Below are positions 1 to 64,000 of a DNA stretch of 64,000 nt, one piece after another. This DNA comes from Campylobacteraceae bacterium. Lineage in GTDB: Bacteria > Campylobacterota > Campylobacteria > Campylobacterales > Arcobacteraceae. The first letter of the stretch is position 1, and every line of letters starts with the position of its first letter. The stretch is taken from assembly GCA_013373175.1 (NCBI GenBank), contig JABXII010000007.1, positions 1 to 64,000 on the forward strand, written 5' to 3'. A program made the translations under genes and the position numbers. Below the pieces are notes generated by a model. It did no database searches. It worked only from the letters and a program-made list of their open reading frames with translations, and was not told the DNA's origin.

Positions 1-653
1 AATGTATCAAGTGCAACTTCTGCTCCAATAACACCTATATATTTACCATCTTTATATAAAGGCATTGCAATAGTAGTCATAAGCATATCTTCACCTGCAA
101 TAGGAAAAACATAAGGCTTTGTGATAAACTCTTTATTAGCTTCTTTAGGTCCTTTTATCCAACCATTTTCTTCATTATAATCAGAACCAGTTTGAATAAT
201 AATTCCTTCTTTACCCCTTGTAACATAAGGAGAAAACTCACCATTTTTTGAATACCAACTCTCTGGTAGTCCCTCACTTTGAGATTTTACATCATATAAA
301 AGACCTGGATCTTTAAGTGACCACCAAAGACCTAATAGTTCATCATTATCTTTAAGTACAGATTTAAGCATTGCTATTGTCTCTTTTTCTCCAAGCTTGT
401 TATTATGATTTATGGCTTCTTGAAATTTAGAACGCAATGTTTTTACTATTGATAATGAACGATCTATATCACCTTTTACTTGTGAAGCGTAGTTACTTGC
501 CATCTCTTTTAAATATGATTCTGCACCATTTTGAGCAGTTTCATAAGAGTATTTTGAGATAAAAAATATAGTAACTATGAATACAAGAATAGTCGTACCT
601 AAAACCTTAACCAAAAGCTTATTTCCAAAACTTCCTTTTTCTGACTTTAGCAT
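1..653 (-). CDS. Methyl-accepting chemotaxis protein, N-terminal part (cache sensor)
   Basis: The gene starts at the ATG at 651-653 and runs off the left edge, so only about 217 codons are visible. A short cytoplasmic N-terminus is followed by one membrane segment (about residues 13-33, rich in V, L, I and F). An extracellular sensing region follows that looks like a dCache domain: it has WWSLKDP, PYVTRGKEG, TKPYVFPIAGE and a strand ending in KYIGVIGAEVALD. This is the layout of Campylobacterota chemoreceptors, which bind amino or organic acids and signal through CheA/CheW. The second membrane helix, HAMP and signalling domain are not visible, so a cache-linked cyclase or kinase cannot be excluded. 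The ligand is not predictable. Confidence 0.75.
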   Translation of the reverse strand, partial: MLKSEKGSFGNKLLVKVLGTTILVFIVTIFFISKYSYETAQNGAESYLKEMASNYASQVKGDIDRSLSIVKTLRSKFQEAINHNNKLGEKETIAMLKSVLKDNDELLGLWWSLKDPGLLYDVKSQSEGLPESWYSKNGEFSPYVTRGKEGIIIQTGSDYNEENGWIKGPKEANKEFITKPYVFPIAGEDMLMTTIAMPLYKDGKYIGVIGAEVALDT

Positions 654-808
654 GATATTTACCTTTATTTTGTTTGTATAAATTATTATAGCACTAAAAA
701 GTATCAAAATAGTGACAATTTATATAGAAAATAGACAATTTCTTACTTTTTTAGTATTTTAATTTAAAAATGTTATAACATTTTGAACTAATTTTAAGTT
801 TTATTATG

Positions 809-814
809 TATAAT
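809..814 (+). promoter_or_regulatory. Probable sigma70 -10 box (TATAAT)
   Basis: TATAAT preceded by a TATG-type extension lies 31 bases before the start at 846. The stretch before it is T-rich, which often replaces a -35 box in Campylobacterota. It fits as the promoter of the small HTH-like gene. Confidence 0.5.
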
Positions 815-845
815 TTCAACCCTCAAAAAATAAATAGGAGAAAAA

Positions 846-1154
846 TTGAGAATTACAATTTCAAATAATGAGTTTTACGAATTACAAAAAATACTAGCGC
901 AGAATGATATGACTTTATATAATAGAATAAATGAAGAGTTTCAAAAATCAATACAATCAAAAACAAAAAAGAAAATAAAAGCAACTGAAAAAGCTAATAA
1001 AGCAAAAAAAGATAAAAGTAAAAAAGCAGTAATAAATGCTGTAAATATATTAAGATTAGAGAATAGAAATATTACTGTGTATAGTGTGGCAAAAATGGCA
1101 GAGATAAGTTATAACACAGCAAAGAAGTATAAGGATTTTATTTTAGCTCAATAG
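846..1154 (+). CDS. Small Lys-rich protein with C-terminal helix-turn-helix-like segment
   Basis: A 102-residue protein. The start is TTG, chosen because AGGAG (836-840) sits five bases upstream and no better ATG exists. Residues about 35-60 are extremely rich in Lys and Ala (repeated KAxKAKKDKSKKA), suggesting a flexible nucleic-acid-binding linker. The last 40 residues contain ITVYSVAKMAEISYNTAKKY, which reads like a helix-turn-helix (helix, turn at EIS, recognition helix), resembling replication-initiation or resolvase-type HTHs. It is monocistronic and ends at a strong terminator. I do not recognise the family; a DNA-binding role is inferred only from the HTH-like pattern and the basic linker. 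Confidence 0.6.
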   Translation: MRITISNNEFYELQKILAQNDMTLYNRINEEFQKSIQSKTKKKIKATEKANKAKKDKSKKAVINAVNILRLENRNITVYSVAKMAEISYNTAKKYKDFILAQ

Positions 1155-1161
1155 AAAATAT

Positions 1162-1200
1162 AAGTATAAGTTTCTCTAAGTTTTAGAGAAACTTATACTT
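1162..1200. terminator. Bidirectional terminator between convergent genes
   Basis: Perfect 16-bp inverted repeat, arms at 1162-1177 and 1185-1200, with a 7-base loop and A/T-rich flanks on both sides. It serves the plus-strand HTH-like gene and the convergent minus-strand gene ending at 1203. Confidence 0.85.
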
Positions 1201-1202
1201 TA

Positions 1203-2045
1203 TTATTCAACTATTTGATGTAGTTTACTACATTTAGAAAGATATAAATCTACCCCTGACATATCTTTTTTTATATCCTCAAAAGAGTGAAAGTGTGCAT
1301 CATATACATATACAAAGATTTCATCCCCTTGTTTTAAAAAGTTATGTTTACCAAAATCAGCATAAGCAGTTGCTCCAGCAGCAATTAATAATCCCTTGTA
1401 ATCATTTAAATTTTCTAAATATTGAGGTAAACCTTCAAGAGGTCCCATATCTGGTTGAGTATTAAATTGTTCAATCATCCAATCTTTTAATTGTGTAAAG
1501 AAATATGAGTATGATTTAACTGCACTTATTGCTCCATAATTTTTAAGTACACCATCTCTTCTTATAAATGAAGCAATGTGATATCTACCTAAAATACCTT
1601 TATCTGTAAAATCATCAATTTTTATAAAATCAGGTGAAATACCTTTAGAGTTTTTACCCCAGTTCTTTTTTGTACTAAGTTTTTTCCCATCTTGCACTCT
1701 ACTTGAACAGTCATTGAATGCTCCAAAGTGTGTTGGAACTAAATCAATTAATTTTCCATCTTCATATACAAAGTCACAAATTAATGCAACCTCTGCTTCT
1801 ACTTGTAGTTTTTCTAAATTGTTATAGTTTATTTTATCTGTAGAATAGGGGAAGTTCCCTAAATGTGAATCATCATTTGGAATGAAAAATGGAAACATTC
1901 CCTTTGGTGCATTTTGTTCTTTTGTTTCAATAATTGAAAATTCGTCTGCTTCTCCAGCTTCACCTAAGTGTCCAGCAAAGTTGCCTGCAACACCAAATCC
2001 TAAATAATCTTTCATATCATTAATATTGATACTATATTTTTCCAT
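1203..2045 (-). CDS. DUF5718-like protein (fumarylacetoacetase-like appearance)
   Basis: A 280-residue cytoplasmic protein without signal peptide or membrane segments. N-terminal GFGVAGNFAGHLGEAGEA, an acidic VEAEVALICDFVYEDG strand and the C-terminal LLIAAGATAYADFGKHNFLKQGDEIFVYVYD resemble the beta-roll of fumarylacetoacetate hydrolase-type proteins. I associate the family with DUF5718, found in Campylobacterota and some Gammaproteobacteria; the reaction is unknown to me. It lies downstream of the acyl-CoA operon on the same strand, but 115 bases separate it from the small ORF at 2161-2232, so co-transcription is uncertain. A bifunctional hydrolase acting on a dicarboxylic acid would fit the neighbourhood, but that is speculation. 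Confidence 0.55.
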   Translation of the reverse strand: MEKYSININDMKDYLGFGVAGNFAGHLGEAGEADEFSIIETKEQNAPKGMFPFFIPNDDSHLGNFPYSTDKINYNNLEKLQVEAEVALICDFVYEDGKLIDLVPTHFGAFNDCSSRVQDGKKLSTKKNWGKNSKGISPDFIKIDDFTDKGILGRYHIASFIRRDGVLKNYGAISAVKSYSYFFTQLKDWMIEQFNTQPDMGPLEGLPQYLENLNDYKGLLIAAGATAYADFGKHNFLKQGDEIFVYVYDAHFHSFEDIKKDMSGVDLYLSKCSKLHQIVE

Positions 2046-2160
2046 TATATTTGCCTTTAATTATAAATAATTTTGACAATAAGTTTTTTTAATTTTTAAT
2101 GTGATTATTTATTAGAGTGAGAATTTATTTGAAGTTTATTGTGTAGTTAAGCTCTATTGT

Positions 2161-2232
2161 CTATAAAAATCTACCGTGATATAAACTCTTCTCACTGTAG
2201 TCGACGCCGAGCATGATTAATGTATGTTTCAT
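2161..2232 (-). CDS. Possible 23-residue small protein at the end of the acyl-CoA operon
   Basis: ATG at 2230-2232, stop TAG at 2161-2163. AGGG (complement of 2239-2242) lies six bases before the ATG, a good ribosome site. The peptide begins MKHTLIMLGVDYSEKS and ends HGRFL. Codons such as CTC, GGC, GTC and GAC make it more GC-rich than its surroundings. It follows the lyase gene at 2307-3290 on the same strand, with an 11-bp hairpin between them. I recognise no family. It could be a real small protein, a leader peptide for the gene at 1203-2045, or chance; the good SD favours translation. Confidence 0.4.
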   Translation of the reverse strand: MKHTLIMLGVDYSEKSLYHGRFL

Positions 2233-2249
2233 CTTTTTCCCTTTTTACT

Positions 2250-2287
2250 TTTTTGTAAGAAAGAAGCATACTCCTCTCTTACAAAAA
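2250..2287 (-). repeat. Stem-loop between lyase gene and small ORF
   Basis: Perfect 11-bp inverted repeat (2250-2260 with 2277-2287; arm TTTTTGTAAGA), 16-base loop. It has no U-run beyond the stem in either direction, so it is a poor intrinsic terminator; it may act as an mRNA 3'-end stabiliser or processing site between the operon and the small ORF. Confidence 0.5.
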
Positions 2288-2306
2288 TAAAACTTAAGAT
2301 TTTAAA

Positions 2307-3290
2307 CTAAGAAAAAAATCTTTCTTCTGTTTTATCTAATAGTTTTGCCCCTGAGAATTTTGCTCTTTGAACTAATTCCCAGAAATATCTATATGTAGCT
2401 CTATCGTGTAATTCACCATCATATTGAATTGGTCCCCACTCAGCATCTTGTGCATTTAATAAAATATTTTGTGCAGCTTCTAATTCTGTAAAGTCTGGTT
2501 TCATTGCATCAACGATAGCTTGTACTTGTGTTGGATAAATTGACCACATTCTCATGAATCCAAATTCATTTCTAGCTCTTTCCGCATCTTTATAAGTTTG
2601 GTATGGGTTTTTAAGGTCTAATGTTACGTTATGACAAGGAATAACATGATTTTGGATAGCAGCTTGTGCAACTCTTGCTTTAGCAGCTCCAATTAATCTG
2701 TGGTCAAATTGACCTGGGCTTCTCATGTTAATTGCAGGAATTGCACCTTGGTATCCTGATACAAAGTCCATTAAACCAAAATCTAATACTTGTAACCAAG
2801 GTAAAGTAGCAATTTTTTCTACATCTTGTAATGCTCCATGAGTTTCAATTAAAATATGAATTGGAATTTCTCTACTAATACCAGCTTTTTTTGCTACTTC
2901 TTGAATATATTCAACTTGAGTTTTTACATCTTCATAAGAAGTTGATTTTGGTAATGTAATATATGCTAATTTCTCACCAGCACCTGGTACTAAAATATCA
3001 ATATCTTGTCTCCAATCTGGATGTGAGAAATCATGAATTCTAGTTCCTGCCATACCATATGGATTATCTTCAGAGTTTACAACTCTTACAATCATTTCAG
3101 CATGTTCAACTTCTTTACCAGTTTCTGCTCCATCTTCACAATCACAAGTAATATCAAAAACAGGTCCAAGTTTTCTTTGCATATCAAAACCTTTTTTGAT
3201 TAGCTTTTCGCTTCCTGCAAAGTGTTCACAAGTAGGAATAATCGGTAAAGATTTTCCAGATTCAAATAGTGCTTCATTAGGGTGTGTCAT
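2307..3290 (-). CDS. HpcH/HpaI-family CoA-ester lyase (malyl-/methylmalyl-CoA lyase-like)
   Basis: A 327-residue CitE-like TIM-barrel lyase. The family cleaves malyl-CoA, beta-methylmalyl-CoA or citramalyl-CoA to acetyl- or propionyl-CoA plus glyoxylate or pyruvate, with Mg2+. Visible signatures are FDITCDCEDGAETGKE (acidic Mg2+ ligand region, residues about 45-62), HILIETHGAL (metal-binding Glu) and DFGLMDFVSGYQGAIPA, plus MWSIYPTQVQAIVDA near the C-terminus. Its length is typical of Mcl1-type enzymes. It is the fourth gene of the operon, 26 bases after the MaoC gene. Substrate is inferred from the neighbouring mesaconyl-CoA-hydratase-like gene, not shown by sequence alone. Confidence 0.8.
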   Translation of the reverse strand: MTHPNEALFESGKSLPIIPTCEHFAGSEKLIKKGFDMQRKLGPVFDITCDCEDGAETGKEVEHAEMIVRVVNSEDNPYGMAGTRIHDFSHPDWRQDIDILVPGAGEKLAYITLPKSTSYEDVKTQVEYIQEVAKKAGISREIPIHILIETHGALQDVEKIATLPWLQVLDFGLMDFVSGYQGAIPAINMRSPGQFDHRLIGAAKARVAQAAIQNHVIPCHNVTLDLKNPYQTYKDAERARNEFGFMRMWSIYPTQVQAIVDAMKPDFTELEAAQNILLNAQDAEWGPIQYDGELHDRATYRYFWELVQRAKFSGAKLLDKTEERFFS

Positions 3291-3316
3291 TTTATATCCT
3301 TTATATCAAGTTATAT

Positions 3317-4399
3317 TTATTTTTTTGTTTTTTTCTTTGGGATTACAACAGTGTAATCTAAATCAAGTACTACATTTGGTAGATACTTACCATCTTCACC
3401 TTTTGGTGTTTCAATCTCTTCAGGTTTTTGATTCTTAACAGCAACTGTTCTTAATCTTAATAACCCAATGTCATCTCTTTTATGATCAATAGTATCAATC
3501 ACTTCTGTGTATGCATAGATAGTATCTCCTGCATATGTTGGGTTAGCATGAGCTCCAGAGTTAATAGCATACATCCATTGTGCATTTTGTAAACCATTAA
3601 ATGAAATTGCTCTTGCCATAGAGATAACAATTCCACCATACATTAATCTTTCCCCCATAGGAGTGGATTTCATCATATGGTCATTGAAGTGAACCTTCGC
3701 ATTATTTTGGTATAACTTAGTTGCTAAAGTATGGTCACTATTATCAACTGTAATACCTTCTGGGTGATTTAATCTTTCACCTTTTTCATAATCTTCGTAA
3801 AAGAAGTTTCCACCAGATGCGAAGACATCAACACATTTGATTTCTGGTATATTTATCTTTTCACTAATTGGAGTTGATTCTTTAAACTCTGGAACTTCTT
3901 TGATACCAGTAGTTGTATTTTTATCTTTTTTATGAACCATAACCCATCTTTTGAAGTTAAGTACTTCTTCACCATTTTGATTTACACCAATTGAATGAAC
4001 ATATACAACTCCACTTTTACCATTTGAGTTCTCTTTTAGTCCAATAACTGTTGAAGTCATTGAAACTGTATCTCCAATATAAACTGGATTAGGGAATGCA
4101 ATCTCTGCATAACCTAAATTAGCAATTGCATTTAAAGAGATATCTTGCACTGACTTTCCAAAAGTTAAGTGGAACATTAGTACATCATCAATTGGTCTTT
4201 TCTCATAACCCATTTCTTTTGCTACTACATCAGATGAGTGTAAAGAAAATCTAGAACCAGTGAAAGCAATGTATAAAGATACATCACCATCAGTGATTGT
4301 TCTAGGAAGAGGGTGTACTATTTTTTGTCCAATTGAAAAATCTTCAAAAAAGTTTCCTATATTTATCTTACTAGACACTTTTTTCTCCTTATTTTCCAA
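3317..4399 (-). CDS. Double-hotdog MaoC-family enoyl-CoA hydratase (mesaconyl-CoA hydratase-like)
   Basis: 360 residues with two MaoC-like hotdog halves (about 15-155 and 195-345), the arrangement and length of mesaconyl-CoA/beta-methylmalyl-CoA hydratases. The N-terminal half has FFEDFSIGQKIVHPLPRTIT and DVSLYIAFTGSRF; the C-terminal half repeats the pattern with FFYEDYEKGERLNHPEGITV and DHTLATKLYQN. The gene overlaps the preceding ligase-lyase gene by 11 bases, implying translational coupling. The likely reaction is reversible hydration of a branched C5-dicarboxylyl-CoA whose product is cleaved by the adjacent lyases. Other MaoC enzymes handle simple acyl-CoAs, so the exact substrate is inferred from context. 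Confidence 0.75.
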   Translation of the reverse strand: MENKEKKVSSKINIGNFFEDFSIGQKIVHPLPRTITDGDVSLYIAFTGSRFSLHSSDVVAKEMGYEKRPIDDVLMFHLTFGKSVQDISLNAIANLGYAEIAFPNPVYIGDTVSMTSTVIGLKENSNGKSGVVYVHSIGVNQNGEEVLNFKRWVMVHKKDKNTTTGIKEVPEFKESTPISEKINIPEIKCVDVFASGGNFFYEDYEKGERLNHPEGITVDNSDHTLATKLYQNNAKVHFNDHMMKSTPMGERLMYGGIVISMARAISFNGLQNAQWMYAINSGAHANPTYAGDTIYAYTEVIDTIDHKRDDIGLLRLRTVAVKNQKPEEIETPKGEDGKYLPNVVLDLDYTVVIPKKKTKK

Positions 4400-6908
4400 A
4401 TAGGTTTTGACCTAATGATTTATAAGTCTCATAAAGAGTAATCATTTTCTTAGCCCATTTAATTCTAGAACCATCTACAAGCTTATTATTGTGCATAATT
4501 ACTTCTTTACCATCTTTTTTAGCTTGTTCATATGAAGAAATCATTTTTTCATAATCTGTTACTTCTGCTTGTTTTGGAGTAAAGATATCATTGATATACT
4601 CAATTTGAACTGGATGAATCAGAGATTTACCATCAAATCCTAAGTTAAATGCATCTTTAGTTGAATCTTCACAAGCAAACTCATCATGAACATCAAAGTG
4701 TGGTCCATCAATAACAGTTTTACCATAAGCTTTTGCAGCAAGTGCAATTTGCGATAGGTAGTTAAACATTGCTTTTGAACCTTTTTTGATATCAATATGT
4801 AATCTATTTGCTAACTTATTTGAACCAATAACTACAACTTCAACCCTTGGACTTGCTGCACAAATCTCTTGAATATTTAGTACAGATAATGGAGTTTCAA
4901 TCATAATCATTAATGATAAGTTAGTGTCAACTTCATCAATAATTCTTGCTGCCTCTAATACATCCTCTTTAGTATCAATTTTTGAGAATAATAAAGCATC
5001 AACTTCAATCTCTTTTGCTAATTCTAAATCTTTTTGTAAATCTTCACTTCCTAGGTTATTAATTCTTAGAACTCTTTCTGATTCACCGAATTTAGAACCT
5101 TGGTTTTTATAAACATCTTTAATAACTTCTCTACCAACTTCTCTTTGCTCATGCAAGATAGCTTCAAGGTCGAATATAACGCTGTCCGCAAGTACAGATT
5201 TAGCTTTTTCTACATTATGTTTATTGTATGACGGTACGAATAACATAGATCTTCTAGCTTTATATTCTACTACTTCTTCCCCTCTTGCATGTGCACTTTC
5301 AAGCTCATGTAGATTTTTCACAAGTTGTTTTCTAAGAACTTTACCATTCTTAGTTCTTGGATAATCAGCCATAGCAAAGATTTTCTTAGGTGCTTTGTAT
5401 TTAGCTAAGTTATCTTGAGAGAATTTAAGAACCTCTTCTTGTTGAGCTTCAGTTAATTCTTCATGTCCAATTACAGCAATCGCCACTAATGTTTTATCCT
5501 TAGCTAAGTCAAATCCAAATGCTACACAATCTGCTACTAAAGGATGAGTTTTTACAACTCTTTCAACTTCGTGTGGAGATACTCTAAATCCAAATGTATT
5601 AATGATGTCATCTTTTCTACCAATGAACCAGATATAACCATCTTTATCTTTTTTTGCATAATCTCCTGTAAAGAAGTATCCATCATGCTTAGCTTTAGAT
5701 GTTTCATCTTCAAGTTGCCAGTACTCTAAGAATAAACCTGGATCATCAATACCTATACAAATCATACCTTCTTCTTCAACACCAACTTCTTCTAGTGTAT
5801 CAGGGTCAAGTAATTTAACTGTGTGACCTGGTTGAACAAATCCAGCAGACCCTGGTCTAATTGGATTGTTTTTAGAGTGAGAAATATAGTATGAACACTC
5901 AGACATACCAATTGCTTCATAAATGTCTTGTTTAAACTTCTCTCTCCAAAGTCCAAGCATTTCATCTGATAAGTGTTCACCAGCAGACATGCAATATCTT
6001 AATGATGGACAATCTTCAATAGTGAAATCTGTTTTTTGAATAATTTGTCTATAAATCGTTGGAACTCCAATGAAAATAGTACATTGATGTTTTTTAATCA
6101 GATTTATCCATGTAGAAGCATCATTTGCTCCTTCATAAGCAATAACAGTATGTCCATTGAATAATGGATCCATTAATGCAGAACCTAATACATATGTCCA
6201 GTTGAACTTCCCAGAGTGCATGATTCTATCATTCTCTTTAAAGTTAAACCAATACTCAGTAGCAGGAGTTCTTCCTACTAATGATCTATGTGAGTGTAAA
6301 ACACCCTTAGGGAAACCAGTAGTTCCTGATGTATATACTAAATAAGCAGGTTCCCCAGCTTTTGAATTATAATGCTTAGGTGTTTTATCTGTATTTTTTA
6401 AGATTTCATTTAATGCATAAACATTAATTCCCTTAGGCTTTTTTAAATCTTCAACACTATCAGTTGCAGCAACAATAATTGTTTTTAAATTATCACAATT
6501 TTCTAAATATGGAACAAGGTTCTCATACATAGATGCTGATAAAACAATCGCACTTGCTTGTGAATCTTCTGCTAAGTATTTAACTTCTGAACCACTTAAT
6601 AGTGTAGATGTAGGTACAGCGATGATACCTGCTTTAATTGCACCAAAAAATGAAATTGGGTAAGCTAAAGAGTTTTTTAAACAAACTAAAACTCTATCTC
6701 TAGGACCAATTCCAATTGATGTAAGGAAGTTACAAACTTGATCAGATTTTTCTGATAAATCTTTATAAGTTATTTCATCAGTCCCTAATTTATCATCTTC
6801 GATAATCATTGCTTTATTATTTTCATTCTTTGTACCAAGGTGTGCAGATGTACAAGCAACACCAATATTTAAAAATTCTGGTACTTCGATTTCAATAGTT
6901 GAACTCAT
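4389..6908 (-). CDS. Fusion of AMP-forming acyl-CoA ligase with CitE-like CoA-ester lyase
   Basis: An 839-residue two-enzyme fusion. Residues 1 to about 540 are an ANL-superfamily ligase: P-loop YTSGTTGFPKG at 192-202, hinge/A8 region FTGDYAKKDKDGYIWFIGRK, and the catalytic Lys motif PRTKNGKVLRK near 520. From about 551 a complete CitE/HpcH lyase follows: ARRSMLFVPS, VIFDLEAIL, MIMIETPLSVLNIQE and SLIHPVQIEYIN. A single polypeptide could therefore activate an acid and cleave its (hydrated) CoA ester. It is the second gene of the operon, 15 bases after the preceding lyase. The ligase half resembles benzoate-CoA-ligase-type enzymes, but a dicarboxylate substrate is more consistent with the neighbours. 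The fusion boundary falls in an unstructured-looking segment around 535-550. Confidence 0.8.
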   Translation of the reverse strand: MSSTIEIEVPEFLNIGVACTSAHLGTKNENNKAMIIEDDKLGTDEITYKDLSEKSDQVCNFLTSIGIGPRDRVLVCLKNSLAYPISFFGAIKAGIIAVPTSTLLSGSEVKYLAEDSQASAIVLSASMYENLVPYLENCDNLKTIIVAATDSVEDLKKPKGINVYALNEILKNTDKTPKHYNSKAGEPAYLVYTSGTTGFPKGVLHSHRSLVGRTPATEYWFNFKENDRIMHSGKFNWTYVLGSALMDPLFNGHTVIAYEGANDASTWINLIKKHQCTIFIGVPTIYRQIIQKTDFTIEDCPSLRYCMSAGEHLSDEMLGLWREKFKQDIYEAIGMSECSYYISHSKNNPIRPGSAGFVQPGHTVKLLDPDTLEEVGVEEEGMICIGIDDPGLFLEYWQLEDETSKAKHDGYFFTGDYAKKDKDGYIWFIGRKDDIINTFGFRVSPHEVERVVKTHPLVADCVAFGFDLAKDKTLVAIAVIGHEELTEAQQEEVLKFSQDNLAKYKAPKKIFAMADYPRTKNGKVLRKQLVKNLHELESAHARGEEVVEYKARRSMLFVPSYNKHNVEKAKSVLADSVIFDLEAILHEQREVGREVIKDVYKNQGSKFGESERVLRINNLGSEDLQKDLELAKEIEVDALLFSKIDTKEDVLEAARIIDEVDTNLSLMIMIETPLSVLNIQEICAASPRVEVVVIGSNKLANRLHIDIKKGSKAMFNYLSQIALAAKAYGKTVIDGPHFDVHDEFACEDSTKDAFNLGFDGKSLIHPVQIEYINDIFTPKQAEVTDYEKMISSYEQAKKDGKEVIMHNNKLVDGSRIKWAKKMITLYETYKSLGQNLFGK

Positions 6909-6923
6909 TTTTGACTTCCTTTC

Positions 6924-8057
6924 TTAGATTAGACCGTAAGGCCAGTTTTCTTTAAATGTATGTAAAGGCATTCTATTTAATACATTTACTGCAAATGCTT
7001 CATCTTGTTTTGAAAGACTATTTAAAGCATATGCTCTTAATAAATTTTGTAAAGATTTACCAAACATTGGTGGGTCTAACATTTCACCTTTATATCTAAT
7101 CGCACCAGATAAAAGTGCATCTGCTTCAATTGCAGCACTTAATATAGATACATCTTTTTCAATCTCTTTAGGAGATGGTGTAAATGCAACTTTACAAACA
7201 TTAATGTGATTTGGCGTGATAACTTGTTTACCTGTTAATCCCATTGCAGTTTCTCTTTTTGCATGAGCATAAACATGTCTTGATGCATCATCACCATGTA
7301 AATCTAACCATCTTCTAATATCTTTTTTCTCTACACATGAATCTGGTAAAGAGTTTGGTGTTAATAGTACTTCAACCCCACCAATTACACCTTTACCTTT
7401 AACTCTTGCTTCCATAGTAAGCATATTAAAGAAAGTCTCTAACTCATCAATCCAACCCTCAGGTGTGATTTTATAAGCCATTGCTTTAGAGAAGTCATGA
7501 ATACCAAATACTACATGCTTAACAGTAGAATGACTCATTAGCTTGTCTGCAATTTGTAAAGATTTTGGGTGCTCAATAATTGGTTGAATTTGTAAATCAC
7601 TTCCAATTGAAACTAACCATGAAGATAAGTCTCTAATCTCTGCATCTCCATATACTTCTCCAGCTTTTGCTAAAACAATTGCATCAATATATTTATGCAC
7701 TTGCTTAATCATTTTTAAATCTTCTTCATACTCATCTGTTCTGAATGGATTAATTCTAATAGCTATTTGAAAATCTCTTTCTGGGAATTTTGGTAATTCT
7801 TCAATTAAAAGTTTTCTTGACATAGCTTTTTGTCTACAACCATCTTCAAGATCAAATAAAACAGTATGGGCTTTTGTTTTATAAGCATGCTTTTGTAATC
7901 TAAGCTTTGCTTGCTCCATTGTTTCATAACTTCCATCTAGTGGATTGAATTTGATTGGCGGATAATATATTTGAATCCCTGGCCAGTGTCCACCTAACAC
8001 AGGAGTTAAATCATCATTTGCTGTTAGTTTTGATAAATCTACAACTGATGCAGTCAT
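6924..8057 (-). CDS. HpcH/HpaI-family CoA-ester lyase, first gene of acyl-CoA operon
   Basis: A 377-residue CitE-like protein, longer than the family's usual 290-330. Key signatures are HTVLFDLEDGCRQKAMSRK (acidic metal region), IAIRINPF, IIEHPKSLQIADKL (metal-ligand Glu on the strand) and VVFGIHDFSKAMAY. The segment DLHGDDASRHVYAHAKRETAMGLTGKQVITPNH matches the C-terminal CoA-lyase region. It opens the operon and faces the IclR regulator gene across a 365-base intergenic space. With two other lyase domains in the operon, it may act on a different CoA ester (for example malyl- versus citramalyl-CoA). Function beyond lyase family is inferred. Confidence 0.7.
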   Translation of the reverse strand: MTASVVDLSKLTANDDLTPVLGGHWPGIQIYYPPIKFNPLDGSYETMEQAKLRLQKHAYKTKAHTVLFDLEDGCRQKAMSRKLLIEELPKFPERDFQIAIRINPFRTDEYEEDLKMIKQVHKYIDAIVLAKAGEVYGDAEIRDLSSWLVSIGSDLQIQPIIEHPKSLQIADKLMSHSTVKHVVFGIHDFSKAMAYKITPEGWIDELETFFNMLTMEARVKGKGVIGGVEVLLTPNSLPDSCVEKKDIRRWLDLHGDDASRHVYAHAKRETAMGLTGKQVITPNHINVCKVAFTPSPKEIEKDVSILSAAIEADALLSGAIRYKGEMLDPPMFGKSLQNLLRAYALNSLSKQDEAFAVNVLNRMPLHTFKENWPYGLI

Positions 8058-8202
8058 GATAGTACCTCTTATTTTTTATTTTATTGAAGAATTTTCAATA
8101 ATTTTTTCAGACTATTTATTCTTCTGACACTGAAATTAATCCATACATTTCATAAGTGAAACCAAAATATTAAAACTAGATTTAAAAATTAAGTAAAAAA
8201 TA

Positions 8203-8243
8203 ATATTCTATTTTAGCCCCATAAAATAGGCTTTTTAGAATAT
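8203..8243. promoter_or_regulatory. Nested inverted repeats, candidate operator between operon and IclR gene
   Basis: Two perfect 8-bp inverted repeats are nested: outer ATATTCTA (8203-8210) with TAGAATAT (8236-8243), inner CTATTTTA (8208-8215) with TAAAATAG (8222-8229). They lie in the 365-base divergent region 8058-8422, which is otherwise very AT-rich and gene-free. IclR regulators commonly bind palindromes in such divergent promoters, so this is the best operator candidate. It could also be an RNA hairpin. Confidence 0.45.
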
Positions 8244-8422
8244 GCTCAATAAAAAGTTGCATATAGTGAGAAAATCTAAAAAAGTTGTCATAGATAGTAA
8301 AATATTTTTTTTGAAATTTGTCCAATAAATTGTAACGAAAACATATATTTGGTGAGATTTTCTTAAGTTTAAATACAAAAATGCTAATATAACAGCCTTA
8401 ATAGAAATGATTAGGAGTAAAG

Positions 8423-9157
8423 TTGGTACAGAACAATCGAAATAAATCTTTGTCTAGAGGACTTAGAATTTTAAAAGAGATTATGATTGCCACTAAACCT
8501 TTAACTGCAAATACATTATGTCAAAAACTTTTAATTGATAAAAGTACAATGTCAAGACTTATAACAACACTTATAGATGAAGAGTTTATAGAATACAAAG
8601 ATAATAGTAAAGAGATAATCTTAAGTGACTTTATGCAAAATCTCTTAGAAGACGAAGATAGAGATAGAATAGTTGAAAAAACAAAAGTTATATTAGAAGA
8701 GATTCATGAGGTTTCAAATGAGTGTGCATATGTAGGAGTATTAGAAGAGGGTGCTGTTTTATACTTAAATCAAGTAGATAACTCAAATAGAGTTTTAAAA
8801 ACAAGAAACTCTATAGGGCTTAAAACACCTCTTCATACAAATGGTTTTGGAAAAATTCTTTTAGCCTTTTCAGATATTGAAATAAAAAACTTAAAACTAA
8901 AAAAATATACGAGTAATACAATTACTTCTACAATAAAACTTCAAAAAGAGTTAGAACTAATTCAAGAAAGAGGTTATGCAATAGGAAATGAAGAACATGA
9001 GTTTGGATTGCGTTCTGTTGCCGTACCTTATTTTAATAAGAAAAATAAACTAATTGCAACAATAGGTATATCTGGACTTTCAGTAAGACTTGATTTAGAG
9101 ACACTTCATAAAATAGGTCAAGAGGTATTTTTAATAGTAAACAAGCATAATATCTAA
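8423..9157 (+). CDS. IclR-family transcriptional regulator
   Basis: 244 residues, the usual IclR length. An N-terminal winged HTH (about 8-65; LRILKEIMIATKPLTANTL, then SRLITTLIDEEFIEY) precedes an effector-binding GAF-like domain (about 75-240) with VLYLNQVDNSNRVLKTRNSIG, TPLHTNGFGKILLAF, RGYAIGNEEHEFGLRSVAVPY and IATIGISGLSVRL, classic for the family. The start is TTG at 8423, with AGGAG (8413-8417) five bases upstream. It is divergent from the acyl-CoA operon and most probably controls it in response to its substrate or a CoA intermediate. Confidence 0.9.
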   Translation: MVQNNRNKSLSRGLRILKEIMIATKPLTANTLCQKLLIDKSTMSRLITTLIDEEFIEYKDNSKEIILSDFMQNLLEDEDRDRIVEKTKVILEEIHEVSNECAYVGVLEEGAVLYLNQVDNSNRVLKTRNSIGLKTPLHTNGFGKILLAFSDIEIKNLKLKKYTSNTITSTIKLQKELELIQERGYAIGNEEHEFGLRSVAVPYFNKKNKLIATIGISGLSVRLDLETLHKIGQEVFLIVNKHNI

Positions 9158-9184
9158 AAGATATTATACTTTAAGAAGGAACTT

Positions 9185-10090
9185 CTAAAGTGTTCCTTTG
9201 TTGTTTGATAAATATTCATGTGCTAAGTAAGAACTTCTAGCATATGGTGTAGAGTGTACGAAAGAGAATCCTAATTCTTTTGCAAGTTTTTTATATCTAT
9301 CAAATTGATCAGGGTGAACAAACTCTTTTACTTTTGCATAATCACCACTTGGTGCTAAATATTGACCAATACTTAAGAACTCACATCCAACTTCTCTTAA
9401 ATCTTTAAATACTTGAACCATTTCTTCTTCTGTTTCTCCAAGCCCAACCATTAGTGCAGATTTTGTTTTTATTTTATTTCCACCAAGCTCTTTTAATCTT
9501 CTAAGAACATCAAGAGATCTTTGATATGTTGAACCTTTTCTGATTTTATACATTGATGGTACTGTTTCAATATTATGTCCAATAATCACAGCACCTGAAT
9601 CAACAACTTTCTTTAAAGACTCGTCATTTGCTTGAAAATCAGGGATAAGTATTTCAACTTGAGTATCTTCTGTATTTTTTAATATACTTTTTGTAACTTC
9701 ATAAAAGTGATTTGCTCCACCATCTTTTAAATCATCTCTTGCAGGACTAGTAATAACTACAAATTTCAATCCTAATTTTTGAACTGACAGTGTAATTTTT
9801 TCAACTTCTTCTTGATTAACATAACCATTAGGATTTCCAGTTTTTACATTACAGTATTGACATCTTCTAGTACATAAGTCACCTAAAATCATAAAAGTTG
9901 CATTTTTCTTTGCATAACACTCAGAGATATTTGGACATTTTGCTTCTTGGCAAATTGTATGTAATCCATGTTCTCCAAGTAGGGCTTCCATCTCTTTTTG
10001 TGCTGTTGGTACTAGTTTTTTTCTTAGCCATTCTGGTTTTTTGAAATCAACTTTTTTTCTTGGTGTAAGTTTATTTTCTGCTATAGTCAT
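9185..10090 (-). CDS. lipA: Lipoyl synthase
   Basis: 301-residue radical-SAM enzyme that inserts two sulfurs into protein-bound octanoyl groups. Both [4Fe-4S] motifs are visible: auxiliary cluster Cys47, Cys52, Cys58 (CQEAKCPNISEC) and the SAM cluster Cys73, Cys77, Cys80 (CTRRCQYC). The C-terminal APSGDYAKVKEFVHPDQF and FVHSTPYARSSYLA are family-typical. The gene overlaps the upstream ligase gene by 20 bases, so the two are co-translated. It faces the divergent pyruvate dehydrogenase operon, whose E2 and E3 carry lipoyl domains. Confidence 0.97.
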   Translation of the reverse strand: MTIAENKLTPRKKVDFKKPEWLRKKLVPTAQKEMEALLGEHGLHTICQEAKCPNISECYAKKNATFMILGDLCTRRCQYCNVKTGNPNGYVNQEEVEKITLSVQKLGLKFVVITSPARDDLKDGGANHFYEVTKSILKNTEDTQVEILIPDFQANDESLKKVVDSGAVIIGHNIETVPSMYKIRKGSTYQRSLDVLRRLKELGGNKIKTKSALMVGLGETEEEMVQVFKDLREVGCEFLSIGQYLAPSGDYAKVKEFVHPDQFDRYKKLAKELGFSFVHSTPYARSSYLAHEYLSNNKGTL

Positions 10091-10811
10091 ATTTATCCTT
10101 TAGTAGCTCATTTTTTTTATTAGTCTCTTCTTCTGTTAGTTTACTTTCTTCTAATTCTACATTAAATGTTTCATTAAATGCTTCGATTAGTAACACACAT
10201 GCTTCATTAAACTCTAAATTTATGTCAAAATCTTCTAGTGTAGTACCTATTCTTTCATCATACTTATTATTTAAACTTTTTAATGGAATAGAACCATGCT
10301 GAAATATCGCTTTTTTGGTTCTTCTTTGGGCATTACCGCCAACTTTTTTCCCATTTACAATTATGTCATAGGCTTCAAAACCTACTTGGCAAAACTCACT
10401 TTTAGATAAATCAATCTCTTCAATATCTTTTGCATATTTTGCATCTAAGTTTAATTTTTTATAAAAATTTATGATAAATCTACAAATAAATTCATAAGAT
10501 TCTTTTATATTTAAACCTTCTAAAAGATTAACAGGTATAATTAATGAATATGAAATATCATGACCATGAAATAATACTCCACCACCTGTAATTCTTTTGG
10601 CATAATTTCCATTATACTCTTCTTTGAAACTATACATATCAAAGTCTTGAGAAACACCAATAGTAAAGGATTTATCCCAATAATAAACCCTCAAAATTGG
10701 TAAGTTATTTTCTTTGTAACATGATAGTAATGCTTCATCACTTGCCATATTATTTTTAGCATTTGCTTTAGAAGAATTAATTACTCTAAATTTACTTTTC
10801 TTATCTTTCAT
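10071..10811 (-). CDS. Lipoate-protein ligase A / octanoyltransferase family protein
   Basis: 246 residues with the BPL/LplA/LipB catalytic fold. Signature features are YAKRITGGGVLFHGHDISYSLIIP (RxxGGGxxxH motif), a conserved Lys in VNGKKVGGNAQRRTKKAIFQHGSIPL and NMASDEALL at the N-terminus. It attaches lipoate, or transfers octanoate like LipM, to apo-lipoyl domains. Its position just upstream of lipA suggests it supplies octanoyl groups that LipA converts; the two activities cannot be separated from sequence alone. It lies back-to-back with the aceE operon, with 268 bases between. Confidence 0.85.
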   Translation of the reverse strand: MKDKKSKFRVINSSKANAKNNMASDEALLSCYKENNLPILRVYYWDKSFTIGVSQDFDMYSFKEEYNGNYAKRITGGGVLFHGHDISYSLIIPVNLLEGLNIKESYEFICRFIINFYKKLNLDAKYAKDIEEIDLSKSEFCQVGFEAYDIIVNGKKVGGNAQRRTKKAIFQHGSIPLKSLNNKYDERIGTTLEDFDINLEFNEACVLLIEAFNETFNVELEESKLTEEETNKKNELLKDKYDYSRK

Positions 10812-10965
10812 CTATTAAATCTACCAATAAATTTATTTAAAAAGTCATGAAAAAATAGAAAAAATTTCTGACTCTTTTTTTCATTATATTTCTTTTTTTT
10901 ATCATCAAACTGAATCGAATAGTACTAAAAATTATATTAAGTAAAAATTAAAAATATTAAAGTAT

Positions 10966-11034
10966 CATATGTTCATAATTCGACTTGACGGTACGAATAG
11001 CTACACAATTTTTACACAATGAACATATGTTCAT
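10966..11034 (+). promoter_or_regulatory. Palindrome cluster upstream of aceE
   Basis: A perfect 16-bp palindrome ATGAACATATGTTCAT (11019-11034) lies 45 bases before aceE. A second copy of its right half, CATATGTTCAT, is at 10966-10976, and between them ATTCG (10979-10983) pairs with CGAAT (10994-10998). A TTGACG at 10985-10990 could be a -35 element. The arrangement suggests a dimeric regulator with two binding sites controlling PDH, and possibly the divergent lipoate genes. The regulator is not identified; it is not necessarily PdhR. Confidence 0.55.
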
Positions 11035-11079
11035 TAAAAAAGCTAGTAAATCTAGCTAATTCTTTACAAGGAAACGCAA

Positions 11080-13752
11080 ATGTCAGATTTAAACTTAAAT
11101 GATATTGATCCGGCTGAAACACAAGAGTGGATAGAGGCCTTAGATGCAGTATTAGAAACGGAAGGACCTAAAAGAGCTCACTATCTTTTAGAGAAACTAA
11201 TTGATAAAGCTAGAAGAAAAGGAACTTACTTACCATTTAAAGCTACTACAGCATATTTAAATAGTATTGATGTAAATGATGAACCAAAAATGCCTGGTGA
11301 TAGAGATATGGAGAAAAAAATCAGATCTGCTATCAGATGGAATGCTGCAATAATGGTACAAAGAGCTTCTAAAAAGAATTTAGAACTTGGTGGACACATC
11401 GCATCTTTCCAATCATCTGCAACACTATATGATGTAGGCTTCAACCATTTCTTTAGAGCACCAAATGAAAAAGATGGTGGAGATTTAATTTTTTATCAAG
11501 GACATATTGCTCCTGGTATATATGCAAGAAGTTTTGTTGAAGGTAGAATTACTGAAGCACAAATGGATAACTTTAGACAAGAAGCATTAGGAGATGGATT
11601 ATCTTCTTATCCTCACCCAAAACTTATGCCTGAATATTGGCAGTTCCCAACAGTATCAATGGGACTTGGACCAATTCAAGCAATTTATCAAGCAAGATTT
11701 TTAAAATACTTAACTGATAGAGGAATCAAAGATTGTTCTGAACAAAAAGTTTATTGTTATATGGGTGATGGTGAGTGTGACGAACCAGAATCTTTAGGTG
11801 CAATTGGACTTGCTGGTAGAGAAGGACTAGATAACCTAGTATTTGTTATTAACTGTAACTTACAAAGACTTGATGGACCTGTAAGAGGAAATGGTAAAAT
11901 CATTCAAGAACTTGAAGGAAACTTTAGAGGAAATGGATGGAGAGTAGTTAAAGTAATCTGGGGAAGATTATGGGATGAACTTTTAAGAAAAGATACATCA
12001 GGAAAACTTCTTCAGCTTATGGAAGAGACTGTTGATGGTGAGTACCAAAACTTTAAACAAAAAGGTGGAGCTTACACAAGAGAAAACTTCTTTAACAAAT
12101 ATCCTGAAACTGCAAAATTAGTTGAAAATATGTCAGATGATGAAATCTTTGCATTAAACAGAGGTGGACATGATCCATTAAAAGTTTATGCAGCATATAA
12201 AGCAGCTATGGAAACTAAAGATAGACCAACTGTAATCTTAGCTAAAACAATTAAAGGTTATGGAATGGGTGAAGCAGCTGAGGGTAAAAATATTGCTCAC
12301 GGTGTTAAAAAAGTAGATACTGATTCACTAAAACAATTTAGAGATAGATTTAGAATTCCTTTCTCAGATGAGGAATTAGAAAAATTCCCATATTATACAT
12401 TTGCTGAAGATTCAGAAGAAATGAAATATATGAAAGCAAGAAGAGAAGAATTACATGGACCACTTCCTCAAAGAAGACCAAAATTCACTGAAAAACTTGA
12501 AATTCCAGCATTAGATAAATTTAAAGCTGTTTTAGATGGAAGTGGAGATAGAGAAATTTCTACAACTATGGCATTTGTAAGAATCTTAAATGTATTAGTT
12601 AAAGATAAAAAAATTGGAAAAAGAATTGTTCCAATTGTTCCTGATGAAGCTAGAACTTTCGGTATGGAAGGTATGTTTAGACAATTAGGTATTTACTCTT
12701 CTGAAGGTCAAAGATATATTCCTCAAGATAGAGACCAAGTTGCATACTATAAAGAAGATAAAAAAGGTCAAGTACTTCAAGAAGGTATTAATGAGCTTGG
12801 AGCTATGGGTTCTTGGATTGCAGCTGCAACTTCATACTCAATTAATGATTGTCCTATGATTCCATTCTATATCTTCTATTCAATGTTTGGATTCCAAAGA
12901 ACAGGTGATATCACTTGGGCAGCTGGTGACCAAATGGCAAGAGGTTTCTTAGTTGGTGGAACATCAGGTAGAACTACATTAAATGGTGAAGGTTTACAGC
13001 ATGAAGATGGACATTCTCATATTATTGCTAATACAGTACCAAATTGTGTAACTTATGACCCAACATTTGGATATGAGCTTGCAGTTATTGTTCAAAAAGG
13101 TATTGAGAGAATGTATGGTGAAAACCAAGAAGATGTATTCTATTATCTTACAACATTAAATGAAAACTACAAACAACCTGCAATGCCAGAAGGTGTTGAA
13201 GAAGGTATTTTAAAAGGTATTTATAAATTAAAAACTGTAGAAGCTAAAAATGATTATAAAGTTAAATTATTAGGTTCTGGTTCAATCTTCCAACAAGTAT
13301 TAGCAGCAGCTGATATTTTAGCTGAAGAGTATGGAATTGCTACAGATATCTACTCTGCAACTTCATACAATGAATTAACAAGAGAAGCTCAAGATGTTGA
13401 AAGAAGAAACTTATTAAATGTAGATGCCGAAGATGAAGTGGCATATGTAGATCAAGTTCTTGGAAGTGATGATGAAAATATTATTATTTCTGCAACTGAT
13501 TATATGAAGTCTTATTCAGAGCAAATTGCTCCATTTGTAAAAGGATCATTTAAAGCATTAGGAACTGATGGATTTGGTAGATCAGATTCAAGAGCTAACT
13601 TAAGAACGTTCTTCGAAGTTGATACTAACTTTATTGTATTTACAACATTAGCACAATTAGCTAAACTAGGTAAAATTGAAAAATCAGTTGTTAATGAAGC
13701 TATTAAAAAATACAATATTGATGTAAACAAAATCAACCCAGTAAAAGCGTAA
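11080..13752 (+). CDS. aceE: Pyruvate dehydrogenase E1 component, homodimeric type
   Basis: 890 residues, matching the single-chain (E. coli AceE-type) E1. It decarboxylates pyruvate using thiamine diphosphate and reductively acetylates lipoyl groups on E2. The ThDP motif is visible (YMGDGECDEPESLGAIGLAGREGLDNLVFVIN: GDGE...N). Other family blocks are GGHIASFQSSATLYDVGFNHFFR, RTTLNGEGLQHEDGHSHI and the C-terminal GTDGFGRSDSRANLRTFFEVD. It is first in aceE-aceF-lpd, with a good SD (AAGGAA) before ATG. Presence of PDH rather than only pyruvate:ferredoxin oxidoreductase fits an aerobic or microaerobic Arcobacter-like physiology. Confidence 0.97.
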   Translation: MSDLNLNDIDPAETQEWIEALDAVLETEGPKRAHYLLEKLIDKARRKGTYLPFKATTAYLNSIDVNDEPKMPGDRDMEKKIRSAIRWNAAIMVQRASKKNLELGGHIASFQSSATLYDVGFNHFFRAPNEKDGGDLIFYQGHIAPGIYARSFVEGRITEAQMDNFRQEALGDGLSSYPHPKLMPEYWQFPTVSMGLGPIQAIYQARFLKYLTDRGIKDCSEQKVYCYMGDGECDEPESLGAIGLAGREGLDNLVFVINCNLQRLDGPVRGNGKIIQELEGNFRGNGWRVVKVIWGRLWDELLRKDTSGKLLQLMEETVDGEYQNFKQKGGAYTRENFFNKYPETAKLVENMSDDEIFALNRGGHDPLKVYAAYKAAMETKDRPTVILAKTIKGYGMGEAAEGKNIAHGVKKVDTDSLKQFRDRFRIPFSDEELEKFPYYTFAEDSEEMKYMKARREELHGPLPQRRPKFTEKLEIPALDKFKAVLDGSGDREISTTMAFVRILNVLVKDKKIGKRIVPIVPDEARTFGMEGMFRQLGIYSSEGQRYIPQDRDQVAYYKEDKKGQVLQEGINELGAMGSWIAAATSYSINDCPMIPFYIFYSMFGFQRTGDITWAAGDQMARGFLVGGTSGRTTLNGEGLQHEDGHSHIIANTVPNCVTYDPTFGYELAVIVQKGIERMYGENQEDVFYYLTTLNENYKQPAMPEGVEEGILKGIYKLKTVEAKNDYKVKLLGSGSIFQQVLAAADILAEEYGIATDIYSATSYNELTREAQDVERRNLLNVDAEDEVAYVDQVLGSDDENIIISATDYMKSYSEQIAPFVKGSFKALGTDGFGRSDSRANLRTFFEVDTNFIVFTTLAQLAKLGKIEKSVVNEAIKKYNIDVNKINPVKA

Positions 13753-13762
13753 GGAGTAAAAG

Positions 13763-15508
13763 ATGAGTACTTTAGTAGATATTTTTATTCCTGATTTAGG
13801 AGCAGACAAAGACGTTGATTTAATCGAAGTTATGGTTGAAGTTGGAGATACGGTAGAAGTTGAAGATGGTCTTATTACTTTAGAGACTGAAAAAGCTTCT
13901 ATGGATGTTCCTACAACTCATGCAGGTGTTATTAAAGAGATTCTTGTAAAAGTTGGTGATAAAGTAAACTCTGGTGATATAATCGCTAGAGTTGAAGTTG
14001 AAGAAGAGGGTGCTTCTGAAGAAAAAGCAGAAGAAAAAACTGAAGAAGCTCCTGCCTCTGAACCTGCAAAAGAAGAACCAAAAAAAGAAGAATCAGCTCC
14101 AGCAGCAAGTTCTTCTGAATCAATGGGACTAGAAGAAGCAGAAGCTGAACTAAAAGCTATTAGTGCAGCTGGTGCAGAAATCTCTTGCCAATTTGTAAAT
14201 GAGCAAACTATTTGTTCAGTAATTGAAGAAGTTCATGTACCAGATTTAGGTGCAGATAAAGATGTTGATTTAATTGATGTAATGGTTAATGTTGGTGATA
14301 CTGTAGAACATGAAGATGGTCTTATTACTTTAGAAACTGAAAAAGCTTCTATGGATGTACCAGCTCCATTTGCTGGAGAGATTTTAGAATTAGCAGTAGA
14401 AGCTGGAATGAAAGTAAATTCTGGTGATTTAATTGCAAAAATGGTTAAGAAAGTTGTAATGGAATCAAAAGTTCCAACTCCAGCTAAAAAAGAAGAAGCA
14501 CCAGCTAAAAAAGAAGAACCAAAAAAACCAACAACTGTTCAAGAAGTAGCAGCTAAGTCTGCTCCTGAAGCTACATCTGTATTAACAGAAAAAGCTAAGA
14601 AAATCTATGCTTCACCTTCTGTTAGAAAAGTAGCTAGAGAGTTTGGTGTTGATTTAGGTTTTGTAAAAGGAACTGGTAGAAAAGGAAGAATTCTTAAAGA
14701 TGATATTAAAGCTTATGTAAAAGAGCAATTATCTAAACCAGCAGTAGCAGCTGCAGGAACTGGAACTGGTCTTGGATTCAACTTCCCTGAGCTTAAAGAG
14801 ATTGACTTCTCACAATTTGGTGAAACTGAAACTGTTGAGCTTAGTAGAATTCAGAAAATTTCTGGTCCATCTTTACATAGAAACTGGGTTTCAATGCCTC
14901 ACGTTACTCAATTTGATGAGGCAGATATTACAGAAATGGAAGAGTTTAGAAAAGCTCAAAATGCAATTGCTGATGGATTTAAATTATCTCCACTAGTATT
15001 TGTTGTAAAAGCAGTAGCAAAAGCTTTAGAAATTCATCCTAAATTTAATTCATCATTAAGCACAGATGGTCAAAGCTTAATTATGAAAAAATACTTTAAC
15101 ATTGCAATTGCAGTAGATACTCCAAATGGTCTTGTAGTTCCTGTAATTAAAGATGTTAATAAAAAAGGTTTCAAAGAGATTGCTCTTGAAATGGCTGATG
15201 TATCAAGCAGAGCAAGAGAAGGAAAACTTAAATCTGATGATATGCAGGGTGCTTCATTTACAATTTCATCTTTAGGTGGAATTGGAGGAACTAAATTTAC
15301 TCCAATTATTAATGCTCCTGAAGTTGCAATTTTAGGATTATCTAAATCTGAAATGAAACCAGTGTGGGATGGAGAAAACTTTGTGCCAAGATTAACTTTA
15401 CCATTATCGTTATCTTATGATCACAAAGTAATTGATGGAGCTGACGGTGCTAGATTTACTACTACATTATCTAAGCTTTTAAGTGACATCAGACTATTAA
15501 GTCTATAA
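13763..15508 (+). CDS. aceF: Pyruvate dehydrogenase E2, dihydrolipoyl acetyltransferase with two lipoyl domains
   Basis: 581 residues: lipoyl domain 1 (about 3-80) and lipoyl domain 2 (about 155-232), each with the lipoylated Lys in ETEKASMDVP. Ala/Pro/Lys/Glu-rich linkers follow, then a peripheral-subunit-binding domain (about 275-315; YASPSVRKVAREFGVDL) and the acyltransferase core with catalytic DHKVIDGADGARF (HxxxDG) at the end. It transfers acetyl from lipoate to CoA and forms the complex core. Only ten bases separate it from aceE, with AGGAG before the ATG. Lipoyl domain 1 is almost identical to that in the next gene. Confidence 0.97.
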   Translation: MSTLVDIFIPDLGADKDVDLIEVMVEVGDTVEVEDGLITLETEKASMDVPTTHAGVIKEILVKVGDKVNSGDIIARVEVEEEGASEEKAEEKTEEAPASEPAKEEPKKEESAPAASSSESMGLEEAEAELKAISAAGAEISCQFVNEQTICSVIEEVHVPDLGADKDVDLIDVMVNVGDTVEHEDGLITLETEKASMDVPAPFAGEILELAVEAGMKVNSGDLIAKMVKKVVMESKVPTPAKKEEAPAKKEEPKKPTTVQEVAAKSAPEATSVLTEKAKKIYASPSVRKVAREFGVDLGFVKGTGRKGRILKDDIKAYVKEQLSKPAVAAAGTGTGLGFNFPELKEIDFSQFGETETVELSRIQKISGPSLHRNWVSMPHVTQFDEADITEMEEFRKAQNAIADGFKLSPLVFVVKAVAKALEIHPKFNSSLSTDGQSLIMKKYFNIAIAVDTPNGLVVPVIKDVNKKGFKEIALEMADVSSRAREGKLKSDDMQGASFTISSLGGIGGTKFTPIINAPEVAILGLSKSEMKPVWDGENFVPRLTLPLSLSYDHKVIDGADGARFTTTLSKLLSDIRLLSL

Positions 15509-15517
15509 GGAGTAATG

Positions 15518-17320
15518 ATGGGTAAAATAGTTGATATTCATATTCCTGATTTAGGTGCAGATAAAGACGTAGACTTAATCGAAGTTATGGTTGAAGTTGG
15601 TGATGAAGTTGAAGTAGAAGATGGACTTATCACTTTAGAGACTGAAAAAGCTTCTATGGACGTTCCAACAACAGAAGCAGGAGTTATTAAAGAGATTCTT
15701 GTAAAAGTTGGTGATAAAGTAAACTCTGGTGATATAATTGCACGTGTAGAAGTTCAAGGTGAAGCAGATAGTGAACCTGCAAAAGAAGAAGTTAAAGAAG
15801 AGGCTAAAGAAGTACCAGCACCAGCTGTTGCTTCAAGTACTCCTTCTAAAAAAGAACCTACAAATGTTGAAGTAAATGCTAATGCAAAAGAAATAAAAGG
15901 TCAAGTTCTTGTAGTTGGAGCTGGTCCTGGTGGTTATTCTGCTGCATTTAGATGTGCTGACTTAGGTTTAGATACAGTTTTAGTAGAAAGACATCCAACT
16001 TTAGGTGGAGTTTGTTTAAATGTTGGTTGTATTCCTTCAAAAGCATTACTTCATGTTGCTAAAGTTATTGATGAAGCAGCGCATATTGAACATGCTGGAA
16101 TTAAGTTTTCTAAACCAGAAATTGATTTACCAAGTGTAGCAGCATATAAATCAGGAGTTGTTAAAAAACTTACTGATGGTCTATCTGCTATGGCTAAAAT
16201 GAGAAAAGTAACTGTTGTTCAAGGTGTTGCTAAGTTTATAGACAAAAACACAGTAATTGTTGATCATACAGATAAAGAAGGTGAGCAAACTAAAGTTTCT
16301 TTTGATAATTGTATTGTTGCAGCAGGTTCTCAATCTTCTAAAATGGGATTCATTCCTCATGAAGATCCAAGAATTTGGGATTCTACAAATGCACTTGAAG
16401 TAAAAGAAGTTCCAAAAAGACTACTTGTAATGGGTGGTGGAATTATTGGTCTTGAAATGGCTACTGTATATCAAAGACTAGGGGCTGAGATTGATGTAGT
16501 AGTTAGAGGTCCTCAAGTTATGACAGGTACTGATAAAGATATTGTTAAGGTATATACAAAAGCAAATGAGAACAAGTTTAACTTTATGTTTAAAACTCAA
16601 ACTCAAGCTATTATTCCTAAAGAAGAAGGTATCTATGTAGAGTTTAAAGGTGAAAATGCACCTGCTGAACCTCAAACTTATGATGCAGTATTAGTAGCTA
16701 TGGGTAGAACTCCAAATGGATTAAACCTAGGCTTAGAAAATACTGGTGTTGAAGTTGATGAGAAGGGATTCATTGCAGTTGATAATCAAATGAGAACAAA
16801 TGTTCCTCATATTTATGCTATTGGTGATATTATCGGTCAACCAATGCTTGCTCATAAAGCAGTACATGAAGGTCATGTTGCAGCAGAAGTTATTGCAGGT
16901 CATAAAGTATTCTTTGAACCTAAACAAATTCCTGGTATTGCATATACATTCCCAGAAATTGCAACAGCTGGTATGACTGAAATTGAAGCAAAAGAAGCTG
17001 GAATCAACTATGAAGTTGCATCATTCCCTTGGTCTGCTTCTGGTCGTGCATTAGCTTCAGATGTATCTGAAACTGGTATGACTAAACTAATTTTTGATAA
17101 AGACACTGAACAATTAATTGGTGGAGCTTTAGTTGGTGAAAACGCAGGTGAATTACTTGGTGAAATTTCATTAGCTCTTGAAATGGATTGTGATGCTGAA
17201 GATATTGGATTAACAATTCATGCACATCCTACTTTACATGAATCAGTTGGTATGTGTGCAGAAATCTTCCATGGAAGTATTACTGACTTACCAAATAAAA
17301 AAGCTGTAAAGAAAAAATAG
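15518..17320 (+). CDS. lpdA: Dihydrolipoyl dehydrogenase (E3) with N-terminal lipoyl domain
   Basis: About 600 residues, some 125 more than ordinary E3, because a lipoyl domain (residues 5-80, ETEKASMDVP) and an Ala/Glu/Pro linker precede the flavoprotein. The FAD site VVGAGPGGYSAAF, the redox disulfide GGVCLNVGCIPSKALLH, the NAD site MGGGIIGLEMA and the C-terminal HAHPTLHES catalytic His-Glu are all present. It reoxidises dihydrolipoyl groups to make NADH. Two ATGs are adjacent (15515 and 15518); AGGAG at 15508-15512 is better spaced from the second. Lipoylated E3 is also seen in Neisseria-type PDH. Confidence 0.96.
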   Translation: MGKIVDIHIPDLGADKDVDLIEVMVEVGDEVEVEDGLITLETEKASMDVPTTEAGVIKEILVKVGDKVNSGDIIARVEVQGEADSEPAKEEVKEEAKEVPAPAVASSTPSKKEPTNVEVNANAKEIKGQVLVVGAGPGGYSAAFRCADLGLDTVLVERHPTLGGVCLNVGCIPSKALLHVAKVIDEAAHIEHAGIKFSKPEIDLPSVAAYKSGVVKKLTDGLSAMAKMRKVTVVQGVAKFIDKNTVIVDHTDKEGEQTKVSFDNCIVAAGSQSSKMGFIPHEDPRIWDSTNALEVKEVPKRLLVMGGGIIGLEMATVYQRLGAEIDVVVRGPQVMTGTDKDIVKVYTKANENKFNFMFKTQTQAIIPKEEGIYVEFKGENAPAEPQTYDAVLVAMGRTPNGLNLGLENTGVEVDEKGFIAVDNQMRTNVPHIYAIGDIIGQPMLAHKAVHEGHVAAEVIAGHKVFFEPKQIPGIAYTFPEIATAGMTEIEAKEAGINYEVASFPWSASGRALASDVSETGMTKLIFDKDTEQLIGGALVGENAGELLGEISLALEMDCDAEDIGLTIHAHPTLHESVGMCAEIFHGSITDLPNKKAVKKK

Positions 17321-17350
17321 TTTAAGTCTTTTAAACAATTTGAAATAAAG

Positions 17351-17381
17351 CCCATCTTCTTTTTTGAAGGTGGGTTTTTTT
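17351..17381 (+). terminator. Intrinsic terminator of aceE-aceF-lpd
   Basis: A 9-bp GC-containing stem (CCCATCTTC 17351-17359 with GAAGGTGGG 17366-17374, one G-U pair) is followed by a run of seven T. It ends the PDH operon and abuts the end of the convergent membrane-protein gene. Confidence 0.9.
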
Positions 17382-17982
17382 ATATCAATTTTTTTAAACC
17401 CCATACTCTTTTATAACTTCTATAAAATACAATATTTATAAATGCACCAATACAAGCTAAAAGGGTATCTTTATGTGCATCCCAGACATCTCCTTGTGTT
17501 CCTAAGAAAGCCATTCCTAATTCAGGATAGAAAGTAATAGCTGCAAACCATTCTAGTAATTCATAAATTGTAGCAATACAAACAACTAAAGAAAAAGTAA
17601 AAAATAGGGCACTTCTAAAACTACTTGAATAAACAAGGACTGTCTCAAATAAACTTCTAAAAACAAGTAATCCAAAAAGAAAATGTACTACTCTATCAAA
17701 ATGATTTCGTTCAAAGCCAAATAGTTGTGTTATAAAATCAAAGTATTCCATTTGGGCATAAGTAAAGTGAGCACCAAGTGAGTGTAAGCTTGCAAATATT
17801 AAAAGAAAAATGATACTTAAAAGTGTGTATTTATATTTTATATCACTCCAAAGAACAAATGGAAAAAATAGAAATACTAATATATTTTCTAAAAACCAAT
17901 CTTCTGGATATTTAGGATTTATTGCTAGGATAATCCAAATTAATATATAAATAGCATAAATTATTTTATGAGATTTTTCCAT
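17380..17982 (-). CDS. DUF2238 (YjdF-like) integral membrane protein
   Basis: 200 residues with about six hydrophobic helices. The conserved features of the DUF2238/YjdF family are present: FASLHSLGAHFTYAQM, NHFDRVVHFLFGLL, IYELLEWFAA and GTQGDVWDAHKDTLLACIGA. These place His, Asp and Glu residues in or near membrane helices. Its function is unknown; the family is sometimes found near transport or lipid genes. It is monocistronic, and its 3' end touches the PDH terminator. No signal peptide beyond the first helix. Confidence 0.8.
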   Translation of the reverse strand: MEKSHKIIYAIYILIWIILAINPKYPEDWFLENILVFLFFPFVLWSDIKYKYTLLSIIFLLIFASLHSLGAHFTYAQMEYFDFITQLFGFERNHFDRVVHFLFGLLVFRSLFETVLVYSSSFRSALFFTFSLVVCIATIYELLEWFAAITFYPELGMAFLGTQGDVWDAHKDTLLACIGAFINIVFYRSYKRVWGLKKLI

Positions 17983-18036
17983 TCTATATCCTTTTATTCC
18001 AAAAAAAGAGGCTTTATATGTTGTTTACTTGTATTG

Positions 18037-18744
18037 TTATACAAGAATATCTAAATATGTTGTGTTTACAGAATCTTTATATTTCAATGTAGAGTCTTCA
18101 AGTCCTAGTGCTTTTTCTAATTGTTTGATTAGTTTTGAGCTATCATTTTTATATAAATAACTTTCAATATTAGCTATAAAATCTTTTTCAAATTTTTCGT
18201 CAGTTTTTAATCTTTCATATAATTTATCGAAATCTACACTTTCTGTATCTTTTTCAAGTGTAAAATTTAATTGAAGCTCTTTTTGTTCATTTACACTTTT
18301 TTCATAATAGCTAGCATGAAAAGCAATTTTACTAACTCTTGTTTGACCTTCTCTTGTGAAGTTTTCATCATCATATGCTAAGTGTGATGTAGTATAGTCT
18401 GCTTGTGCATATATATTATAGTAGTGAGTTCTTATATTATCCTCATGTACATCAAAGCTATCCTGAGAATAAGATGTTATAGTAAAATCTCCTGAACCAT
18501 CTTTACCATTTTTGAAATCTTCAATTATGTCTGAAACTTTTCTTATGCCATTTACAGCATTTTTTAACCAAGGATTTTCTTCTAATTGTTCTTTTGTTGG
18601 TTGATACTCTTTTCTATCATTTTCAATATTTGTAATAGAAGAGTTTATTTTATCTACTGTTTCTTGGTCAAGTTCTTGTGGTTCAGGCAAAGGTAATATC
18701 TCTTTAAAAGAGTTTATTCTGCTAGTGGATGAGTTAATAAACAT
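18037..18744 (-). CDS. Hypothetical protein, Arcobacter-type, no recognised domain
   Basis: 235 residues, soluble, acidic, no signal peptide. The N-terminus MFINSSTSRINSF and the long helical NKINSSITNIENDRKEYQPTKEQ segment look like an extended coil. A middle part rich in Tyr, Asp and Ser (ITSYSQDSFDVHEDN, HYYNIYAQADYT) has alternating beta-type patterns. The C-terminal third is helical. It resembles the type of structural or flagellum-associated protein that starts with a short Ser/Asn-rich tail, like the unrelated 131-residue protein at 48313-48708, but I cannot assign it. It is divergent from the glucosaminidase gene. Confidence 0.55.
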   Translation of the reverse strand: MFINSSTSRINSFKEILPLPEPQELDQETVDKINSSITNIENDRKEYQPTKEQLEENPWLKNAVNGIRKVSDIIEDFKNGKDGSGDFTITSYSQDSFDVHEDNIRTHYYNIYAQADYTTSHLAYDDENFTREGQTRVSKIAFHASYYEKSVNEQKELQLNFTLEKDTESVDFDKLYERLKTDEKFEKDFIANIESYLYKNDSSKLIKQLEKALGLEDSTLKYKDSVNTTYLDILV

Positions 18745-18865
18745 ACTAATCCTTTATTAATCTAATATTAAGAATTGTAATATTAGTTAACTTAATATTG
18801 GTTTATATTTATAAATAAATTATTTATATATTTTAATTTTTTTGTATATTATGATAATATAAAAT

Positions 18866-19624
18866 ATGAAACAAATTTTAATATTACTACTACTTACAAA
18901 CTTTTTATTTTCTTACAATAAAGAATTTTCATATAGAAAATATAATCATGTGAAGAAGTTTTACTCTTCTTTAATAAAAGAAACTATAGATATAGCTTTA
19001 AAACACAATATGCCACCAGCAGCAATATTAGCAATTGCAAGTGTTGAGTCTGGATATGGAAGAGGTTATGTAGCTTCTATTTCTGGAAATATTCTAAGTC
19101 TTGGAGCAAATAAAAATGATAAAGCTTTGCCTTCTTTATATTTACCTAATACTAAAAATCCTTACAAAGTAATATATAATACAAAAGAGATAGAGAGTTT
19201 TTCTAAAGATGAATTAGTATGGAAACAAAGACCAAAGAGTCTAAAAAAAGATTATAGACCAAAAGGAATTGCAGGAACTACTACAAACTTGGACTATTTT
19301 GATTACAATAAAGATGCAAAGAAAAAAGCAAACTTACAAAATATAAAGGAGTTCTGTACTCTTTGGATAAGTTATGAAAATCGTTTTAAAGCTTTTAGTG
19401 GTGCAAGAGCCTTTTTAGATGAGCAAGTTAAAAAACATGGGAAAGAAATACTTTTTACAAAAAAGCTGAATAAAGAGTTTATAAATCATGTTGGGGGAAA
19501 GAAAAACTCTTTTAACTATAGAAAAACTTGGCCCGTGAAAGTAATCAAAGTTTTAGAAAAAACAGGACTTACTGAACTTACAAAAGATATTTACAATAAT
19601 AAAAGTTTTAAAGAAAGTTGGTAA
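18866..19624 (+). CDS. Exported glucosaminidase-domain protein (Bax/FlgJ-like)
   Basis: 252 residues. A signal peptide (MKQILILLLLTNFLFS, cleavage after about residue 16) directs it to the periplasm. The body is a glucosaminidase fold: PAAILAIASVESGYGRGYVAS supplies the catalytic Glu and the GYG motif, followed by SGNILSLGANK and, later, AFSGARAFLDEQVKKHG. Such enzymes cut peptidoglycan glycan strands during growth or assembly of envelope machines. The next gene starts within or just after its stop codon, so the pair is co-expressed. The Bax-like family is the closest match I recognise; substrate detail is inferred. Confidence 0.8.
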   Translation: MKQILILLLLTNFLFSYNKEFSYRKYNHVKKFYSSLIKETIDIALKHNMPPAAILAIASVESGYGRGYVASISGNILSLGANKNDKALPSLYLPNTKNPYKVIYNTKEIESFSKDELVWKQRPKSLKKDYRPKGIAGTTTNLDYFDYNKDAKKKANLQNIKEFCTLWISYENRFKAFSGARAFLDEQVKKHGKEILFTKKLNKEFINHVGGKKNSFNYRKTWPVKVIKVLEKTGLTELTKDIYNNKSFKESW

Positions 19625-19629
19625 ATATT

Positions 19630-20955
19630 ATGCAAGTATCAAGAGTTGGAAATAAAGAAGAATTAAATCAAGTAAAAATAGATGATATAAAAAAACCTAT
19701 TACGGAAACTAAATTTGATGACTTACTAAATCAATTAGATGTAGAACTTTTAGATGAAGAAAAAGAACTATTTCAATCAATTATTGTAGATAGAAGAGTT
19801 TCAAAAGATGAATTAAACACTTTAAGTTATGAAGAGGTAAAGAAACTAAAAGAGATAGTCTATAGAAGTGATTTAAATGGTAGTTTTATAACTGATTCTT
19901 TGGTTGTCTTTGAAGGCTTAGAAATGGCTGCTTATTTAGAAACCCCAAATTTAAGTGATGATGACAATTTTAATAAAGCAATATTTGAAGTATTAAGGGA
20001 TTTAAATCTTTCTCAAGAGGAAGGTTTAAGTCTTATTAGAGAACTTGGTGACTTTGTTGATAATGAAGAAAAAAGGGATTTTGAAAATAGACTTTCAAAT
20101 AGTCAATATGACTCAGGGGTAAGATATAAAGTGCATATGGGAAAAGACATGCAAGAGTTTATCTCTAATCGGCTTGAGGAGTTAAATAGAGGTTTTGATA
20201 CTACAAATGATGAAATAGTAAAGGAAGATTATTTATATTTAATTAATATTTATAATAAGATAGATTCAAAATATAATAGTTTAAAACAAAAAGATGAATC
20301 TTCTTTAGAACAATACACAAGAGATACAAAACCTAATCCTATTTATAATCAAGAAGTAATAACTCTTTATAACGATGTTGTAAAAGAACATGAAGAAAAA
20401 GATAAAAAAGAGTTTGAAGAGCTTTTACTAAAGCTTGAAATAAATAATCTTACCGATGAGGAAAAAGAGAAGTTTAGGCTGATATTAGAGGATAAAGAGT
20501 TCTCAAATATCGAAATGGATAGCTTAAGTTATGAACAGATGAAAAAAATAAGTCAGCTAATATCCCAAAAAGATTCAAATGATATTCCTATAGAAAATAC
20601 GTCTGTTACTTTAGGAAGTAGAACTTCTGCACTACTTAAAACAGTAACTGCAAGCGATGATGATAGTTTTAATAAAGCTTTATTTGAAAAGGTAAAGAGC
20701 TTTAGTACCATGGAAGAAATAAATGACTTTTTATTACCAATTTTAAATCATATTAGTGAGCAGCTAAAAAGATTTGATGAAATATTTAAATTGAATATGA
20801 ATGAATTATTAGATGACTTAATAAATGGCTTTAAAGAATGGTATGATAAAGCAGAAAATAAAGAGACAAAAGAGCACTATACAAGTGTAATTGAAAAGTA
20901 TAGTGATTTTAAAGAGTTCTATGAAAAAATAAAAAAAACAGATGAAAATTCTTGA
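19630..20955 (+). CDS. Uncharacterised acidic protein with an internal duplication
   Basis: About 441 residues from ATG 19630; a TTG at 19618, overlapping the previous gene, is possible but less likely. No signal peptide or membrane segment. Residues about 30-130 and about 262-360 are diverged copies of one module: FDDLLNQLDVELLDEEKELF against FEELLLKLEINNLTDEEKEKF, then ELNTLSYEEVKKLKEIV against EMDSLSYEQMKKISQLI, then DDDNFNKAIFEVLRDL against DDDSFNKALFEKVKSF. The gene directly follows the glucosaminidase, so a role in regulating or localising that enzyme, or in a shared appendage, is a reasonable guess. I do not recognise the family. Confidence 0.65.
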   Translation: MQVSRVGNKEELNQVKIDDIKKPITETKFDDLLNQLDVELLDEEKELFQSIIVDRRVSKDELNTLSYEEVKKLKEIVYRSDLNGSFITDSLVVFEGLEMAAYLETPNLSDDDNFNKAIFEVLRDLNLSQEEGLSLIRELGDFVDNEEKRDFENRLSNSQYDSGVRYKVHMGKDMQEFISNRLEELNRGFDTTNDEIVKEDYLYLINIYNKIDSKYNSLKQKDESSLEQYTRDTKPNPIYNQEVITLYNDVVKEHEEKDKKEFEELLLKLEINNLTDEEKEKFRLILEDKEFSNIEMDSLSYEQMKKISQLISQKDSNDIPIENTSVTLGSRTSALLKTVTASDDDSFNKALFEKVKSFSTMEEINDFLLPILNHISEQLKRFDEIFKLNMNELLDDLINGFKEWYDKAENKETKEHYTSVIEKYSDFKEFYEKIKKTDENS

Positions 20956-21026
20956 ATTTTTTTGAGTAATCTATAATTGACTTTACTGTACAATCAATTT
21001 TTAAAACAAAAAATATAAAGAGCATT

Positions 21027-22862
21027 ATGATACAACTAAAAAATCTTTCAAAACATTTTGGTGAAAAGACACTATTTACAGATTCAAATTTAATATTAGG
21101 ACAAGGTCAAAGAGTTGGGCTTGTAGGAAGAAACGGTACAGGTAAATCTACACTTTTTAAACTTATTTTAGGTGAAGAACAAGCTGATGATGGGGAAATC
21201 TTAATTCCTAAAAACTATAAAATAGGTGCTTTAAAACAACACTTGGAATTTAGTGAAAAGACATTAGTCGATGAAACAGCTTTGGCTTTAGCTGAAGATG
21301 ATAAGTACTCAATTTATAAAGTGGAGAAGATACTATTTGGTCTTGGGTTTAGTCATGAAGACTTACAAAAAGATCCTTTATCTTTTTCTGGTGGTTATCA
21401 AATTAGAATCAACTTAGCAAAACTTTTAATTACTGAACCAAATCTATTACTTCTAGATGAGCCTACAAACTACTTAGATATCCTTTCTTTAAGATGGCTA
21501 AAAAACTTTTTAAAAAGCTTTGATGGGGAAGTTATCATCATCACTCACGATAGAGACTTTATGGATACTGTTTGTACTCATACAATGGGTATTGTAAGAC
21601 AGTCTTTATTTATGCTTGAAGGAAATACTCATAAGTTTTATGCCCAACTTGAAGCAAATGATGAACACTATGAAAAACAAAAAGAAGCACAAGATAAAAA
21701 AAGAAAAGAGTTAGAAGAGTTCATTGCTAAAAATAAAGCAAGAGCTTCAACAGCTGCTCAAGCTCAATCAAAAGTAAAACTTTTAGAAAAAATGGATGAA
21801 ATGGATTCAATTGTAGATGAATCAACTTTAGAGTTTGATTTTAACTATAAAGATACTCCTGCAAAAGTTTTACTTGATGTAAAAGATTTAAGTTTTGGAT
21901 ACAAAGAAAATGAAATACTTTTTAAAGATATTTCTTTTACTTTAAAAAAGGGTGAGACTTTAGGAATTATTGGTAAAAATGGTAAAGGTAAATCTACACT
22001 TCTAAATAATATTGCAAAAGAGCTAAAACCACTTAGTGGAACTATAGATTATCATGGAACTACTACCTTTGGACACTTTGGGCAAACAAATATTTCCCAC
22101 CTTAATCCAAACAATACAATCATGGATGAAATCTATGTTTCAAATGCAAAACTTCCTGAATCTACTGTAAGAGGTATTTGTGGTTCTATGATGTTTAGTG
22201 GAGATGATGTAAAAAAGAAAATCTCACTTTTATCAGGGGGAGAAAAGAGTAGGGTAATGCTAGGACAAATCTTAGCAAAAGATGTAAACCTATTATTTCT
22301 TGATGAGCCTACAAATCACCTTGATATGCAATCAATTGATTCACTTACAAAAGCTATTAAAAACTTTGAGGGTTCTTGTATTATAGTAACTCACTCAGAA
22401 GAGTTATTAAGACAAGTATGTGATAGACTTATTGTTTTCGCAAAAGATGGAGCTGATTATTTTGATGGAACTTATGATGAGTTTTTAGAAAAAATTGGTT
22501 GGGAAGATGAAGAAGGTGAAGAACAAAAAGAGAAACCAAAACAAGCAAAAGTAAACAAAAAAGAGAATAAAAAGTTAAGAGCTTCAATAATCCAAGAAAG
22601 AAGTAAAGAAACAAATCCTTTAAAAAAGAAGATTGAAAAGCTTGAAAATTCTATTATGGAAGTAGAAGATGATATTGAAAAATATCAAGCAGAGCTTATA
22701 CAAGCTTCAAATCAAGGTGATAATAGCAAGATTATAGAACTGTCTCAAAGTATTAAAAAACATGAAGATGAAGTTGAGCAGATGTTTGAGTCTTTAGAAG
22801 AGAATCAACTAAAGCTAGATGAGTTGATGGCTTTATATGATAAGAAGTTAGAAGAGATTTAG
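21027..22862 (+). CDS. ABC-F family ATPase (Uup/YheS-like)
   Basis: 611 residues, no membrane part: two ATPase domains. Walker A motifs are GRNGTGKSTL (about 36-45) and GKNGKGKSTL (about 318-327); signature motifs LSFSGGYQIR and LSLLSGGEKSRVML, and Walker B LLLLDEPTNYLD and LLFLDEPTNHLD are complete. A charged P-site-tRNA-interaction-type linker (about 200-260) and a C-terminal coiled coil rich in Glu and Lys (about 500-611) match Uup-like proteins. ABC-F factors act on ribosomes or stalled complexes rather than transport. It is monocistronic and followed by the dispersed repeat at 22868. Confidence 0.9.
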   Translation: MIQLKNLSKHFGEKTLFTDSNLILGQGQRVGLVGRNGTGKSTLFKLILGEEQADDGEILIPKNYKIGALKQHLEFSEKTLVDETALALAEDDKYSIYKVEKILFGLGFSHEDLQKDPLSFSGGYQIRINLAKLLITEPNLLLLDEPTNYLDILSLRWLKNFLKSFDGEVIIITHDRDFMDTVCTHTMGIVRQSLFMLEGNTHKFYAQLEANDEHYEKQKEAQDKKRKELEEFIAKNKARASTAAQAQSKVKLLEKMDEMDSIVDESTLEFDFNYKDTPAKVLLDVKDLSFGYKENEILFKDISFTLKKGETLGIIGKNGKGKSTLLNNIAKELKPLSGTIDYHGTTTFGHFGQTNISHLNPNNTIMDEIYVSNAKLPESTVRGICGSMMFSGDDVKKKISLLSGGEKSRVMLGQILAKDVNLLFLDEPTNHLDMQSIDSLTKAIKNFEGSCIIVTHSEELLRQVCDRLIVFAKDGADYFDGTYDEFLEKIGWEDEEGEEQKEKPKQAKVNKKENKKLRASIIQERSKETNPLKKKIEKLENSIMEVEDDIEKYQAELIQASNQGDNSKIIELSQSIKKHEDEVEQMFESLEENQLKLDELMALYDKKLEEI

Positions 22863-22867
22863 GGAGT

Positions 22868-22937
22868 GGAACAAATTATATCTCTAAAAAAAGATTATAA
22901 ATCCAGTAAGTTAGATTTTCTAATTTTGTTCCAAAAT
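22868..22937 (+). repeat. Dispersed intergenic palindromic repeat, copy A (70 bp)
   Basis: The ends are inverted (GGAACAAA 22868-22875 with TTTGTTCC 22925-22932). The 70 bases match the reverse complement of 56163-56222 at 54 of 60 aligned positions, with one 10-base block (22918-22927) present only here. Both copies sit between convergent gene ends. No ORF is carried. This could be a non-autonomous mobile remnant (MITE/REP-like) or a conserved hairpin RNA. Confidence 0.7.
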
Positions 22938-22949
22938 TTAGAGGTTTTA

Positions 22950-24713
22950 CTATACACTTTCAACACGGTTCCTTCCATTATTTTTCGCTTTGTACAGTGC
23001 TTTATCAGCTTTAGAAATTATTGTTTCAATTGTATCCCCTTCTTGATACATTGCCAATCCGAAGGATGAAGTTTTATGTCCAACTTTATCAAAACTAAAT
23101 CCCTCTATAAGCTTTCTCAGCTTCTCTGCATATTGAATTAGTCCTTTTAAGTCTGACTCAGGACAAATAATTAAGAACTCTTCACCTCCCCAACGTCCAA
23201 CAGTATCAGACTTTCTAGCATTGTTTTGAAGTATGTTAGAAATATTAGATAAAACATCATCTCCTACTTGGTGTCCGTGTGTATCATTAACTTGTTTAAA
23301 GTGGTCAATATCAAGTATTATTACACCTAATGAAGCTTTATACCTTTGCACTCTATCAAACTCATATATCAGCACTTCATCTAGTTTATGCCTATTATAC
23401 AGTCCCGTAAGCTGGTCTGTTACATAAAGTTGATTTAGTTCTCCATTTTTCTCTGCTAACTCACTAGTGACAGCTTCTACAAAATGCACCAAACGAGATA
23501 TTATTCGTCCATGTTTATTTAGATAAGGGTCACTTGTGTCTTCAGGTATTTCTTTCACAATTTTAGAAAGAGTGTTGTTAGAGGCTTTACCTTCTCCCTC
23601 TCTAAAACTAACTATAAGCATTGTTGAATTTAGTAGCTGTAGATTAGATGGTGTTCCAAAAAACTCCCCATATGTATAGAATCCAAATGTAGGTGCTACC
23701 TCTTGAAATGGTGCAGTTTCAAGTTCTACAAGTTCTTGCATTAAAAAGCGTCTACATCCACATGTATACAGAAAGATTGCTTCTGGTTGGAATGTTTGTA
23801 CCAACTGATGTATTTGAGCAGAATCATTAATGATTAACTCTGGATCTCCATAACCAATTCTGATTTTTTCACCCTCATTAATATCTGCAACAAACTGTAT
23901 CCCTCCCTCTTCATCAACAAAAACTGGGACTCTAGCTAGCTCCTTACCATCACGCTGTAAAAGTATAGGAAACTCTAAAACATTGAGGAAAAAGTTCTCA
24001 TCATTGGGAAGACCTAGATATTTGTCATATACTTCAAATGCAGGACGATTGTCGATAGTTTTAACTAACATACCATCTGCTTTTGTAATAGTCATCTCCT
24101 GACTTAATGGTTTCCATCCTAGATATGTTCTGTAATCTATTTGAAGTTCTTTACCTAAGAATACAACTACAACAGCTCCTTTTGATTTAATCCACTGCTT
24201 AGAGAATACTAATGAATTATTCATAGAAGCATAATCTCCAGCACCTCCTCCAAATATTGGATATGATGACTCAGAAGTTTTTATTCCTTCAAGAAAACTA
24301 GCTACATCTATACTTAGTGGCGTACTTAAAAGTAAAACACCTGCTATATGTTCATCAATAGTAGATATCTCACTAGCAATAACTTTACCCGTATCAAACT
24401 CTTTAGTATTATCAAACTCTTTAGAAATAACATGCAAAGTAGTAGTATCAAAAAAGCTGAACCCTATTACGGTACTACTCGTATACGTCTTTCCAAAAAT
24501 CACTTCACCTACTGTTGTAGCTCCGACAATAACAGCTTGTGGTAGTTGTTTAGAAATGCTTGTAGTTACTTTTTCTATCCACTTTTCATCTGTATCAGCT
24601 GAAAAAACTTGTATTAATATTGAGGAGAAGTTAGCTTGAGCTTTTATTTCTGAAGAGGAAAGAATCTCTTCTAGTTCATTTATGTTTTTAACTGAATAAG
24701 ATAGGTGCTTCAT
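22950..24713 (-). CDS. FIST sensory domain fused to GGDEF diguanylate cyclase
   Basis: About 587 residues from ATG 24713; a TTG at 24746 would add 11 residues, but AAAGAG is better placed for the ATG. The FIST N and C domains (about 10-380) include AVIVGATTVGEVIFG, SYPIFGGGAGDY and FLYTCGCRRFLM; this module is thought to sense small ligands such as amino acids. A linker leads to a GGDEF domain (about 425-585) with DQLTGLYNRHKLDE, VIILDIDHFKQVNDTHGHQVGD and an active-site GGEEF, so cyclase activity is likely. It makes c-di-GMP in the cytoplasm, affecting motility or biofilm. It has no HAMP or membrane helix. Confidence 0.9.
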   Translation of the reverse strand: MKHLSYSVKNINELEEILSSSEIKAQANFSSILIQVFSADTDEKWIEKVTTSISKQLPQAVIVGATTVGEVIFGKTYTSSTVIGFSFFDTTTLHVISKEFDNTKEFDTGKVIASEISTIDEHIAGVLLLSTPLSIDVASFLEGIKTSESSYPIFGGGAGDYASMNNSLVFSKQWIKSKGAVVVVFLGKELQIDYRTYLGWKPLSQEMTITKADGMLVKTIDNRPAFEVYDKYLGLPNDENFFLNVLEFPILLQRDGKELARVPVFVDEEGGIQFVADINEGEKIRIGYGDPELIINDSAQIHQLVQTFQPEAIFLYTCGCRRFLMQELVELETAPFQEVAPTFGFYTYGEFFGTPSNLQLLNSTMLIVSFREGEGKASNNTLSKIVKEIPEDTSDPYLNKHGRIISRLVHFVEAVTSELAEKNGELNQLYVTDQLTGLYNRHKLDEVLIYEFDRVQRYKASLGVIILDIDHFKQVNDTHGHQVGDDVLSNISNILQNNARKSDTVGRWGGEEFLIICPESDLKGLIQYAEKLRKLIEGFSFDKVGHKTSSFGLAMYQEGDTIETIISKADKALYKAKNNGRNRVESV

Positions 24714-24862
24714 AGTATAATCTCTTTCATTTAGATAATGCTTCAAATTTTAGCATTTATATTATAAGATTATATAAGTAAACCTACATAATTTTTAAAT
24801 AAGTTTTACACTACCACTAGTTCTTGGCACAAATTAAGATTAGTAAAACTACCTATGCTAAA

Positions 24863-24900
24863 ATTCTAGGATTATCAAACTTTGATGCAAAATCTAGAAT
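24863..24900 (-). repeat. Two-level stem-loop downstream of response regulator gene
   Basis: Outer arms ATTCTAG (24863-24869) and CTAGAAT (24894-24900), inner ATCAAA (24874-24879) and TTTGAT (24881-24886). It lies 23 bases past the response regulator stop codon on the minus strand, without a clear U-run, so a weak terminator or 3' stabiliser is likely. The rest of 24747-24922 shows only AT-rich promoter-like sequence. Confidence 0.4.
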
Positions 24901-24922
24901 AGTCTTCATATTTAAATCTTTT

Positions 24923-25354
24923 CTATTGCTTATTCTCTTTTATACTATTTATTAAGTTTGTTAGTGTGCTTATTAAACTAGTATGTTCTACTGGTTTTTG
25001 AAGTATATTTGTTACTCCTATTTCATTTAACTGTTCTATCTTTTCTTTTTCTGTATGTGCAGAAATCACTAATATCTTTTGTTCTTTATTTATTAATAAA
25101 ATCTGTTTGCAAAGTTCTATTCCATCAAGTTTTGGCATACTAATATCAGTAATTATTAAATCATAAAAATTACTACTATTTGTTTTGTAATCTTTGTATT
25201 GTTTTAATGCTTCTTCTCCATTGAAACATATATCAATATTAGAAAAGAAATTCTCCAAAAGTTTATTTAATTGTTCTCTTACATCAAGATTATCTTCAAT
25301 AAAAAGTATTTTTAACTTTTTACTAAACTCTACTAATTCTCTTAAACTTTGCAT
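24923..25354 (-). CDS. Stand-alone response-regulator receiver protein
   Basis: 143 residues comprising one CheY-like receiver (about 14-130). FIEDNLDVREQLNKLL holds the acidic pocket; LIITDISMPKLDG gives the phospho-acceptor Asp; ILVISAHTE provides the Ser/Thr switch and ILQKPVE the conserved Lys. No output domain is present, so it acts as a phosphate relay or protein-interaction switch. It lies 15 bases downstream of the large sensor kinase and is presumably its partner. Confidence 0.9.
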   Translation of the reverse strand: MQSLRELVEFSKKLKILFIEDNLDVREQLNKLLENFFSNIDICFNGEEALKQYKDYKTNSSNFYDLIITDISMPKLDGIELCKQILLINKEQKILVISAHTEKEKIEQLNEIGVTNILQKPVEHTSLISTLTNLINSIKENKQ

Positions 25355-25369
25355 TTTTTTCCTTTATTT

Positions 25370-28189
25370 TTAGATAGGTAAATCAATTAAAAATGTTGCA
25401 CCATTGTTTTCATTTATAACTTTTAGATTACCTTTACAGTGGTCGTTTATTATGATTCTACTCATATATAAACCTAAACCTGTACCATCCTTATCACTTT
25501 TAGTAGAGAAGTATGGATCGAAGATTTTTTCGATAAGAGACTCTTCTATTCCTCCACCATTATCTTGAATTTTGATAATAACACTATGCTCATTTCTTTT
25601 ATAGGTAGTGATACATATTTTTTTATTTGGAATATCCTTTTCTGTTAGGATATCTTCTGCATTTTTAATGATATTTAAAATAACTTGCTGTATCTCTGTG
25701 GCATAAGAGAAGAGTTTTAGATTCTTTTCTAAGTTTATTTCTAGTTTTATATTTTTTGATTCAATTGATGTTTTTGTAATACTTATAGATTTTTTAATTA
25801 CCTCTTCTAAATCAAACTCTTCTTTTTCTTTATCTGTTTTAAAAAAGTTTCTAAAGTCATCAATTGTAGAAGATAGATGTTTTGAATACTCTGTTATTAA
25901 AATCAATTCCTCTTCAAAGGCTTCTTTGTTTACCTTGTCTTCAATCATAAGTTTTACAAGAAGGTTGTTTGTAGTAGCAGAAATAGCAGCTAAAGGTTGT
26001 CTCCATTGGTGAGCAATCATTGAAATCATTTCTCCCATTTGTGCCAATCTACTTTGTTGGATTAGTTGTTTTGTACTATTCTCATTTTTTCTAATCTCTC
26101 TTTTTATTTTTTCTTCTAGGTTAGCATTTAACTCTTCAAGTCTTTTTTCAAGGATTTTTCTATTTGAAATGTCTCTAATAACAGTATGTATAACTCTTCT
26201 ATTTTCAATTTCAATTGAGGTTAAAACTATTTCTACCCAAACTTCTTTTCTATTATAATTATAAAGAACTGCTTCAAAACTACTAACTCCAAAAATCAAT
26301 ACTTTTTCTAACTTATTATCAAATAGTCTTTCAGAAGAAGTATTATCTGGTTGATATTCTGGGGCAATATTATGTAAAGCCTTATTTAATAGTTCTTTTT
26401 TTGTAAAGCCCAAAACATTCTTTGTTGATTCATTACAGTCTGCTATAACTTTATCTTTTAAAATTAAAACACTATCTGATGATTTATTATATAAAGTCTC
26501 AAAAAGAAGTTTTTGTTTTGCTAGCTCTATTGTTTTCTCTTCAATTTGATTATTAGCTTCTTGAAGCTTTCTATTGTGTTTATTTAAAATAGTTTGTCTA
26601 TAGATAAATATTGCAAAAATCAAAATTGTTATGATAATAACTTGCCAAATTTCTTTGTAATCAAAGCCTTTTTTTATTGATACAGCAGTCCATTTATTAA
26701 AAATTTCTCTATGTTCATCTTCTGATATTTTTTCAAGGGCTTTATTTAAAATATCTAATAAAATATCATTCTTTTCATGTACAGCCATGCTTACAGAATA
26801 AGTCATATTTGTATATCTTGAAATATATAGATTTTTTAGAGCATATTTTGACATGTAGTATGAGGCTATTGGTAAAGGTTGTATTGCAAAATAAGCATCA
26901 CCTTTACTTACTTTTTCTAAAGCCTCTCTGTGTGTTTTTGTAATAATAATTTTAAGCTTTGGATTTGAACTTTTTAGTTCTTTTATTAAAAAAGAGTCGT
27001 ATTTTACAGCCATTGGTTTATCAAGAATTTCTTCTAAACTAGAAACAACTGACTCGTTTTTTTGAGTAATAATTGCAAGTTTATAATTTAGGTAGGCATT
27101 TGTAATAGATGTAAAATCTTTTATATCTTCATCATTAGTAACAGTTGGAATAACATCACACTGTTTTATTTTTAGAAACTCTTTAGTTTGTTCCCAAGAA
27201 ACAGTTGGAATAGGAATAAATTTAATATTTAAAAGCTCTTCAATTTTTCTTAAAATATCAATTGAGATACCTTTTATCTTCCCATCTTCTTCAAAAGAAA
27301 TAGGTTTTAAATCAGAGATATTGCACATTCTGATAACTTTTCTATTCTTTAAATATTCTAACTCTTCTTTAGATAAAAAAGAGACTTCTTTCCTTTGTGT
27401 TTTTTTAGTGTTTGTTCCAAACCATTTTCTTTTTAATTCTAGTATTTCTTCATCACTAACATTTTTTTGTGCTTTTTTTAAGATATCTCTTAATATTGTT
27501 TTATCTTTTGATGTACCAATTGAGATTAAACTAACCATTCTATTATCATCAACAAAACTTGTAGGAGTAACTCCTGAAATATTATTTGTAGTAATCACAT
27601 AATCAAGTACATTTTTCTTTCCTATAGTAGCATCTGCTTTCCCTAAAGATAGAAGCTTTAATGCTTCAAGAGAGTCTTTTACTAATATTTGTTTGATTTG
27701 TGGATAGTACTTCTCTATAGCTTTTTGAGCAAAGAAGCCTTTAGGCATGATTATTGTTTTGCCTTTTAGTTTTTCTAAACTATCAATATTTTCATTTCCA
27801 TCTTTTACATAAATTGCATTTGCAGCAGTATGAAAAACTGAACTAAAAGCTATATATTGAGAACGTTTTTTGTTTTTTGAAATATTTATTATTGCATCAA
27901 GTTCATCTTTTTTTAGCATTTGCATAAACTCATCCCAAGAAGGACCCGTAATATACTCAACTTCAACATCAAGCTTCTTTGCTAAAAGATTCATATAATC
28001 TATAGAAAAACCTTTTGGTTTCCCATTTTCAAAGAAATTGAAAGGTGGCCAATTTAGTTCATTGTGTAATCTTAAAGGAGCGTTGTTTTTTAAAAACTCT
28101 TTTTCTTCTGTTGTAAGTTTTATTTCGTTTGCATTTAAAATATTTAGAAATAATAAAAAAATTATAAGATATTTACTTATTTTAATCAT
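25370..28189 (-). CDS. Hybrid-type sensor histidine kinase with two periplasmic SBP domains and PAS
   Basis: 939 residues. A signal or anchor segment (about 1-20) is followed by two tandem SBP_bac_3-type solute-binding domains (about 25-255, [22 protein letters not shown]; and about 275-495, [22 protein letters not shown]). A membrane helix (about 508-530), a PAS domain (about 560-680, [20 protein letters not shown]) and a HisKA/HATPase kinase follow ([22 protein letters not shown] carrying the phospho-His; IQDNGGGIE and [12 protein letters not shown] for ATP binding). It is an EvgS/BvgS-like sensor without its own receiver; the adjacent response regulator supplies that. Ligand is unknown, perhaps amino acids or polar solutes. 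Confidence 0.92.
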
Positions 28190-28299
28190 AGTGGTTCAAT
28201 TATATATTATTTTTCATTAATTCCTATTATATTTAAGATAAGAGTAAATTAAAGCTTTTTAGAGATAATAATAAAAAATAAATATTTAAAAGGGCAAAA

Positions 28300-28779
28300 A
28301 TGAATTTTTATACTGCAGATATTTGTGATGGACATCCAGATAAAGTACACGTACTCGATAACGAATTTAAAAACTATGGTGCAAAAGATAAAGTATGTGC
28401 ACAAGTTGTAACAGTAAAGTTAGATAAAAACAATAGTGAACTTATCAAGATTTTAAGAGACGAAGATGGAACTGGTAAAATAGTAGTTGTTGATGTAGAC
28501 GATGAGTATTTTGCAGTTGTAGGTGAAAACCTAATGAAATTTGCCCATGCAAATAGTTATGAAGCTATTTTAGTAAATGGTTATGTAAGAGATACTGAAC
28601 AAATCAAAGATATTCCAGTTGCACTTTATGCAAGGGGAACTTGTCCTAGAAAATATATTCCAGAAACCCAAGGTGAAAGAAATGTAGAGCTTTCATTTTG
28701 TGGAGTACAATTTAATGATGGAGATTATGTTTACGCAGATGCAGATGGAATAATTCTTTCAAAAGAGAAAATTATTTAA
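28300..28779 (+). CDS. rraA: RraA-family protein (RNase E inhibitor / 4-hydroxy-4-methyl-2-oxoglutarate aldolase family)
   Basis: 159 residues, exactly the short RraA length. The fold is shown by FYTADICDGHPDKVHVLD, KIVVVDVDDEYFAVVGENLMKFAHANSYEAILVNGYVRDT and DIPVALYARGTCPRK. The bacterial family includes E. coli RraA, which binds RNase E, and divalent-metal aldolases sharing GxxxR...D residues (here GYVRDTEQI). Epsilonproteobacteria generally lack an E. coli-type RNase E, so the aldolase or an unknown activity is at least as plausible. SD AAGGG precedes the ATG. Confidence 0.85.
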   Translation: MNFYTADICDGHPDKVHVLDNEFKNYGAKDKVCAQVVTVKLDKNNSELIKILRDEDGTGKIVVVDVDDEYFAVVGENLMKFAHANSYEAILVNGYVRDTEQIKDIPVALYARGTCPRKYIPETQGERNVELSFCGVQFNDGDYVYADADGIILSKEKII

Positions 28780-28786
28780 TGCACTC

Positions 28787-28891
28787 TTGCCTAATTTAGA
28801 TAATAATGAGTTAAAACAGCTATTAAAGCTATACAAAGAGTCAAAAAAAACAAATAAAATAGCAGTTATTAACTTTTTAGAAAATAATTGA
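28787..28891 (+). CDS. Possible small helical protein between rraA and ovoA
   Basis: A 34-codon ORF (TTG 28787 to TGA 28889-28891) fills the gap between rraA and ovoA. It reads MPNLDNNELKQLLKLYKESK, then KTNKIAVINFLENN: an amphipathic helix with regular charge spacing, unlike random sequence. No clear SD precedes the TTG; translation could be coupled to the end of rraA. The absence of stops and the sensible composition suggest a small gene or the remnant of one. I recognise no family. Confidence 0.35.
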   Translation: MPNLDNNELKQLLKLYKESKKTNKIAVINFLENN

Positions 28892-28900
28892 AGGGATATA

Positions 28901-30994
28901 ATGAACTATATATGTAATACAGTTAATTTGAGTGAAGGTACGATTGAAGAAAAAAGAGAAGAGATTAAAAAGTATTTTTTACAAACCTATGAGTTAGATG
29001 AAAAACTTTTTGATTTGTTAAAAGATAAAGAACATATTTTTAAACAACCAAATAGATTGAGACATCCACTTGTATTTTATTATGGACACACTGCAACTTT
29101 TTTTATAAATAAATTAAACATAGCAAATATTATTGATAAAAGAATAAATAAAACATATGAATCTATTTTTGCAATTGGTGTTGATGAAATGTCTTGGGAT
29201 GATTTAAATGATAAGCATTATACTTGGCCAACTTTTGAAGAGACAAAAGCATATAGAGATGAAGTTAAAAAATTAGTTTTAGAGCTTATCGATACAATTG
29301 AATTTACAATGCCAATAAATTGGGATAGTCCTATGTGGATTATTTTAATGGGAATAGAGCATGAGAATATTCATATAGAAACTTCATCTGTATTATTAAG
29401 AGAATTAAACCTTAAGTACTTAAAAGAAGAAGAACTATTTACTTACTGTAATGAGTTTAGTGATTCTTTTCCTAAAAATGAGCTTTTAGATGTAAAAGCA
29501 GGAGAAGTTATATTAGAAAAAGATTATGACAATCCAGTTTTCTATGGTTGGGACAATGAATTTGCTTTCCATAAAGCTTTTATAAATGATTTCAAAGCTT
29601 CTAAATACTTAGTTTCAAATGGAGAGTTCTTAGAGTTTGTAAAAGAGGGTGGATATTCTAAACCTGAATATTTTACTGAAGATGGAAAAGAGTGGTTAGA
29701 GTTTTCAACTGCTAAACATCCTACTTTCTGGGTAAAAAAAGAGGGTAGATACTATTTAAGAGAAATAAATAGGCTAGTTCCTTTACCATTAAATTTCCCT
29801 GTAGATGTAAATGTTTATGAAGCAGAAGCTTTTTGTAAATTTAAAAGTGAAAAGCTAGGCTTTGAAGTTAGACTTCCTAGTGAAGATGAATTTTATAGAT
29901 TAAATGATTATGTAAAAGCTCAAAACCAAGAAGCAAATATTGGACTTAAGTATTTTAATCAAACACCTGTTGATAAATATAAAATGGGTGAGTTCTATGA
30001 TGTCGTTGGAAATGTATGGCAATGGAGTGTAACTCCTACTTATCCTTTTGATGGCTTTAAAACACACCCTGTTTATGATGACTTTACAACACCAACTTTT
30101 GATGATAGACATGCACTTATAAAAGGTGGTTCTTTTATCTCTTTAGGAAATGAAATTCTTAGAAGTGCTAGATATGCATTTAGAAAGCATTTCTTCCAAC
30201 ATGCAGGGTTTAGATATGTAAAAAGTTCAAATGATTATAGAACAGAACTTAATGACAATGTATATGAAACAGATGAACAAATTTCTCAATACTGCGAGTT
30301 TCATTATGGTGAAGAAAACTTTGCAGTTAAAAACTTTCCAAAGGCAAGTGTTGAGTTATTAAAACCATACTTTGAAGGTTTAAATTCTAAAAAAGCACTT
30401 GATTTAGGTTGTTCTGTAGGTAGAAGTACTTTTGAACTAGCAAAATACTTTGATGAAGTACTTGGAATAGACTTTAGTGCAAACTTTATTAACGTGGGAG
30501 TGAAACTTAAAAAGTACGATACTCTAACATATAAAGTAGCAACTGAGGGTGAACTATTTGAAGAAAAGACTATCTCTTTAGATGATTTTGATTTAGAAGA
30601 TACTAAAAATAAAGTTTCATTTATGCAAGGTGATGCTTGTAATTTAAAAGAGTTATATTCTGGGTATGATTTAATCTTTTGCTCAAACTTAATTGATAGA
30701 TTATATTATCCTCAAAAATTCTTAGATGACATACCAAATAGAGTAAATAAAGATGGTTTATTAGTTCTTTTATCTCCTTATACTTGGTTGGAAGATTATA
30801 CTCCAAAGCAAAACTGGCTTGGTGGATTTATAAAAGATAATAAAGAGATTAAAACAATAGATACTTTAAAACAAAACCTTGAAGATAGATTTGAGTTAGT
30901 TCAAACTATTGATGTTCCATTTGTAATAAAAGAAACTGCAAGAAAACATCAACATACCATTTCTCATATGAGTATTTGGAAGAAATATAAATAA
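28901..30994 (+). CDS. ovoA: 5-histidylcysteine sulfoxide synthase / mercaptohistidine N1-methyltransferase (ovothiol biosynthesis)
   Basis: 697 residues with the three-part OvoA layout: DinB-like N-terminus (about 1-170) bearing the HX3HXE iron motif at His154, His158, Glu160 (HENIHIE); formylglycine-generating-enzyme-like domain (about 200-410; DVVGNVWQWSVTP, ALIKGGSFIS, YAFRKHFFQHAGFRYV); and SAM methyltransferase (about 470-697; ALDLGCSVGRSTFELA). OvoA couples cysteine to histidine with O2 and then methylates the ring to give the antioxidant ovothiol A. A cysteine-sulfoxide lyase is needed elsewhere. The SD is GAAGGGAT. This is a notable redox-protection trait. Confidence 0.93.
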   Translation: MNYICNTVNLSEGTIEEKREEIKKYFLQTYELDEKLFDLLKDKEHIFKQPNRLRHPLVFYYGHTATFFINKLNIANIIDKRINKTYESIFAIGVDEMSWDDLNDKHYTWPTFEETKAYRDEVKKLVLELIDTIEFTMPINWDSPMWIILMGIEHENIHIETSSVLLRELNLKYLKEEELFTYCNEFSDSFPKNELLDVKAGEVILEKDYDNPVFYGWDNEFAFHKAFINDFKASKYLVSNGEFLEFVKEGGYSKPEYFTEDGKEWLEFSTAKHPTFWVKKEGRYYLREINRLVPLPLNFPVDVNVYEAEAFCKFKSEKLGFEVRLPSEDEFYRLNDYVKAQNQEANIGLKYFNQTPVDKYKMGEFYDVVGNVWQWSVTPTYPFDGFKTHPVYDDFTTPTFDDRHALIKGGSFISLGNEILRSARYAFRKHFFQHAGFRYVKSSNDYRTELNDNVYETDEQISQYCEFHYGEENFAVKNFPKASVELLKPYFEGLNSKKALDLGCSVGRSTFELAKYFDEVLGIDFSANFINVGVKLKKYDTLTYKVATEGELFEEKTISLDDFDLEDTKNKVSFMQGDACNLKELYSGYDLIFCSNLIDRLYYPQKFLDDIPNRVNKDGLLVLLSPYTWLEDYTPKQNWLGGFIKDNKEIKTIDTLKQNLEDRFELVQTIDVPFVIKETARKHQHTISHMSIWKKYK

Positions 30995-31016
30995 TAAATA
31001 AAATTATAAACTAAAC

Positions 31017-31051
31017 AATTGTAAACTATTCTTTATGGATAGTTTACAATT
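31017..31051 (+). promoter_or_regulatory. 13-bp hairpin with comEC start codon in the loop
   Basis: Perfect inverted repeat 31017-31029 with 31039-31051 (arm AATTGTAAACTAT); the ATG of the ComEC gene is at 31035-31037 in the 9-base loop. No Shine-Dalgarno is visible before that ATG. It may terminate ovoA transcripts, control comEC translation, or both. Confidence 0.6.
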
Positions 31052-32273
31052 AATCTCCACAAAAAAACAGTTAGCATCTTTTCTTTTTATAATATTGAGT
31101 ATTTTTACTTTTAACCTTTTTTATGAATATTTTAAATATAAAGATTTTAAGAAAGAGGAAGTATATTTAGATACTTATGAAGTACTAAATATCTATGAAA
31201 AGAAGGACTTTTTAGTTATTAAACTCCAAAATGATAAGCTTGAGTTTTTTACATCTATAAACAAAGAAGAAAAACTAGAGAAATTAGATTTTATAACTAT
31301 TGCTGTTTTGTCAAAAGGAGTTTCTTTCTATGATTTCTTAAAAGGTTTTTATACAAAATCAATCTTTTATGAAAATATACAAAAAGTTAATAGTTTTAAA
31401 AAAGAAGTTTTCAATCATATAAATAGTTTACATAAAGAAGAAAAAATTAAAGAGCTATTTAATGCTCTGTTTTTAGCTATTCCTATTTCTAAAGAGAATA
31501 GAGAAATTTATACAGATTTTGGAATTAGTCATCTTATTGCAATTTCAGGCTTCCATCTTTCTATTATTTCTTTTATTATATTTATACTGTTATATTATCC
31601 ATACTCTTTTTTCCATGAGAGATATTTCCCTTATAGAAATAAAAAAGCAGATGTTTTACTTATATCTATAGTTGTGTTGCTTTATTATTTGTATTTAACA
31701 AATCTAGTTCCTTCCTTGCTTCGCTCATTTATTATGTTTTCTTTGGCATTTTTATATTTGCGCTCAAATATAAAAGTTTTTTCCTTTGAATCTTTAGCAA
31801 TTACTCTTTTAATCATAATTTCACTGTTTCCAAAATATCTGTTTTCTATATCTTTATGGTTTTCTATTATGGGTGTATTTTATATCTTTTTATATATTCA
31901 TTATTTTAAAACTTTGCCCAAAATTCTTTCAATAATCTTTTTTAATTTTTGGATATTTTTTGTTTTTAATCCAATTGTTCATTTCTTTTTTCCTAATACT
32001 TCTTATGAACAGTTACTATCTCCTTTCTTTACAATTTTCTTCACAATTTTTTATCCTTTACAGATACTACTTCATCTTATTGGCTTTGCAGATTTCTTAG
32101 ATAAGTATATTTTATTGTTTTTAAACTATAAAATGAGTGTTTATGAAGTAAGTACAACTCTGTATTTTTTTGTCATTTATGTGGCTATTAGTTTCTTTAG
32201 TATTTTTAGTAAAAAAATTTTTATTCTTTTAAATATTTTATTAATAATATTCAATATTACAATGTTCTTCTAA
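31035..32273 (+). CDS. ComEC/Rec2-family competence channel protein
   Basis: 412 residues with about eight or more hydrophobic helices. The central segment SHLIAISGFHLSIISFIIFIL is the hallmark of the ComEC competence domain; LVPSLLRSFIMFSLAFLYLRSN also matches. The N-terminal soluble part (about 35-110) is OB-like. It lacks the C-terminal metallo-beta-lactamase domain found in longer ComEC proteins, as in other Campylobacterota. It forms the inner-membrane channel for transforming DNA. It follows ovoA on the same strand by 40 bases but probably has its own control (see hairpin). Confidence 0.85.
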   Translation: MDSLQLISTKKQLASFLFIILSIFTFNLFYEYFKYKDFKKEEVYLDTYEVLNIYEKKDFLVIKLQNDKLEFFTSINKEEKLEKLDFITIAVLSKGVSFYDFLKGFYTKSIFYENIQKVNSFKKEVFNHINSLHKEEKIKELFNALFLAIPISKENREIYTDFGISHLIAISGFHLSIISFIIFILLYYPYSFFHERYFPYRNKKADVLLISIVVLLYYLYLTNLVPSLLRSFIMFSLAFLYLRSNIKVFSFESLAITLLIIISLFPKYLFSISLWFSIMGVFYIFLYIHYFKTLPKILSIIFFNFWIFFVFNPIVHFFFPNTSYEQLLSPFFTIFFTIFYPLQILLHLIGFADFLDKYILLFLNYKMSVYEVSTTLYFFVIYVAISFFSIFSKKIFILLNILLIIFNITMFF

Positions 32274-32351
32274 GTATAAATAAATTAAAATTAATTTAAA
32301 AATAATTTTTAAGTCATAATATTTGGTAGAGTTAAAAGATAGGAGAAAAAT

Positions 32352-33413
32352 ATGTCACAACCTAATGTGTGCTCATTTGACAAAAACTGTTTAGCAAATA
32401 CAACAATTTTATTTATTGAAAATAATGATAAAATAAGATTTGAAACTTCAGAAATATTTTCAGCATTTTTCAAAAAGGTATTAACTGCAAAGGAAATAGA
32501 AGAGGCAATAAATATTTACCATGATAATAAAACAAATATTGATATCGTTATAACTGACGTTGATTTTCCTGATTATAAAGGCATAGATCTTCTCTCTCAA
32601 ATTAGAAGTATAAATTGGGAAGTTCCTATCTTAATTACCACTACTTTTTCTGATATGAATATTTTAGTAAGAGCTATTAAATTTAATCTTTCAAACTACA
32701 TAGTTAAACCTATTCAGTTAAATACAACACTTAAAATTATGTCAGAGATAATTAAAAGAAAAAATCAGAAGAAAGAACTTGCCGTTAAAAATAATGAATT
32801 AAGACAATTTATGGCTATTTTAGACTCTTGTAATATTATTTGTGAGATGGACTTAGATTTTAGGATAACTTCTGCAAATGATGCTTTTTTAATAAACTCT
32901 GAATTTAGTTTAGATGAGTTAATTGGAATGAATTTCAATGACAATAGAATTTTTAAAAGTGCAGATGCCACAGATAAAACAATAATTGATACATTAAAAA
33001 CTGGAAAGACTTGGGTAGGACTTAGTAAAAAACTTACAAAACAAGGTACTAATTATTATACTCATTCAACTATCTTACCTATATTTTATAATGACGGAAG
33101 AGTTAAAAAATTTATCGAGTTTTCTACTTTAATTTCAAAATATGAAAAAGAGGTATTATCCTTAAGAAAACATATATATTTATTAAAAAGTGAAAATCTA
33201 AAAGTTAATACTGAACTAAAAAAAGAGAAGAATCATTATTTTGAATTAGCAGAAAAACTTCAAGAACAAGTGGATGAAAATGTAAATAATGCTCAAAAAA
33301 TATTATTCGAGCTATATGAAGTTAAAAAACAAAATAAGATTTTACGAGAGAAATTAAAAATGCAAGAGACAAGGTTTGAGGAGTTTCAAGCAACTATGTT
33401 GTGTGGAAACTAA
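32352..33413 (+). CDS. Response regulator with PAS domain and C-terminal coiled coil
   Basis: 353 residues: receiver (about 15-135; TILFIENNDKIRFETSEIF acidic pocket, IDIVITDVDFPDYKGIDLL phospho-Asp, ILITTTFSD and YIVKPIQ), PAS domain (about 150-255; ILDSCNIICEMDLDF), then a coiled coil rich in Glu and Lys (about 265-350). No enzymatic or DNA-binding output, so it probably signals through the PAS/coiled coil to a partner. SD AGGAG before ATG. It is monocistronic and ends in a hairpin terminator. Confidence 0.85.
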   Translation: MSQPNVCSFDKNCLANTTILFIENNDKIRFETSEIFSAFFKKVLTAKEIEEAINIYHDNKTNIDIVITDVDFPDYKGIDLLSQIRSINWEVPILITTTFSDMNILVRAIKFNLSNYIVKPIQLNTTLKIMSEIIKRKNQKKELAVKNNELRQFMAILDSCNIICEMDLDFRITSANDAFLINSEFSLDELIGMNFNDNRIFKSADATDKTIIDTLKTGKTWVGLSKKLTKQGTNYYTHSTILPIFYNDGRVKKFIEFSTLISKYEKEVLSLRKHIYLLKSENLKVNTELKKEKNHYFELAEKLQEQVDENVNNAQKILFELYEVKKQNKILREKLKMQETRFEEFQATMLCGN

Positions 33414-33436
33414 AAGAAGGCTTTAAAACCTTCTTT
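33413..33436. terminator. Convergent terminator hairpin
   Basis: AAAGAAGG (33413-33420) pairs with CCTTCTTT (33429-33436) across an 8-base loop. It overlaps the stop codon of the PAS response regulator gene and that of the HisI-RibA gene. Confidence 0.7.
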
Positions 33437-34337
33437 AAAGCATATGTCCTAGATGCTCTTTTTTAGTTTTTAGGTAGTTTTCATTGTGCTTATTTGTTTT
33501 TGTAAGTGCAGGAACTCTTGTATCTATTTCAATTCCACAACTTTTAACAAACTCAATCTTTTTGGGATTATTAGTAATTAGTTTTATCTTTTTTAAATTT
33601 AAGTCTTTTAGTATAAAGCCAACTGCATCATAATCTCTTTCATCAGCTTTAAATCCTAGTTTTAGATTTGCATCCACAGTGTTAAATCCTTGGTCTTGAA
33701 GATTATATGCATTTACTTTATTTACAAGTCCAATATTTCTTCCTTCTTGTCGATGATAAATAACTAATCCACCTTCTTTGGAAATAAGCTCTAAGGCTAA
33801 ACCTAGTTGATTATTACAATCACATTTTAAGCTACCTACTGTATCACCTGTTAAACACTCAGAGTGTATTCTAACTAATGGTGTTTTTATCTCTTTGAAA
33901 TCTTTACTCATAATTGCAAGGTGTTCTTGACAACCATCTTTATAAGCTTTAATATCAAAGTTTCCATATCTTGTAGGAAGATTTGCTATTTGTGATTGGA
34001 TAATATCTTTTTTCTTTTCTTCTTTAAAATAAGACCTAAAGAAACACGACTTTTCTCCTGTATGACAAGCAGTGTTCCCAACTTGTTCAACTATTACTAA
34101 AATAGTGTCATAATCACAATCAACTTTTAGCTCAATTAATTTTTGAATATGACCACTACTTTCTCCTTTCTTCCAAATTCTATTTTTACTTCTTGAAAAG
34201 TAGTGAACTATTTTCGTTTCAATAGTTAAGTCAAAAGCTTCTTGGTTCATATATCCAAGCATTAAAACTTCATTTGTACCAAATTCTTGTGTTATAACTG
34301 GAACTAATCCATTTCCTTTTTTAAAATCAATATTCAT
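33435..34337 (-). CDS. Fusion of phosphoribosyl-AMP cyclohydrolase (HisI) and GTP cyclohydrolase II (RibA)
   Basis: A 300-residue fusion. Residues 1-105 are HisI (GYMNQEAFDLTIETKIVHYFSRSKNRIWKKGESSGH, VDCDYDTILVIV, NTACHTGEKSCFF with metal-binding Asp and Cys). Residues about 118-300 are GTP cyclohydrolase II (LVRIHSECLTGDTVGSLKCDC with the three Zn Cys, YHRQEGRNIGLVNKVNAYNLQDQG, KKIKLITNNPKKIEFVKSCGI). HisI acts in histidine synthesis and RibA in riboflavin synthesis. The HisI/RibA fusion is unusual. It is the third gene of the znuC-znuB operon, 14 bases after znuB, under the paired palindromes at 35921-35977. Both halves keep their zinc ligands, so it is not an obvious zinc-free substitute. 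Other hisI and ribA copies may exist outside the window. Confidence 0.9.
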   Translation of the reverse strand: MNIDFKKGNGLVPVITQEFGTNEVLMLGYMNQEAFDLTIETKIVHYFSRSKNRIWKKGESSGHIQKLIELKVDCDYDTILVIVEQVGNTACHTGEKSCFFRSYFKEEKKKDIIQSQIANLPTRYGNFDIKAYKDGCQEHLAIMSKDFKEIKTPLVRIHSECLTGDTVGSLKCDCNNQLGLALELISKEGGLVIYHRQEGRNIGLVNKVNAYNLQDQGFNTVDANLKLGFKADERDYDAVGFILKDLNLKKIKLITNNPKKIEFVKSCGIEIDTRVPALTKTNKHNENYLKTKKEHLGHML

Positions 34338-34351
34338 ATTTTCTCTTTTCT

Positions 34352-35161
34352 TTATTTTTTTATACTCTTTATTATGAAAATAACCAATGCAAAAAGTGAA
34401 CTACTTATTATAATAGAAGGTCCAGAACTCACATCAAATTGATATGAGATATAAAGTCCTATAATAGTAAATATTATTGATAAAAATGCAGATACAAACA
34501 TCATTGATAATAAGTTTTTACAAAAAAAGCTTGATATATAAATTGGTATAGTAAGTAGGGCGATAACTAATATCAATCCTACAACCTTGATTGATATAAC
34601 AATTGCTAAACTTGATAGAATCAAGATTAATGTATAAAAGAATTTTGTTTTTATTCCTCTTAAACTTGCATATTCTGTATCATATGAAACTGCTAAGATA
34701 TCTCTGTAAAAAATCATTACAATAGCAATTGTAAATATTAGTAAAAAAGCCATATAATATAAGTCTTCATTTGTTACAGCAAGTAAAGAACCAAAAAGAT
34801 AACTCATCAAATCAGATTGATATCCAGGTGTAAGGTCTGCTAAGATTATTCCAAAAGACATACCCACAGCCCAAGTAAGACCAATCATAATATCTAAGTT
34901 TTCTCTGTTTTTATAACTTGCAAAAGCTATAAGAATACTAATAAGTACACAAAATACAGAGGTTGATAGAAGCATTGGCAAGCCAAAGTACATTGCTATT
35001 CCAATACCACCATAAGCACTGTGGGCAATTCCACCTGATAAAAATACCATTTTATTTACAACAACATAAGTTCCTATTATGGCAGTAATAACACTAATAA
35101 TAGCACCTGCAATTAAAGCATTTTGGATAAATGAGTATGAAAGTAGTTCTAGCATCTGCAT
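34352..35161 (-). CDS. znuB: Metal ABC transporter permease (ZnuB-like)
   Basis: 269 residues with about eight membrane helices, typical of the ABC-3 family (VVNKMVFLSGGIAHSAYGGIGIA, IMIGLTWAVGMSFGIILADLTPGY, YTLILILSSLAIVISIKVVGLILVIALL). The family transports Zn2+, Mn2+ or Fe2+ across the inner membrane. It overlaps the ATPase gene by 13 bases. No periplasmic metal-binding protein (ZnuA) is encoded nearby; it must be elsewhere. The metal is inferred as zinc from the HisI/DksA/DUF1826-type neighbours in the same putative regulon. Confidence 0.85.
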   Translation of the reverse strand: MQMLELLSYSFIQNALIAGAIISVITAIIGTYVVVNKMVFLSGGIAHSAYGGIGIAMYFGLPMLLSTSVFCVLISILIAFASYKNRENLDIMIGLTWAVGMSFGIILADLTPGYQSDLMSYLFGSLLAVTNEDLYYMAFLLIFTIAIVMIFYRDILAVSYDTEYASLRGIKTKFFYTLILILSSLAIVISIKVVGLILVIALLTIPIYISSFFCKNLLSMMFVSAFLSIIFTIIGLYISYQFDVSSGPSIIISSSLFALVIFIIKSIKK

Positions 35162-35895
35162 CTTCCTAACATCTCCAATAATTCAATTTCACAAACATGA
35201 GAGTCAATAGATTTAAATTCATCTTTCATAGTAGTTAAATCATGATGAGTAAGTCTTTTATTTACATAAAAAGCTTTTGATGCATATTTTAAAATAACTG
35301 AAATATCATGGCTAACTACAATTATTGGGATATTTTTGTTTAACTCTTCTAAAGTAGAGTAAATTTGTTCGCAACCTTTTATATCTATATTTGAAGTTGG
35401 TTCATCAAGAAGTAAAATTTTTGGTTTAGAAAAAAGGGCACGAGCAATTAAAACTCTTTGTCTTTGTCCTCCTGAAAGATTTGATATTCTATTTTTTGCA
35501 AACTCTTTCATCTTTACTTTTTCAAGAACTTCCATTGCTCTTTGTTTCTCTTCTTTTTTGTATCCAAATAATCTTTTAGTAAGACAGTTTTGCCCCATCA
35601 TCACAACTTCAAGTACAGTAATTGGAAAGTTTAAATTTACATTTGTATTTTGAGGTACATAACCTAAGTTACAAATTTGCTCATAGTGCTCTTGTCCAAA
35701 TATTTTTATGGTGCCACTATTTAAATCATTTATTCCAAGAATAAGTTTTAGTAAGGTTGATTTACCTCCACCATTTGGACCTATTATTGTTAAAAAGTCT
35801 TTTTGTTTTATTTCAAAGTTTATATCTTCTAAAACCTTTTGTTTATCATAAGAAAAACTAAGGTTTTTAACTTCTACTGCATTGTCTATTTGCAT
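35149..35895 (-). CDS. znuC: Metal ABC transporter ATP-binding protein (ZnuC-like)
   Basis: 248 residues: Walker A GPNGGGKSTL, signature ISNLSGGQRQRVLIARALF, Walker B KILLLDEPTSNID, and the switch His in VVSHD. It resembles ZnuC (NLGYVPQNTNVNLNFPITVLEVV Q-loop region). The C-terminal CEIELLEMLGRCRC holds several Cys. It is the first gene of the operon, with palindrome boxes 26 and 68 bases upstream of its start. It powers metal import with the adjacent permease. Confidence 0.88.
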   Translation of the reverse strand: MQIDNAVEVKNLSFSYDKQKVLEDINFEIKQKDFLTIIGPNGGGKSTLLKLILGINDLNSGTIKIFGQEHYEQICNLGYVPQNTNVNLNFPITVLEVVMMGQNCLTKRLFGYKKEEKQRAMEVLEKVKMKEFAKNRISNLSGGQRQRVLIARALFSKPKILLLDEPTSNIDIKGCEQIYSTLEELNKNIPIIVVSHDISVILKYASKAFYVNKRLTHHDLTTMKDEFKSIDSHVCEIELLEMLGRCRC

Positions 35896-35920
35896 TAATA
35901 ATTTTATTCCTTAAAGTAAT

Positions 35921-35977
35921 TGCAACTAAGTTGCAGTAAAATTTTAACGAATAAATATAAAATGCGACTTAGTTGCA
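35921..35977 (-). promoter_or_regulatory. Paired Fur-family-type operator upstream of znuC
   Basis: Two 15-bp boxes of 7-1-7 symmetry: TGCAACTAAGTTGCA (35921-35935, plus strand) and, reading the minus strand, TGCAACTAAGTCGCA (35963-35977). Centres are 42 bp apart. The same two sequences, same variant, occur 44 bp apart before dksA at 54309-54367. A likely -10 element lies between them. The 7-1-7 form is typical of Fur/Zur/PerR-family sites; the zinc repressor Zur is the best guess from gene content. The rest of 35896-36045 holds no gene. Confidence 0.75.
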
Positions 35978-36045
35978 AAACTATATTTTAATTCTTGTTT
36001 TTATTTTAGTTTAGAAGTTTATTTTGAAAGTAGAGTTTTAGTATT

Positions 36046-37200
36046 TTAAATACTAATAAACTCTTTTTTATTTGTTATAACTTTTTTTAGATAATTTCTT
36101 GTTTCTACATATGGTAATTCAGTTCTTAGCTTTTTATAAATTTCATTTGGTTTTTTGTTATTGATTCTATTTATAGCTGTTGATTTATTTGATGAGAATG
36201 TTTTTAAAACATTCCCTGCACCAGTATTATATGCACTAATTACACAATACTCTTTTGAAATAGGATTAGAAATACCTTTTAAATATTTATTATTAAGTAT
36301 ATCTATGTAAGCAGAACCTAATTCAATATTGTTTTTTGCATTAAAAAGATAAGAGTTTGTTGGTTTCCATCTTTTACCTTTTGTATAACTATATGCATCA
36401 ATTCCTGCTGTACTTGGAACTATTTGCATAAGTCCAATTGCTCCTGCATGACTTACTGCAAATTGATTAAAGTTGCTTTCTGTTTGAATAATTGCATAAA
36501 CAAGGTTTTCACTTAGATTATATTTTCTAGCAAATTCTTGAACAAAGGGTTTGAATTTTGCAACTCTAATATTTGCATGGTCTTTTACCATTGGAATTTC
36601 AACATAAGATACTTTTAACGTCTTATTTCCATTTTTGATTTTTTTGGTTTTTATTTTGGAATTAATTAAAATATTTGCGTATCTATTTGCTCTCCACTCC
36701 CATCTAATATCTTTATTTTGGTCATCTTTTACTTCTTTATAAAGATATGGAGTTTTGCCAAGTTTTACTTCTGCCGTACCAAATAAATCAAAAGCTCTAG
36801 GGTCTTCTGGTAAAAGCAGTGTTGTAATAATTGCATTTTTTAAACTTTTTTTTGCATCTTTTTCATCAATTGTTTCAACAGTTACTAAACCTTTATCAAA
36901 ATCTACAAAAGCTCTACTTTTGTAGTTTTGCATATATTTTACATACTCTTTTGGTTGTGGAACTTTTCTATTTCCTTTTCCCCATTTTTTATCAATATTT
37001 TCAATAAGTGAAGATAAAAATTTTATATCATTTATAAGTTTCTTGGGATTTGTAGAGTAAGAAATAGCCTGAGATTTTGCTAAAGACTTTAGTGCAGCAG
37101 AAGGATTTTTACTTAGTGCAGCATTTGTAATTCTATAAGCATCATTAACTGTACAACCAGTAAATAAAAAGGCTAGAGATATAAGTATTGTTTTTTTCAT
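36046..37200 (-). CDS. mltC: Membrane-bound lytic murein transglycosylase C-like lipoprotein
   Basis: 384 residues. A lipoprotein signal (LAFLFTGC, lipidated Cys about residue 16) anchors it in a membrane. An N-terminal DUF3393-type domain (about 60-190) precedes an SLT domain (about 220-375) with catalytic Glu in YAIIQTESNFNQFAVSHAGAIGLMQIVPSTAG and NTGAGNVLKTFSSN. It cleaves peptidoglycan glycan strands, forming 1,6-anhydromuramic ends. Length and architecture match MltC. It is monocistronic, convergent to nothing nearby; its promoter region is 37201-37285. Confidence 0.85.
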   Translation of the reverse strand: MKKTILISLAFLFTGCTVNDAYRITNAALSKNPSAALKSLAKSQAISYSTNPKKLINDIKFLSSLIENIDKKWGKGNRKVPQPKEYVKYMQNYKSRAFVDFDKGLVTVETIDEKDAKKSLKNAIITTLLLPEDPRAFDLFGTAEVKLGKTPYLYKEVKDDQNKDIRWEWRANRYANILINSKIKTKKIKNGNKTLKVSYVEIPMVKDHANIRVAKFKPFVQEFARKYNLSENLVYAIIQTESNFNQFAVSHAGAIGLMQIVPSTAGIDAYSYTKGKRWKPTNSYLFNAKNNIELGSAYIDILNNKYLKGISNPISKEYCVISAYNTGAGNVLKTFSSNKSTAINRINNKKPNEIYKKLRTELPYVETRNYLKKVITNKKEFISI

Positions 37201-37285
37201 ATTGATATTATTCTATAGTTTTTTAGCTTTAATTAAAATCTAGGTATCATTCCATTATAAATATAAGTTTTAAGGTATTTTATTA

Positions 37286-37609
37286 ATGGAAATGATTTTA
37301 AATGAATATGATATGGTTGTTGGTGCTAAATTTGAAAATGGAACTATTCAAGATTATGTAGATGAGGCACAAACTTATGGTTTAATAAGATATGAAGACA
37401 CTAGTGCAAATTGGTTCTTATACAATGATTTAGATTCTCCTGAAGATATTAAAGAGTTATATAAAAAAGTTACAAAGCAAGAGCATCATATCAAAGATGA
37501 ACATGGTGAAGAAATGGTTATTTTCAATAAAGAGGGTAAAGTCTCTTATGAAAAGTTAGTTGATACAATTGATTCATACTTAGATGATGAATTAGCAAGT
37601 GTATATTAA
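37286..37609 (+). CDS. Small acidic protein of unknown function upstream of DEAD-box helicase
   Basis: 107 residues, acidic (pI low), no signal or membrane segment, mixed helix and strand (YDMVVGAKFENGTIQDYVDEA, RYEDTSANWFLYNDLDSPEDI, EEMVIFNKEGKVSYEKLVDTIDSYL). The TAA stop at 37607-37609 lies in the same reading frame as the helicase, which begins nine bases later. Co-transcription with the helicase is almost certain. I do not recognise the family; a small regulator or RNA-binding partner of the helicase is possible. Confidence 0.6.
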   Translation: MEMILNEYDMVVGAKFENGTIQDYVDEAQTYGLIRYEDTSANWFLYNDLDSPEDIKELYKKVTKQEHHIKDEHGEEMVIFNKEGKVSYEKLVDTIDSYLDDELASVY

Positions 37610-37618
37610 AAAGGATAC

Positions 37619-38902
37619 ATTATAAAAAAGTTTTTAGAGTTTAACTTTAATAAAGCAATTAATACGGCTATTGAACAAAAAGGTTATGATACTCCAACAA
37701 AAGTTCAAAGAAAAGTAATTCCTATCATAACAAAAGGTATAGATACAATCGCTGCATCTAAATCTGGTACAGGAAAAACTGCTGCATATGTTTTACCAAT
37801 GTTAGACAAAGTAAATTCAAAATTAAACTTCAATAACAGAGTTTTAAGAGGTTTAGTAATAGTTCCAACAAGAGAGCTTGTAGAACAAGTTTCAAAATCA
37901 CTAAATGATTATGGAAAGTTTTTAAAAGTAAAACATACGAAAGTTATGGGTGGAACTAGTAAATCAAAGCAAGAACAAATAATCAATGGTGGTATTGATA
38001 TTATAGTTGCAACACCTGGAAGATTAAAAGATTTAGTTGAAAGTGAAATCTTAGATTTAAGTAGCGTTAACTATTTAGTTTTAGATGAAGCAGATACTAT
38101 GCTTGAAATGGGATTTTTAGAAGAAATTGAAGAGATTTTTTCTTTATGTTCTCCATACAAACAAATAGTTATGTGTTCGGCAACTATTTCTCAAAATATT
38201 AGAAAACTAGCAAAAGAGTTTATGAATGATCCTGTAACAGTACAAGTTCATGATAGAAGAGATACAGTTAGTTTAATTGAGCACAAAGCTTACAAAATTG
38301 ATGTTAAAAAGAAAAAAGAGTTAGTTACAAGACTAATAAAAGATTCAAAATATGAGCAGATACTTCTATTTGTAAATAAAAAAGATGCAGCAGATGCAGC
38401 ACAAGAATATTTTGCTGCAAATGGCGTAAAATCTTCTCCAATTCATGGAGAAATAGAATACAAATTAAGAGTTCAAGCAATAAAAGACTTTAAAAGTAAA
38501 AAGATTCAAGTTCTTATCGCAACTGATATTGCAGGACGTGGTCTTGATGTTGAAAAGCTTCCTTTAGTTATAAACTATAATCTTCCAGAAACAACTGATG
38601 ATTTTACTCATAGAGTAGGAAGAACAGGAAGAGCTGGAAATAAAGGTGAAGTTATTACTATCTTAACAGTTGAAGATTATAATCATTTTACAAAGATAGA
38701 AAGAGATTTAAGATTAAATGTTAAAAGAGAAGTTCATGAGGATTTCCCTTTAAAAGATAGACAACCAAGACAAAAAGTACAAAAAAAGAAAAAACTTAGT
38801 GAAAAGAAAGGTAAAAAAACTCCTTCAAATGAGCCTAAAAAAACAGGTGCAAAATCTAAGAAAACTACAAAAAGAGATTCTAACAGAAGCTTTAGAAGAT
38901 AA
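37619..38902 (+). CDS. DEAD-box RNA helicase, apparent ATT start codon
   Basis: About 427 residues. No ATG/GTG/TTG occurs in frame before 37799, yet the coding sequence upstream is clearly real: Q-motif region (FNKAINTAIEQKGYDTPTKVQ) and Walker A (ASKSGTGKTAAYVLP) precede that ATG. AAAAGGATAC then ATT (37619-37621) gives GGA with good spacing, so ATT is the most likely start, as in infC. DEAD (LVLDEADTMLEMGFL), SAT (MCSATIS) and HRVGRTGRAG motifs are complete; a Lys/Arg-rich tail (about 370-427) should bind RNA. It unwinds structured RNA, for ribosome assembly or cold adaptation. Confidence 0.85.
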   Translation: MIKKFLEFNFNKAINTAIEQKGYDTPTKVQRKVIPIITKGIDTIAASKSGTGKTAAYVLPMLDKVNSKLNFNNRVLRGLVIVPTRELVEQVSKSLNDYGKFLKVKHTKVMGGTSKSKQEQIINGGIDIIVATPGRLKDLVESEILDLSSVNYLVLDEADTMLEMGFLEEIEEIFSLCSPYKQIVMCSATISQNIRKLAKEFMNDPVTVQVHDRRDTVSLIEHKAYKIDVKKKKELVTRLIKDSKYEQILLFVNKKDAADAAQEYFAANGVKSSPIHGEIEYKLRVQAIKDFKSKKIQVLIATDIAGRGLDVEKLPLVINYNLPETTDDFTHRVGRTGRAGNKGEVITILTVEDYNHFTKIERDLRLNVKREVHEDFPLKDRQPRQKVQKKKKLSEKKGKKTPSNEPKKTGAKSKKTTKRDSNRSFRR

Positions 38903-38928
38903 TAGTTTAGGAAAACCTAAACTATTAT
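38899..38928. terminator. Convergent bidirectional terminator
   Basis: A perfect 13-bp stem (38899-38911 with 38916-38928; ATAATAGTTTAGG) and an AAAA loop, spanning both stop codons of the helicase and the Na+-symporter genes. Confidence 0.8.
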
Positions 38929-40262
38929 TGAATAACTCCTACTTTGTTTAATAATAAAACTACAATTGCAAATGGAACAATATATCTAATTAAGAAATAC
39001 CAAGATTTAAATACAACTAATGGAACATGTTTAGTAAATGCATCTTGAAGTTTTTGTTTATCAACAAAATATCCTAAGAAGATAGTAGTTAAAATTGCTG
39101 CAATAGGCATCATTACTGATGAAGTCATGAAGTCCATTAAATCAAATGCATTCTTTCCAAAGAATGTTAATTGTGGACCAAAAGATTTACTCATTGAAAG
39201 TAGGGCAACGATACCTAAAATATAGAATGTTGTTCCTGAGATAATAGTAGCTTTTGTTCTTGTGATATTAAATCTTTCAATAAAAAATCTAAGTGATGGT
39301 TCAATCATAGATACAGCTGATGTTATACCTGCAAAAATTAAGGCAACAAAGAATGAAATAGCAATAATTTGGCCTAATACTCCCCAGCTTGAGAAAATAA
39401 CTGGTAAAGAAATAAATACTAATCCAGGCCCTGCTGCACTTGGTGCTCCAGCTTCAAAAAGGAAAGAGAAGATAATAAGACCTGCAATAATAGCAATTGA
39501 AGTATCAACAAGTGCAACTGAGATTGATGTTTTAACAAAGTTAGTATCTTTTGATAAAGAAGCAGAATAAGTTAAGATTGTACCAACACCAAGTGATAGT
39601 GTAAAGAAGGCTTGTCCTAATGCTGCTAAAAGTGCATCACCATTGATTTTACTCCAATCAGCAGAAAACATAAATGAAACAGCTTGAGAAAAAGAGTCTA
39701 AAGTTAATGCATAAATTAATAAACCAAAAAGAATTATTCCTAATAAAGGCATTAGAATTAAGTTTATTTTTTCAATACCTTCTTTAATCCCTTTTAACAC
39801 AATATAAACTACAGAACCAGCAATTAAAGTGTGATATAAAATTAAAGAACTAATATCGTTTGAAATTAGTTTTTCAAAAGCAGCACCTGCAACTTTAGCT
39901 TCTGTTGGTAGACCAGAGAAAGAAGTAAATACATAATTTAAAATCCATCCTAATACAACTGAGTAAAATGAAAGAATAATTAACCCAGTAAAAACCATAA
40001 AGCCTGCAAACTTCCAGTTTTTGTTTTTTGATTTTGATAAACTTACAAATGAAGTAGAAACGTCAGACTGGCCATTTTGTCCAATTACTGTTTCAGCAAT
40101 GAATACTGTAAGACCAATAAATAAAATAGCAAGCAAATAAACAATTACAAATGCTCCACCACCATATTCACCTGTAACATATGGAAATTTCCATATGTTT
40201 CCTAAACCAACAGCTGACCCTGCAGCTGCTAGAATGAAACCTATCCTCGAAAACCGTGTCAC
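38925..40262 (-). CDS. Sodium-dependent neurotransmitter-symporter family (NSS/SNF) transporter
   Basis: 445 residues with about eleven or twelve membrane helices. The N-terminal RIGFILAAAGSAVGLGNIWKFPYVTGEYGGGAFVIVYLL is the Na+/substrate-binding helix 1-2 signature of the NSS family, and FFTLSLGVGTILTYSASLSKD matches helix 6 and 7 of the bacterial subgroup. It imports an amino acid or similar solute using the sodium gradient. It is the sole gene between two terminators or spacer regions. Substrate is not predictable. Confidence 0.9.
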   Translation of the reverse strand: MTRFSRIGFILAAAGSAVGLGNIWKFPYVTGEYGGGAFVIVYLLAILFIGLTVFIAETVIGQNGQSDVSTSFVSLSKSKNKNWKFAGFMVFTGLIILSFYSVVLGWILNYVFTSFSGLPTEAKVAGAAFEKLISNDISSLILYHTLIAGSVVYIVLKGIKEGIEKINLILMPLLGIILFGLLIYALTLDSFSQAVSFMFSADWSKINGDALLAALGQAFFTLSLGVGTILTYSASLSKDTNFVKTSISVALVDTSIAIIAGLIIFSFLFEAGAPSAAGPGLVFISLPVIFSSWGVLGQIIAISFFVALIFAGITSAVSMIEPSLRFFIERFNITRTKATIISGTTFYILGIVALLSMSKSFGPQLTFFGKNAFDLMDFMTSSVMMPIAAILTTIFLGYFVDKQKLQDAFTKHVPLVVFKSWYFLIRYIVPFAIVVLLLNKVGVIQ

Positions 40263-40307
40263 TATAATCCTTGTGTGATAAAATTTGTTATAATTATAGT
40301 GAATTAA

Positions 40308-40340
40308 AATGAAATTTTAATGAAATTTTAATGAAATTTT
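40308..40340. repeat. Three tandem copies of an 11-mer
   Basis: AATGAAATTTT is repeated exactly three times (40308-40318, 40319-40329, 40330-40340) in the 81-base gap between the symporter start and the exonuclease end. Length may vary among strains by slippage. It lies downstream of the exonuclease stop and upstream of the symporter ATG. Confidence 0.8.
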
Positions 40341-40343
40341 GTG

Positions 40344-41081
40344 CTAACTTAAAACCTTATCTAATGTATATTTTAAGTCTTCATCTAGATCCATATTCGT
40401 TCTCATCCAATTTAAATATCCAGGGTCTTCTTGTGCAACTTTAGCAATCTCTTTATTTTTGTATTTTCCAAATCTAAAGCTTTTTAGTAAAACAGGTGTT
40501 TTTGTTAATTCTACTAATTTTTCCATAGGATTATAGTCTGGATAAATCTCTCTACATTTCCCTACAAGTTTAGTTAAAAATAGTTTCATAACTAAAACAT
40601 CACCAATAGCATCATGGGCTTTTATTGTGATATTGTGTTTAGCTGCTTCAGCTTCTTCTACTTTATATAGTTCAAGAGCATATCTTAAATATTGTAGTCT
40701 ATGATAAGGCATTTCAGGGAATAGATGTTTTGCACATCTTAAAGTATCAATAGTTTGATAACTGTTAATAAACCCTTCTTTTTCTATCATCCCCATATCA
40801 AAAGAGATATTGTGAGCAATTAGAAAGTTTTCATTGTTGTTTAATTCTTCTAGTCTTTTATAAAAAGTAGTCTCTGTAGCTTTTGGTTTTCCTTCAATTA
40901 AATCAGGAGTGATATTATGAACTTCCATTGCTTCTATTTTAATTTCAACATCTGAATGACAAAATTCATCATATGCTTCTATTTTACCTTTTTGGTCAAC
41001 AATCATTGCTCCAAATTGGATTACTCTATCTTCTTCTTGATTTCCTGTTGTTTCTGTATCAAATAGTACGTAGTGTGGCAT
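40344..41081 (-). CDS. DnaQ-like 3'-5' exonuclease with C-terminal DUF3820 segment
   Basis: 245 residues. DEDDh exonuclease: FDTETTG (catalytic Asp-Glu), AHNISFDMGMI (second Asp) and the final His-Asp in TIKAHDAIGDVLVM (HxxxxD). After about residue 195 a DUF3820-type piece follows (SFRFGKYKNKEIAKVAQEDPGYLNWM), commonly seen after such exonucleases. It trims 3' DNA or RNA ends; a replication-proofreading subunit is a less likely alternative. SD AAGGA is just past a terminator at 41104-41123, suggesting premature-termination control. Confidence 0.85.
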   Translation of the reverse strand: MPHYVLFDTETTGNQEEDRVIQFGAMIVDQKGKIEAYDEFCHSDVEIKIEAMEVHNITPDLIEGKPKATETTFYKRLEELNNNENFLIAHNISFDMGMIEKEGFINSYQTIDTLRCAKHLFPEMPYHRLQYLRYALELYKVEEAEAAKHNITIKAHDAIGDVLVMKLFLTKLVGKCREIYPDYNPMEKLVELTKTPVLLKSFRFGKYKNKEIAKVAQEDPGYLNWMRTNMDLDEDLKYTLDKVLS

Positions 41082-41100
41082 GAGTTAAGTCCTTAAAAAA

Positions 41101-41237
41101 TTAGTCCCTATTTTTTTAGGGACCTTTTGTTTTATATCTTCTTTTTAGCAGAGAAAATGAATTTCTCTTAAAAGAAGCCTGTTCTAGAACTCTCTTTGAG
41201 AAAATTCTAAAGTGCTTTACGAGTAAAGCTTAGGTGT
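41101..41237 (-). ncRNA. Structured leader / candidate small RNA between queA and the exonuclease gene
   Basis: Read on the minus strand, 137 bases after the queA stop contain successive hairpins: GCTTTAC/GTAAAGC (41223-41229 with 41214-41220), a TAGAA/TTCTA hairpin around 41184-41209, and a two-step stem (outer 41138-41145 with 41170-41177, inner 41150-41156 with 41162-41168). A terminator (41104-41123) ends the stretch 14 bases before the exonuclease SD. It may be an sRNA, or a leader that attenuates the exonuclease. No known riboswitch was recognised. Confidence 0.45.
41104..41123 (-). terminator. Intrinsic terminator after queA / before exonuclease
   Basis: GTCCCTA (41104-41110) pairs with TAGGGAC (41117-41123); on the minus strand a TAATTTTTT tract follows. 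A GC-rich stem plus U-run is a clear terminator, placed inside the apparent queA-exonuclease transcription unit. Confidence 0.8.
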
Positions 41238-42278
41238 TTAGATGATAAGCATACCATCACCATAAGAGTAAAATCTATATTTCTCTTTGATGGCTTCTTC
41301 ATATATTTCTAGTGTTTTTTCTAAACCAACGAATGATGCAATAAGCATAATTAATGTTGACTTAGGAAGATGAAAATTAGTTAGTAAATAATCTACTTTT
41401 ATAGGCTTATTTGCAGGATTCAAAAATAAATCACATTCACCTTGTATTTTATTTGTTCTTGCATAGTATTCAACTGTTCTAGTAACAGTAGTACCAACTG
41501 CTAGAACTTTTTGTGCTTCATCTAAAGATTTTTTAGCTTCACTTCCTATCTCAAAGTATTCACTATGCATAGGATGAGATAAAATATCTTCACTATCAAC
41601 TGGTTTAAATGTTCCAGCTCCCACATGAAGTGTTAAATAGTTTACATTATATTTATTGTTGATTTGTTCTAATAAACTCTCTGTAAAATGAAGTGAGGCA
41701 GTAGGTGCTGCAACTGCACCATAGTTTTTAGCAAATAAAGTTTGGTAATCTTCATTGTCTTTATCTTCATCTTCTCTATTCATATAAGGAGGAAGAGGTA
41801 GATGTCCTATTTCATTTAAAATATCAACTAAAGATAAAAAATCTAACTTTTTATCATTTTGCTTAAAGTTTACAACTCTACTACCATCATCATTTACTTC
41901 TAAAACTTCAGCTTGTAAGTTCATTGGAAAAAATAGTTTTGTTCCTACTTTTACTTTTCCCCTAATCATTACTAAGTATCTATCCATAAAAAGAGGTTTG
42001 TTAAATAGAAGTTCTACTTTTCCACCAGACTCTTTTTCTCCAAAGATTCTTGCTTTTATAACTTTAGTATCATTTAAAAATACTGATAAGTTCTCAGGTA
42101 AAACATCCATTAAAGACTTAAAAGTTGTGTGAGTTATTGTGTCAGTTTCTCTATTATAAACTAGAAGTTTTGCGCTATCTGCTGGGTAAACAGGCTTCGT
42201 AGCTATGAGTTCTTTTGGTAAATTATAATCATAGCTAGAAGTTCTAAGTGGGTCTAAATTACTCTTCATCATCTTCAT
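41238..42278 (-). CDS. queA: S-adenosylmethionine:tRNA ribosyltransferase-isomerase
   Basis: 346 residues (or 343 from the internal ATG at 42269). It makes epoxyqueuosine in the tRNA wobble base. Visible motifs: YDLP-type start (SSYDYNLPKELIATKPVYPAD), VFLNDTKVIKARIFG, GAVAAPTASLHFTESLL, TLHVGAGTFKPV and LLTNFHLPKSTLIMLIASFVG. It overlaps tatC by 20 bases in a GATGAAGATGATGAAGAG stretch that offers three closely spaced ATGs, so the exact start is unclear. Downstream lies the structured 41101-41237 segment. Confidence 0.95.
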   Translation of the reverse strand: MKMMKSNLDPLRTSSYDYNLPKELIATKPVYPADSAKLLVYNRETDTITHTTFKSLMDVLPENLSVFLNDTKVIKARIFGEKESGGKVELLFNKPLFMDRYLVMIRGKVKVGTKLFFPMNLQAEVLEVNDDGSRVVNFKQNDKKLDFLSLVDILNEIGHLPLPPYMNREDEDKDNEDYQTLFAKNYGAVAAPTASLHFTESLLEQINNKYNVNYLTLHVGAGTFKPVDSEDILSHPMHSEYFEIGSEAKKSLDEAQKVLAVGTTVTRTVEYYARTNKIQGECDLFLNPANKPIKVDYLLTNFHLPKSTLIMLIASFVGLEKTLEIYEEAIKEKYRFYSYGDGMLII

Positions 42279-42993
42279 CTAAAGGTTGGTGTGGATTAAA
42301 TACTTTCGCAATATATATAGAAACAATATAAAGGAAAATAAGTGGTCCAGCCATTAAAAACTGTGTAATAACATCAGGTGGAGTTAAAAGTGATGCTAAG
42401 ATAAAGATTAGTACAACTGCATATTTGAAAAAATCTTTTAAAGTTTTATCATCTACAAGTCCAATTTTTGCTAAGAAGAATGTAATTACAGGTAATTCGA
42501 AGGCAACCCCAAAACCAAATAATAGTTTTGTAAAGAATCCAACATATTTACCAATACTTGGTAATACTGTAACAACAGCAGAACCAAAGTTAATTAAAAA
42601 TTCAAAACCATATGGTACAACAATATAGTATGCAAAAGATGAACCAATTAGGAACATTAATGTTGCAAAAAATACAAAAGGTACAACTAGTTTTTTCTCA
42701 TGCTCATAAAGACCTGGAGCTAAAAACAACCACATTTGCCAAAAAATTACAGGTAGTGAAATAATAAAACCTGCAAAAAAGGCTACTTTTAGTGCTGTAA
42801 AGAATGTTTCTTGAATCTCTACTGCAACCATTTGAGAATTTGATGGAAGTACAGCTTCAACTGGAACCATCATCCATTCTAAAATCGGTTCATAAAAGAA
42901 GAAACAAGCAAAAAATGCAATACCAAGGGCTAGTGCAGATACCATTAACCTTTTTCTAAGGTCAGCTATATGGGGCTTTAAATCATCAAGCAT
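42259..42993 (-). CDS. tatC: Twin-arginine translocase subunit TatC
   Basis: 244 residues, six membrane helices. PHIADLRKRLMVSALALGIAF, MWLFLAPGLYEHEKKLVVPFVFFATLMFLIG and FGVAFELPVITFFLAKIGLV are conserved TatC segments (receptor for twin-arginine signals). It exports folded proteins with TatB. It overlaps tatB by one base and queA by 20, forming tatB-tatC-queA. The acidic C-terminal tail (QPLDEDDEE) is unusual in length but harmless. Confidence 0.96.
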   Translation of the reverse strand: MLDDLKPHIADLRKRLMVSALALGIAFFACFFFYEPILEWMMVPVEAVLPSNSQMVAVEIQETFFTALKVAFFAGFIISLPVIFWQMWLFLAPGLYEHEKKLVVPFVFFATLMFLIGSSFAYYIVVPYGFEFLINFGSAVVTVLPSIGKYVGFFTKLLFGFGVAFELPVITFFLAKIGLVDDKTLKDFFKYAVVLIFILASLLTPPDVITQFLMAGPLIFLYIVSIYIAKVFNPHQPLDEDDEE

Positions 42994-43433
42994 TATTTTT
43001 CTTCCTTAACTTCTTCGTCAAAATTTACTTTAAATTTATCACTGTTATCTTTTTTCTTTTTTTTCTTTGGCTCTTTTAATGAAACTTGCTCTTTCTTTTC
43101 ATCTTCTTTAGCCTCTTTTTTTGACTCTACTTTTTCTTTAGAAGGTTCATCGTCATCATTTAAGATATTGTTTAAATCTAAATTCATATTTTCTTTTACA
43201 TTTAGAGTATTTTTAGCATCTTCAATTTGAGCTTTATATCTGGCTGCTTCTTCTTTCATCTCATTAATGTTTAATTCATTATCAAGAGTAGATTTAGCAT
43301 CTTCAACACCTGATTTAAATTTTTTGATAAACTTAGCTATTTCTACCATTGCCGTTGGTAGTTTATCAGGACCTAGAGCGATAATTGCAACTATTGCAAT
43401 TAAAAATATTTCCATAAAACCCATTCCAAACAT
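42993..43433 (-). CDS. tatB: Sec-independent translocase protein TatB
   Basis: 146 residues: N-terminal membrane helix (GMGFMEIFLIAIVAIIALGPDKLPTAM with the TatA/B Pro-Gly hinge), an amphipathic helix (about 24-50) and a long Lys/Glu-rich tail (about 95-146). It forms the twin-arginine receptor with TatC. The length favours TatB over TatA, and it is immediately upstream of tatC. TatA must be elsewhere. First gene of the operon. Confidence 0.92.
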   Translation of the reverse strand: MFGMGFMEIFLIAIVAIIALGPDKLPTAMVEIAKFIKKFKSGVEDAKSTLDNELNINEMKEEAARYKAQIEDAKNTLNVKENMNLDLNNILNDDDEPSKEKVESKKEAKEDEKKEQVSLKEPKKKKKKDNSDKFKVNFDEEVKEEK

Positions 43434-43526
43434 TTACAATACTCCATTATCTATTTAAAGGTGAAGATTTTACCTTATTTTTGATAAAATCTCTCTATTA
43501 TTTATTCGAAAAGATAAGGAAAATCT

Positions 43527-44282
43527 ATGAAATTAATCTTTTTACTATTTGTGGGAATAGTATTATACTTTATTGCAAAAAATTACAATACAGAAAAGTT
43601 TGAAAAAATTAAGTTAAATACAAAAGAAAAGTTTACTGGTGATTTAATGAATCATGAAGCTGGACTTTTAATTGCTCTTATGGCAAAAGTTGCAAAAGCA
43701 GATGGTCAAGTTTGTGAATTAGAAAAAGAGATGTTAAAGCATACATTTAATGATATATCTAGACATTTTGAAAATCAAGATGAAATAAAAGTAAAGTTAC
43801 AAGAGATATATACAAAAGAACAAGAAAGCTTTGATAATACAATTGAAATTTGTGAAAAACTATATAAAATAACAAAAAATCACTACAAAAAGAGACTTAA
43901 GATTATAGAATATCTATTAAATTTAGCATTTATAGATAAAGATTTTTCTCAAACAGAGTTTATGATTGCAGAAGATATTGCAAAAGCTTTAAAAATAGAT
44001 AGAGGTGATTTCGAAAATTTAGTTAATGCCTTTGAAAACTTCTATAAACAACAAAAAGAGAGTCAAGCCTTATCTTTAGATAAAGCATATGCTGTATTAG
44101 ATTCAAACGAAAGTGATGATAATAATACTTTAAAGAAAAACTATAGAAAGCTTGTTAAACAACATCATCCTGATATTGTAGCTGGACGAGGGGAAAGTCA
44201 AAGTATCATTGATGAAGCAACTAGAAAACTACAAGAGATAAATGAAGCCTATGAAATAATAAAAAAACATAGAGGTATATAA
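43527..44282 (+). CDS. Membrane-anchored TerB-like/DnaJ-domain protein (DjlA-like)
   Basis: 251 residues. One N-terminal membrane helix (MKLIFLLFVGIVLYFIA) is followed by a TerB-like helical domain (about 40-165; GLLIALMAKVAKADGQVCELEKEML, LNLAFIDKDFSQTEF) and a C-terminal J domain (about 185-250) containing HHPD (LVKQHHPDIVAGRG). The arrangement matches DjlA-type co-chaperones, which stimulate DnaK at the inner membrane. It starts a run of tightly spaced genes (BFD-like proteins, nadE). SD AAGGA. Confidence 0.85.
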   Translation: MKLIFLLFVGIVLYFIAKNYNTEKFEKIKLNTKEKFTGDLMNHEAGLLIALMAKVAKADGQVCELEKEMLKHTFNDISRHFENQDEIKVKLQEIYTKEQESFDNTIEICEKLYKITKNHYKKRLKIIEYLLNLAFIDKDFSQTEFMIAEDIAKALKIDRGDFENLVNAFENFYKQQKESQALSLDKAYAVLDSNESDDNNTLKKNYRKLVKQHHPDIVAGRGESQSIIDEATRKLQEINEAYEIIKKHRGI

Positions 44283-44513
44283 GTGTTAAAAGAGTTTGAT
44301 TTAGATTATGAAGTTTGCAACTGTTTGAAAGTTTCTATAAATGATATTGTAAATTCAATCGAAACTAAAGAAGTGAAATCCCTAAGAGATTTACAAGAAG
44401 TTACAAAAGCAGGTACACAATGTAGACATTGCATCTTTCCTGAAGGTGACTTTGGAATAATCAAAAAGAAAATTTATTGTAAAACTATATTAAATGAGGT
44501 ATTAAATGGCTAA
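44283..44513 (+). CDS. Small BFD-like [2Fe-2S] protein
   Basis: 76 residues, GTG start directly after the previous stop codon. A CxC (VCNC, about residues 12-14) plus CxxC (GTQCRHC) pattern matches the bacterioferritin-associated ferredoxin / NifU-middle fold that binds a [2Fe-2S] cluster. The usual helix (VSINDIVNSIETKEVKSLRDL) lies between them. It overlaps the next, paralogous gene. Function may be electron transfer for iron release or cluster transfer; partner is unknown. Confidence 0.8.
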   Translation: MLKEFDLDYEVCNCLKVSINDIVNSIETKEVKSLRDLQEVTKAGTQCRHCIFPEGDFGIIKKKIYCKTILNEVLNG

Positions 44514-44733
44514 AAGTTTTCCGCACTCTTTTGAAGTATGTAAATGCAAACATGTTACTTTAGGAGAAGTAATACATTCAATTAAAGAAAGAGAAGCAAA
44601 AAACATAGAAGAAATAGGTAAACTAACAGATGCAGGTACATCTTGTAAATGTTGTCAAAGTAGCGACAAAGACTTTGGAACGGAAAAGATGGAATTATAT
44701 ATAGAAGAAATAGTAAATAAGTTTATAAAATAA
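44506..44733 (+). CDS. Second BFD-like [2Fe-2S] protein, tandem paralogue
   Basis: 75 residues, overlapping the previous gene by 8 bases. CKCKHV and GTSCKCCQ supply the cluster Cys in the same positions as the preceding protein (helix GEVIHSIKEREAKNIEEIGKL), so the pair arose by duplication. The extra Cys in SCKCC may affect cluster chemistry. Tightly coupled: the stop TAA shares a base with the following ATG. Confidence 0.8.
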   Translation: MAKSFPHSFEVCKCKHVTLGEVIHSIKEREAKNIEEIGKLTDAGTSCKCCQSSDKDFGTEKMELYIEEIVNKFIK

Positions 44734-44960
44734 TGACAGAACAAGAAACAAAAGAAGAACTAATAAAAGATATTAAACTATTAATATCTACAGATGATGA
44801 TGACAATGTTGATATTAATCCTAACTTTCTAGAATACTTTCAAATAGAAGAATTAAACTCAATGAAAGAGCAATTAATAAAAAGAAAAAATAATATTAGA
44901 GAAGATACATTTGATTATTTAGATGAAATTTATGAAAAAACAAAGGAAGATTCTATATAA
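44733..44960 (+). CDS. Small acidic hypothetical protein
   Basis: 75 residues, ATG overlapping the preceding TAA (TAATG). Highly acidic and helical (ETKEELIKDIKLLISTDDDDNVDINPN). No cysteine, no membrane segment, no family I recognise. The overlap and strand place it in the BFD-like operon upstream of nadE. It may be a small regulator of the preceding iron-sulfur proteins. Confidence 0.6.
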   Translation: MTEQETKEELIKDIKLLISTDDDDNVDINPNFLEYFQIEELNSMKEQLIKRKNNIREDTFDYLDEIYEKTKEDSI

Positions 44961-44983
44961 TAATTATTATCAAAGGATTAAAG

Positions 44984-45745
44984 TTGATTAATTGGAAAAA
45001 TATAAAAGAACAATTACAAGACTTCTTAAAAGAAGAACTTAGTAAAACTGGATTAACTAAAGTTACAGTAGGGCTTTCAGGTGGTTTGGATTCTGCAGTT
45101 GTTGCAATACTTTGTAAAGAAACTTTTGGTGACAATATGAGTTGTGTTTTAATGCCTTCTCAATTTTCATCTAAAGAGAGTATTGATGATGCAGTAGAAC
45201 TTTGTGAAAAATTTAATATAAAATATGAAATAAAATCTATAGCTCCTATGGTAGAAGCTTATATTCAGAATATGGATGAAGATAAACTTAGAATAGGTAA
45301 TTTTAGTGCTAGAATGAGAATGTCTGTTTTATATGATACTTCATCAAGAGATAACTCAATTGTAGTAGGAACATCAAATAAGAGTGAACTTTTACTTGGT
45401 TATGGAACTATCTTTGGTGACATAGCTTGTGCAATAAATCCAATTGGAGAAATGTACAAAAGTGATGAGTTTGAGTTTGCAAAATTCCTTGGTGTAACAG
45501 ATTCAATCATAAATAAAAAACCAAGTGCAGACCTTTGGGAAGGCCAAAGTGATGAAGAAGAACTTGGATACTCTTACAGTCAAATGGATGAAGCCTTAAA
45601 GCTTTTAGTTGATGAAAATAAAACAAAAGAAGAGTTACTTACTTTAGGTTATGATGAAAAGCTAATTGATTTATTAAATTATAGAATGAAAGCAAATGCA
45701 TTTAAAGGTAAATTACCTGTAATTGCAAATATAAAATGGAGTTAA
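44984..45745 (+). CDS. nadE: NAD(+) synthase, ammonia-dependent type
   Basis: 253 residues, TTG start with AAAGGA nearby. The ATP pyrophosphatase loop is LSGGLDSAVVA (about 29-39); the family block SVLYDTSSRDNSIVVGTSNKSELLLGYGTIFGD and the K/P segment KKPSADLWEGQSDEEELGY are complete. It converts nicotinic acid adenine dinucleotide to NAD+. The short length without a glutaminase domain indicates the NH3-dependent form. It directly precedes an aminotransferase gene, two bases away. Confidence 0.95.
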   Translation: MINWKNIKEQLQDFLKEELSKTGLTKVTVGLSGGLDSAVVAILCKETFGDNMSCVLMPSQFSSKESIDDAVELCEKFNIKYEIKSIAPMVEAYIQNMDEDKLRIGNFSARMRMSVLYDTSSRDNSIVVGTSNKSELLLGYGTIFGDIACAINPIGEMYKSDEFEFAKFLGVTDSIINKKPSADLWEGQSDEEELGYSYSQMDEALKLLVDENKTKEELLTLGYDEKLIDLLNYRMKANAFKGKLPVIANIKWS

Positions 45746-45747
45746 CA

Positions 45748-46884
45748 ATGAGAGATATACCTTTTTACCAAACATCAGTTGCAGAAGAAGAATTAGATCA
45801 AATTAAGGCAGTATTAACACAAGATAAAGATACTAACAAAGTACTTGAGTTAGAAGACAATATTGCAAATTTTGTTGGTGCTAAGTATGCTGTTGCAACT
45901 TGTAATGCAACATCTGCAATTCACTTAGCTCTTAGTGCTATAAAGCTTAAAAGAGGTGATAAAATTTTAATGTCTGTTAACTCTTTTGTTAATGTACCTG
46001 AAGTAGTAAGACACTTTGATGCAGAACCAATTTTTATTGATATTAATACAGAAGATATGAATATTGATGTAAATAAATTTGAAAAAGCACTTGCAGAAAA
46101 TAAAACAAAGAAATTAAGAGGTGCAATTATAACTTTCGTTGCAGGTCAAACTCCTGATTTAGATAGAATTTATGATATTGCAAAAGAGTATGGAATTATT
46201 CTTATTGAAGATGCAACGTGTGCATTAGGTGTAACTTATAATGATGAAACAGTAGGAAGCTTAAGAGCTGATATGACTATTTTTTCTACAAACCCATCAA
46301 ATGGTAAGTATTCTGAAAGTAGATCAGGTATGATTGTTACAAATAATGAAGAAATAGCAGAAAGAGCTAAACTTCTTAGAACACATGCAATTACTACTAC
46401 ATATGATGATTTTGGAAACCTTGATTATATTTATGATGTAGTTGATATTGGACATAAATATGATATCTCTGAGTTAGATGCAGCTTTCTCTTTAGCTCAA
46501 TTAAAAAAGACTAATAAGTTTATAAAAAGAAGAAAAGAGATTGCAAAAATTTATAAAGATAGATTATCTGATATTAAGCATGTAACTATCCCTCAACATA
46601 AAGATGAGCATATCTTTACTCAATTTATTATAAAAATTTCTAGAAATAGAGATGCTTTTGCTAGAGCACTAAAAGAAAGAGGTGTAGCAACAGGATTAAA
46701 CTATATTCCATTACATCTTTTATCTTATTATAAAAATAAGTACTCAATTAAGATTACTGCATTTAGTTCTGCATTAACTTCTTATCAACAAATTTTATCT
46801 ATTCCTATGTACCCAGGTTTAACTGACGATGAAGTTAACTATATCTGTGATCAAATTATTGAGATTGCATCTGAGTGGGTTTAA
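45748..46884 (+). CDS. DegT/DnrJ/EryC1/StrS-family aminotransferase
   Basis: About 378 residues from ATG 45748, chosen because GGAG (45738-45741) is six bases upstream; an ATG at 45736 would overlap nadE. Fold-type I PLP enzyme of the sugar-aminotransferase group: YAVATCNATSAIHLALSAIKLKRGDKI, IIEDATCALGVTYN (PLP phosphate/ring contact) and STNPSNGKYSESRSGM (PLP Lys). These enzymes make amino sugars for surface polysaccharides. It is followed by lpxK, consistent with envelope glycan or lipid A biosynthesis. Substrate unknown. Confidence 0.85.
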   Translation: MRDIPFYQTSVAEEELDQIKAVLTQDKDTNKVLELEDNIANFVGAKYAVATCNATSAIHLALSAIKLKRGDKILMSVNSFVNVPEVVRHFDAEPIFIDINTEDMNIDVNKFEKALAENKTKKLRGAIITFVAGQTPDLDRIYDIAKEYGIILIEDATCALGVTYNDETVGSLRADMTIFSTNPSNGKYSESRSGMIVTNNEEIAERAKLLRTHAITTTYDDFGNLDYIYDVVDIGHKYDISELDAAFSLAQLKKTNKFIKRRKEIAKIYKDRLSDIKHVTIPQHKDEHIFTQFIIKISRNRDAFARALKERGVATGLNYIPLHLLSYYKNKYSIKITAFSSALTSYQQILSIPMYPGLTDDEVNYICDQIIEIASEWV

Positions 46885-46887
46885 TTT

Positions 46888-47835
46888 TTGAGACAAAAAA
46901 TATTTTTATGGGTTGAAGATTATCTCTTCTTCCCTAATACCTTTCAACAAATAATATCTTTTCTTTTACTACCATTTACTTTTTTGTATATGTTAATTAT
47001 TGCTTTAAAAAGAGCAAGTTCAAAAGTTATTGAGTTTGGTATTCCTGTTATTTCTATTGGAAATATAATAGTAGGTGGAAGTGGAAAAACTCCTTTTACA
47101 ATACATTTAGCTAAAAAATATACTGATGTTTGTGTTATATTAAGAGGTTTTGGTAGAGAATCAAAAGGTCTTTATGTGGTATCAAATAAAGGTGAGATTT
47201 TAGAAGACGTAAAGACAAGTGGTGATGAAGCAATGCTTTTAGCAAATAGACTAAAAGATGCAACAGTAATAGTAAGTGAGAATAGAAAAGAAGCTATTTT
47301 AAAGGCTAAAGAGTTAGGTTGTAAAATAGTTTTTTTAGATGATGGTTTTTCAAAATATGATATAAAGAAATTTGATATTTTAATACGTCCTAAAGAAGAA
47401 CCTACAAATTTATTTTGTCTTCCAAGTGGTGGATATAGAGAGCCTAAAATGGCTTATTCTTATGCAGATTTAGAGCTACAAGAGGGTAGGGATTTTAGAA
47501 GAGTTGTTTCCTTTTCAAAAGATGGTAAATATGTTGATATTTTACCTATGAAATTACTTTTATTAACTGCTATTTCTAAGCCAAAAAGACTTTTAGATTT
47601 TTTACCAGAAAATACAGTAATGGAAGCTTTTGAAGATCATCATCCTTTTACTAAAGAGGATATTGAAAAAATAAAAGTTAAATATAAAGATTATTCAATA
47701 ATTACTACTGAAAAAGATTTTGTTAAGTTACAAAAATTTGATTTAGATGATGTATATTTAATGAATCTAGAACTTCGTCTAAAGGATGAAAATAAGTTAA
47801 AAACTATAGAGAACTATATAAATAATTATAAGTAA
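46888..47835 (+). CDS. lpxK: Tetraacyldisaccharide 4'-kinase
   Basis: 315 residues, TTG start. IGNIIVGGSGKTPFTIHLA is the P-loop; CVILRGFGRESKGLYVVS and the GDEAMLLANRL segment, and IVFLDDGFSKYDIKKFDILIRP, are conserved in LpxK. It phosphorylates the lipid A disaccharide at the inner membrane, which the N-terminal hydrophobic helix (about 20-42) contacts. Its stop is immediately followed by the end of the convergent TPR gene. Confidence 0.93.
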   Translation: MRQKIFLWVEDYLFFPNTFQQIISFLLLPFTFLYMLIIALKRASSKVIEFGIPVISIGNIIVGGSGKTPFTIHLAKKYTDVCVILRGFGRESKGLYVVSNKGEILEDVKTSGDEAMLLANRLKDATVIVSENRKEAILKAKELGCKIVFLDDGFSKYDIKKFDILIRPKEEPTNLFCLPSGGYREPKMAYSYADLELQEGRDFRRVVSFSKDGKYVDILPMKLLLLTAISKPKRLLDFLPENTVMEAFEDHHPFTKEDIEKIKVKYKDYSIITTEKDFVKLQKFDLDDVYLMNLELRLKDENKLKTIENYINNYK

Positions 47836-48231
47836 TTACGAAGTATATTTAATAAGTTTTTTTCTTAATTCTTTTTCTTCTGCGTCTTCAACATAATCTT
47901 CAAGATAGTATTCAAATGCACACTCTTTTGCTTTTAAAATAATCTCCTGATCTTGAGGGGAGAGTTTAATAGCTTTTAAGAAGTACTTGTATGCATAAGC
48001 ACGATTTTCATCACTTAGGTATAAGTTTGCAATCTTTAAAGCAATATCTGAACTTTTACTAAGTTTAAAGGCTTTTTTGTATGTTTTATAAGCTTCTTCA
48101 CGTAGTTTATAATCTTCTGATTTTAGATATTTTTTTGCAAGTTTAACATAAAGTTTACTATTAGTGGGGTCTTCTTTAATCTCTTTTTTTAGCTCAATTA
48201 TCTTCTCTAAAATCTTTTCTTTTTTGTTCAT
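47836..48231 (-). CDS. Short tetratricopeptide-repeat protein
   Basis: 131 residues: about three TPR-like helical pairs (NSKLYVKLAKKYLKSEDYKLREEAYKTY, DIALKIANLYLSDENRAYAYKYFLKAIKLSPQDQE). No signal peptide. TPRs mediate protein-protein contact, so an adaptor role is likely. It is convergent with lpxK with no space between stop codons. Confidence 0.75.
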   Translation of the reverse strand: MNKKEKILEKIIELKKEIKEDPTNSKLYVKLAKKYLKSEDYKLREEAYKTYKKAFKLSKSSDIALKIANLYLSDENRAYAYKYFLKAIKLSPQDQEIILKAKECAFEYYLEDYVEDAEEKELRKKLIKYTS

Positions 48232-48312
48232 TGTTATACCTATATAGTATTTAGAATTATTTTATTGATTAATTACTTTATTCTTATTTAAATATATTAA
48301 TAACCTAAAATA

Positions 48313-48708
48313 TTATGATTTAGAAAGGTTTTGGATTTTCTCTTTTATCTCAGATATTTTTTGATTAAACTCAACAATAGTCTCATTTAAGTTATTAGAT
48401 TCATGCTTATCGTCAGTGAACTTTAACTCTTTAGTAAATATCTCTACTTTACTCTCATACTCATCTAACTTTTTATATAGTTTTTGTAGTTCACTTGCAG
48501 GGCTATTTACTACTTTAGTAGCCTTTTGTCTTGCATCAGGGGATATATCTAGAAAGACACCTGAATCTGTTATACTACTTTTACTCTCTTCTTTATTTTT
48601 AGATATTGTTTTTTCAAAAAGTTCTTTTCTAACTTCTATTCTTTTTTCTTTATTCTTCTTTTGTATTTCATCTAAATAGTTATTTTGAGTAGAATTTGAA
48701 ATTATCAT
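48313..48708 (-). CDS. Hypothetical coiled-coil protein
   Basis: 131 residues, charged and helical (LDEIQKKNKEKRIEVRKELFEK, ELQKLYKKLDEYESKVEIFTKEL, NETIVEFNQKISEIKEKIQNL), with a short middle segment SGVFLDISPDARQKATKVVNSPAS. No membrane segment. The SGVFLDISPDAR piece recalls short motifs seen in flagellar/anti-sigma-like small proteins, but I cannot assign a family. It sits alone, 82 bases from the TPR gene start. Confidence 0.6.
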   Translation of the reverse strand: MIISNSTQNNYLDEIQKKNKEKRIEVRKELFEKTISKNKEESKSSITDSGVFLDISPDARQKATKVVNSPASELQKLYKKLDEYESKVEIFTKELKFTDDKHESNNLNETIVEFNQKISEIKEKIQNLSKS

Positions 48709-48805
48709 ATTAAAACCTTTAAAATAATGTATAAATATATATTAGTCTTAAAATGATTAAAAAAGATTGAAGTATAACATTTACATAACTAAGGGGAGTC
48801 CTTAG

Positions 48806-49984
48806 TTATTTTACAATATGACCTACAAATTTAGACATATTATTTAAGATTTTTTCGCCTCTTCTAAATCCAAGACCAGAAGCTTCGTATGCATAAAAAA
48901 CTCCTGCTTGATAGTAGTTACCTTCTTCATCTCTTGGAAGCTCTACAAACTCTTGGTAAATAGCTTTATGCCCTTCATATTCTCCAGTTGTTTCAATATC
49001 AATAGAACCATCTTCATTTATAATTTTAGTATTAGCGCCTTCTCTTCCAAAGCATCTTTTTTCAACTTGTTTTTTATTTTCTAAAGGCTCAAAAGAAGTT
49101 TCAAGTAATAATGGATGTTCTGGATAAAGATCCCATAGTATTTTCATAAAACCTTTTGATTGGAACATTAAAGTATACGCTGGGTTAAAGATAATTGCTT
49201 TTTTCTCCTTGATTATTTCAGTTAAAAGAAGAGCTAGTTCGCTTTCATCAATAGCGATATCTTCCCAAGGAATAAGTTTAAACCAGAATTCAAAATTTTC
49301 ATCTTCTTTAAAAATACCATCATCACTAAAATCAACTTTATCAATAAATTCAAAGTCTGTATTAAATCCAGCTTCATTTGCTAAATGTTGTAGTAGTTTT
49401 GTGGTATGTTCATCTTCAGGAAGTCCCGAAATAGATGAAAACAGTATCTTCCATCCAAGCTTAGAATAATACTCTTCAAACTTTTCAATATCACTATCTA
49501 AAGTAATTATTCTTTTAAAGTTATCTTTTAATGCATCATATAAATTATTAAATTGGCTTGCTTCATCAAGGTTATTTGCCTTTAATAAAGCCCATTGAAT
49601 AATAGCTGTTTCAAAAAGAGAAGTAGGGGTATCTGCATTAAATTCTATTAGTTTTATTGGTTTTCCATCAATTCCACCTGCTAAATCAAATCTTGAATAT
49701 AAATGCCAATGCACATCATTTTCCCAAGATTCTTTAATCATTTCAACAAGATTAAAAGGAATATTAAGTTCATGGAATAATTCGTTTTCAACTACATATT
49801 CGCCAGCTTCACAAAACATATCATAAAGTTCATTTGTAGCTTCATAATAAGCATTTGCTTCCTCTTCTGTAATTTCTACTACTTCATTTGCTATATAAGA
49901 AGTATTATCTTCATCTGTGTGCCAAACAAAACCAATCGATTCTAAGTATTCATTAGTTAAAGGCTGTAATTTTTGAAGTTTCAT
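48806..49984 (-). CDS. Glutathionylspermidine synthase-like ATP-grasp ligase (YgiC/YjfC type)
   Basis: 392 residues. Gsp_synth ATP-grasp protein: FDLAGGIDGKPIKLIEFNADTPTSLFETA, LIPWEDIA, KAIIFNPAYTLMFQSKGFMKILWDLYP and CFGREGANTKI. These ligases join a peptide carboxylate to an amine. The amidase half of true Gsp synthetase is missing, as in YgiC/YjfC. It forms a pair with the lipoprotein gene two bases upstream, like ygiB-ygiC. Substrate is unknown; a cell-envelope peptide is a fair guess. Confidence 0.85.
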   Translation of the reverse strand: MKLQKLQPLTNEYLESIGFVWHTDEDNTSYIANEVVEITEEEANAYYEATNELYDMFCEAGEYVVENELFHELNIPFNLVEMIKESWENDVHWHLYSRFDLAGGIDGKPIKLIEFNADTPTSLFETAIIQWALLKANNLDEASQFNNLYDALKDNFKRIITLDSDIEKFEEYYSKLGWKILFSSISGLPEDEHTTKLLQHLANEAGFNTDFEFIDKVDFSDDGIFKEDENFEFWFKLIPWEDIAIDESELALLLTEIIKEKKAIIFNPAYTLMFQSKGFMKILWDLYPEHPLLLETSFEPLENKKQVEKRCFGREGANTKIINEDGSIDIETTGEYEGHKAIYQEFVELPRDEEGNYYQAGVFYAYEASGLGFRRGEKILNNMSKFVGHIVK

Positions 49985-49986
49985 AA

Positions 49987-50634
49987 TTATCCACCAAACG
50001 ATCTAGTAGAACCAAATAAACTTTTTGACCTACTTGATGAAGATTTGCTTCCAAAGAAACCACTTCTTTTTGAAGATTTTGCTGTAGATTTTGCAGCATT
50101 TTTAAATGAACTTTGTGATCTACTATATGTTTGAGGAGATTTATATTGTGCTTTTCTTTGGTTTTGATAGTTTTGGTTATTAAATAGTTTATTACCTAAC
50201 CAAGAACCAATCATAGCTCCAGCAATTGATGAAAGAAGAACTCCTCCTAATCCCATACCACCATTTGATACTTCTGGATTTGTAAGTGGTGATGTTCCTG
50301 CATCAATCTTAGCTTCTTCTTGTTTTACTAAAGTGTTAATCTCTTCTTGAGAAAGAATTCTTTCACTACCATCTGGCTTTCTTAATACAATAGTAGTTTT
50401 TGATGAAGGAAATTCATCGGCAATAGCATATCTTCCATCAGTTGATTCTTCAATAATTACAAAGGCACCTTGTTTTTGAGAAGCATTTGTAAATGCACCA
50501 TTTTGCCCTTGCTGTTGGTTGTTGTTTGAACCTGAATCAAAGCAACCAGTAAGCCCAGTAGCTAAAAAAGCTCCTAATCCACCAACAAGCGCGTAGTTAG
50601 ATAGTTTTTTAATATGATTTTTTCTTTTTTCCAA
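49987..50634 (-). CDS. UPF0323-family lipoprotein
   Basis: 215 residues. A lipobox (ATGLTGC, about residues 25-31) predicts lipidation. The middle holds AFVIIEESTDGRYAIADEFPSSKTTIVLRKPDGSERILSQ, a conserved strand-rich part, then a glycine-rich membrane-like segment (GMGLGGVLLSSIAGAMIGSWLG) and a Ser/Arg/Gly/Phe low-complexity tail. This matches the UPF0323 lipoproteins of Campylobacter and Helicobacter and the DUF1190 partner of YgiC-type ligases. The downstream ligase may modify or depend on it. Confidence 0.85.
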   Translation of the reverse strand: MEKRKNHIKKLSNYALVGGLGAFLATGLTGCFDSGSNNNQQQGQNGAFTNASQKQGAFVIIEESTDGRYAIADEFPSSKTTIVLRKPDGSERILSQEEINTLVKQEEAKIDAGTSPLTNPEVSNGGMGLGGVLLSSIAGAMIGSWLGNKLFNNQNYQNQRKAQYKSPQTYSRSQSSFKNAAKSTAKSSKRSGFFGSKSSSSRSKSLFGSTRSFGG

Positions 50635-52450
<1,816 letters not shown>

Positions 52451-52477
52451 ATATTTATCATATAAAAGGAGTTTATT

Positions 52478-53341
52478 ATGAAAGGTTTTGAAAATATTAT
52501 TGTTGGCTTAGACATTTCTAAACATAGTACATATGTACTGCAAAAAGCTTTTACATTAGCAAAGAAAAATAACTCTAAAGTTAGTATAGTACATGCTATT
52601 GACAAAGGTTGGTTTAGTGAGTTGTTTTCTCCTTCAAATTTTGAGGAGCTAAAAGCTCATGCTATAACTACTATTGATGAACAATTATCTCATGTAGATA
52701 CAAAAGAAGTAGAGTATGAAATTCTAATTGAACAAGATAATGCTTCTGAATTTGTTGTAAAAACTGCCAAAGATTTAGATGCATATTTAATCATTATTGG
52801 TGCAAATGAACAAGATCATGATGAAGTTGCTATTTTAGGTTCTACAGCCCATAAAATAGCTCAAAATGGAAGAATTCCAATGATAATTGTGAAAAATCCT
52901 TGTGAAGGTGATTATAAAAATGTAGTTGCATTTACAGATTTATCAGAAATATCTTTTAAGAGTTTAGTTTTTGCAAAAGAGTTATTAAATCAAGAGCGTA
53001 TTAAAACTGTATATACTTATAAGCAAATAGGTGAAATTGCACTTAAATATTATAATGAAGACAATAATAAAGAAAAAATCCAAAAGGGAATCAAAGAAAA
53101 AGAGAATTCAAAGTTTGGAAACTTTATTGAAAAATACGATTTAAAAGATACAGAGATTTTTGAAAGTAATTTAGGGGTAAATACAGGTTTAACAAACTAT
53201 GTAGAAACTAATAAAAATGATTTAGTAGTTTTAGGTTCAAATGGAGTTAATAATCCAAACTCATTTATATTTGGTTCAACAACTTCATTTTTAATGGAAA
53301 ATCTAAAAAGTGATTTATTAATTTATGTACCAAAGAAATAA
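52478..53341 (+). CDS. Tandem universal stress protein
   Basis: 287 residues, two USP domains (about 1-148 and 150-287). First: NIIVGLDISKHSTYVLQKAFTLAKKN and the ATP-binding-like IIIGANEQDHDEVAILGSTAHKIAQNGRIPMIIVK. Second: VVAFTDLSEISFKSLVFAKELL and VVLGSNGVNNPNSFIFGSTTSFLMENLKSDLLIYV, which retains the G-2x-G-9x-G(S/T)-like pattern. It likely binds ATP and modulates stress tolerance. It is 27 bases after gdhA and probably co-transcribed. Confidence 0.88.
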   Translation: MKGFENIIVGLDISKHSTYVLQKAFTLAKKNNSKVSIVHAIDKGWFSELFSPSNFEELKAHAITTIDEQLSHVDTKEVEYEILIEQDNASEFVVKTAKDLDAYLIIIGANEQDHDEVAILGSTAHKIAQNGRIPMIIVKNPCEGDYKNVVAFTDLSEISFKSLVFAKELLNQERIKTVYTYKQIGEIALKYYNEDNNKEKIQKGIKEKENSKFGNFIEKYDLKDTEIFESNLGVNTGLTNYVETNKNDLVVLGSNGVNNPNSFIFGSTTSFLMENLKSDLLIYVPKK

Positions 53342-53365
53342 AGATAGAGGAAAACTCTATCTTTA
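53339..53365. terminator. Bidirectional terminator between USP and PhzF genes
   Basis: An 11-bp stem (53339-53349 with 53355-53365; arm TAAAGATAGAG) and a 5-base loop lie at the convergent ends of both genes, overlapping their stop codons. Confidence 0.8.
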
Positions 53366-54151
53366 TACAGTTATATCTCCTTCAAGATATAAAACGGCTT
53401 CTCCTAAAATAGTTACATTTTCATCATCTACAATACACTTTAAATGGCCACCTCTTTTAGAAGCTTGATAAGCAATTAATTCATTCTTGTTTAACTTTTC
53501 TGCCCATAAAGCAGCTGCACCTGTGTGCATTGAACCAGTTACAGGATCTTCTACTCCTCCATTAGCTGGCCAAAAATATCTTGAAATAAAATCATACTCT
53601 TTTGATTTTGCTGTTATAGTTACATCTAGTGGTCCAAGTTTTTTTATCTCTTCTAGATTAACTTCCATATTATAAATATCTTCTTCTTTTTCATAAACAG
53701 CAAAATAAGCTTGTTGATTAACAAAAACTTCTTTTGGATTAATTGATAATCCATTTATTAATTCATTTGGAATATCAGTAACAAGTTTTGGTTTTCTATT
53801 TGGGAATATCATTTCAATATAACCATTGTCTAATTGTTTTACATCCATATTTCCTACTGCAGCAGCTTTGAAAGTAACTTTCTTTAAATTATTTTTACTG
53901 AATAAAATAAAGGCAGTTGCTAATGTTGCATGTCCACAAAAATCAATTTCAGTTATAGGTGAAAACCATCTTATTTCATAAGTTGAATCTTCACATTTCT
54001 TTGCAAAAGCAGTTTCAGATAGGTTGTTTTCTATTGCAATTTCTTGCATAAGTTCTTCTTCTAACCATTCTTCTAAAATAATTACTGCAGCAGAATTTCC
54101 TTTAAATATTTTATTTGTAAAAGCATCTACTTGATATATTTTTAAATTCAT
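53363..54151 (-). CDS. PhzF-family isomerase-like protein
   Basis: 262 residues with the diaminopimelate-epimerase-like fold: IYQVDAFTNKIFKGNSAAVIIL and the catalytic Glu in NNLSETAFAKK; EIRWFSPITEIDFCGHATLATAFIL; GVEDPVTGSMHTGAAALWAEKL near the C-terminus. Most family members are uncharacterised isomerases; phenazine synthesis is not implied. It is monocistronic. Confidence 0.88.
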   Translation of the reverse strand: MNLKIYQVDAFTNKIFKGNSAAVIILEEWLEEELMQEIAIENNLSETAFAKKCEDSTYEIRWFSPITEIDFCGHATLATAFILFSKNNLKKVTFKAAAVGNMDVKQLDNGYIEMIFPNRKPKLVTDIPNELINGLSINPKEVFVNQQAYFAVYEKEEDIYNMEVNLEEIKKLGPLDVTITAKSKEYDFISRYFWPANGGVEDPVTGSMHTGAAALWAEKLNKNELIAYQASKRGGHLKCIVDDENVTILGEAVLYLEGDITV

Positions 54152-54308
54152 TATTTACCTTTTAAATATTTTTCATATTATAGCACTAATTAGAGTATTT
54201 AATATTATTATTTTTAACTGATAATACTTTTTAAAGTTGAGAAATTTTATAAAAAACAATAATTAAGTTATAAATCTTAAATAAACCACTACAAATAAAA
54301 TTATTTAT

Positions 54309-54367
54309 GCAACTAAGTTGCACTTAAACCTTATTTGATAAAATCCAAAATTGCAACTAAGTCGCAT
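54309..54367 (+). promoter_or_regulatory. Paired Fur-family-type operator upstream of dksA
   Basis: TGCAACTAAGTTGCA (54309-54323) and TGCAACTAAGTCGCA (54353-54367), 44 bp between centres. They are identical in sequence to the pair before znuC. Between them TTTGATAAAAT is a plausible -10 element, so a bound repressor would cover the promoter. The 291-base region 54152-54443 contains no gene. Confidence 0.75.
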
Positions 54368-54403
54368 AGTTGAATTAGAAAATTTGAATTTCTCCTATGC
54401 GAT
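54363..54403 (+). promoter_or_regulatory. 5'UTR hairpin overlapping the second operator box
   Basis: TCGCATAG (54363-54370) pairs with CTATGCGA (54396-54403), and inside it AGAAA (54378-54382) with TTTCT (54390-54394). The left arm is part of operator box 2. A G6 tract (54412-54417) follows. It might affect mRNA stability or translation of dksA. Confidence 0.45.
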
Positions 54404-54443
54404 ACAAATTGGGGGGCATTTGCTTTAAAATAAGGAATATTTT

Positions 54444-54803
54444 ATGTTAAAAAAAGAACATATAGAAGAACTTAAAACTCAACTTTTAGATAAAAAACAA
54501 AAGTTACTTGAAGAAGCTTCAATAAGTCAGAATTTTATTGAAGAGCTTCATAGTGATACAAAAGGTGATGAAGCAGATATTGCAGAAATATCTTTGGATA
54601 CACATAATCTTAGCCTTTTAAGAGAAAAGCAAGTTGAAGAGTTAAGAGAGATTGAACATGCTTTAAAGAAGATTGAAAATGGTACTTATAATGTTTGTGA
54701 AATGTGTGATGAGCCAGTAGGCTTAAAAAGACTTAGGGCAAAGCCTCATGCAAAATATTGTATTGAGTGTAGAGGTATTTTTGAAAAAGAACAAAAATCT
54801 TAG
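54444..54803 (+). CDS. dksA: DksA/TraR-family zinc-finger transcription factor
   Basis: 119 residues: coiled coil (about 1-80; LLDKKQKLLEEASISQNFIEELHSDTKGDEADIAEI) with the acidic tip typical of DksA, then a four-cysteine zinc finger (YNVCEMCDEPVGLKRLRAKPHAKYCIEC, CxxC-x17-CxxC). DksA enters the RNA polymerase secondary channel and acts with ppGpp. SD AAGGAA. Unlike zinc-free DksA2 paralogues it keeps all four Cys, though it stands behind a presumed metal-responsive operator. It heads a four-gene operon. Confidence 0.9.
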   Translation: MLKKEHIEELKTQLLDKKQKLLEEASISQNFIEELHSDTKGDEADIAEISLDTHNLSLLREKQVEELREIEHALKKIENGTYNVCEMCDEPVGLKRLRAKPHAKYCIECRGIFEKEQKS

Positions 54804-54834
54804 ATTTTGCTTGTATATATAAAAAGGAAAGATA

Positions 54835-55089
54835 ATGTCAAATTGCCCATACTGTGGTAAAAAAATACCTATGAATAAAGCTTTTTGTTCTAAAACCTGT
54901 AAAGAAAACTATTTTCAAATGGTCGCAATACAAATTCCTCAACCATTTTTAAAAAGAATATTTATTTTCTGTACCAAGGAACAAAGAGAAGTTGAAATTG
55001 AGAATTTTGCTAAAAGACATCGTTGGGATTATGAACTTGTTAAAAAGAAGATTGATGATTACGCAATTGAATTTGGCTATGACAAATAA
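54835..55089 (+). CDS. Small zinc-ribbon protein
   Basis: 84 residues. CPYCGKKIPMNKAFCSKTC gives a CxxC-x11-CxxxC zinc ribbon of the DUF2116 type at the N-terminus; the rest (about 25-84) is helical with IQIPQPFLKRIFIFC and HRWDYELVKKKIDDYAIEF. It is 31 bases after dksA. Role unknown; it may bind RNA polymerase or another nucleic-acid machine, or hold zinc. Confidence 0.75.
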   Translation: MSNCPYCGKKIPMNKAFCSKTCKENYFQMVAIQIPQPFLKRIFIFCTKEQREVEIENFAKRHRWDYELVKKKIDDYAIEFGYDK

Positions 55090-55107
55090 GTAAAAATAAG
55101 GGAATAA

Positions 55108-55380
55108 GTGAAAAATATAAAAGTAGAATTAGAAAGCATAATATTTAATGTGATGCTACCAGAATCAAAAGCTTTTTTAGATGAATTAATTGAAGAAATA
55201 GAAAAAGGAAATGATGAAGAAGAGATTATGGAAGCAAAAGAAGATGTTGAATTTTTTATTGAAGAATTAAATCATGTTTTAAAACTGATTGAAGAGAAAA
55301 GACTATCAAATAAAGATGCAAAAGATATGTATAAAAAAATTAGAAATATGCTTGATGAACATGACCATGAACATCAATAA
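55108..55380 (+). CDS. Acidic helical protein with histidine-rich C-terminus
   Basis: 90 residues, GTG start with AAGGGAA upstream. Strongly acidic helices (ESKAFLDELIEEIEKGNDEEEIMEAKEDVEFFIEELN) end in LDEHDHEHQ, a short His/Asp/Glu cluster able to bind a metal such as zinc. No known family. Placed in the dksA operon, a metal-handling role is a natural guess. Confidence 0.65.
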   Translation: MKNIKVELESIIFNVMLPESKAFLDELIEEIEKGNDEEEIMEAKEDVEFFIEELNHVLKLIEEKRLSNKDAKDMYKKIRNMLDEHDHEHQ

Positions 55381-55400
55381 ATGTTAAAGGGAAAATAATA

Positions 55401-56072
55401 ATGAATAAAAAAAATTTAAATATTACTAGTAAAAGGGGTCAAGCAGAAGGCATATCTGGACATATGTCTTATGGTAAACAGCCAACAGTTTTTAGTGATA
55501 TCTACCAAGAAAATATTAATATAGCCATTTGGCAGCGACAGAGACCAGATGCTTTAAAATATTCGGTAAAAGAGTTTTTAACATTGAATCCTACCTTTGA
55601 AAAGGAAATGATCTTAACGCCACAAGATACGTTTTCTCGTGTTAGTGAATCTTTTGATAATAATATGACTGAAATTAGCGAAGATATTGCTGAACTTGTG
55701 GATATGTTTTGTTATTTGTTTGAACTTAAGCAAGCAGGCATGCGTTTGAAAGTTTTAGATAAAGCGATGTGCCCTAAATTTCATGTGGACAAAGTACTTT
55801 GCCGTCTTGTGACAACCTATCAAGGTATAGCCACAGAATGGCTGCCACACGAGGTGGTTGACCAAACAAAACTAGGGTGGGGTTGTAACGGTTTGCCTGA
55901 CAGTGAATCTGGACTTTATCAAAGTGAAAGTGATATCCAAGAACTAGTTTGTGGTGATGTTGCATTGTTTAAAGGTACGCTTTGGGAAGGTAATGAAAAT
56001 GCTGGCTTAGTCCACCGTTCGCCAGAATTGATAACTAATGAAAAGCGTTTGATATTAACTTTAGATTTTTAA
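55401..56072 (+). CDS. DUF1826 family protein, GC-rich and probably acquired
   Basis: 223 residues. NIAIWQRQRPDALKYSVKEFLTL, GMRLKVLDKAMCPKFHVDKVLCRLVTTYQGIATEWLPHEVVD and GDVALFKGTLWEGNENAGLVHRSPE are features I associate with DUF1826, a family reported near zinc-responsive (Zur, COG0523) genes; its reaction is unknown, though the H...D/E pattern hints at a metal-binding cupin-like hydroxylase. Counting lines 55801-55920 gives about 45-53% GC against about 27% in the preceding gene, and it uses CGT, GGC and GCC codons, suggesting recent transfer, perhaps from a gammaproteobacterium. Last gene of the dksA operon. Confidence 0.75.
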   Translation: MNKKNLNITSKRGQAEGISGHMSYGKQPTVFSDIYQENINIAIWQRQRPDALKYSVKEFLTLNPTFEKEMILTPQDTFSRVSESFDNNMTEISEDIAELVDMFCYLFELKQAGMRLKVLDKAMCPKFHVDKVLCRLVTTYQGIATEWLPHEVVDQTKLGWGCNGLPDSESGLYQSESDIQELVCGDVALFKGTLWEGNENAGLVHRSPELITNEKRLILTLDF

Positions 56073-56162
56073 TAGTTAAAGGTTATGGTTTGTCTTATGA
56101 AGCTTGCAATCATAAAATATGCATTCTGTTAGTAATGTGAGCGTTAAGTTCACAATCTCCTT

Positions 56163-56222
56163 ATTTTGGAACAATCTAACTTATTGGCTTTATAAACTTT
56201 ATATAGAGATATAGTTTGTTCC
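56163..56222 (-). repeat. Dispersed intergenic palindromic repeat, copy B (60 bp)
   Basis: Reading the minus strand, it begins GGAACAAACTATATCTCTAT and ends TTAGATTGTTCCAAAAT. It matches copy A (22868-22937) at 54 of 60 positions and lacks the 10-base block 22918-22927. It lies 91 bases after the DUF1826 stop codon, before the aroE remnant, again between convergent gene ends. Confidence 0.7.
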
Positions 56223-56232
56223 TAAAGTGTTA

Positions 56233-56257
56233 AAGAAGAGAATTTTATTCTCTTCTT
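56233..56257. terminator. Hairpin at the end of the aroE remnant
   Basis: AAGAAGAGAA (56233-56242) pairs with TTCTCTTCTT (56248-56257), loop TTTTA, spanning the aroE remnant stop codon (56245-56247). It is probably the original aroE terminator, carried along with the fragment. Confidence 0.6.
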
Positions 56258-56349
56258 AATCCTTTTCTCATTGCTTCAACTACTGAATTATTAGCTTTTG
56301 TATTAGTAAAAAGTTCAAAAGCAAGTAAGCCTTGAAATAAAAGCATATC
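56245..56349 (-). pseudogene. aroE: 3' remnant of shikimate dehydrogenase gene (island junction)
   Basis: About 35 codons at the 3' end read DDMLLFQGLLAFELFTNT, then KANNSVVEAMRKGLRRE: the conserved C-terminus of AroE (GxxMLLxQGxxAFExFT), with a proper stop and terminator. The rest of AroE is absent; the upstream 37 codons of the same open frame (to 56463) are unrelated hydrophobic sequence. This is expected where an integrative element recombined into the 3' end of aroE, restoring the gene at its other end and leaving a duplicated 3' piece here. Confidence 0.75.
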
Positions 56350-56537
56350 ATCTATACTATTAAATTTACATAAAAATACAAATAGATACAAAAGCCTATA
56401 AAATAGGGCTTTATATAAGCAATTTTTAGTTATAATTTTACAAATAAATACATTTAAAAACATATTTCTACACTTTTAGGGTAGCTATAAGGTAGCTAAA
56501 ATATCTTATTAGGGTAGCATAAAAAGTAGGTAAAATT

Positions 56538-57641
56538 ATGGCACAACGAATAAAATCTAAAAAGTACCCGGGTGTTTATTACAGAGAGCTAAGTAATGGT
56601 GATAAGTCATATGATATAACTTATAAAGTTGATAATAAAAAAGTTTGGCTAAAAATAGGCTTACATAGTGAGGGTATAAGAGAAGCATACTGTCATCAAA
56701 AGAGAAATGAAATAGTAACTAAACAAAGATTAGGAGAAGAACTACCTCATGTAGCATCTAAAAAGACTTCTAAGACACTATTAGAACTTGCAAAAGAGTT
56801 TTATGATTATAAAGAGCTTTATAATAAACAAAATAAAAAAACTAGATCAAGAGTAGAAAATAGATTAAATGATCACTTTATTGGTACTAAGGCTGTAAAA
56901 ACAATAACAAAATCTGATATGGAAAACTTCCAAATTGAGATACAAAAAGATCTTATGCCTGCAACAGTTAATTTTACTATGCAACAAATTGGTGGAATAT
57001 TTATTTGGGCAATAGAAAATGAAGTACTTGATAAAAATCCTTGTAAAGGAATAAAAAAACTAAAAGTAAATAATTCAAGACTTAGATACCTTGAAATAGA
57101 TGAAATAAAAAAGCTTACACAAACTCTTAAAAATGATAAGATAGCATATTACTTTGTAATGCTAAGTTTAGCAACAGGAGGAAGACTACAAACGATATGC
57201 CATATTAAACCATCTGACATAAAAGAAAATGGAACAATAAAGCTATATGACTTTAAAAACAATAGTGAATATTATGGATTTATAAATAAAGAGCTTAGAA
57301 TTGAAATAGAGCAGTTTATATCAGAACTAAATATAAAAAAAGATGATTATTTATTTAAAACTACAAAAAATCAAAACTACACAAATCAATACTACTATAG
57401 AAAACTCCAACCTATATTTGACATACTGTTCAATCCTGAAGGAACAGAACCCCTAAATAAAGTAACTATACATACACTAAGACATACATTTGCAAGTCAA
57501 TTAGCTATAAATGAAACTCCAATACTTACAATCAAAAAACTTATGAATCATAATGATATAAATGCAACGATGAGATATGCTAAGTTAAGTAAGAGTAGTG
57601 GAGAGAAGCATGTGGATAGTTTGATTAAGAGTTTTATTTGA
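56538..57641 (+). CDS. Tyrosine recombinase (phage-type integrase)
   Basis: 367 residues. N-terminal arm-binding region (about 1-60; RIKSKKYPGVYYRELSNGDKSY), core-binding domain (about 75-175), catalytic domain with Arg216 (ATGGRL), His312 and Arg315 (HTLRH), His338 (MNHND) and the nucleophile Tyr347 (MRYAK): all key residues are present, so it is probably active. It lies 75 bases to the right of the aroE remnant and points away from it. It would integrate and excise the island. Confidence 0.93.
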   Translation: MAQRIKSKKYPGVYYRELSNGDKSYDITYKVDNKKVWLKIGLHSEGIREAYCHQKRNEIVTKQRLGEELPHVASKKTSKTLLELAKEFYDYKELYNKQNKKTRSRVENRLNDHFIGTKAVKTITKSDMENFQIEIQKDLMPATVNFTMQQIGGIFIWAIENEVLDKNPCKGIKKLKVNNSRLRYLEIDEIKKLTQTLKNDKIAYYFVMLSLATGGRLQTICHIKPSDIKENGTIKLYDFKNNSEYYGFINKELRIEIEQFISELNIKKDDYLFKTTKNQNYTNQYYYRKLQPIFDILFNPEGTEPLNKVTIHTLRHTFASQLAINETPILTIKKLMNHNDINATMRYAKLSKSSGEKHVDSLIKSFI

Positions 57642-57783
57642 AAATAGAACGGTACTGAAAAATTAAAAAGTATATAAGTATTATGTAGATATCATACAAA
57701 TGATTTTATCAGGATAGGAAACTCAAATAATAAATATAAATTCATCACTTTTAGAAAAAAATAATTATTCTACTTTTAAAACA

Positions 57784-59103
57784 ATGCAATATCTTGGTGC
57801 AAAGAATCGTTCTTTAAATACAATTATAGAAGAATGTTCAAAATATAGTAAAGGTGGATATATACTTGATTTATTTGCTGGTTCTACTATAGTTTCACAA
57901 GCGTTAAGTAGCACCTACAATAATGTAATTTCAAATGATATTCAAATGTATAGTAAAGTTTTTGCAAATGCAACATTAAAAATAAATTATGAAACAAAAG
58001 ACTTTCAACACTTTTTTTCATTGTTAGATGATATAACTTCAAATTCTATTGAATATAAATTTTACAGTAAATTTAAAACTTTTGTGGAAAAAGAAAAAGA
58101 ATTACTTCATGCAAAGAACTCTGAAAAACTAATGTTATACTATTCTACCTTCCCAAATATTTGGAGAGAGTGTGAAAATAAGTCACAATACATTGAAAAA
58201 TTACACAAAAGTTTACAAGAAAATATTGATAGATTAGGTTTTAATATTGGCCCAATTGTTACTTTGAATTACGCAGGAACATATTTCGGGATTAAACAAT
58301 CTTTAGATTTAGATTATTTAAGAAATTCTATTGAAGAGATAAAAAGAAAAGAATATATTACTGAATGGGAATATAATATGTTTTTAACTTGTTTATTATC
58401 AGTAGTTTCTAAAATTGTATTCTCAGCAGGAAAGCATTTTGCACAACCAGTTAGCTCAGAGGGAGTACTACGTAGTTCTATATTAAATCAAAGATTATTA
58501 ACAGATAGATCATATGATGTATTAGAACTTTTTAATAAAACAGTTAAAAGTTTTTTAAAACATTCTGAGAAAATTTCACATGCTAAAAATAATATTTCAT
58601 TAAATAATTCAATGGAAAGTTTTTTAGAAGATGATTTAGAGTTACCAAAGATTGATGTTATCTATGCAGACCCACCATACACTGCTCAACAATATTCTAG
58701 ATTTTATCATATTCCAGAAGTAATAGTTCAATATAAAATCCCTAAACTGCAAATTCATAAAGGTTCTGTTACAAAGGGAATTTATCCTGAAGATAAATAT
58801 AAATCTCGTTTCTGCTCAAAAACAAAAGTAAAAGAAGCTTTCAAAGATTTATTTAAATTAACTAAAAAATTAGATTCAGTTCTTATTTTAAGTTATTCAG
58901 AATCAAAAAACAATACAACAGGAAATGAAAGAATGATTGATTTAACTACATTAGATCAATTACAACAAGAAATTATTCCTGAATATAATTCAACCAAAGT
59001 TGAATTTAATTTTGATTATAAACAATTAAATAATTCGAAGTTTATAGATAATAAAAAAAGTGATAAGGAAATACTATTGGTATATAGTAAAAAAGTTAGA
59101 TGA
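57784..59103 (+). CDS. D12-class adenine-specific DNA methyltransferase, first of a pair
   Basis: 439 residues from ATG 57784. MQYLGAKNR opening, SAM motif ILDLFAGSTIVSQAL (about 27-41), NDIQMYSK, and catalytic DPPY at 296-299 (DVIYADPPYTAQQYSRFYH) indicate N6-adenine methylation. Open frame extends upstream to about 57727 without ATG/GTG/TTG (INSSLLEKNNYSTFKT), so an ATA start near AGGATAGGAAA is possible. It overlaps the next gene (ATGA). The partner methylates presumably the other strand. Confidence 0.88.
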   Translation: MQYLGAKNRSLNTIIEECSKYSKGGYILDLFAGSTIVSQALSSTYNNVISNDIQMYSKVFANATLKINYETKDFQHFFSLLDDITSNSIEYKFYSKFKTFVEKEKELLHAKNSEKLMLYYSTFPNIWRECENKSQYIEKLHKSLQENIDRLGFNIGPIVTLNYAGTYFGIKQSLDLDYLRNSIEEIKRKEYITEWEYNMFLTCLLSVVSKIVFSAGKHFAQPVSSEGVLRSSILNQRLLTDRSYDVLELFNKTVKSFLKHSEKISHAKNNISLNNSMESFLEDDLELPKIDVIYADPPYTAQQYSRFYHIPEVIVQYKIPKLQIHKGSVTKGIYPEDKYKSRFCSKTKVKEAFKDLFKLTKKLDSVLILSYSESKNNTTGNERMIDLTTLDQLQQEIIPEYNSTKVEFNFDYKQLNNSKFIDNKKSDKEILLVYSKKVR

Positions 59104-60374
59104 TACAAAGATATTTAGGAAATAAAACATCATTTATAGATGAAATTATTAAAGAAATTGATAAACTTTGTAATAAAGAAGACTATGTTTGTGATATTTT
59201 TTCTGGTACTCTATCAGTATCTATGAAATTAAAAGAAAAAGGATACAAAGTAATTTCTAATGATATAAATCGTTTTTCATATTGTTTTGGGAAAAGTCAT
59301 CTTTTAAATAATACAATACCAATAATAGATTTAAAAAAACTGGGAATTAATTTTAACGAGTATGAAAATGAAGCACTTAATAGATTAAATGAAATAAATA
59401 CTAATGATGAAGGCTTTAAGTTTTTAAAAAAACAGAAATATAGAATCCCTTATATTAATCTTATTATTTTATTAAAATATCTTGATAATTTAGATTCAAC
59501 TAAACTCCCATCTAGTTATAATAATACGTATTTCTTTGACTATTACACAGAAAAAGGGTCTCATAGTAAATTTATTAGTCAAAGAGGTAGTGAAGGAAGA
59601 CGTAAATTCTTTACACCTGATAATGGTTCTAGAATTGATTTATACTTAAATAAAATAAGAGAATGGTTTAATAATAAATTACTCAATGATGATCTATATT
59701 TTTTACTACTATCTATTATTTCAGAATCTATTGAAAAAATAAGTAATACTCAAGGAACATTTCATGATTTTCCAAGAGAGCAATATGATTCAAGAGCATT
59801 GAAAGAATTAAAATTAAGACTACCAAAATTTGATAATATTCTATCTAAAACAGAAGGACATATTTTAGGAAAAGAACGTGACTCATTAGATTTTATAAAA
59901 GAAGTCCCAAGACATAAAGTTTTATATATTGATCCTCCTTATAACTTTAGACAATATACTTCATATTATTTTATGTTAAATCTTATTTGCGACTATTGTG
60001 AAATTAAAGACTTAGAAAAATATTTTAATAATGTGAAATTTGTAAGAGGACAAAATATGGAAAAAAATTTTATTTCTTCATTTTGTAAGAATTCAGAATT
60101 TATTTCTTCTTTAAAAAAACTTATTAAAGATGCAGATACAGAATGGATAATCATGAGTTATTTTAATGGAAGAAACCATAAAACGTCTAATAATGATAAG
60201 AAATGTATTCTAACTGATTTAGAAAACTTTTTTAAATCTGAATTATTTGAAAAAGACTCACTAATTATAAAACCTATTGAAAGAAAAAACTATCAAAGTT
60301 ATGGTGGTCATAAAGCAACTAAAGTAGATGAATTATTATATATAGTAAAAAAGGATAAAAATGAGATGGTTTAA
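59100..60374 (+). CDS. D12-class adenine-specific DNA methyltransferase, second of a pair
   Basis: 424 residues. MIQRYLGNKTSFIDEI opening, SAM motif VCDIFSGTLSVSMKL (about 30-44), SNDINRFS and DPPY at 278-281 (KVLYIDPPYNFRQYTSYYF). It is a diverged paralogue of the preceding enzyme (the DPPY-x3-QY and YLGxK blocks align) and starts at the ATG overlapping its stop. Two different methyltransferases imply an asymmetric target in which each protects one strand, as in LlaJI. It overlaps the McrB-like gene by 14 bases. Confidence 0.88.
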   Translation: MIQRYLGNKTSFIDEIIKEIDKLCNKEDYVCDIFSGTLSVSMKLKEKGYKVISNDINRFSYCFGKSHLLNNTIPIIDLKKLGINFNEYENEALNRLNEINTNDEGFKFLKKQKYRIPYINLIILLKYLDNLDSTKLPSSYNNTYFFDYYTEKGSHSKFISQRGSEGRRKFFTPDNGSRIDLYLNKIREWFNNKLLNDDLYFLLLSIISESIEKISNTQGTFHDFPREQYDSRALKELKLRLPKFDNILSKTEGHILGKERDSLDFIKEVPRHKVLYIDPPYNFRQYTSYYFMLNLICDYCEIKDLEKYFNNVKFVRGQNMEKNFISSFCKNSEFISSLKKLIKDADTEWIIMSYFNGRNHKTSNNDKKCILTDLENFFKSELFEKDSLIIKPIERKNYQSYGGHKATKVDELLYIVKKDKNEMV

Positions 60375-62097
60375 TATTCTTAACAGTGAAGCATTTAAAA
60401 ATTGGTTAGCCTCTACAGGAAGTGGGACAAGATTACCACAAGGGAATTTTAAACTAGATGGTTTTACTTCTTCTATGAGGAAGTTTAATAATGCTCACAC
60501 ATGGTTGTCAAATTTAAATAACACTGGAACTTTTTCTCCCGGAGGAAGGCTATCCCAAGCTAAAATAGATCTTACTTCAGCAGGTATTCTAAATAATAGA
60601 GAAGATACTTTTACTTCATTAGGGAAACTAACTATTGATAAATGGGATCAGTTTTTAATTCCAGCAGGGGATGATGATTATGAAATTCATAGATGTTTAA
60701 TACTTACAGATAATGCATTTTCACTAGGAAATGAACAATATATTAAATATTATAATAATTGGCTTAAATTACGAACATTATTTAGCTATGAATTTTTAAT
60801 AAATAATAAAGTCTATTTATACCTTTTTTCATATTTAGATAAAGATGTAAATGACTTTAACCCATACAATCTTATTTTCACTCTTAACATAGGGGAATCT
60901 TATTTTACTAACAATATTGATTGGAATTTAATTAAAACTTATTATAATAATGATATCGATGTTGAAGTTAATAAATATGATACTACTATTTCAAGTTATC
61001 TATCAAGAGAAGGTCGTTCAAACCTATGTATTGCTTTTGAACTTCTATCTAAAGATGAAGATGAAAGAATACCTTTTATAAACTCATTAGGTCTGGATCA
61101 AGCTATTCATGATAAACTGTTAGAAATAAGTAATGTACTAAAACCATATACAAAAGCAACTAATAGAATTTACTATGGACCTCCTGGAACAGGAAAATCA
61201 TATGAAGTTAATAGAATAACAAGCCCACATAAAAGAATTAATTCCAATAGAGTTGAAAAAGTTACTTTTCATCCAGAATACGATTATCATTCTTTTGTAG
61301 GAAATTATAAACCTACAATGGTTGGCACTTCAATTTCATACCAATTTGTTCCTCAGCCATTTGCTAGAATATATGTTCAAGCATGGAAAGACTTATCAAA
61401 TGAATACTTTTTACAAATTGAAGAAATTAATAGAGGAAACTGCGCTGAAATATTTGGTGATTTATTCCAACTTCTTGATCGCAATCCTGATTATGAAGTT
61501 TCAGCAGATGAAGATTTTAAAAAGTTTCTTCAAGATCAACTAGGTGAAACCCATAAAGGGATAGAAAATGGAAAGATTCTTTTACCTCCTAATTTAAACC
61601 TTATAGCAACAATGAATACTTCGGATCAGTCTTTATTTCCAATGGATAGTGCTTTTAAAAGAAGATGGAACTGGATATATACTCCAATAAAATATGAATC
61701 AGATTGTATCGACATATCAAAAGACTATGAAATAGAAATAGATAGTAATAGATATAAGTGGTTATCATTTTTAGAAAAAATAAATAAAGAAATTTTCAAT
61801 GCAACAGAGAGTCAAGATAAACAAATAGGGAATTGGTTTGTATCGCCTACTATTGGAAATAATATTGATATAGATACCTTTGTCAATAAAGTTATATTCT
61901 ATCTTTGGAATGATATTTTTAAAGAAGAAGATGAATATAATATTTTTAAAGTTAGTGATGAAAAAGCTGATGAATTTGCAATAAATACAGATAAAAAAGT
62001 TATTACATTTGAGAAGTTTTTTGAAAATAATAAAATTTATCGTATACCTATATTAAAATATTTATTTAATGATGTATTATCAGTAGGACAGTTCTAA
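60361..62097 (+). CDS. McrB-like AAA+ GTPase with unrecognised N-terminal domain
   Basis: 578 residues. The C-terminal AAA+ domain has Walker A GPPGTGKS (273-280), Walker B LQIEEINRGN (351-360), the McrB signature MNTSDQSLFPMDSAFKRRW (418-436) and sensor region. The first ~260 residues match no domain I recognise and would bind DNA or confer specificity. McrB-like motors translocate DNA and drive the McrC nuclease. Stop TAA shares a base with the next ATG (TAATG). Confidence 0.87.
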   Translation: MRWFNILNSEAFKNWLASTGSGTRLPQGNFKLDGFTSSMRKFNNAHTWLSNLNNTGTFSPGGRLSQAKIDLTSAGILNNREDTFTSLGKLTIDKWDQFLIPAGDDDYEIHRCLILTDNAFSLGNEQYIKYYNNWLKLRTLFSYEFLINNKVYLYLFSYLDKDVNDFNPYNLIFTLNIGESYFTNNIDWNLIKTYYNNDIDVEVNKYDTTISSYLSREGRSNLCIAFELLSKDEDERIPFINSLGLDQAIHDKLLEISNVLKPYTKATNRIYYGPPGTGKSYEVNRITSPHKRINSNRVEKVTFHPEYDYHSFVGNYKPTMVGTSISYQFVPQPFARIYVQAWKDLSNEYFLQIEEINRGNCAEIFGDLFQLLDRNPDYEVSADEDFKKFLQDQLGETHKGIENGKILLPPNLNLIATMNTSDQSLFPMDSAFKRRWNWIYTPIKYESDCIDISKDYEIEIDSNRYKWLSFLEKINKEIFNATESQDKQIGNWFVSPTIGNNIDIDTFVNKVIFYLWNDIFKEEDEYNIFKVSDEKADEFAINTDKKVITFEKFFENNKIYRIPILKYLFNDVLSVGQF

Positions 62098-63830
62098 TGA
62101 GAATTTTCATTGAAAGAGAATCTTACAATAAAAAATTGTTAGAGTCTCTTTTAGGTGATAAATTTTATACAAGTTACAATAAAGATATAGCCACTATTGA
62201 CCAAGTAGGATACTTCCATTGTAAAAACAATGAATTAATCTATTTATTACCAAAAGTATTTATAAATAAAGATGGCCTAATTTTAAATAAATATACAAAA
62301 GAAGAACTTAGTACAAATCCAATTTCTGAAGTTATAGATGATACAACTGAATTGAATTGGCTAAGAAGATTCCTAATTATTTTTTATAAAAGTTTAATTG
62401 AATATAAAACCCGTTATAACAGTACAATATTAAGAAAAGAAGATATTCATCAATTAAATACTACTATAGGTGAATCTGAATTCTCATATCTTGATATTTC
62501 ACTATCTATTATTAACTTTTATAAAAAAAACAAAAATACGATTTTATATATAACTAGGGAGCATGAATCTCAAAGACATAAATCTGTAAAATGGAATAAA
62601 ACTATTAGAAAAAGTGATCCCTATTTTACAAATTCTAATGAACCAATTTACTTGAAAACAAAAAATAAGAAAAAAGAAATTGATAATGAAGAAGAATTAT
62701 TAACTATTTATTATTCAGTTTTATACCATTTAAAGAAAGAGTTTTATTTTAATATAACATTTGATACTTCATATGCAAAATATAAAGGTACTTCGTTTGA
62801 AAAGATATCTAAAAAAGCCCCTAAAATACTAAAGAGAATACGATATAAATACTATTCAGATATTCTAATAAAGATATATAATCTTTTACAAATATATTTT
62901 TCAAAGTCTAATGCAGCCTCAATAAAGAATAAGCAAGAAGATTATATTATGGTTAAAGACTATCATTGGGTTTTTGAAGATATGATTGATAAATTATTTT
63001 CTGATAATTTAAGAGAAATAAAAACAAATAAAGGTATATCTCTTAAAAAACTAAAATCACAAAAAGATGGTAAAGAAGTTGATCATATTTTTGAGTATAA
63101 TTCTTTAATAGATTGTGATGAAAATATTTATTATATTGGAGATTCAAAATATTATAAAAGCAATAATAATTTACAAGAGAACTCTATTTATAAGCAGTTT
63201 ACATATGCTAAAAATGTTATTCAGTTTAATATTGACTTATTAAATGAAAAAAAAGTCATAAATCAAAATTTAAGATATCGTGATGAGATTACAGAAGGAT
63301 ATAATATTACTCCCAATTTTTTTATTCAAGGTGTAATAGAAGATTTTAATAATTTTGACAATCACAACTTATCACACAATACTGAAAAAAGAATCGAGCA
63401 TTCATTTCATTATAAAGATAGACTATTTGATAGAGATTCATTATATGTTTATTACTATGATATTAATTTTCTTTTTGTATTAAGCACATATACAAAAAAA
63501 GACTTTACTACTTTATATAAATTTAGAGACAATATGAAAAAAGAATTTAGAAAGAATTTTATTCAATACTTTAAAAAACAAAGAAATTTTATGTTTTATT
63601 ACAGTGACTTTGAAAATATAAATTCACTTGAAAATTTTGTTAATAAAAATTTTAAAATATTAAATGGGAAAATATATCGTTCTAAACCATTACCTAATAG
63701 ACTTATTTTTGCTATATATAAAGATGATTTAGAAATAACATCAAAAATATCTCATTCAAGAACTACAGGATTATCTATTTGTTCTTTTTCAACTGACTCA
63801 ACAATTGAACTAACAAAATTTAATTTCTAA
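62097..63830 (+). CDS. McrC/LlaJI-type restriction nuclease subunit
   Basis: 577 residues, highly charged. A PD-(D/E)xK nuclease core is visible near 294-354: Glu294 (WVFEDMIDKL), Asp329 (KEVDHIFEY) and Asp349-x-Lys351 (YYIGDSKYYK), the pattern of the LlaJI/McrC restriction subunit. Upstream (1-250) is a McrC-like region. With the McrB-like motor it would cut unmethylated DNA at sites the two methyltransferases protect. Last gene of the operon. Confidence 0.82.
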   Translation: MRIFIERESYNKKLLESLLGDKFYTSYNKDIATIDQVGYFHCKNNELIYLLPKVFINKDGLILNKYTKEELSTNPISEVIDDTTELNWLRRFLIIFYKSLIEYKTRYNSTILRKEDIHQLNTTIGESEFSYLDISLSIINFYKKNKNTILYITREHESQRHKSVKWNKTIRKSDPYFTNSNEPIYLKTKNKKKEIDNEEELLTIYYSVLYHLKKEFYFNITFDTSYAKYKGTSFEKISKKAPKILKRIRYKYYSDILIKIYNLLQIYFSKSNAASIKNKQEDYIMVKDYHWVFEDMIDKLFSDNLREIKTNKGISLKKLKSQKDGKEVDHIFEYNSLIDCDENIYYIGDSKYYKSNNNLQENSIYKQFTYAKNVIQFNIDLLNEKKVINQNLRYRDEITEGYNITPNFFIQGVIEDFNNFDNHNLSHNTEKRIEHSFHYKDRLFDRDSLYVYYYDINFLFVLSTYTKKDFTTLYKFRDNMKKEFRKNFIQYFKKQRNFMFYYSDFENINSLENFVNKNFKILNGKIYRSKPLPNRLIFAIYKDDLEITSKISHSRTTGLSICSFSTDSTIELTKFNF

Positions 63831-64000
63831 TTTTTCTTGATGTTTCGCATATTATTCTGTAATATATAGAGTTATAAAAAGGGTTTAATTCTTATTTTCA
63901 TTATAAAGAGATAAAAAGCTTTAATAATAAACTCCTATAGTATTTAGTACTTTCACCTTTTGTTATCTCAGTAGTCATCATCATTTTTTATTTAAACTTT
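63831..64000. other. Right edge inside genomic island, no clear gene
   Basis: 170 bases, AT-rich. The minus strand has a 27-codon ORF from 63984 (ATGATGATGACTACTGAG) without a visible SD; I do not call it. The island continues past the window, where a restored aroE is predicted. Confidence 0.5.

Follow-up and report, generated by a model that had tools for sequence, protein, structure and literature searches.

Paired palindromes upstream of znuC and dksA as probable operators of a Zur-type regulon in Arcobacteraceae

What do a zinc transporter operon and an operon headed by a dksA paralogue have in common that both should carry the same pair of palindromes ahead of their first gene? The question is raised by a 64,000-nucleotide stretch of an Arcobacteraceae genome (contig JABXII010000007.1, positions 1 to 64,000; hereafter the window), in which the following features bear on it.

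33435-34337, minus strand: hisI-ribA fusion, phosphoribosyl-AMP cyclohydrolase plus GTP cyclohydrolase II (profiles, residues read)
34352-35161, minus strand: znuB, zinc ABC transporter permease (Pfam ABC-3)
35149-35895, minus strand: znuC, zinc ABC transporter ATPase (Pfam ABC_tran; zinc ABC transporter models)
35921-35935: putative Zur box proximal to znuC, TGCAACTAAGTTGCA on the plus strand, the exact consensus (matrix of 102 paired sites)
35963-35977: putative Zur box distal to znuC, TGCGACTTAGTTGCA on the plus strand, which is TGCAACTAAGTCGCA on the minus strand
54308-54322: putative Zur box distal to dksA, TGCAACTAAGTTGCA on the plus strand
54352-54366: putative Zur box proximal to dksA, TGCAACTAAGTCGCA on the plus strand
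54444-54803, plus strand: dksA paralogue with intact C4 zinc finger (CEMC...CIEC)
54835-55089, plus strand: ZnR, 84-aa treble-clef zinc ribbon, DUF2116-like
55108-55380, plus strand: Htail, 90-aa, mostly charged protein ending HDHEHQ
55401-56072, plus strand: DUF1826 protein (PF08856)

The 15-bp palindrome (consensus TGCAACTnAGTTGCA) is present in two copies at each of the two promoters, spaced 42 bp apart at the znuC locus and 44 bp apart at the dksA locus. A preliminary description of the window had reported both pairs with these spacings and had noticed four sites only; the coordinates bear this out, no further site being found in the whole window at up to two mismatches, except that the start it gave, 54309, is one base off (the first dksA box begins at 54308), and the four gene assignments of the dksA operon are confirmed as well. 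Hardly any such sites arise by chance: 60 dinucleotide shuffles of the window yielded a mean of 0.017 sites at up to one mismatch and not a single pair. By eye, a -10-like GATAAAAT lies between the dksA boxes just upstream of the proximal one, and a -10-like GTTAAAAT lies on the minus strand between the znuC boxes, before the proximal one; a simple sigma-70 scan called no promoter at the boxes.

Across the genome (2.76 Mb, 38 contigs), the 7-1-7 palindrome occurs at up to one mismatch at four loci only, namely znuCB-hisI/ribA, dksA-ZnR-Htail-DUF1826, zur/znuA and metH, while a reversed control pattern gives no match. Six more sites appear at exactly two mismatches, five of them inside genes and none at a metal gene. 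The preliminary description had proposed both a one-mismatch genome scan and a search for zur or fur genes; zinc uptake genes are among the loci returned by the former, and the latter finds a Fur-family gene at the third locus, outside the window, where a box pair 48 bp apart separates znuA from a divergent gene for a 124-aa Fur-family protein (G000 C20:56778-57149; Pfam FUR, 59.9 bits), our candidate Zur. The znuA product has a His-rich loop, and the gene is followed by one for a 488-aa NicO-family membrane protein (L018:9278-10744), which overlaps the end of znuA and is likely to be co-transcribed with it.

We consider it highly probable, judging from the sequence evidence set out below, that the palindromes are operators of this Zur-type repressor, which would co-control zinc uptake and zinc-related genes. 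Within the Fur family the 124-aa protein is divergent, and it is named Zur by its context. It scores 22.4 bits against the NCBIfam Zur equivalog NF008646 (cut-off 167) and hence does not belong to that subtype; among solved structures, those of PerR are closest to it. Because it falls so far below the curated Zur model and its nearest structures are PerR, we infer its zinc specificity from targets and neighbourhood. Alignment columns C85, C88, C116, C119, H80, H82, E92 and C93 are invariant in 17 orthologues, and the structural Cys4 site and HxH metal ligands of the Fur superfamily are present, features that do not discriminate zinc from iron.

Conservation ties the boxes to this regulator. 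Around the orthologous regulator, the zur/znuA boxes are kept in 26 of 29 relatives, and as a pair in 25 of 29. When 102 distinct paired sites are combined into a matrix, a clean 7-1-7 palindrome results, an operator architecture known for the Fur family. Spacing within pairs ranges from 34 to 53 bp across relatives (mostly 44-50), and such variation means that cooperative binding is not assured. Both searches were run on 27 genomes: the 20 that possess the regulator carry 1-11 sites and the seven without a close orthologue carry 0-1 (Mann-Whitney p = 6e-5, with the relatedness of the genomes not corrected for).

Could another member of the family, Fur or PerR, read the boxes instead, so that the genes respond to iron, manganese or peroxide? 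Palindromes of the 7-1-7 type are common to the whole Fur family, the regulator next to the boxes is nearest PerR among solved structures, and the genome encodes three other Fur-family paralogues, two of which score best as Fur and one as PerR. However, the seven genomes that have no close orthologue of the 124-aa regulator still keep other Fur-family proteins and yet are the ones with next to no boxes, and what the boxes stand in front of is zinc import and zinc proteins. We therefore regard control by Fur or PerR as improbable.

The strongest argument for zinc as the signal of the putative Zur regulon is that its gene set overlaps a published list: HisI, PyrC, QueD and DksA are listed among families of zinc-dependent proteins that have paralogues under Zur control in beta- and gamma-proteobacteria (Haas et al. 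2009, PMC2770081). The Pseudomonas Zur regulon comprises PA5534 (DUF1826), PA5535 (zigA/COG0523), PA5536 (dksA2), amiA, folE2, cam and znuABC (PMC2770081, PMC9431628). The system described here resembles it in having DUF1826 share a zinc-starvation cluster with a DksA paralogue, in its zinc-enzyme paralogues and in its Fur-family repressor. It differs in that DksA has all four cysteines, in that the genome lacks a COG0523 GTPase and has ZnR and Htail in its place, and in the box itself, which is TGCAACTnAGTTGCA and not of the GTTATAnTATAAC type. DUF1826 also recurs in Francisella novicida, where FTN_1758 was identified by RNA-seq in a Zur study (PMC5786701); the passage on it mentions no dksA-ZnR-Htail operon. 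A Zur regulon is thus a known kind of system, but one that is apparently undescribed for Arcobacteraceae in the literature searched, in which we found no description for Campylobacterota.

Gene order in relatives suggests how the two window operons belong together. In one congener (G008) a single run, znuC-znuB-hisI/ribA-dksA-Htail-DUF1826, follows one box pair; in a second genus (G029) a box precedes hisI/ribA-dksA-ZnR-Htail-DUF1826; and pAFAEC, a plasmid of Aliarcobacter faecis, has one exact box with pyrC-queD on one side and hisI/ribA-ZnR-Htail-DUF1826 on the other, znuCB being nearby. These arrangements indicate that the two operons are pieces of one shuffled regulon. Two further congeners have boxes followed by ZnR-Htail-DUF1826 (G002) or by Htail-DUF1826 (G004). 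Taken over all relatives, the genes behind boxes comprise zur/znuA, znuCB, a second znuABC, hisI, ribA, hisI/ribA fusions, pyrC (a dihydroorotase; TIGR00856, 390 bits), dksA, ZnR, Htail, DUF1826, TonB-dependent receptors and a NikA/CntA-like substrate-binding protein. The proposal of the preliminary description, that znuCB-hisI/ribA and dksA-...-DUF1826 form one regulon, most likely of Zur, is upheld by the regulator at znuA, the conservation in 26 of 29 relatives, the co-occurrence of boxes and regulator, and the fused operon of G008. As separate observations, hisI and ribA halves are individual genes in G017, each under box control, and pAFAEC (L284; 140 kb) holds most of the zinc-starvation gene set together.

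A different concern is that the dksA operon is a passenger of a neighbouring mobile element and its boxes fortuitous. Directly downstream of DUF1826, at 56538-60374, lie a tyrosine recombinase gene and then two D12-class DNA adenine methyltransferase genes (no tRNA was found in the window that might serve as an integration site for the recombinase). The DUF1826 gene has 36% GC compared to 28.5% for the window and is patchily distributed (10 of 61 genomes), and in A. faecis the gene set sits on a plasmid. Against this, the genes keep their boxes in varied contexts and arrangements in several genera, and mobility is in any case compatible with Zur control, so that we think it very unlikely that the boxes are fortuitous. 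Least credible of all is that the palindromes are RNA hairpins or terminators: three boxes are listed as terminator-like stems by a scan, but we reject this reading because the stem is disrupted in many conserved copies (for instance TACAACTAAGTTGCA and TGCAATTCAGTTGCA) that otherwise retain the 7-1-7 sequence, and because the boxes lie upstream of gene starts, in pairs and often between divergent genes.

How might the putative Zur boxes work? We infer that DNA is bound by the repressor, that zinc is the signal and that control is negative: a zinc-bound Zur dimer would occupy each 7-1-7 box of a pair, and since the pair would bracket the -10 region and transcription start, RNA polymerase would be blocked. 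Upon zinc shortage, Zur would be released and zur/znuA-NicO, znuCB-hisI/ribA and dksA-ZnR-Htail-DUF1826 would come on together, the outcome being more zinc import and extra zinc-type copies of HisI, RibA, DksA and ZnR, along with DUF1826.

These extra copies are of an unexpected kind. The hisI/ribA fusion, a single gene encoding 300 aa, is a second copy in addition to separate hisIE (C21:74464) and ribA (C37:134100) genes elsewhere in the genome, and the dksA of the window is one of three DksA/TraR-family genes in the genome. We considered whether the second copies are cysteine-free back-ups of the Pseudomonas DksA2 type and rejected this, since the zinc cysteines are kept: the C4 finger of DksA is intact, and zinc ligands are likewise retained in ZnR, HisI and RibA. 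With zinc enzymes that keep their zinc sites, the usual zinc-sparing rationale fails for the set, and extra copies, or copies of higher zinc affinity, would be the remaining explanations. There is precedent, in that HisI, CysRS, ThrRS, QueD and AmiA are Zur-regulated paralogues that retain zinc (PMC2770081). HisI and QueD follow that pattern, having intact zinc sites and predicted Zur control; in contrast to the published cases, HisI of the window is fused to RibA, and DksA keeps the zinc site that theirs have lost. On the evidence of the retained sites in DksA, HisI, RibA and ZnR, zinc starvation would sometimes lead cells to make further zinc-type copies in preference to zinc-free replacements.

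The two small proteins, both put forward in the preliminary description as candidates for zinc handling, fare differently. ZnR has a relative in 35 of 37 genomes of the family, and a search of 23 further genomes from the order detected none. The usual copy, represented in this genome at C37:120281, has no box and is a paralogue of the window ZnR, whereas in G017, G025, G064, G027 and G033 (four genera) a divergent ZnR gene immediately follows a box, adjoining hisIE in all of these except G027. All ZnR copies keep the four zinc cysteines. Because ZnR thus has separate box promoters elsewhere, beyond the window operon, its place in the regulon is well supported by genome comparison. A predicted model (pLDDT 88; alignment with the row for one public plasmid record left out) gave no clear PDB fold match, and sequence searches found no solved relative of ZnR; neither result speaks for a new fold. 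For Htail, on the other hand, the idea that its His tail marks zinc handling finds no support, as the tail is no richer in His than those of its paralogues, which carry 0-3 His at the same place (a distant one is at C9:9864 in this genome). Htail is assigned to the regulon from its operon position in several genomes, and in G004 it is the first gene behind the box pair.

The DUF1826 protein matches its family profile over the full length (PF08856, 200 bits against a gathering cut-off of 22). Its nearest relatives outside the Arcobacteraceae are from marine gamma-proteobacteria, with up to 63% identity; together with its elevated GC content and patchy distribution, this makes acquisition by transfer likely. 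At gamma-proteobacterial DUF1826 loci a COG0523-like ORF is present in 47 of 74 cases, in most directly before DUF1826, and five such ORFs that were tested are cobW/CobW_C proteins. A gamma-type Zur box is found at 35 of the 74 loci compared to 1-2 in dinucleotide shuffles, in most cases immediately before DUF1826 or the GTPase. As for the genome studied here, a search for COG0523 proteins returned UreG and HypB only. Expression data connect DUF1826 to zinc or Zur in F. novicida (PMC5786701) and P. aeruginosa (PMC9431628).

What, then, might DUF1826 do? Sequence searches found no solved relative, and an AlphaFold model (46 sequences; pLDDT 88.8, pTM 0.85) matches Fe(II)/2-oxoglutarate dioxygenases of the double-stranded beta-helix fold throughout the list of hits, including ethylene-forming enzyme (E 2.5e-6), PHD2 (Z 11.2 over 152 residues, 3.3 A) and a bacterial prolyl hydroxylase (Z 10.5). 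The sequence itself has what would be the HxD...H iron triad and the 2OG-binding Arg, as H128-x-D130 ... H205-x10-R216 (HxD...Hx10R), invariant in all 46 sequences. Predicted fold and HxD...H...R motif are thus shared with PHD2, prolyl-4-hydroxylase and ethylene-forming enzyme at about 10% identity, and on the strength of the model we predict that DUF1826 is an iron-dependent oxygenase of the Fe(II)/2-oxoglutarate type. Rather more speculatively, and with the odds against it, the oxygenase might be made only in zinc starvation and modify a protein or small-molecule zinc ligand, partnered by the COG0523 GTPase in gamma-proteobacteria and by the lineage-specific ZnR and Htail in Arcobacteraceae, which would constitute a second way of handling scarce zinc.

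The operator, regulator and gene list would apply across the Arcobacteraceae, a family with emerging human pathogens. Unnamed small proteins would gain a defined expression condition, and DUF1826, which has been connected to Zur since 2009 but had no function assigned, becomes a testable enzyme through its predicted oxygenase fold. Two proteins are worth following: DUF1826, for its predicted oxygenase fold, and ZnR, as a putative zinc-starvation protein specific to this lineage.

metH is possibly a further Zur target, as a fourth and weaker candidate. In this genome a single box lies about 110 bp upstream of it, just after a terminator-like stem (G000 C21, L019:6774-6788). The single box is kept in three congeners, and two other congeners have a pair upstream; two relatives have a box pair before a methyltransferase-metH unit, and in G023 boxes are followed by znuABC-ZnR-metH, but many relatives are without a metH box. 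Boxes are also found in several relatives, though at no such gene in this genome, close upstream of the gene for a porin-like protein of the outer membrane, some 280 aa long (L195:3951-4799, L187:3083-3949, L198:2313-3143, L066:247-1143), a candidate zinc-starvation protein.
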